The notes beneath the pieces were generated by a model. It made no database searches, had not been told where the DNA came from, and saw only the letters and a program-made list of their open reading frames with translations. A program made the translations under genes and the position numbers. Positions 1 through 23,598 of a stretch of 23,598 bases of DNA are shown here, piece by piece. Source of the DNA: a virus; the IMG/VR virus record IMGVR_UViG_3300038463_000095, positions 1 to 23,598 of that record. One strand, written 5' to 3'. Every line of letters begins with the position of its first letter. The stretch's first letter is position 1.

Positions 1-31
1 AGTAAAGTCCCAGCCCTGGGATATCTTTCGG

Positions 32-71
32 AGCCCGATCATTGCCACGCGGCGTGATCGGGCTGTTTTTT
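32..71 (+). terminator. Rho-independent terminator of a gene left of the window
   Basis: A perfect 10-bp stem (AGCCCGATCA at 32-41 with TGATCGGGCT at 55-64) encloses a 13-nt loop that can pair further through GCC/GGC, and is followed by G and six T residues (66-71). This is the textbook intrinsic terminator shape for plus-strand transcription. It would end a transcript entering from the left edge and so separates the window's gene cluster from whatever lies upstream. Confidence 0.85.
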
Positions 72-102
72 GGTTGCACGACAAGCTAACCCGAAAGCAG
101 TA

Positions 103-329
103 GGTGACGCTCGGTGACAGTCACTATACAAACTTTTTTAAATCTCTCTCTCTGGCGGCGCTGGACAATTACAGCAGTGAGTGTCACGGAGCGTCACCTT
201 AACGCCGGTATAGATCGCTACGGCGTTGATTGTAAAGAGGTTAGTTGAGTGACGACGTGTGACGCTCGGTGACGCTCGGTACGTCACTTCAGTACTATCT
301 GGCCGCCGTAAAGCGTTAGACACGCTCGG
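103..329. repeat. Cluster of GTGACGCTCGG-type repeats in a gene-free region
   Basis: The region between the terminator and the first gene (72-418) has no convincing gene but holds a repeated motif. GGTGACGCTCGGTGAC lies at 103-118 and its inverted copy with one mismatch at 183-198. Two head-to-tail copies of GTGACGCTCG lie at 259-268 and 269-278, and a partial copy, ACGCTCGG, lies at 322-329. GTGACAGTCAC at 114-124 is itself a palindrome with a one-base centre. The mixed direct and inverted arrangement resembles protein-binding sites such as iterons or operators; that role is inference. No strong sigma-70 promoter is evident, although TATACA at 125-130 could be a weak -10. Confidence 0.6.
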
Positions 330-418
330 ATGGGTAACTCTTTAAAGTTAGTGCGACGGCGCTAAGATTCTACTCGCTTGTCTCGGCCATCCTCCCACCC
401 ACTCCGGTATCTACCTTC

Positions 419-898
419 ATGCGCCTCACATTCTCCCTCGGCGGAACCGAACCCACCTTCTCCATCACGCCCGACCCACCACCACCCACAGACGGCGTCA
501 TTCCCCACATTCGGCTGAACACGCCCAACCTGATCATTGGCGCGGACGATCACGACAACGTCCATCTCCGCGCTCACGGCTGGCGCGAGAACGATGACGC
601 CTTGATCCCTTGCATCATCATCTGCGACCGCCAAACGCTCCACGACGCGATGGACGCCTTCTTCGATGAACTGGCCGACGCGGACACGTTTGTCTCTGCC
701 AGCGTTACCGGTGAGCTACATGCCAGCGACTACGGTGAGGTGCCCATTGACCAGCGGTTGAAGATGCATCTTGAGGCTCATCCCGATGATGTAGAGTATT
801 TTGGTTTGCCGGTGCCGTGCCGAACGTTCATCGTTCATGAGTTCTGTGAGTGCGTCGATCTAGACTTTCCAACCGTTGGGCAGGAGCAAACAAATTGA
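419..898 (+). CDS. Hypothetical protein, 159 aa
   Basis: I do not recognise this gene. It encodes an acidic 159-residue protein with a proline-rich stretch near residues 18-23 (DPPPPT), several D/E-rich segments and four cysteines, two of them in the CECVD segment near the C-terminus. No signal peptide or membrane helix is apparent. ATG 419 is the only start candidate after the in-frame stop at 335-337, but no good Shine-Dalgarno sequence precedes it. Its stop TGA (896-898) overlaps the TTG start of the next gene, which suggests translational coupling. The opposite-strand frame over its first half is taken as a shadow. It is the first gene after the repeat region and terminator. Confidence 0.6.
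   Translation: MRLTFSLGGTEPTFSITPDPPPPTDGVIPHIRLNTPNLIIGADDHDNVHLRAHGWRENDDALIPCIIICDRQTLHDAMDAFFDELADADTFVSASVTGELHASDYGEVPIDQRLKMHLEAHPDDVEYFGLPVPCRTFIVHEFCECVDLDFPTVGQEQTN
882..897 (+). promoter_or_regulatory. Ribosome binding site deciding a TTG start
   Basis: GGAG at 882-885 lies nine bases ahead of TTG 895-897. The frame is also open from a GTG at 850, but that GTG has no comparable binding site and lies well inside the upstream gene. TTG 895 forms a TTGA overlap with the upstream stop, the coupling arrangement seen elsewhere in this window. Confidence 0.55.
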
Positions 899-1281
899 AC
901 CTCACCACCATCACCGGCTGGATCGATAAAGAGCAAGTCAGCCTCACCAAGGTCTTCGCCCGCGTCGAATCCCTCGCCGCCCAAGCCGAACCGATTGTCG
1001 CCGAATTGTCCACCATCGAAAAAGGCGCTGCGTCCACACTCGCGGACGGCAGCACTTTGAAGAAAATTGCCGGTTACCTCGTTACGATCACCAACGATGC
1101 CGACCGGGTGGCGCTGTTCATCGAGGCAAATAGTGGTGTAAGCGTTGGCACATTGCTGCGCAATGCCGCTACCTTCGCGCTGTCCTTCATCTCCGGTGGA
1201 TCTGCACTGGCGAGTGACTTAGGTCTCGCTGTCGAACTCGCCCACAGCATCAACAAGCAAAATAAGTTGGCCCTGAACTAA
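895..1281 (+). CDS. Hypothetical protein, 128 aa
   Basis: I do not recognise this gene. The start is taken as TTG 895 (see the binding-site entry), giving about 128 residues beginning M-N-L-T-T-I-T-G-W. The protein looks helical: a heptad-like N-terminal half (residues 8-50) is followed by a moderately hydrophobic segment containing LRNAATFALSFISGGSAL at roughly residues 86-103. That segment is weaker than a typical membrane helix. The gene lies between another unknown and a 37-residue membrane peptide, so the three could form one unit. A lysis or membrane role is possible, but no motif supports it. Confidence 0.6.
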   Translation: MNLTTITGWIDKEQVSLTKVFARVESLAAQAEPIVAELSTIEKGAASTLADGSTLKKIAGYLVTITNDADRVALFIEANSGVSVGTLLRNAATFALSFISGGSALASDLGLAVELAHSINKQNKLALN

Positions 1282-1395
1282 GTGTCCCACCGCGCCACCA
1301 CTATCCTGATCATCGTCCTCACCATCGAACTGATCGCCCAGATCGTCTTCATCACCGCCGCCTTTACCGGCCATATCCGACTTTCAAATTGTTAG
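1282..1395 (+). CDS. Small single-span membrane peptide, 37 aa
   Basis: GTG 1282 directly abuts the stop TAA (1279-1281) of the upstream gene and opens a 37-codon frame ending at TAG 1393-1395. Residues 7-28 are almost entirely hydrophobic (T-T-I-L-I-I-V-L-T-I-E-L-I-A-Q-I-V-F-I-T-A-A), consistent with one membrane helix carrying a buried Glu. No independent Shine-Dalgarno is obvious, so translation would depend on coupling. Small membrane peptides next to late genes are often holins or spanin-like partners in phages, but nothing here proves that. The main alternative is that the frame is not translated. Confidence 0.42.
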   Translation: MSHRATTILIIVLTIELIAQIVFITAAFTGHIRLSNC

Positions 1396-1444
1396 GTAAC
1401 GGGCTCGCTGCCGGATCACCCCAGTTTTCCATGTAGCGACTCCA

Positions 1445-1475
1445 CGGAGCGGCGAATGGCATTCGCCTCGCTCCG
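1445..1475 (+). other. Long RNA hairpin ahead of the fiber genes
   Basis: CGGAGCG (1445-1451) pairs with CGCTCCG (1469-1475) and GCGAAT (1452-1457) pairs with ATTCGC (1461-1466), leaving a two-base bulge (1467-1468) and a three-base loop (1458-1460). Thirteen base pairs in a non-coding stretch of about 147 bases is unlikely to be chance. No T-tract follows, so this is not a standard terminator. Confidence 0.55.
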
Positions 1476-1488
1476 GTGTCAGACGACG

Positions 1489-1520
1489 AGGCCGCCGATC
1501 ACGGACATGCGCGGCGGCCT
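1489..1520 (+). terminator. GC-rich hairpin, possible weak terminator
   Basis: AGGCCGCCG (1489-1497) pairs perfectly with CGGCGGCCT (1512-1520) around a 14-base loop. It is followed by TCACAAAAG rather than a run of T, so termination is uncertain. It closely resembles in design the hairpin after the capsid gene at 10197-10225. The next gene starts at 1543 with its binding site (GGAG, 1532-1535) just beyond the hairpin, so a leader or processing role is equally possible. Confidence 0.45.
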
Positions 1521-1542
1521 TCACAAAAGTTTGGAGAAATAA

Positions 1543-2082
1543 ATGGAATCAAACCTCGAAAAGCTCTTGATCGGTGATTGCAACACCACGATTTCAGTCT
1601 GTGACAGCGGGGGGAAACCTAAACCGCTTTTCCAGGAAAACATCTTTGGTCGATTTCTTCGGCATTGTGGTTTTAATCTGACGATTCCCGGCATTACCGG
1701 TTGGAGAAGCTTCACACAGCGGAGTCACAACCTCATCACAGATTCCGGCCACAACGTCGTTGCACTCGCCCTTGGCGGAAATAATGCTGCACCTCGGATC
1801 GCTATTGGGTCTGGAAACACATCGCCGACCGCCGCAGACACAGGCTTGGAGTCCTTGGTAGCACAGATGTACGCAACAAATAACCCATTGGCCGCCATTA
1901 CAACCACGAACACGCCGAACGATACCGTTAATATAGTCGCTGCTTTTTCAATGACGGTGGCAGCAAGCATCGGTGAAGAGAGCATTCAGTATGGAGGTAA
2001 CATGCTGGCACGGCAGACGTTCACGCCCTTCACGGTCGCAGTCGGTGATATTGTGAACGTTGCTCACAGCGTTGTCTGCTAA
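1543..2082 (+). CDS. Phage structural-type protein, fiber-associated, 179 aa
   Basis: A 179-residue protein with a good binding site (GGAG seven bases before ATG 1543). The middle part, about residues 64-105, reads LITDSGHNVVALALGG followed by IAIGSGNTSPTAADTGLESLV. That arrangement resembles proteins seen near phage tail fibers, in which a short 'T-D-x-G...A-L-G-G' segment is followed by 'G-x-G-T-x-x-P-x-x-x-D-T-x-L'. The rest is Thr/Ala/Val-rich and beta-like, as expected for a virion protein. It sits six bases ahead of a fiber-tail adaptor-like gene. The family similarity is from memory and could not be searched, so a virion or fiber role is inference. Confidence 0.6.
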   Translation: MESNLEKLLIGDCNTTISVCDSGGKPKPLFQENIFGRFLRHCGFNLTIPGITGWRSFTQRSHNLITDSGHNVVALALGGNNAAPRIAIGSGNTSPTAADTGLESLVAQMYATNNPLAAITTTNTPNDTVNIVAAFSMTVAASIGEESIQYGGNMLARQTFTPFTVAVGDIVNVAHSVVC

Positions 2083-2088
2083 CTCACC

Positions 2089-2709
2089 ATGGAGTTCGCC
2101 CTTCAATTCACGGAAAGCAACATTCTCAGTGAGATGAGCACCATAACCAGCTTCACACCGGTTCGATGGCCTCTCGCCTTCACCGATGTGATCGACTCGC
2201 TGATAGAGACGGTTTCTTGTTCGAGCTTTACACCCGTTCGATGGGCAATCGCGGTAAGTGACACCCTCGGAACGCTCATTGAGACGTTGACCCGGATAGC
2301 TGGTATTCGTGTTGTCTCGCTTCAATCCTTCTTGGTCCAACCGGTCCAGCGAATGTGGGCAATCGCCGCTGGTTTGCTGGCAAAACAAACTTGGTCTATT
2401 GCTCCCGTTACTAGGAGCTTCGTTGCGGGGAATAATATGCCACTGATTTATGCGACCGAAAAGAGAGACGTTGAGGTTGTCGATTTCACATTTGATTGGA
2501 CGACAGCTATTGGTGCTGACACCATCGCCGGTAGCGTCTGGACGCTACCCGCTGGGGTCACAGCGGTGAGTCAAACTTACACGCCCACGTCGGCGACAGT
2601 TCGCTTGTCGGGTGGCCAAGGCAATTACAACTATGAGCTGACAAACGCTATCACGACCGCATCAGGCTTGGTCATGACCCAAGATTTGTTCGTGCCGGTT
2701 GTTGCGTAG
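2089..2709 (+). CDS. Phage fiber-tail adaptor-like protein, 206 aa
   Basis: The C-terminal 80 residues contain DWTTAIGADTIAGSVWTLPAG, then a short beta stretch (TSATVRLSGGQGNYNYELTN) and a Thr-rich end. This matches the pattern I know from phage fiber-tail adaptor proteins, 'D-W-x-x-x-L-x-x-D-x-I-x-x-S-x-W-x-x-P-x-G'. Such proteins have an Ig-like or FN3-like fold and are thought to join fibers to the tail. The N-terminal half is unusual: a 25-residue tandem duplication (residues 21-70) rich in Trp and hydrophobic residues. The start is ATG 2089, with ATG 2134 in frame as an alternative; neither has a strong binding site. Its end overlaps possible upstream starts of the HNH gene. Confidence 0.65.
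   Translation: MEFALQFTESNILSEMSTITSFTPVRWPLAFTDVIDSLIETVSCSSFTPVRWAIAVSDTLGTLIETLTRIAGIRVVSLQSFLVQPVQRMWAIAAGLLAKQTWSIAPVTRSFVAGNNMPLIYATEKRDVEVVDFTFDWTTAIGADTIAGSVWTLPAGVTAVSQTYTPTSATVRLSGGQGNYNYELTNAITTASGLVMTQDLFVPVVA
2149..2298 (+). repeat. 75-bp tandem coding duplication
   Basis: Two adjacent 75-bp units (2149-2223 and 2224-2298) encode 25-residue repeats that both begin S-F-T-P-V-R-W and share the later D-x-x-x-x-L-I-E-T. The DNA has diverged at many third positions, so the duplication is old or has been kept for protein function. A weaker third copy may follow (P-V-Q-R-M-W-A-I-A). Confidence 0.7.
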
Positions 2710-2710
2710 C

Positions 2711-3073
2711 GTGCCTGACAGAGCACTGAGACCTTGCGCGTACGGTCCATCATGCAGCGCGTTGGTCGCTGGTGGCAACTACTGTGAGGCGCATCGGCGG
2801 TCAAGCAAGAAAGAGTATGACCAGCGGCGCGGGAACAGCACGGAGCGAGGGTACGGGACGGCGAGGTGGGTACGGTTCCGGTCTTGGTTCCTTGAACGCC
2901 ATCCCATCTGTGAGATTCACACGATAGACAATGACACGACTTGCGAATCATTAAGTGAGCACGTTCACCATTTGGTGAAGGTAAGGAGTAATCGGTCTCT
3001 GATGTACGTCGAGAGTAACTGTCGAGGTCTGTGTGAGTCACACCACAACCAACTCAGCTCTAGGGGCCTCTGA
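2711..3073 (+). CDS. HNH endonuclease next to the terminase
   Basis: A protein of about 120 residues, counted here from GTG 2711; the frame also offers TTG starts at 2699 and 2702 inside the preceding gene. The N-terminus holds a possible zinc site (C9, C15, C25, H28). A basic R-G-Y-G-T-A-R-W segment and F-L-E-R-H-P-I-C lead into the HNH core: H-V-H-H at 84-87, N103, and L-C-E-S-H-H-N at 107-113. This is the usual phage HNH layout ('H-x-H-H...N-x-x-x-L-C-x-x-H-H'). HNH proteins directly upstream of terminase genes are common in HK97-like phages, where some assist cos cleavage by terminase; others are homing enzymes. Position favours a packaging role but does not prove it. Confidence 0.85.
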   Translation: MPDRALRPCAYGPSCSALVAGGNYCEAHRRSSKKEYDQRRGNSTERGYGTARWVRFRSWFLERHPICEIHTIDNDTTCESLSEHVHHLVKVRSNRSLMYVESNCRGLCESHHNQLSSRGL

Positions 3074-3164
3074 AGGGTGGGGCGGCTGCAAAATATTGAG
3101 CAGCAACGACTTATCGACCGACCGCTACGTGAAAGTTTTTTACCCTCCGCCAAAAAGTTGAAAT

Positions 3165-3593
3165 ATGCCACGCAAACCTAACCAACTACTTTCGCCAGAC
3201 TCAATCAAGCACAACCCAGCGCGTCATGCCGCCCGAATGGCAAGTGAGCCCAAACCCGCTGGTGTCATCGGCAAGGCACCAAGGTTTTTTGACGCAGCAC
3301 AAAAGGCGGCATGGAAGGAGATCGTGACCAACGCTCCACCCGACGTACTGACTTGCACCGACCGAGTGATTGTCGAGCGCGTGGCCCGTCTGATCGCCAA
3401 GATGCGCGACAACACTCTCTCGACGGCGGAAGGTAGCCAACTACTTTCCGGTTTGGGTCGTCTGGGCATGACGCCCGTTGACCGCGCCCGTCTGAGTGTC
3501 ACCCCACGCAAGGAGCAGAAACCGGAGAATACCTTCGCCTCATTCCTGAATGACCCAATCCTTCCCAACGGTATGTCACAAGTACGCCAGTGA
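3165..3593 (+). CDS. Terminase small subunit, P27 family
   Basis: A 142-residue DNA-recognition subunit of the packaging motor; it would bind the phage packaging site and recruit the large subunit. The call rests on the helical core 'A-A-Q-K-A-A-W-K-E-I-V...L-T-C-T-D-R-V-I-V-E-R-V-A-R-L' and the late L-G-M-T-P-V-D-R-A-R-L motif typical of P27-type (PF05119) small terminases, and on its place directly before the large subunit. The last 44 bases overlap the large subunit gene in another frame. The 91 bases upstream (3074-3164) hold no gene and would be a natural place to look for a packaging site, though I see no clear repeat there. Confidence 0.88.
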   Translation: MPRKPNQLLSPDSIKHNPARHAARMASEPKPAGVIGKAPRFFDAAQKAAWKEIVTNAPPDVLTCTDRVIVERVARLIAKMRDNTLSTAEGSQLLSGLGRLGMTPVDRARLSVTPRKEQKPENTFASFLNDPILPNGMSQVRQ

Positions 3594-5262
3594 TGTTGTC
3601 GCCGGTCGTGCGCCCGCCTGCCGTTGGGTGAAGCTTGCATGCCAGCGGCACTTAGCTGATTTAGACCGTTCCACCGACGCTTCCTTCCCTTATCGTTTCG
3701 ACGAAGCGAAGGCGACACGTCCGTGCCGGTTCATCCAGGCACTCCCACACGTCAAAGGCAGATGGGCCGCTGAACGCCAACTTCTCCGACTGGAGCCGTG
3801 GCAAGTATTCATCGTTGCCAACATCTTCGGCTGGGTGCGCAAAGACAACGGACTCCGCAAGCACCGGCAGGCATTCTTACTCATCCCTCGCAAGAATGGC
3901 AAATCGCCGCTCGCCGCTGGCATTGGCCTCTACATGCTCACCTGCGACGACCCGGTTGAAGTCGGCGCGGAAATATATTGCGGTGCCACCAGCGAGAAGC
4001 AGGCATGGGAGGTGTTCCGACCTGCCAAACTCATGGCCGACAAAACCCCGGATCTTCAGTCAGCGCTGGGCGTCTCCATCAACGCTAAGTCAATCGTAAC
4101 TGCGAACGGTTCACGTTTTGAACCTGTGATCGGTAAGCCAGGGGATGGGGCGAGTGTGAGCCTCGGAATTTGCGATGAGTACCACGAGGCCGACACAGCT
4201 ATCCTCTACGACACCTTCAAGACAGGTATGGTCGGACGCCAGCAACCGCTGCTACTCGTGATCACAACCGCTGGCTATAACGTGGCGTCCCCGTGCCATG
4301 ACTTACAGCTCGAAGCGCAGAAGGTTTTGGAAGGGACCTTGGAAGACGACCAACTCTTCAGCATGATCTTCACGGTTGATGCCGATACCGATTGGACCGG
4401 CGAAGAGGCGCTGAGACTCGCCAACCCAAACCTGGGCATCTCCGTGGATGAGACCGCGCTCCAGCATGACCAAGAACAGGCCGTCCAGAACCCAGCTAAA
4501 CAGAATGTTTTTAAGACGAAGCATTTGAATATTTGGTGTAACGCTTCGTCCGCATGGCTGAACATGCAGCGCTGGAAGGAATGCGAAGACCACTCCCTAG
4601 AGCCGGAACAGTTCGTCAACGATTCACTGGTTATGGCCGTTGACTTGGCATCCACCACTGATCTGTCCTCCGCCGTCAAAGTGTTCACCCGAACCATCGA
4701 CGGCAAGCCTCATTACTACATCTTTGGCCGCCACTATCTGCCTGAAGCGAAGATCGGCCTACCTGAAAACCAGCACTATCAACGCTGGAACCTAGCGGTG
4801 CCGCCCGTTCTTATGGCTACGGATGGCGCATCAATCGACTATCCGCTTATTGAGAGAGACCTGCGTGCGGATATTTCGACGTATAAAGTGCGCGAAATCT
4901 GCTTTGACAAGACGTATGCGGGCCAGATGATGCAGCAATTGGCGGCCACCGGCGTAACAACCGTGGAGGTGCCGCAGAAGGTTATGTATCTGTCTCCAGC
5001 CATGAAAGCTCTGGAGGCGGCGGTGGCTGATGGCCGGTGTCATCACAATGGTGATCCGGTGTTGACGTGGTGCTTATCGAACGTGGTGGCACATGCGGAT
5101 GCGAATGACAATTACTTCCCACGGAAGGAGAAGCCAAATTTGAAAATTGATGCCGCCGTGGCTTTAATCACCGCGTTCGCTCGCGTGGCAAGCACTCCCG
5201 ATCCCAACAAGAAGCCGTCCGCCAACGACATCTATGAAAGGCGCGGAGTTAGAACCTTATGA
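3550..5262 (+). CDS. Terminase large subunit, HK97-like (Terminase_1)
   Basis: A 570-residue packaging ATPase and nuclease that drives DNA into the prohead through the portal and cuts genome ends. The Walker A motif is P-R-K-N-G-K-S (residues 113-119), Walker B is L-G-I-C-D-E-Y-H-E (205-213), and the coupling motif is T-T-A-G-Y-N (239-244). The C-terminal RNase H-like nuclease shows D365 (A-V-D-L-A-S) and D371, with a final Asp near 534 (K-I-D-A-A-V). The N-terminus, Y-A-S-D-V-V-A-G with V-K-L-A-C-Q-R-H-L-A-D-L after it, is typical of the family, which supports ATG 3550 even though it overlaps the small subunit by 44 bases. The stop overlaps the next start as ATGA. Confidence 0.97.
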   Translation: MTQSFPTVCHKYASDVVAGRAPACRWVKLACQRHLADLDRSTDASFPYRFDEAKATRPCRFIQALPHVKGRWAAERQLLRLEPWQVFIVANIFGWVRKDNGLRKHRQAFLLIPRKNGKSPLAAGIGLYMLTCDDPVEVGAEIYCGATSEKQAWEVFRPAKLMADKTPDLQSALGVSINAKSIVTANGSRFEPVIGKPGDGASVSLGICDEYHEADTAILYDTFKTGMVGRQQPLLLVITTAGYNVASPCHDLQLEAQKVLEGTLEDDQLFSMIFTVDADTDWTGEEALRLANPNLGISVDETALQHDQEQAVQNPAKQNVFKTKHLNIWCNASSAWLNMQRWKECEDHSLEPEQFVNDSLVMAVDLASTTDLSSAVKVFTRTIDGKPHYYIFGRHYLPEAKIGLPENQHYQRWNLAVPPVLMATDGASIDYPLIERDLRADISTYKVREICFDKTYAGQMMQQLAATGVTTVEVPQKVMYLSPAMKALEAAVADGRCHHNGDPVLTWCLSNVVAHADANDNYFPRKEKPNLKIDAAVALITAFARVASTPDPNKKPSANDIYERRGVRTL

Positions 5263-5438
5263 GCAGAATCGAAATACTTTTCATCCCTGGCATCCTGCTG
5301 ATCGCCGCTGGTATCGCCTTGATCTCCCACGCGGCGGCGGTCATCTTTTCTGGTGTGGCTCTGATCGGCCTCGCCTTTGCTGCTGCCGCCGTGAAAGCGA
5401 GTGAAAAGATCACCGCCGATAAAAAGGCGAATAAGTAA
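5259..5438 (+). CDS. Small two-helix membrane protein between terminase and portal
   Basis: A 59-residue frame starting at ATG 5259, overlapping the terminase stop (ATGA), and ending at TAA 5436-5438, which shares its last base with the portal ATG. Residues 6-22 (I-L-F-I-P-G-I-L-L-I-A-A-G-I-A-L-I) and 25-45 (A-A-A-V-I-F-S-G-V-A-L-I-G-L-A-F-A-A-A-A-V) are two strongly hydrophobic segments, followed by a lysine-rich tail. The exact overlap at both ends leaves little doubt that it is translated. Small membrane proteins at this position are known in other HK97-like phages, but I know of no established function. Confidence 0.85.
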   Translation: MSRIEILFIPGILLIAAGIALISHAAAVIFSGVALIGLAFAAAAVKASEKITADKKANK

Positions 5439-7117
5439 TGTCCTTCCTCACCAAACTCTTCGATCTCCGCGACGGCAACCCACTCGAATCACCCACCGTC
5501 CCGCTGGCCTCGCTCGCCAACGCCCCCGGCTGGCTGCTAAATTGGGCCGGTGGCGCTCCCACGGACTCCGGCGAGCAAGTAACACCACTCACCGCGCTCG
5601 CTTCCACCACAATCGTTTCCTGTGTGAAGCTGATCAGCGAGGGCGCTGGCCAGTTACCGTTGCAGATAATCGAGCGCCTGGACCGTGGCACACGAGTGGC
5701 GCACTCTCCCCCTTACTTCGATCTTCTTGGCTCCGAGTGGAACGACGAGATGACCGCCACTGTGGGTATGCAAGTATCGCTCGTTCACGCTTTGCTCTGG
5801 GGCACCGCTTACATCGAGTTGGAAAGGGACAATGGCAATCACGTCATTGCTTTGTGGCCGCGTAAGCCATGGCTTGTGCAACCCAAGCGTGACAAGGCGG
5901 GGAAGCTCGTCTACGAGTCGCACGATACCGCCAACAATAAGCCGGTGATCATCGACAGCGCCGACATGGTTTGCATTCCAGGGCTGAGTCTCGACGGCTA
6001 CGTCGGCCAGAACATCATCAGCACTTGCCGCCAAGCGGTAGGTCTGGCCATCGGCCTGGAACGGTACGCCGCCCGTTATTTCGGCAACGGCGGCAGCACA
6101 TCAGGCGTAGTTGAGGTCCCCGGCGAACTCAGCGACACGGCCTACCAACGGTTGAAGACATCCACCGATCTGCAAATGACCGGGGCTAACCGTTTCCGCC
6201 TGCTCTTCCTGGAAGGTGGCGCGAAGTTCAACACGATGGCCGCGACCAACAACGAGGCCCAAATGATTGAGGCGCGGCGGCTGGTGAGGAGTGAGCTATG
6301 TAGTATGCTGCGCTGTCCCATACACATGATTGCGAGCGACGAATCGAAGGGCGTGAAGAGCAACACCGAGCAAATCAGCCAAGAATTCATGACGTTCACC
6401 CTGAATCCGTGGCTGACGAAATACACCCAGGCGTTCAACTCTCGCCTATTCCCAAAGGCCGGGCGCACAGCCGGAAAGTACGAAGTACGTTTTCACACCA
6501 AGGCTCTGCTGGCCGCCGATTCCGCCGCCCGCATGACTTATTACGTGCAAGGGCGCAACGCGGGCATCCTCACGAGCAACGAGTGCCGGATAGATGAGGG
6601 TCTAGAGCCCGTGGGACCGGAAGGCGATTTGCTGATGGTGCCCTTAAACACCATCCCCGCCACCCAGCTACTCATCGAAGAGGGCGCGGCTCACGACCCA
6701 ATCCCGGCCCAGATTGAAGAAGATGAGGACCAGCGAAGCGTCCCGTTAGTTAACCGTCTTCGCGCCAACTATTCCGCGTTGATTACCGATGGATTAAGCC
6801 GCCTTTCCAACCGTTCGAAGCGCGATTCCACCGCTATTAGCCAGTGTTTAGAGCCGTGCATGCAGGCTATCTCTGCCTCACTGCGGGACATGCTTGACCT
6901 CCAATACGGCGTGACGGTCGGCGATGCCGAAACGAAACGGGCCGTGGAGAAGTATTTGAGCGGCGTTTCCACGAGAGTGGCATCACTCGACTCACCAACC
7001 GAAGTGACACGGGTGTTGAAGACACTGCTTCACGCCGCCTATAGGGATTTGTCTGAAGCCCTTGCGAATAAGGCTCTCGAAGAGCCGACCTTGGAAGATT
7101 TGCCTTCGCCGGAATAA
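5438..7117 (+). CDS. Portal protein, HK97 family
   Basis: A 559-residue protein that forms the dodecameric ring at one capsid vertex, through which DNA enters and to which the connector and tail attach. Family marks are the early A-S-T-T-I-V-S-C-V-K-L-I-S-E-G segment, L-L-W-G-T-A-Y-I-E-L near residue 120, the Q-A-V-G-L-A-I-G-L-E-R-Y-A-A-R-Y-F-G-N-G stem-type helix, and the I-A-S-D-E-S-K-G...Q-E-F-M-T-F-T-L-N-P-W segment. All fit PF04860 portals. The last 140 or so residues are a charged, helix-rich extension beyond the conserved core. It starts inside the stop of the small membrane gene (TAATG). The 51 bases after it carry a hairpin, then the GIY-YIG gene. Confidence 0.96.
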   Translation: MSFLTKLFDLRDGNPLESPTVPLASLANAPGWLLNWAGGAPTDSGEQVTPLTALASTTIVSCVKLISEGAGQLPLQIIERLDRGTRVAHSPPYFDLLGSEWNDEMTATVGMQVSLVHALLWGTAYIELERDNGNHVIALWPRKPWLVQPKRDKAGKLVYESHDTANNKPVIIDSADMVCIPGLSLDGYVGQNIISTCRQAVGLAIGLERYAARYFGNGGSTSGVVEVPGELSDTAYQRLKTSTDLQMTGANRFRLLFLEGGAKFNTMAATNNEAQMIEARRLVRSELCSMLRCPIHMIASDESKGVKSNTEQISQEFMTFTLNPWLTKYTQAFNSRLFPKAGRTAGKYEVRFHTKALLAADSAARMTYYVQGRNAGILTSNECRIDEGLEPVGPEGDLLMVPLNTIPATQLLIEEGAAHDPIPAQIEEDEDQRSVPLVNRLRANYSALITDGLSRLSNRSKRDSTAISQCLEPCMQAISASLRDMLDLQYGVTVGDAETKRAVEKYLSGVSTRVASLDSPTEVTRVLKTLLHAAYRDLSEALANKALEEPTLEDLPSPE

Positions 7118-7130
7118 TCTTACTCAACGT

Positions 7131-7166
7131 AAACGGACTCAGCCGCCATTATTCGGGTATCCGTTT
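7131..7166 (+). other. Hairpin between portal and endonuclease genes
   Basis: AAACGGA (7131-7137) pairs with TCCGTTT (7160-7166) and is followed by one more T, two bases before the GTG start of the endonuclease. The only Shine-Dalgarno-like bases (GGG, 7155-7157) lie inside the loop. It could be a weak terminator after the portal gene or could limit translation of the endonuclease. Seven base pairs is modest, so confidence is limited. Confidence 0.4.
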
Positions 7167-7168
7167 TA

Positions 7169-8155
7169 GTGGAAGCAAAACCATACGGCGTCATTTATCT
7201 CATTACGAATACGGTGAACGGGAAGGTTTACGTCGGACTCACCACGCAGACTCTGAGTGCTCGATGGACCGGGCATCTTGGAGAGGCGAGGCGAGGCGCT
7301 AAAACCTCTTTACACTGTGCCATTCGTAAATACGGCGCTGATTCATTCACAAGGCGAGAGATCCATGAAGCCAATTCAAAAGAAGAATTGTTGGCGCTTG
7401 AGATCGCCGAAATAGCCGAGTATCGATCAACCGAACCCGAATTCGGGTATAACCTCACTTACGGCGGCGAAGGAGTAAGAGCTTCACCTGAGGCAGCGGA
7501 GAAACTTCGCCAAGCACGTCGAAGTTATGCGGCCACACCGGAAGGGGCAGCAACGTTGTCAGCAGCGAGGAAAGGTAAACCGTGGTCTCCTACGGAACGA
7601 CTGAAGCATGAGTCGGTGCGCTCTATTTATTGGGCTGACCCAGCGAATAGGGAGCGACGGGTTGAACTTTTGAGAAAGGTCTGCTTTACGCCTGAAGCCT
7701 TACGAAAACAATCTGAAGCCGGTGTTAGGCGCTATGAAGATCAAACTGAGCGGGACAGGCAGGCCGAGAGGATGAGAAAACGGTTTGAGAAACAAGCGGA
7801 ACGTGACCGGCTTAGGCAAACAAGCCGTGCAATGTGGACGGTCCCAGGATTCCGAGAGTCACACGCGGCTAGCCAGTCGGCCTACTGGTCATCAAAGGAA
7901 TCACATATTCGAGCTTCCCAAGCCTTATTAGAGCGGTATAAAGATCCGGCAGCAAAAGCTGTCACGCAGGCGGCTGGTAAGAACTTTCGTACTTCGGAAG
8001 AAGGGTTGGCCTTAAACGTCAAGCATTCATTTCGTTTAAAGGAGAACCATCGCATGAAGAAAGCCTGGGCGATCTTAGAAGCCGAGTTAATTGCATCAGG
8101 AGACATTACGAATGAAAAAACCAACATTGGGTCGGGAGAATGCATCAAAGCTTGA
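7169..8155 (+). CDS. GIY-YIG homing-type endonuclease
   Basis: A 328-residue DNA nuclease of the GIY-YIG superfamily. The catalytic domain spans residues 6-102: G-V-I-Y at 7-10, V-Y-V-G at 20-23, R32 (L-S-A-R-W), H36, the likely metal-binding E78 (L-A-L-E), and the G-Y-N-L-T-Y-G-G-E-G end at 93-102. The remaining 225 residues are basic and helical with repeated short segments (P-E-A-A-E-K-L-R-Q-A-R-R; P-E-A-L-R-K-Q-S-E-A-G), as in NUMOD-type DNA-binding tails. It sits between portal and protease, where most HK97-like phages have nothing, and looks more A-rich than its neighbours; both suggest insertion as a free-standing homing gene. Start is GTG 7169 with a poor binding site. Its 3' end overlaps the protease gene by 44 bases. 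Confidence 0.92.
   Translation: MEAKPYGVIYLITNTVNGKVYVGLTTQTLSARWTGHLGEARRGAKTSLHCAIRKYGADSFTRREIHEANSKEELLALEIAEIAEYRSTEPEFGYNLTYGGEGVRASPEAAEKLRQARRSYAATPEGAATLSAARKGKPWSPTERLKHESVRSIYWADPANRERRVELLRKVCFTPEALRKQSEAGVRRYEDQTERDRQAERMRKRFEKQAERDRLRQTSRAMWTVPGFRESHAASQSAYWSSKESHIRASQALLERYKDPAAKAVTQAAGKNFRTSEEGLALNVKHSFRLKENHRMKKAWAILEAELIASGDITNEKTNIGSGECIKA
8098..8114 (+). promoter_or_regulatory. Ribosome binding site of the prohead protease, inside the endonuclease gene
   Basis: AGGAGA at 8098-8103 lies eight bases before ATG 8112. It fixes the protease start there rather than at the in-frame codon 21 bases upstream (8091). Both the binding site and the first 15 codons of the protease lie within the end of the endonuclease gene. 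Confidence 0.75.
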
Positions 8156-8843
8156 ACGCAGGTTCGCGGGGCAGGAACTACGTGTAAAGCGTGACGACGG
8201 CGCACCGACCAAGTTGGAAGGGTACGCGGCAGTCTTCAACAGTGATAGCTGTGATCTCGGGGGTTTCATAGAGAGACTGAGCCCCGGCTGCTTCTCAGCA
8301 AACCTCGCGACCAATCCCGATGTGAGGGCATTGATTAATCACGACCCGAATTTGGTCCTGGGCCGGACCAAAGCTGGCACACTTCGCCTCAAGGAGGACA
8401 ACATTGGCCTCCGCTTTGAGTGTGACCTCCCTGATACGCAGGCTGCACGCGATCTTTCCGTACTGATCGACAGGGGGGATGTATCGCAAAGCTCATTCGC
8501 GATGACGGTAGATAATTGCGACTGGACTGAGCTAGCGGGTGGTAAGTGGACACGTACAATCAAGCAAGCGTCTCTCTACGATACGTCATGCGTCGTTTAT
8601 CCGGCGTACGAAGCGTCATCCTGCTCCGTCCGTTCACTCTTCCCCAACGGTGTACCCGATTCAATAACTACACAACTTCGAACTTCTGAATGTATGTGTG
8701 AGTGCGACGAATGCGAGGCAGGTAACTGCCTCGATTGTTCAGACCCTGAGTGTGACGATCCGAACTGTGATTGTGCAGAACGGAATCTCAACCGAGATGT
8801 TGAGACCGCCCTGTTAAGGGCGAGAGTCGCACAAGCGCTTTAG
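8112..8843 (+). CDS. HK97-family prohead maturation protease
   Basis: A 243-residue serine protease (peptidase U35 type) that cleaves the capsid delta domain during head maturation. The core begins L-E-G-Y-A-A-V-F-N (residues 35-43), has the catalytic His in L-I-N-H-D-P (H77) with L-G-R-T after it, and the nucleophile in D-V-S-Q-S-S-F-A-M (one of S125-S128), then the usual D-T-S-C-V-V-Y-P-A-Y-E end. After the core comes an odd tail: nine Cys in 28 residues (194-221), in Asp/Glu-rich spacing, then a short helix. That tail could bind metal. Start chosen by the AGGAGA site. A small 6-bp hairpin (8849-8865) lies just after the stop, before the capsid gene. Confidence 0.95.
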   Translation: MKKPTLGRENASKLERRFAGQELRVKRDDGAPTKLEGYAAVFNSDSCDLGGFIERLSPGCFSANLATNPDVRALINHDPNLVLGRTKAGTLRLKEDNIGLRFECDLPDTQAARDLSVLIDRGDVSQSSFAMTVDNCDWTELAGGKWTRTIKQASLYDTSCVVYPAYEASSCSVRSLFPNGVPDSITTQLRTSECMCECDECEAGNCLDCSDPECDDPNCDCAERNLNRDVETALLRARVAQAL

Positions 8844-8952
8844 ATCTTTGCCGTCGCCTACGGCAGCTCTTCAATGAGCAAGGCGGCTGTAGTAAGCAAC
8901 CAACCCACGCGGGTCACGGTGCCAGTTAATAATTCAGCACAGGAGTAAAACC

Positions 8953-10182
8953 ATGACCAACCGCGAGAAGCGTGAATCCCGCGCCAAGCTCATCAACGAT
9001 GCGCAGGCGCTGCTAAAGAAAGAAGGCCGTACCGCCGAAGATGTCACCAAAGCCAACACCATGTTGGATGATGCTGATGTCATCAAGGCTGAGTACGAAA
9101 CTGAGGAACGGGCCGCAGCGGCTCAGACCGACGTTGAGCAACGGCAAGCCCCAGGCCGCCCGAACCCCGGACAGCTTGAGACACCAGAAGCGCGTACCGC
9201 CGCTGAGAAAGAAGCCTTCCGTCAGTACATTGTGACTGGCCGGGTGACCCGTGACCAGGGCAAGTTGCTGCGCACTTACAACCCAACCACGATGTCCACG
9301 ATGTCCGGCGAACTCCGCGACATGAATGGCGACACAGGAGCCGATGGTGGATATATTGTCCCCACGGGCTTCAACGCCGCCATCGAACAGGCCACCCTGG
9401 CATACGGCGCTGCTCTGACAGTCGTTTCCGACTGGCGTACAGAGTCGGGCCAGCCCATCCAGTGGCCGTTGAGCAACGACACCGCCAACTACTCGCAGGA
9501 GATGACGGACGGTACTGACGTGACGGAGCAGGACATCCCGCTTGGTCAGGTCACCTTCAATACGTCAACTTTTTCGACGGGCGTCATCAAGGTGTCCAGA
9601 TCACTCGTCACCGATGCCGCATTCGATCTCGGCAGCTTCATCGAGGAAAATTTCGGCGTTCGTTACGCGCGTGGGCTCAACCTCGCGTTGACCAACGGCT
9701 CCACCTCCGGCTCTGTTCAGGGTCTTGTCGGCGGGTCTTACAGCGCCGTCACCAGCCTTGCTCCTACGGCCATCACCTACCCTGATTTGGTCGCCACCTA
9801 CACTGCGCTCGATCCATCCTACCTGAGCAAATCGACCTGGATGTTCCACAACGCGGTGCTGCGCGGCTTGATCGGTTTAGAAGATCTGTACGGTCGTCCG
9901 TTGTTCGTAGCCAGCATCACGAGCGGCATCCCCGATACAATTCTGGGCCGTCCGTTCGTGCTCAACCAAGCCATGGTTGGACCGGCTGCGGGCAGCAAGT
10001 CACTGCTCTTCGGAGACATGACTCGTTATAAATTAAGGACGGTCGGGGGGCTGGAAGTACTCAAATTATCAGAAAGATATGCCCCGTCGCACCAGTACGG
10101 TTACGTGGCTTTTCACCGCCACAGCGGCAAGTTGCTCGATGCGGGCACGCACCCGGTAATTTGCATGATTCAACACGCCTAG
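8953..10182 (+). CDS. Major capsid protein, HK97 fold
   Basis: A 409-residue protein that builds the icosahedral head. Residues 1 to about 110 are charged and helical, as expected of the delta/scaffold domain removed by the protease encoded just upstream. The capsid core starts at G-D-T-G-A-D-G-G-Y-I-V-P near residues 128-139, a hallmark of Phage_capsid (PF05065), followed by I-E-Q-A-T...R-T-E-S-G-Q-P-I-Q-W-P, the K-V-S-R-S-L segment, and the L-G-R-P-F-V-L-N-Q-A-M / F-G-D-M-T-R-Y end region. AGGAG (8941-8945) precedes ATG 8953 by seven bases. No internal stop or frameshift is visible. A strong hairpin follows. Confidence 0.97.
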   Translation: MTNREKRESRAKLINDAQALLKKEGRTAEDVTKANTMLDDADVIKAEYETEERAAAAQTDVEQRQAPGRPNPGQLETPEARTAAEKEAFRQYIVTGRVTRDQGKLLRTYNPTTMSTMSGELRDMNGDTGADGGYIVPTGFNAAIEQATLAYGAALTVVSDWRTESGQPIQWPLSNDTANYSQEMTDGTDVTEQDIPLGQVTFNTSTFSTGVIKVSRSLVTDAAFDLGSFIEENFGVRYARGLNLALTNGSTSGSVQGLVGGSYSAVTSLAPTAITYPDLVATYTALDPSYLSKSTWMFHNAVLRGLIGLEDLYGRPLFVASITSGIPDTILGRPFVLNQAMVGPAAGSKSLLFGDMTRYKLRTVGGLEVLKLSERYAPSHQYGYVAFHRHSGKLLDAGTHPVICMIQHA

Positions 10183-10196
10183 TCGGCAATCGAAAC

Positions 10197-10225
10197 GAAG
10201 GCCGGATCTAAACCATCCGGCCTTC
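10197..10225 (+). terminator. Perfect 11-bp hairpin after the capsid gene
   Basis: GAAGGCCGGAT (10197-10207) pairs perfectly with ATCCGGCCTTC (10215-10225) around a 7-base loop, 14 bases after the capsid stop. The following bases (ACTAAGAG) lack a T-tract, so it may be an attenuating or RNA-stabilising element for the capsid message rather than a full terminator. The next gene starts only 19 bases later. Confidence 0.65.
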
Positions 10226-10244
10226 ACTAAGAGAGGCACAATTC

Positions 10245-10427
10245 ATGCAAGTACAAGTTGTAATTCCATTCATTCAACCCAATCTCGCACCGTTTCGCAA
10301 GAACGAAATCTTCGAATGTCCGCCTGAAGAGGCAAGGGCGCTCATCGAAGGTGGCCTCGTTCGTCCGGTCGCTAGCAAAGATCCAGAGTTCGCCACAGCC
10401 CCCGTACAGCGTAAAAAGACCAACTAA
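10245..10427 (+). CDS. Small head-region protein, 60 aa
   Basis: A 60-residue protein with a binding site (GAGAGG, 10231-10236) before ATG 10245. The layout is a beta-like start (V-Q-V-V-I-P-F-I), then F-R-K-N-E-I-F-E-C-P-P-E-E-A-R-A-L-I-E-G-G-L-V-R-P-V, then a lysine-ending tail. Short proteins with this 'E-x-x-x-x-P-x-E-x-A-x-x-L-I-x-x-G' signature often occur between capsid and connector genes, and they are usually annotated without function. It shares a base with the connector start (TAATG), so it belongs to the head-tail joining unit. Confidence 0.7.
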   Translation: MQVQVVIPFIQPNLAPFRKNEIFECPPEEARALIEGGLVRPVASKDPEFATAPVQRKKTN

Positions 10428-11107
10428 TGTCTCAACTCCTCGCACTTCAGCGCGTCTGGCCAACGGGATCAACGCCCGCCGAACCGGTGGCGCTAAGCGA
10501 CATGAAGAGCTATCTTCGCGTGGACCCATCGTTCACTGTTGATGATGAGTTGATCTCCGATCTCATAACGGCGGCCCGTGAGGAAGTGGAAGACCAGCTA
10601 GGCCGATGCCTGTTGCAAAGTAGCTGGGTGTTCAATCTCGACTTCTGGCCAAGCTGGCGTCCCAATGACTCAGCACCGGCGATCCCAGGCGGTCTCTGGT
10701 CGGTCGGCTCACTCTGGTGGGACACGCAGAGGATCTTCATTCCAAGACCACCGCTGGTCTCCATTGACTCGATCACCTATCTAGCCGTGGACGGCACCAC
10801 ACAGACACTGCCGACGAATGGCTACTTGGTGGACATGCAGAGCGAGCCAGCCCGTGTCCTTCCTGCGTACAACGGTTACTGGCCCGGCGCACTTCAAATT
10901 CCCAACGCAATCACCATCAACTACACCGCTGGTTATTCACCGGTGCCGCGAGTATTTCAGCTCGCCATCAAAATGATCGTTGCGGCTTGGTACGAAAACC
11001 CAGCCGACTATGCCATTGGCTCCGGCGCTGCGACCACGATGCCGCGCGGTGTGGATCGAATCCTCCGCAAGCATCGCGTTAGCGGTTTCGATTACAGCGT
11101 GAAGTAA
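10427..11107 (+). CDS. Head-tail connector, HK97 gp6 / phiE125 gp8 type
   Basis: A 226-residue adaptor that forms a ring below the portal. It begins after a short lead with P-V-A-L-S-D-M-K-S-Y-L-R-V-D, then D-D-E-L-I-S-D-L-I-T-A-A-R-E-E-V-E-D-Q-L-G-R, the typical helical start of this connector family. A beta-rich middle (R-P-P-L-V-S-I-D-S-I-T-Y) and the I-T-I-N-Y-T-A-G-Y segment follow, then an A-I-K-M-I-V-A-A-W-Y-E-N-P helix. These features fit TIGR02215-type proteins. The start overlaps the preceding stop by one base. The 112 bases after it hold a terminator. Confidence 0.88.
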   Translation: MSQLLALQRVWPTGSTPAEPVALSDMKSYLRVDPSFTVDDELISDLITAAREEVEDQLGRCLLQSSWVFNLDFWPSWRPNDSAPAIPGGLWSVGSLWWDTQRIFIPRPPLVSIDSITYLAVDGTTQTLPTNGYLVDMQSEPARVLPAYNGYWPGALQIPNAITINYTAGYSPVPRVFQLAIKMIVAAWYENPADYAIGSGAATTMPRGVDRILRKHRVSGFDYSVK

Positions 11108-11163
11108 CTACGAGAACCTTTATCAGACGGCTGGTCGCCATGCCAACCGCTCTTCCTTTATCC

Positions 11164-11197
11164 GGGCCGTGGTCTTACCTGCCACGGCCTTCTTTTT
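11164..11197 (+). terminator. Rho-independent terminator within the head-tail gene block
   Basis: GGCCGTGG (11165-11172) pairs with CCACGGCC (11182-11189) around a 9-base loop, extended by a G-T pair (11164/11190), and is followed by TTCTTTTT (11190-11197). This has both stem and T-tract and is the best terminator inside the structural genes. It stands 22 bases before the head closure gene, so it would split or lower transcription between connector and tail genes unless read through. Confidence 0.8.
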
Positions 11198-11219
11198 GGA
11201 CTTCTCACCACTTTGTTAG

Positions 11220-11564
11220 ATGGCCATCAACCAACTCTCCATCAATCCCGGCGATCTACGGCATCAAGTAACGCTTCTTCAGGCGACGGCGGCTTCTGGT
11301 GTCTCAGGAATGACCACGGTGTGGACACCCTTCTTGGCCACCCGCGCGAAGATCATGCCTGTTCGTGGCATCGATAAGATCCGCGCTGGTATCGACGTGA
11401 GTACCCTCCAGGTCACGGTGGAGATGCGCTACCAACCGGGAATCACAGCGGCTATGCGGTTACAGACGCCGACCGGAACGTATGCGATTCAGGCCATCGA
11501 GAACATTCTGGAGCGAAACCGCAAGATCGTTCTTACTTGCTTGGCGATTGGAGCCAACCAATGA
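11220..11564 (+). CDS. Head closure / head-tail joining protein
   Basis: A 114-residue protein of the phage head-tail joining type (PF05521, like SPP1 gp16). It shows the usual opening N-P-G-D-L-R-H-Q-V-T-L-L-Q, the A-K-I-M-P-V-R-G middle, and Q-V-T-V-E-M-R-Y-Q-P-G-I, with a late I-L-E-R-N-R-K-I-V-L-T-C strand. Such proteins close the channel below the connector. ATG 11220 lacks a strong binding site; its position two codons after the region's stop codons and the conserved N-terminus support it. The stop overlaps the next gene as ATGA. Confidence 0.87.
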   Translation: MAINQLSINPGDLRHQVTLLQATAASGVSGMTTVWTPFLATRAKIMPVRGIDKIRAGIDVSTLQVTVEMRYQPGITAAMRLQTPTGTYAIQAIENILERNRKIVLTCLAIGANQ

Positions 11565-11995
11565 TAGTCGCGAACGTCACTGGCCTCGAAGCGCTACAAG
11601 AGGCGCTCACTAACCTGGAGCCCAAGCTTCAGCGGAAGAGTATCAAAGACGCCATTCTCGCGGCGGCGCAACCGATCATCGAGGATGCCAAAGCCAAGGC
11701 ACCGGTATTGCAAGTGCCAACGCCAGAACGTTACCCCGGTGAACTCCGCGACAGCATCAACGTGTCCGTGAAGAGCAAGAAGAATTTCATCAGCGCCCGC
11801 ATCGGGCCGGAACGTGTGAAGGGCGACAGTAATCAGACGCCCGCCACATACGGGCTCGTAATGGAGTTCGGCGGTAAGCATTGGCGCAAACAACCATACA
11901 TGCGGCCAGCATTCGACGCTAAAAACGGTGCAGCGCTCGATACCTTCGTTGCCACGCTGACGACTGAAGTGGAGAAATTGGCGGTGAGCAAATGA
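11561..11995 (+). CDS. HK97 gp10-like tail completion protein
   Basis: A 144-residue protein of the HK97 gp10-like family (PF04883), which joins head and tail. The start is ATG 11561, which forms an ATGA overlap with the upstream stop and has GGAG (11550-11553) seven bases before it. An in-frame ATG eight codons earlier is less likely. Family features are the L-E-A-L-Q-E-A-L-T-N-L helix, A-A-A-Q-P-I-I-E-D-A-K-A-K-A-P-V near residue 45, the G-E-L-R-D-S-I segment, and the E-F-G...Q-P-Y-M-R-P-A-F-D end. It overlaps the next gene by four bases. Confidence 0.9.
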   Translation: MIVANVTGLEALQEALTNLEPKLQRKSIKDAILAAAQPIIEDAKAKAPVLQVPTPERYPGELRDSINVSVKSKKNFISARIGPERVKGDSNQTPATYGLVMEFGGKHWRKQPYMRPAFDAKNGAALDTFVATLTTEVEKLAVSK

Positions 11996-12390
11996 TAGAA
12001 GCTGGTTTGGTTGCACTCATAAACGCAGACGCCGGTGTTCAAGCGATCACTACCACTGGCGGCTACCTGTCGGAGTTGCCACCCAATGCAACTTTGCCTT
12101 CGTGGACCCACAGCGTAATCAGCGAACCGGTTGACTATTTACTCACCGGCCCCGACACGCTAGTGAAGCGGCGGGTACAGATTGACGCTTACTCTCAGAG
12201 CCCCGACACCTGCCTCACCCTCTCTTATGCGATTGAGCAAGTGCTGAGCGGGTACAGCGGGACGTTGCAGGACACAGCCGCCACGGTTGTCGCCTTGGTG
12301 GCGAAAGACAATATGACTGACTTCTTCGATGACGACGCAAGAAACTATCGGAGAAGCGTCGATTACTTTGTCTTCTACTACAAGCAATAA
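11992..12390 (+). CDS. Tail terminator / DUF3168-type protein
   Basis: A 132-residue protein whose start overlaps the gp10-like stop (ATGA). Its order of features fits DUF3168-type (PF11367) tail terminators, which cap the tail tube and contact the connector: the L-V-A-L-I-N-A-D-A-G-V helix, L-P-P-N-A-T-L-P-S-W-T-H, R-R-V-Q-I-D-A-Y-S, and the end D-D-A-R-N-Y-R-R-S-V-D-Y-F-V-F-Y. Position between the gp10-like gene and the tail tube gene supports this. Sequence similarity within the family is low, so the assignment depends partly on order. Confidence 0.82.
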   Translation: MIEAGLVALINADAGVQAITTTGGYLSELPPNATLPSWTHSVISEPVDYLLTGPDTLVKRRVQIDAYSQSPDTCLTLSYAIEQVLSGYSGTLQDTAATVVALVAKDNMTDFFDDDARNYRRSVDYFVFYYKQ

Positions 12391-12448
12391 GACTACCCAA
12401 CCCATAAGAGAACGTTCACTTCAGATTCAGTTTCCTTAAGGAGTATCA

Positions 12449-12910
12449 ATGCCCACAGCACCCACCCTCACGCCATCGAACGCGTCACTTGGATATGGAG
12501 CCATCTTTTCCACCGGCGTTCTCGCCAGCGGTTCGGTCACCTACACAGCGGTCGCAAACATCGCCAGCATCAGCTTCGAAGGCTTCACGGTCCCCGAAGT
12601 GGACGTAACGAACTTGCTCTCCCCGAACATGACCAAAGAGTCAATCCCAGGACTTCTGACGCCGGGCAGCATCTCGCTAACTGGGCAGTTCACGAATGAC
12701 GCCGGACAGGCAGAGCTGGTCACACTCGGCACCAGCCGAACAGTGTTTCCATTCGAGGTTACTGCCGCGCTCAACGGCGGCAAGACCTACACGCTCCAGG
12801 GCAATGGGTACGTCACGAAGCTGTCCCGTGGGCCTTTCGAGGCGGACAAATCGGTGGAATTTAAGGCCGATATAAAAGTGTCGGGTGCGTTCCTCGAAAC
12901 CATCGCCTAA
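12449..12910 (+). CDS. Major tail tube protein
   Basis: A 153-residue beta-rich protein preceded by a strong site (TAAGGAG, 12437-12443, five bases before ATG). The start L-G-Y-G-A-I-F-S-T-G and the segment F-E-G-F-T-V-P-E-V-D-V-T-N-L, followed by G-L-L-T-P-G-S-I-S-L-T-G-Q-F and a late G-N-G-Y-V-T-K-L, are typical of lambda-type tail tube subunits. It stacks into hexamer rings around the tape measure protein. The strong binding site agrees with a protein needed in many copies. It is shorter than lambda gpV and lacks its Ig-like C-terminal domain. Confidence 0.85.
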   Translation: MPTAPTLTPSNASLGYGAIFSTGVLASGSVTYTAVANIASISFEGFTVPEVDVTNLLSPNMTKESIPGLLTPGSISLTGQFTNDAGQAELVTLGTSRTVFPFEVTAALNGGKTYTLQGNGYVTKLSRGPFEADKSVEFKADIKVSGAFLETIA

Positions 12911-12921
12911 TTCAGTAATCT

Positions 12922-13278
12922 ATGCCCAAAAAAGTCTCGTCCATCGCGAACAAATTAATCAAGAACGTTACCATCACGCTCGACGGTAAGACGTGGCCGG
13001 TGGTGATCACCCACAACCTGCTCATCGACGTTGAGGCATTAACCGGCCTCAACGTCCTGAGTGGTGAGGTTAATCTGATCAAGCCATCCGCCACATTACT
13101 CCGTGCCATCGTGTTCCTCTCGCTTCAACGCGCTGGATACAAGGGCACCATCGAAAGTGTTGGCGACCTGATCGGCCCGCATAACCTTGTACCTCTGCAA
13201 GAAGCCATCCTCACCGCCTGGGCTGCCTCCATGCCGGAGCCTGAGGTGACGGACCCAAACGTGTCAGCGACCGCCTAA
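12922..13278 (+). CDS. Tail assembly chaperone, short form (G-like)
   Basis: A 118-residue protein between tail tube and tape measure genes, the position of lambda gpG. It begins with a basic segment, then T-I-T-L-D-G-K-T-W-P-V-V-I-T-H, the D-V-E-A-L-T-G-L-N-V-L helix and a C-terminal helix ending in acidic residues. In lambda-like phages this protein and its frameshifted longer form guide tape measure folding and tube polymerisation, and are absent from the mature virion. The last codons contain a CCCAAAC slippery heptamer (13254-13260), strong support for the chaperone call. Confidence 0.85.
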   Translation: MPKKVSSIANKLIKNVTITLDGKTWPVVITHNLLIDVEALTGLNVLSGEVNLIKPSATLLRAIVFLSLQRAGYKGTIESVGDLIGPHNLVPLQEAILTAWAASMPEPEVTDPNVSATA

Positions 13279-13610
13279 CTCAGCCACTCACGTGGCTTGA
13301 TTGCTGGGCTATCGCGAGAATCGATCTAGGTCTCTCCGACAACGAATGGCTCGCTATGACGCCCAGACAGCTCCAGAGCCTAAGAAAGCGAAAGCTGGAA
13401 GCGATGCAGAGGGAAGAGCTACTCGTCGGCCTCATTTGCAGCGCGTCGGTCAACTATAGCTTCTGTCACCCGGAGAAGCCCGTGCCGCCCACGTATTGGA
13501 TGCTCCATCCACCTCCACCTGAGAAGCTTAAACCGCTCACCGGCGACGACATCCTGGCCATGGTACATGGACTTCCAAAACAGTTTGTGATGAGACACGG
13601 GGAGGCTTAG
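12922..13610 (+). CDS. Tail assembly chaperone, -1 frameshift form (GT-like)
   Basis: Predicted fusion of about 229 residues: 113 codons of the short form up to AAC 13258-13260, then a -1 shift into the frame read from CGT 13260 to TAG 13608-13610. The second frame has no stop from 13245 on. It encodes Q-P-L-T-W-L-D-C-W-A-I-A-R-I-D-L-G-L-S and then D-N-E-W-L-A-M-T-P-R-Q-L, matching the 'L-G-L-S/T-x-x-E-F-W-x-M-T-P-R-E-L' pattern of chaperone T domains. The only ATG for a separate gene (13356) lies in the middle of that conserved segment and has no binding site, so frameshifting explains the data better. Shift efficiency is unknown. Confidence 0.85.
13254..13260 (+). other. Programmed -1 ribosomal frameshift site (CCCAAAC)
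   Basis: The heptamer reads C-CCA-AAC in the zero frame, an exact X-XXY-YYZ slippery site. An SD-like GAGGTG lies at 13243-13248, five bases upstream, and a 6-bp hairpin (AGCCAC 13282-13287 with GTGGCT 13292-13297) follows 21 bases downstream. The zero-frame stop is 16 bases after the heptamer. The stimulatory roles of these two elements are inference. Confidence 0.85.
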
Positions 13611-16600
13611 TGAGTGTAACGGTCGGCAGCTTAAATATTTCTTTGTCCGCGTCCACTTCCACGCTAGAGCATGACCTAGGGAAGGCTAGCGCCCTTGCGG
13701 GCCGCACCGTTGCCGACATCAAGCGGTCCTTCCAAACCCTTGCTACCATCGGTCTCTCCTTCGGCGCTGCTCTAACGACCGGCCTGGGCGTGATGGTAAC
13801 CAAGTCCGTAGAAGCCATCGGCTCCATGTCCCGGCTAGCACAAGCGGCGGGCACCACGGTAGGTAGTTTCTTAACTCTCGCGTATGCCGCGAAACGCTCC
13901 CATCTCGAAACTGAACAACTCGCTGGCGGCATGGAGAAACTCGCCAAAGCTTCCTTCGGTGCACAGAACGGCAACACCACTCTCGCCAATGTGTTCAGTC
14001 GCCTTGGCGTCTCTGTAAGCGATGGTAACGGCCATCTCAAAGACACCGGCGTCCTCTTCAACGAATTGGCACCGAAGTTTGCCGCGATGCATGACGGCGC
14101 GGGGAAAACGGCTCTCGCCATGCAGGTCTTCGGCAAGGCGGGTGCGGCACTCATCCCCATGCTCAATGAGTACGGGGCGCACCAAGCGGAGATCACCGCC
14201 GAAGCAAAACGGTTCGGTGTTGTGATTGGTGAAGAGACCGCCGCGAAGGTTGGTGTCTTTCACGAGTCGTTAGTGCGCCTCGAAGCGGCGGGTGAGGGAG
14301 TTGGTCTCTCAGTCACGGCAGCGATGCTACCCGCGCTACAGCAGCTAGAGACCGGCCTGGAGAATGTTTCCACCAAGATCAACCTGCCCGATCTCTCCAA
14401 GGCTTTTGGTGAACATGTAGCCGACGCGATCATCAAGATCGCCGAAGGAATGGCGTTCCTGGCCGACAATGCCAAGACGCTCACAGTTGTCTTTGGCGGC
14501 CTCGCCGCTCTCAAGTTCGGCACCATGTTCGCCCCGCTCGTCCGTGACTTGACCGGTGGTGGCCTCGCTAACTTATTCGCGGGCTTGTCGAAAGTTACCC
14601 TCGATCTCTTCGGTATCACCGGCAGACAGATCATCGCCTTCAAAGACATGGGCGCTGGTGCTCTAGCGGCGGGGAAGGGTCTGTCTGAGTTCATCCAATT
14701 CGTTGGTTTACTGGCCAAAGAAGAAGGTCTTGCCAGTGCCGCACAATACGTGCTAAACGCTGCCGTGGAGGTGAATCCTTATGTTGCTGCTGCAACGGCT
14801 ATCGTGGCGCTTGGCGCTCTTCTGTATGCGTTCCGTAAGTCGCTGATCACGGTCGGCAAACAACAGTATGAGATCCGCGACATCTTCGCCGCCGTCTGGC
14901 TCGGCACCAAGAAAGTAGTCACCTCTGTCATTGACGACATCGTCTACTGGTGGCACCGGTTAACGTTCCGGCTATCCGACATATCCTGGATGAAGCCGAT
15001 CTTTGCTGGTTTCCACGCGATAGGTGAGTTCATCGCCAAGTTGACCGGCAAGACCATTGCCTTCGTGCTACCCCAGAATTTGTTGGATCAAGCGAAGAGA
15101 GAGAGAGAAGACGCCGACCGTAAGCCAGCGGCGGCGGCGGCAACGTCTCCGCACACCGACGACCGGCCCTCGCCGGATACCTCCGGCCTTGTGAAAGCGA
15201 AACCTGAAAAGGATGTCTTCCGCGACACGCTCGACAAGATCGTGCAAGTCACGAATGCGCAGAAAGCGCTCAATTATGTAATTGGTCAGTCACCAGAGAT
15301 CATTCAGGCGATGACATCGTCGATGGAGGCCGACGCGCTCATTCTGGAAAAGAACAACGGCCTCCGTGACGCAGGCAAGAAGATACTCACCACCAGCGAA
15401 CAGTCGCAGATCAGGGCCGCCATCGTCTTGCGCGATCTCGCCAAAACCGAAACAGCCTACAAGCAGGAAGTGGTTACCCACCTGCAAAACGCCCAGCTCC
15501 AAATCATACAGGCACGGAACCTTGCTGAGGCACAGTTGCACGGCGTGGAAGCCGTGCGTCAAGCGACCATCGCCAATCAGATCCTTGGTCTTACTTACGG
15601 TAAGACCAGCGCTGAAGTAGCGGCGATGTCAAAGGAGATCGCGGCGGCTTATGAAGGGATGAAGAAGCTATCCAGCTTGGAGGTCATCGCAGGCAACAAT
15701 CAAGAGATCAAAGGGCTCCAGGATAAGACAGTTCTGTTTCGCGCGGAGACCGACGCCATAATAGGTGGCGCGGAGGCGATGCGGCGCTATGAGATCGTAG
15801 CCGCTACCTTGGAGGCGCGGCAGAAACTAGCCGCCGCTACCACTGACAAAGAGCGAGAGTCCTACAAGAAGCTAATAGCTGAACAGACGATGGCTGTTAG
15901 AAAGCAACAATACATCACACGCGAGAAGAGCGCCGTCACGAACTTTGCCGACCCGGTAAAGGTGATGAGCGATGAGAACGACGAGCTACAGTTCCAAGAA
16001 GATCTCTACCGGCAGGTGATGCTGGTGAAGGCCACCAACTTACAGATCATGCAGCGTACGGGGCTGGAGCAAGCAAACTTCAACTCCGCGACAGAGAAGA
16101 CCATCAACCTTCTGCTTCACGAGGGTTCCGCGCTCGACGGCGTCAAAGCGTTCTTCCTGAAGATGCAAATGCAAGCGGAGAGCGCGGCCAGCATTATCTA
16201 CAACTCCCTGAATGACGTGTTCAACAAACTGGCCGAAAACTTCGCAAAGCTGCTCTCGGGCCAGAAGTCCTCCTTCCGCGAAAGCTTCAAAGCGGTGGCC
16301 GAATCCGCGTTATCCGCAACCTTGAAGAAGGGCATGCAGACCAGTGTTGGCGCACTCGGCAAGGTGTTCGGCGTCGATTTAGCCAATGCCAGCAAGCCCG
16401 ATGGATCAACCTCCAAACCCTTCTGGGTCTGGATCAAAGGCGGCGTCTCCCAAGTCGGCTCGATGCTTGGCATTGGGGGAGACAAATCAAACGCGTCTGG
16501 TGCGTCAATTGGTTATGGTGGTGGTGGCGTTGGTGGATTTTTCCAAGGCTTGCTCGGCGCTCTCATTCCACACGCCAGCGGCGGTGAGGTCAATCCATCT

Positions 16601-16858
16601 TCCGCTTACCTTGTTGGGGAGCAAGGGCCGGAGATTCTCACGGGCTTGAGCGGTCGCATCACAAACAGCACAGACTCGATGCGGGCGCTGGGCGCTGGGG
16701 GTCACGCGGCGAGCTACTACATCGACGCCCGTGGCAATAGCAACCCCGCAGAAACTGAGCAGAGATTCCAGCGTGCCTTGGCGGCGGTCCACGGCTCGGC
16801 GGTCAGATCGTCAGTCGCCGTACAGGCGGAAATGAACAGAAGGAGACCAAGATTTTAA
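13610..16858 (+). CDS. Tail tape measure protein
   Basis: A 1082-residue protein that sets tail length inside the tube and takes part in DNA ejection. The start is GTG 13610, which shares its G with the chaperone stop TAG and follows GGGGAGG (13599-13605). Hydrophobic segments lie near residues 43-63 (A-T-I-G-L-S-F-G-A-A-L-T-T-G-L-G-V-M-V), around 290-310, and around 390-412 (A-A-A-T-A-I-V-A-L-G-A-L-L-Y-A). A long, largely helical and charged region follows (about 480-900). The C-terminus has the phage-typical A-S-G-G-E-V...A-Y-L-V-G-E-Q-G-P-E-I-L near residues 989-1010. It is the longest gene in the window, as expected. Confidence 0.96.
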   Translation: MSVTVGSLNISLSASTSTLEHDLGKASALAGRTVADIKRSFQTLATIGLSFGAALTTGLGVMVTKSVEAIGSMSRLAQAAGTTVGSFLTLAYAAKRSHLETEQLAGGMEKLAKASFGAQNGNTTLANVFSRLGVSVSDGNGHLKDTGVLFNELAPKFAAMHDGAGKTALAMQVFGKAGAALIPMLNEYGAHQAEITAEAKRFGVVIGEETAAKVGVFHESLVRLEAAGEGVGLSVTAAMLPALQQLETGLENVSTKINLPDLSKAFGEHVADAIIKIAEGMAFLADNAKTLTVVFGGLAALKFGTMFAPLVRDLTGGGLANLFAGLSKVTLDLFGITGRQIIAFKDMGAGALAAGKGLSEFIQFVGLLAKEEGLASAAQYVLNAAVEVNPYVAAATAIVALGALLYAFRKSLITVGKQQYEIRDIFAAVWLGTKKVVTSVIDDIVYWWHRLTFRLSDISWMKPIFAGFHAIGEFIAKLTGKTIAFVLPQNLLDQAKREREDADRKPAAAAATSPHTDDRPSPDTSGLVKAKPEKDVFRDTLDKIVQVTNAQKALNYVIGQSPEIIQAMTSSMEADALILEKNNGLRDAGKKILTTSEQSQIRAAIVLRDLAKTETAYKQEVVTHLQNAQLQIIQARNLAEAQLHGVEAVRQATIANQILGLTYGKTSAEVAAMSKEIAAAYEGMKKLSSLEVIAGNNQEIKGLQDKTVLFRAETDAIIGGAEAMRRYEIVAATLEARQKLAAATTDKERESYKKLIAEQTMAVRKQQYITREKSAVTNFADPVKVMSDENDELQFQEDLYRQVMLVKATNLQIMQRTGLEQANFNSATEKTINLLLHEGSALDGVKAFFLKMQMQAESAASIIYNSLNDVFNKLAENFAKLLSGQKSSFRESFKAVAESALSATLKKGMQTSVGALGKVFGVDLANASKPDGSTSKPFWVWIKGGVSQVGSMLGIGGDKSNASGASIGYGGGGVGGFFQGLLGALIPHASGGEVNPSSAYLVGEQGPEILTGLSGRITNSTDSMRALGAGGHAASYYIDARGNSNPAETEQRFQRALAAVHGSAVRSSVAVQAEMNRRRPRF

Positions 16859-16859
16859 A

Positions 16860-19157
16860 ATGAAATCACTTTTACTATTTGCCTTATTCGCATCCGCACT
16901 GGCGGCGCAAAACTTTACCAGCGTCACCGCCTCCCATATCCAGGACGCGGGGGGCAATCTCCTACCGTCCGGCCAGCTCTGTGCCCAAGCATGGTCCGGT
17001 AACGCGCCGATTGTGTTCCAGGCAGGCGGTGGGGGCATCGTCATCACGACTCCTACCTGTACGACTGTGACCAACGGAGCCATCACTGGGTTTCAGGTGG
17101 CGAACTCAAACTACACCAACCCACTGAACGTTACCTATGTCTTGACCGTCACCGATAACTCCACCGGCAACGTGGTTTCAAGTACAAAGCCGACGCAGAT
17201 AACAGGCTCCACGTGGAGCTATGACGCCTACATTCCGACCGGCGTACCCCTGGCACTGATCACCGCAGGGCCGCCCGGCCCGCAAGGTATCCAAGGTCCG
17301 GTCGGTCCGATGGGCGCTGTTACGGCCACGGGAACCGGTGGAGCGTTCACCGTCCCCGGCCTGCTCACCGCAGCGCTGATCACCGGCCCGTGGCTCCCCT
17401 GGCATCTACCCGCCAATAGCGGCGTCAAGTGCGACGGTTCCACAGACGACACAGCCGCCATCAATACCGACCTTGCATTGGGAGGCGGCCACATCTATCC
17501 GTCCGGCTCCACCTGTATTGTCTCAGGCGCTTTGAATGTGCCGAGTAACACCACCATACTCGGTTACGGTTGCACCTTGAAATTGGCAAGTAACATCTCC
17601 AATCTAGCAACGACAAAACTGGAGCTGTTCAACCTTGGTGCCTCCACCGATGTGAGCATCCTCGGCTTCAACATCAACGGCATGAAGGAGTTTCAATCCG
17701 CGTTGCCGGATACGCCCAGCGGAACGGTCTCGTATGCGGACCTCTTCTACCTCAATGGTTCGGCGCGGATTCACATCCATGACATTTATGCCACGGAGTA
17801 CCCCGGCTACTTCGCAAACCTTCAGAACGCCAACTACAACGACTTCGACAATGTCCGCTGTCTGCAATGTGGAACGATGCGAGAGAACGCCATCACGGAT
17901 ACATATGGCAATAACAACTACTCGGACGGTATCTTCATGGGCGGAGCCAGCGGGTCCAGCTACAACAGCGTTCGCCACGCCACCTTCGGCCACGATCAAA
18001 GCGTGAGCCCACGGTCGGGTAGTTCAACGGTCATTCCAAATGCTTCTTCGATGCGGGCTGGCGTCACCGTAGACAGTGGCTGGTGGAACTCTGTGGACGA
18101 CATCACATGTTACAACTTGTCTCGCTGCATTCACTTTGAAAACGACACCGACACCGAAGCCAACTACCACAATACGGTGCACAATGTAAAGATCTTGCCC
18201 ATTGGAGATGTGGACCACGCCATCATCGTAAACGTCTTTGGGAGTACGGATCACTTCGGTGACAACTCCTTCTCCGACGTTCATTCGCAGAACTGCCGCC
18301 GCACCGTTAACGGTGTGGCCAACACCTGCGTTGTCTTTAACGAGTGGATTGGTAACACCTTCGACCATTATGAGTCGCAGCTCAAAGACTCTTCTTTCTC
18401 AGGAGCCGTCTTTGTTGCGGGCACGAACATGCTCATCGATAACGTCTCAGGTACCGAGATCAATGGAGGGTCCGCAACTCCGTTTTATCAATCGACGATC
18501 AACAACTACCAAGGCACCTTCATCTGGCTCCCAGGAGCTAACCACGGGCTCACCATCAGTAACTCAACTTTCAACCAAGGCTCGGCCAACACCTCATACG
18601 TGAGCGCAGGCGGAATCGCGCTGACCAACTTGAGTCAGGTTAACCGCTGGCTGAACAACACATTTATATCGAGCAATACGACCGCGAACCTGTTGACGGT
18701 ATCGGCCCCAAGCTATCTGACGGGTAACACCTTTGAGTATTCGGGCGGAAGCACCAACACGAATTCTTTCATCCACCTGAATGGCATCGTTCAAGTCAAC
18801 GGCCTGAACTTCCCGGTCGTCACTCAGGGCAATGCCTTTGTCTCTGACACGAACTCCATGTCGGCTCTTTACTTGGCTGATGGTGGAAACTATTTCGCGC
18901 CGGAGCAAAGCAATATCATCGTCGGCACGATGGTTACCGGATACGTTTACAATTACTCGTCTGCAACACCGGTCGGCGCATTCGGTTATGCCAAAGCATC
19001 AATCGTGAACTCGGGCACGGTGTCGCAAGGACCGACCTCGGACTCCAACGGCAATCTCATCGTCCCCGTGCAGAAATCCACCACCGGCCAGCGCTACCTG
19101 TGCATCGATACGGGTGGACAGCTACACAGCAGCGCCAGCGCTTGCTCAGGGACATAA
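16860..19157 (+). CDS. Beta-helix tail spike with signal peptide and collagen-like segment
   Basis: A 765-residue protein. Residues 1-16 (M-K-S-L-L-L-F-A-L-F-A-S-A-L-A-A) form a classic signal peptide, odd for a virion protein. A domain of about 110 residues follows, then a collagen-like G-P-P-G-P-Q-G-I-Q-G-P-V-G-P-M-G (137-152), then D-G-S-T-D-D-T-A-A-I-N (192-201), the hallmark start of Pectate_lyase_3-type beta-helices. About 500 residues rich in Asn, Thr, Ser and Gly fill the likely beta-helix. Related phage spikes bind or degrade surface polysaccharide; no catalytic residues can be assigned here. It lies between tape measure and tail-tip genes, where spikes are less common. The Shine-Dalgarno (AAGGAG, 16840-16845) is 14 bases from ATG, rather far. 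Confidence 0.85.
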   Translation: MKSLLLFALFASALAAQNFTSVTASHIQDAGGNLLPSGQLCAQAWSGNAPIVFQAGGGGIVITTPTCTTVTNGAITGFQVANSNYTNPLNVTYVLTVTDNSTGNVVSSTKPTQITGSTWSYDAYIPTGVPLALITAGPPGPQGIQGPVGPMGAVTATGTGGAFTVPGLLTAALITGPWLPWHLPANSGVKCDGSTDDTAAINTDLALGGGHIYPSGSTCIVSGALNVPSNTTILGYGCTLKLASNISNLATTKLELFNLGASTDVSILGFNINGMKEFQSALPDTPSGTVSYADLFYLNGSARIHIHDIYATEYPGYFANLQNANYNDFDNVRCLQCGTMRENAITDTYGNNNYSDGIFMGGASGSSYNSVRHATFGHDQSVSPRSGSSTVIPNASSMRAGVTVDSGWWNSVDDITCYNLSRCIHFENDTDTEANYHNTVHNVKILPIGDVDHAIIVNVFGSTDHFGDNSFSDVHSQNCRRTVNGVANTCVVFNEWIGNTFDHYESQLKDSSFSGAVFVAGTNMLIDNVSGTEINGGSATPFYQSTINNYQGTFIWLPGANHGLTISNSTFNQGSANTSYVSAGGIALTNLSQVNRWLNNTFISSNTTANLLTVSAPSYLTGNTFEYSGGSTNTNSFIHLNGIVQVNGLNFPVVTQGNAFVSDTNSMSALYLADGGNYFAPEQSNIIVGTMVTGYVYNYSSATPVGAFGYAKASIVNSGTVSQGPTSDSNGNLIVPVQKSTTGQRYLCIDTGGQLHSSASACSGT

Positions 19158-19160
19158 CCT

Positions 19161-19787
19161 ATGATCACTGGAACCTTCAACGGATGGAACATCGTCTCGA
19201 CCCCGCTAGCGCCAACTTATGCGTCGGTTGAGTTGACGATGAACGATTCGATCTCGGCGAACACGAGCCCGTACACCCATCAGGCGCAGACCATCGACTG
19301 GCAGACCGACTGGTGGTCAGGGCATGTGAGCTTGCCTAACATGCCGAGGCATTATGCGCAAACCTGGATCGCGTTCCTCGCCGAGCTACGCGGCTCTGGA
19401 GCCGCCTTCTACTTAGGTGATGCGGTGGGAGCCATTCCAAGCGGCTGGGCTCACGGCATCTGCGTGACTGCGGGAACCAATGCCAGCAGATCTTCCACGC
19501 TTGCAGTCACCGGGTTTAAACCCAGCATGGCGCGGCAGCTATTGCCGGGTGACTACTTCCAGATCGGTGCCCGGCTGCACCAGAATCTCGAAGTCGTCAA
19601 CAGCGACTCAACCGGCAGTGCAACGTTGAACATCTGGCCGCGAATTCGCGAGTCCCCCGCACCCGGTACGCCGGTTATTTTCCACAACGCGGTTGGGCTG
19701 TTCCGGCTATCGACAAGCGAACGCTCGTTTAACATTTCCGTGGATCACATCTATAACATCAACTTCAAGGTGGAGGAGGCGCTATAA
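19161..19787 (+). CDS. Minor tail protein (M-like position), 208 aa
   Basis: A 208-residue protein starting three bases after the spike stop. It has an N-terminal beta-rich part with I-D-W-Q-T-D-W-W-S-G-H-V-S-L-P, then W-I-A-F-L-A-E-L-R-G-S-G-A-A-F-Y-L-G-D, and a late G-D-Y-F-Q-I-G-A-R-L-H segment leading to R-I-R-E-S-P-A-P-G-T-P. The pattern of a Trp-rich body followed by 'L-x-x-G-D-y-x-q-i-g' and 'I-W-P-R-L-R' fits distal or minor tail proteins found after the tape measure gene in HK97/D3-like phages. The order (this gene, the next, an NlpC-like gene, then a tip gene) parallels lambda M-L-K-J. Specific function is inferred from order. Confidence 0.72.
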   Translation: MITGTFNGWNIVSTPLAPTYASVELTMNDSISANTSPYTHQAQTIDWQTDWWSGHVSLPNMPRHYAQTWIAFLAELRGSGAAFYLGDAVGAIPSGWAHGICVTAGTNASRSSTLAVTGFKPSMARQLLPGDYFQIGARLHQNLEVVNSDSTGSATLNIWPRIRESPAPGTPVIFHNAVGLFRLSTSERSFNISVDHIYNINFKVEEAL

Positions 19788-19788
19788 G

Positions 19789-20343
19789 ATGCGGCCTATG
19801 ACTCCGCTCGCTCAGAGCATCATCACCTCCAACTATGTGTCGCTGGGCCTCTTTGTACAGATGCAGTTCGCATCAAGTGTCGAGCATGTCTGGACGGGCG
19901 TGGGCGCTATCTCCTGGAATGGTCAAACGTGGACTGGACTCGGTGACTTCGGCAAGATCTCCGCGATCACCGAGGATAGCAATCTAACGGCGCAAGGCAT
20001 TACGTTATCGCTGGCCGGTGTCCGATCCGCGTTGTTGGCTGAAGCGATGAGCGAAATCAAGCAAGGGCTTCAGTGTCAAGTGTGGTTGGTTCTGGTGAAC
20101 CAAGCCGGTGTGCCGGTCGATGCCATTGGCTGTTACGCAGGCATGATGGATCAGTCGGATATAGACGAGGGGCCGGAGGCGAGTGTAATCAATATCGCGG
20201 TGGAGTCGCGACTCAGCGATTTGCAGCGGGCACAGAACCATCGATTGACGGACTCCGATCAGCGGATGAGGTATCCAACTGACGACGCATTCAAGTGGAC
20301 GGCCCAGTTATTGGATTGGTCGGGTGCCTGGGGTGCGAAGTAA
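19789..20343 (+). CDS. Minor tail protein (L-like position), 184 aa
   Basis: The start is set at ATG 19789, one base after the upstream stop and nine bases from GGAGGAGG (19772-19779); the frame is open further upstream but without a better start. The protein shows W-N-G-Q-T-W-T-G-L-G-D-F-G-K-I-S-A-I-T-E, then L-T-A-Q-G-I-T-L-S-L-A-G-V, and G-C-Y-A-G-M-M-D-Q-S-D-I-D with E-S-R-L-S-D-L-Q-R-A after it. This 'G-x-x-x-x-G-x-M-D' core is common to a family of phage tail-tip proteins encoded just before NlpC-like genes. It probably forms part of the tail hub. It shares one base with the next gene (TAATG). Confidence 0.78.
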   Translation: MRPMTPLAQSIITSNYVSLGLFVQMQFASSVEHVWTGVGAISWNGQTWTGLGDFGKISAITEDSNLTAQGITLSLAGVRSALLAEAMSEIKQGLQCQVWLVLVNQAGVPVDAIGCYAGMMDQSDIDEGPEASVINIAVESRLSDLQRAQNHRLTDSDQRMRYPTDDAFKWTAQLLDWSGAWGAK

Positions 20344-20765
20344 TGCAGCGGCATAACGACTGGCCTTTGAGGCTTCACCAGAAGCTAATCGAACTGAAAG
20401 ACAAGTCCTTCGAGTCGGGGCACCACGACTGTATTCTTGCCGCCGCTACCCTCATCGAATCGATGACGGGAACAGACCCAGGCGCAGACTTCCGTGGAAA
20501 GTACAGCAGCGAACTTGGTGCAACGAAGCAGATAAAGAAGGCCGGGTTTGATTCTTTGGAATCTTTAGTGGACGACATGGCCGCCAAGCATGGAATGACG
20601 CCGGTATCCCCGAACTTTCATCATCGCGGCGATCTGGTGATGCTCGATGACGGTGTCTTCGGAATTGTTCATCTGGATGGTCTTCACGCCGTATATGTAA
20701 CCACGGAAGGGCTGGCCAAGAAACCACTGAGCGAAGTGAAGCGGATTTGGAGAACCCCCTACTAA
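20343..20765 (+). CDS. DUF6950 / NlpC-like tail-tip protein
   Basis: A 140-residue protein starting at ATG 20343, inside the upstream stop. The motif H-H-D-C-I-L-A-A-A-T-L-I-E (27-39) followed by M-T-G-T-D-P-G-A-D-F-R-G-K-Y is the hallmark of DUF6950 proteins. A later R-G-D-L-V-M-L and G-I-V-H-L-D-G-L-H-A-V-Y segment matches the NlpC/P60-like fold, with C30 as the expected nucleophile and a His in the second segment (H-L-D or L-H-A). It occupies the place of lambda gpK and Rhodobacter GTA gp14, tail-tip proteins linked to peptidoglycan cleavage during entry. Enzymatic activity is inferred. Its stop overlaps the next ATG. Confidence 0.85.
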   Translation: MQRHNDWPLRLHQKLIELKDKSFESGHHDCILAAATLIESMTGTDPGADFRGKYSSELGATKQIKKAGFDSLESLVDDMAAKHGMTPVSPNFHHRGDLVMLDDGVFGIVHLDGLHAVYVTTEGLAKKPLSEVKRIWRTPY

Positions 20766-22825
20766 TGGCCAAGGTAATTGCTGGTGTAGCTTTGATCGCT
20801 GCGCTCATCGCCATCCCGCTTACGGGTGGTGGATCACTCGCGCTCTTTTTCTCCACCGGCTACCTGCTCGGGGATCTCGCCATCGCCGGTCTCACCGTTG
20901 GCGCATCACTCATCCTCGGGGGTATCGCTCAAGCGTCGCAGCACCAACTCGGGACATCAATCGCCACTCGCCAAGGTGCAGCCGACCAGCAATATGTGTA
21001 TGGCCGCAGCCGGGTCGGCGGGACGATCATCTATGAATCGATCACCAGCGGCAACGCCCATTACAATGCGGTCGTAGTGCATGCCAGCAATAGCTGCGTC
21101 GGCGTGGTTGCACTCTACCTGGACGGTAAGCAATTGTGGTTCTCAAACCCAGGCGGGGCTCCGGTATACATTCCGGGCACGACCACTCCCGTGGCATTGG
21201 ATTCAGTCACGCATAACTCGCCGATACCGCTGACGAGCTACCGCGACGACGGCCAGACTCACTATGACGCCAGCGGCAACCCGTACAACTTCGGCGGCCA
21301 TGTGTATTGGGAGTCGCGGAATGGGACAGTTACACAAACCACCTTCACCGACTTGACAGCCGACGACCCTATTTGGCCAAGCACCGCTACGGCGTCGGGT
21401 CACTGCTGCTCTTACATCCAACTCAACTACGACTCGGCGACATTTCCGAATGGCTTGCCTTCGATACGCGTGGATATCATCGGCAAGAATGACATCTATG
21501 ATCCCCGCAGCGGAACATATGGGTTCAGCGAAAACCCCGCGCTCATCGCAGCGGATGTGCTCTGCCATACCGCGTACGGCCTGCAATGCGTTTATGCCAA
21601 TGAAATCAATCAAGCGCAGCTCATCGCTTCGGCGAACGTTTGCGATGAATTGATTGCTTTGGCGTCCAGCGGCTACGAGCCGACTTACTCCTGCAACGGA
21701 ACGTTCAGCAGCAACCTCGCACCCGGCGACATCTTACGAGGCATACTTGACTCGATGGCCGGTCGCATGACTTGCGTCAATGGCATATGGAACATCTACG
21801 CCGGGTATTTCTCCGGCGCGGCCATGACGCTCGATCAAACTTCTTTGGTCGCGCCGATCAAATGGAAATTCAATCGGAAGTACCGAGACTTGGTGAACGC
21901 CGTGAAGGCGAGCTTTGTTTGCCCGACGAGTCCATACGTTTCTGCGGGACCCGGTCTCCCCTATGGACAGAAGATCAGCGGCGTTTTCGATGGTGAGTGG
22001 CATCAAGTGGATGCGCCGAACTACATGCAAGATATCCAACACGGCTACGCCGCCGATGCCAACCTGATCGCGGACAATAATGTGCGGCTGTGGCTGGACA
22101 CTCGCTACCCTTTCACGATTAGCGTAGCTACGGTTCAGCGGCTGATGAAGATAGCGCTGATGCGCAACCGGCAACAAGGCGCTGGCACACTCGCCTTCTC
22201 GTTGGCGGGCTACCCGCTCCAACCTCTGGACGTGTTTCAGTTCACTTATCCTCGCTTCGGTTGGGCGGATAAACTCCTGGAAGTGCAACAGACGCGGCTG
22301 AATATCACAGAGCCTAGCGGCACCGAGGCATCAAGAGTGTATGTCGAGATGGATGTGGTTGAGACCGACCCCTCAGTCTACTCGTGGAGCGCGACGGAAG
22401 AGTTACCGTTACAGGATAATCTGCCGCCGCAGCTACCGAATATGGCATACTGTCAGCCTCCGGGCGCACTGACGCTGGAGAGTGACTCCACGACTATGGT
22501 GCAAGGCGCTGATGGCATCCAGAGATCGCAGATAAAGTGCTCATGGACGGGTGTGACGGACGCTTTCATAAATAGAGGCGGCGGCTACGAGTTGCAATAC
22601 CAGCAAACAGGTACGACAACTTGGTTCCCTTATTCGCAGTTCGGCGGGCAAGTGACATCGTGCTATCTCGGCAACGTGAACGATGGGGTTAACTACACGG
22701 TCCAGGTCCGCTCGTACAACACTTCCGGCGCATATAGCGTCTGGATACAAGATTCGATAACCGTTGCGAACGCCAACAGTAACATCACAACGAGCACTTT
22801 TCAGGTGAATGGCACGTCGGTCTAG
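20765..22825 (+). CDS. Tail tip / central fiber protein, gpJ-like
   Basis: A 686-residue host-contact protein. The start is ATG 20765, overlapping the upstream stop (TAATG); the frame also opens at TTG 20747, which is less likely. The N-terminus is strongly hydrophobic with two segments (about 3-19 and 25-56) rich in Gly and Ala, as in many siphophage tip proteins. A body with Q-Q-Y-V-Y-G-R-S-R-V-G-G-T-I-I-Y-E follows, the common 'Y-G-x-x-R-v-G-G' opening of gpJ-type proteins. The last 120 or so residues (from about P-P-G-A-L-T-L, with G-G-Y-E-L-Q-Y-Q and V-N-Y-T-V-Q-V-R-S-Y-N-T-S-G) form a fibronectin type III-like domain. It ends the plus-strand tail module, its stop sharing CTAG with the minus-strand gene. 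Confidence 0.9.
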   Translation: MAKVIAGVALIAALIAIPLTGGGSLALFFSTGYLLGDLAIAGLTVGASLILGGIAQASQHQLGTSIATRQGAADQQYVYGRSRVGGTIIYESITSGNAHYNAVVVHASNSCVGVVALYLDGKQLWFSNPGGAPVYIPGTTTPVALDSVTHNSPIPLTSYRDDGQTHYDASGNPYNFGGHVYWESRNGTVTQTTFTDLTADDPIWPSTATASGHCCSYIQLNYDSATFPNGLPSIRVDIIGKNDIYDPRSGTYGFSENPALIAADVLCHTAYGLQCVYANEINQAQLIASANVCDELIALASSGYEPTYSCNGTFSSNLAPGDILRGILDSMAGRMTCVNGIWNIYAGYFSGAAMTLDQTSLVAPIKWKFNRKYRDLVNAVKASFVCPTSPYVSAGPGLPYGQKISGVFDGEWHQVDAPNYMQDIQHGYAADANLIADNNVRLWLDTRYPFTISVATVQRLMKIALMRNRQQGAGTLAFSLAGYPLQPLDVFQFTYPRFGWADKLLEVQQTRLNITEPSGTEASRVYVEMDVVETDPSVYSWSATEELPLQDNLPPQLPNMAYCQPPGALTLESDSTTMVQGADGIQRSQIKCSWTGVTDAFINRGGGYELQYQQTGTTTWFPYSQFGGQVTSCYLGNVNDGVNYTVQVRSYNTSGAYSVWIQDSITVANANSNITTSTFQVNGTSV

Positions 22826-23598
22826 TTCAGCCGGTAGCGCTGACGCTGCATGCTCTCCAAACTGGGTTTTTTGAATTGCGGCGGCCACAGCGCGACGAAA
22901 GCGATGCATAGGAACTGGCAGATGGCGTGACGAGCGGACCAGTCGAAGCATTCTGTGTCGCCGTCAAACGCGGCTATCGGTGCATAGCGAGCGGAAGCGA
23001 ACAGTCGTTTGACTTCGGCCTCTAAAGCCCATATCTCGCCGCAGCTCAACGGAAAGAGCGTCAACAGTTGTACGTCGAGGTTGCTGTAGCTCAAATGTCT
23101 GAACCGCTCATCCAAAACCGCTTTCGTTGTCCACCCCACCTTCAGGAACGTCGTTCCGTCTTTGTCAGTCATCGATACTAAGTACAGTCTGGCTCTATCT
23201 GCTGGCTTGCGGCTGTGGAGCTTTTCGAGGCTACTTATGCGGCCACATTTAGGACAGCCTTTGCCGCCTAGATGGTTTCCTGGGGTCTGCCAGAAATGTC
23301 CATGAAGTTTGCAGTTGATCTGAAGCTTGCTATTGGCGTTTATATATTTGGCGGCAGTGTAACTATATTCGTCGCCGTGTATGAGCCTCGCTTTCCTTAT
23401 GAATTCTTTGGTTGTACTTCGCTGGGATTCACCCTGTTCGATGCGACGACATTTAGGACAGCCGCAGCCGCCTAGATGGCTTCCTGGGGTCTGCCAGAAA
23501 TGTCCATGAAGTTTGCACAGGATTTCTAGTTTGATGCGGTTGCATCGGTAGACTGACCGTGGATAACTATATTTGTTACCGTGTATGAGTCTCGCTTT
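22822..23598 (-). CDS. Zinc-finger repeat plus GIY-YIG/T5orf172-type nuclease, partial
   Basis: On the minus strand a frame is open from the window edge to TAG 22824-22822: 258 residues, 5' end missing. Residues 1-68 and 69-136 are two units starting K-A-R-L-I-H-G, each with C-K-L-H-G-H-F-W-Q-T-P, a H-L-G-G segment and C-P-K-C. Zinc ligands would be C28, H31, C47, C50 and C96, H99, C115, C118. This resembles DUF723-type treble-clef repeats found in phage endonucleases. Residues 137-230 have L-Y-L-V, then F-L-K-V-G-W-T (151-157), R165 (D-E-R-F), E193 (W-A-L-E) and T-E-C-F-D-W, the pattern of T5orf172/MUG113-type GIY-YIG domains. Starting at the internal ATG 23172 would lose the fingers and the first GIY strand, so it is not the true start. 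Confidence 0.85.
   Translation of the reverse strand, partial: KARLIHGNKYSYPRSVYRCNRIKLEILCKLHGHFWQTPGSHLGGCGCPKCRRIEQGESQRSTTKEFIRKARLIHGDEYSYTAAKYINANSKLQINCKLHGHFWQTPGNHLGGKGCPKCGRISSLEKLHSRKPADRARLYLVSMTDKDGTTFLKVGWTTKAVLDERFRHLSYSNLDVQLLTLFPLSCGEIWALEAEVKRLFASARYAPIAAFDGDTECFDWSARHAICQFLCIAFVALWPPQFKKPSLESMQRQRYRLN
23191..23598. repeat. 204-bp tandem repeat coding for zinc-finger units
   Basis: Two units of 204 bp (23395-23598 and 23191-23394) lie in tandem within the minus-strand gene. A core of 69 bases (23245-23313 and 23449-23517) differs at only four positions, while flanking parts of the units have diverged strongly. The upstream unit begins exactly at the window edge, so more copies may lie outside. 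Confidence 0.9.

Follow-up and report, generated by a model that had tools for sequence, protein, structure and literature searches.

A putative -1 frameshift in the tail assembly chaperone pair of a phage family found in Acidobacteriota

The window analysed here, a stretch of 23,598 nt of viral DNA (IMG/VR record IMGVR_UViG_3300038463_000095), carries between its major tail protein and tape measure genes two overlapping reading frames, the second of which has no start codon of its own before position 13356. The reading that we favour, with a probability of about 0.95, is that -1 programmed ribosomal frameshifting decodes the two frames as a tail assembly chaperone pair of the lambda G/GT type, as the first-pass annotation had proposed from the letters of the window and as comparison with relatives now supports. 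The argument is drawn from sequence and comparison, namely from the phase, the overlap, the missing second start, a constant -1 relation and an in-phase slip codon, as well as from a family-wide 3' structure, from in-frame fusions and from signs that purifying selection acts on the shifted stretch.

According to this reading, most ribosomes would translate 12922-13278 into a 118-aa short form, and a minority, with tRNA-Pro at CCA and tRNA-Asn at AAC, would slip back one base (to CCC AAA), read past the TAA and produce a 229-aa long form with a 116-aa C-terminal domain. That slipping occurs, at what rate and with which tRNA moving first are points that we infer. By analogy with lambda, the short form would coat the tape measure and the long form would recruit tail tube subunits. 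Gene callers would report proteins of 118 aa and a truncated 84 aa instead, and would miss the long chaperone.

Frames and gene neighbourhood in the window

The features of the locus and its neighbours are as follows.

12449-12910, + strand: major tail protein gene, upstream neighbour (phrog_158, E 5e-14)
12922-13278, + strand: ORF1, 118 aa, putative short tail assembly chaperone form, gpG-like (phrog_2115 'tail protein', E 2e-7)
13245-13278, + strand: overlap of 34 nt in which both frames are open, between a -1 TGA at 13242-13244 and the frame-0 TAA at 13276-13278
13254-13260, + strand: candidate slip site C_CCA_AAC, in phase (zero-frame codons GAC CCA AAC)
13260-13610, + strand: ORF2, putative -1-frame C-terminal (T-like) domain, 116 aa, without its own start before 13356
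13610-16858, + strand: tail length tape measure gene, downstream neighbour (phrog_8462, E 4.5e-34)
19161-19787: distal tail protein
20747-22825: tail fibre

The -1 frame is open from 13245 to 13610, exactly as first described, and its first ATG, GTG or TTG codon is the ATG at 13356. Since a -1 TGA stands at 13242-13244 and no start precedes that ATG, the shift is possible only within 13245-13278. CCCAAAC does lie in the C-CCA-AAC register at 13254-13260 and upstream of the zero-frame TAA, with a spacing of 15 bases, however, not the 16 originally given. Computed read-through past AAC gives 113 + 116 = 229 aa with the junction ...VTDPN/RVSD..., and the predicted product therefore has the length of about 229 residues that had been expected. 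As for the bare heptamer, it occurs 4 times on both strands of the window versus 2.9 expected, which is not significant; chance is exceeded by the phase of the heptamer, by its location in the 34-nt overlap, by the lack of start codons and by the pattern seen across relatives.

The DNA of the window (23.6 kb) is also contained, heptamer included, in a separately deposited bog MAG of the Bryobacterales (Acidobacteriota), and base by base over 11760-15107 the two differ solely at 13823. Thus, the window is (pro)phage DNA of that lineage, and a mistake in one assembly does not explain the frame break.

The gene order is tail completion, tail terminator, major tail protein, ORF1, ORF2, tape measure, distal tail protein and tail fibre, with the pair flanked by the genes for the major tail protein and the tape measure, as the lambda G/GT type requires. 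The GTG of the tape measure gene overlaps the ORF2 stop (anti-SD duplex -10.8). The ORF1 start at 12922 has no SD (duplex +0.6) and lies 12 bases past the major tail protein stop, and ORF1 may therefore be translated by coupling.

In all 6 loci scanned phrog_2115 matches ORF1, whose AF2 model (pLDDT 80) has named tail assembly and tail tube proteins among its nearest BFVD models; the best match is unnamed (E 7e-4), named tail assembly proteins are found at E 0.002, and the PDB gave no match at E 0.001. ORF2 comes closest in BFVD to a tail assembly protein (E 0.002), and its best family match is phrog_7848, at E 0.002 only. The ORF2 model is confident from about residue 11 (pLDDT 85), and relatives share the motif WLDxWAxARxDLxLSDxEWLxMTPR. 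The Met used by gene callers is residue 33, so a gene called from ATG 13356 would indeed cut the domain, as had been warned, and lose its most conserved part. Neither ORF of the window matches a TAC family in Pfam; for Phage_TAC_11 (PF11836), with a gathering threshold of 27.8 bits, the best relative reaches 23.5 and ORF1 of the window has no match.

Elsewhere in the window, a GIY-YIG endonuclease-like ORF (7169-8155; PF01541, E 4e-10) lies in the head module directly after the portal gene, and the relative L009 has a similar ORF (2349-3125) in its tail module, which suggests homing mobile genes in these phages. The tape measure gene is followed at 16860-19157 by a 765-aa protein with a signal-peptide-like start and a collagen-like GPQGIQGPVGP repeat, for which Pfam gave no match at E 0.001.

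Frame conservation and missing starts in relatives

A search seeded with ORF2 gave one relative from IMG/VR and a second via a two-row profile. Among 396 Acidobacteriota genomes 6 matched, comprising three true pairs, the window's own MAG and two false matches; L012 and L013 were dropped as antisense or unrelated frames. Further relatives came from 30 viral contigs and from genomes of the class, where 18 of 399 carried 22 loci, and the 12 of 299 genomes that matched in another set were all already among those 18. After removal of copies the family comprised 47 distinct homologous loci, window included, from Acidobacteriota genomes and metagenomic viral contigs. A tblastn search of ORF1 and ORF2 of the window and of a relative's ORF2 gave no matches in 50,697 phage records, and the ORF1 query found no relative in the viral_contigs set. 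Automatic classification of the 47 loci yielded 37 two-frame, 7 fused in one frame and 3 ambiguous; L040 and L065, which the ORF1 profile had missed, were placed by hand among the two-frame loci (total 39), and L024 is truncated at a contig end.

The frame of ORF2 is -1 in all 39 two-frame loci and +1 in none, so the -1 relation, whose conservation had been suggested as a check, is constant. The first-pass annotation had also named the opposite outcome, relatives without a slip site and with a second frame starting on its own; instead, all 39 loci have the site, and 38 have no canonical start between it and the domain (1 in 532 -1-frame codons, in L052). These counts bear on whether ORF2 could be a separate gene with its own start, either ATG 13356 or a non-canonical codon, from which translation would begin through coupling or reinitiation once ORF1 has ended. 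We consider this very unlikely. The ATG is present, and 16 of 39 loci have near-canonical CTG, ATT, ATC or ATA codons between the slip site and the domain. However, ATG 13356 has no SD (duplex -1.5), and a start there drops the most conserved part of the domain together with two predicted helices (residues 12-22 and 27-32), whereas in the window neither a canonical nor a near-canonical start is found between slip and domain. A single canonical start in 532 codons of 39 loci argues against independent initiation as well, and so does the constant -1, in place of which independent starts would be expected to show a mixture of -1 and +1.

In 8 close relatives, the stretch that separates the ORF1 stop from the Met shows 105 synonymous codon differences and 12 nonsynonymous ones when read in the -1 frame, and 12:130 when read in frame 0, both figures being counts over all pairs of the 8, so that one change can enter more than once. 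Judged by these counts, the -1-frame stretch before the Met is under purifying selection.

The in-frame fused relatives could encourage the thought that the two frames come from faulty sequencing or assembly, or from the decay of what was one gene, but this has almost no probability left: the same sequence with its heptamer occurs in the independently deposited Bryobacterales MAG, the same -1 split recurs in 39 homologous loci and the -1 stretch is under purifying selection, by which this reading is refuted in the main. Just as improbable is a -1 product of RNA polymerase rather than ribosome slippage, which also makes frame fusions in bacteria (PMC5009743, available text) but is associated with long runs of A or T (PMC3711429, available text) and needs no codon phase, whereas the site here is CCCAAAC, or GACCCTACC or CGGGGGAA in relatives, and the phase of the run is constrained.

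Slip site and candidate stimulators

As for ribosomal frameshifting, every one of the 39 two-frame loci has an in-phase slip tetramer ahead of the conserved domain (24 C_CCT, 5 C_CCC, 4 C_CCA, 5 G_GGG_GAA and 1 G_GGG_GAG), that is, C_CC[T/C/A] in 33 and G_GGG_GA in 6, by a rule that was fixed after the loci had been viewed. Where two candidate sites were present (8 loci: L018, L019, L020, L033, L039, L041, L048, and L052), the one aligned with relatives was used. The exact CCCAAAC, which was to be checked for conservation, is found in only 4 of 39 loci (window, L039, L061, and L063), every C_CCA preceding AAC, and on a tree of both domains it has at least three origins (window; L063; L039 with L061). 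Thus, the site is conserved and the exact heptamer is not, the shared core being C_CCN or G_GGG. The nearest relatives of the window carry C_CCT_ACC, and the glycine form changed several times on the tree (3 changes). The classical X_XXY_YYZ pattern is present in 18 of 39 loci, with CCN as the second codon in 11 and the first in 7; in many of the remaining loci (GACCCTACC, CGCCCTACG, GTCCCTACC) there is, by our own reading, an in-phase C_CCY tetramer alone.

In-phase C_CC or G_GGG was found in 36 of the 37 automatically classified loci, versus 11.6 expected from codon-order and 27.2 from synonymous shuffles, a comparison in which the 37 loci are related and not independent trials and synonymous shuffling alone already gives about 27 of 37. 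Among in-phase C_CCN tetramers, CCT is enriched at the site (24 of 40 vs 3 of 21 elsewhere in the same genes, p 0.0009) and CCG is depleted (2 of 40 vs 5 of 21, p 0.04), the order expected if a proline tRNA must re-pair with CCC. A figure of 0 of 33 CCG was set aside as a product of site selection, the unselected count being 2 of 40. A comparison of GAC and GAT between split and fused loci (p 0.004) was not relied on either, being partly circular because a C before CCN was a condition in choosing the site.

In E. coli constructs, C_CC.U and C_CC.C shift, whereas C_CCA and C_CCG barely do so and only with a strong stimulator; heptamers ending in AAC are weak there, bacteria disfavouring AAC to AAA re-pairing (PMC4066793, available text). 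This weakness counts against the site of the window. CCCAAAC by name is absent from the available text of that paper. The shared essential core of the family appears to be one slippery codon, CCT, CCC or CCA after C or GGG after G, and the AAAC half of the window's site appears to be one of several local solutions.

Two elements near the site had been put forward as possible stimulators.

13280-13300, + strand: 3' stem-loop, candidate stimulator (6-bp core 13282-13287 / 13292-13297)
13243-13248, + strand: SD-like GAGGTG, candidate stimulator (anti-SD duplex -9.9 kcal/mol)

Tests of both were made on 30 of the 39 loci, near copies being left out. The 6-bp stem of the window begins 21 bases past the heptamer, and the 3' structure is modest (z -1.9, -2.65, and -1.2 for 100, 60, and 42 nt, respectively). 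Across the 30 representatives, the segment 6-48 nt past the site has a mean z of -1.85, with 14 of 30 below -2, versus mean values of -0.41 to +0.20 at 7 control offsets (Wilcoxon p 1.2e-6); this 42-nt window starting 6 nt past the site was tried second, after a 60-nt one (p 0.03), so the fold length was chosen after a first look. The 7 fused loci, which need no shift, are on average without 3' structure (mean z -0.42), which counts in favour of the frameshift. Stems vary between loci, and in the window's clade (13 aligned loci) a stem spans the ORF1 stop; it is paired to 78%, and its covariation exceeds that of 499 of 500 shuffles. This stop-spanning hairpin, common to most close relatives, is missing from the window. 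The proposed 6-bp hairpin is thus present, and 3' structure is a trait of the family, but it is not the hairpin that relatives share; on its own the stem is modest, and its position gains support from the family signal.

Regarding the SD-like stretch, the anti-SD duplex averages -6.1 kcal/mol in the 30 representatives vs -2.8 kcal/mol at control positions (p 4e-6). Synonymous codon resampling, however, gives -5.7 (p 0.27), and 26% of resamplings are as strong as the stretch in the window. The codons of the linker peptide itself therefore account for the signal, which was rejected as evidence of RNA-level selection: GAGGTG is where it had been reported, but it is no stronger than codon composition provides.

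Fused relatives and known systems

Both domains share one frame in 7 loci. In L004, L025, L028, L030, L057, and L064, the fused long chaperone is followed directly by a stand-alone ORF1 paralogue, and in the seventh, L031, the contig ends before any paralogue could show; a stand-alone second ORF1 occurs in 0 of the 37 classified two-frame loci. In all six pairs, anti-SD pairing is stronger for the short paralogue than for the fused gene (-3.7 to -11.5 vs -2.9 to +1.4), the value for L028 being unsure, with GTC, which is no start codon, used as the start of its fused gene. By the rule for split loci, C_CC[T/C/A] or G_GGG_GA, the fused linker keeps a site in 1 of 7 (L004). In these relatives recoding is replaced by two genes, a known alternative, and the tree places two-gene and frameshift forms close together. 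On the ORF1 tree, the paralogue of L057 stands apart from the other five, so there may have been two exchanges; one origin also fits. Directly upstream of its fused chaperone, L004 has a long ORF (273-2534), subtilisin-type protease-like by eye, in the place where tail genes are expected.

A tentative model, to which we give somewhat less than even odds, would cover the whole family. The recoding signal would be a single slippery codon with a 3' hairpin, the codon being CCY (or CCA backed by AAC) after C, or GGG after G. In this scheme tRNA-Pro or tRNA-Gly alone would re-pair in -1 while the neighbouring codon drifts, heptamers of the CCCAAAC type would be repeated local reinforcements, and the device would have been exchanged at least once, perhaps twice, for a fused gene and a short paralogue with a stronger ribosome site. 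The family offers a natural series of changing slip sequences with the frameshift retained, and it includes relatives that have given up recoding for two genes. Through it one can test what a bacterial -1 signal cannot do without, one tRNA or two, and whether selection preserves a fixed ratio of short to long form.

The G/GT frameshift of the lambda tail assembly chaperone, along with its counterparts in long-tailed phages, was reportedly described by Xu, Hendrix and Duda in 2004. In systems of this type the second frame lies in -1, in some phages in +1 or -2, and 3' RNA structure and 5' SD-like stimulators are common, not universal. Unlike lambda, the window has C_CCA_AAC and not an AAG-ending heptamer, and its relatives often have only the C_CCN tetramer. 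Similarity to Phage_TAC_11 / GTA-gp10 (PF11836) and Phage_TAC_6 (PF09550) is confined to weak matches (E 6e-5 to 0.015) of ORF1 of L002, L004, and L009 and ORF2 of L009, all under the Pfam curated cut-off.

Frameshifted tail chaperones are established, and heptamers ending in AAC have been proposed for those of haloarchaeal viruses (both PMC5009743, available text). The literal string CCCAAAC retrieved no paper on phage frameshifting by title, and a search joining Acidobacteria, tail assembly chaperone and frameshift retrieved only a genome-wide survey (PMC3711429), in the available text of which Acidobacteria occur in the species table alone. One homologous family that keeps a single slippery Pro or Gly codon while the heptamer drifts was not found in the available text of the literature searched. 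GGGGGAA and other non-classical motifs have been noted in SEA-PHAGES phages, and the PRFect classes include fivetwo (GGGGGAA), threethree and twoonefour (PMC10885494, available text). Here GGGGGAA is present in 5 of 39 loci and a three-three heptamer in 18 of 39; unlike these classes, many of the remaining loci have the in-phase C_CCY tetramer alone.

Two-gene chaperones without a frameshift are described for Bacillus phage 0305phi8-36 (PMC2147016, available text) and for T4-like phages, as cited in the available text of PMC10885494. Like them, the fused relatives have separate genes for the long, fused form and for a short paralogue; unlike them, the two-gene and frameshift forms occur here inside one recognisable protein family.
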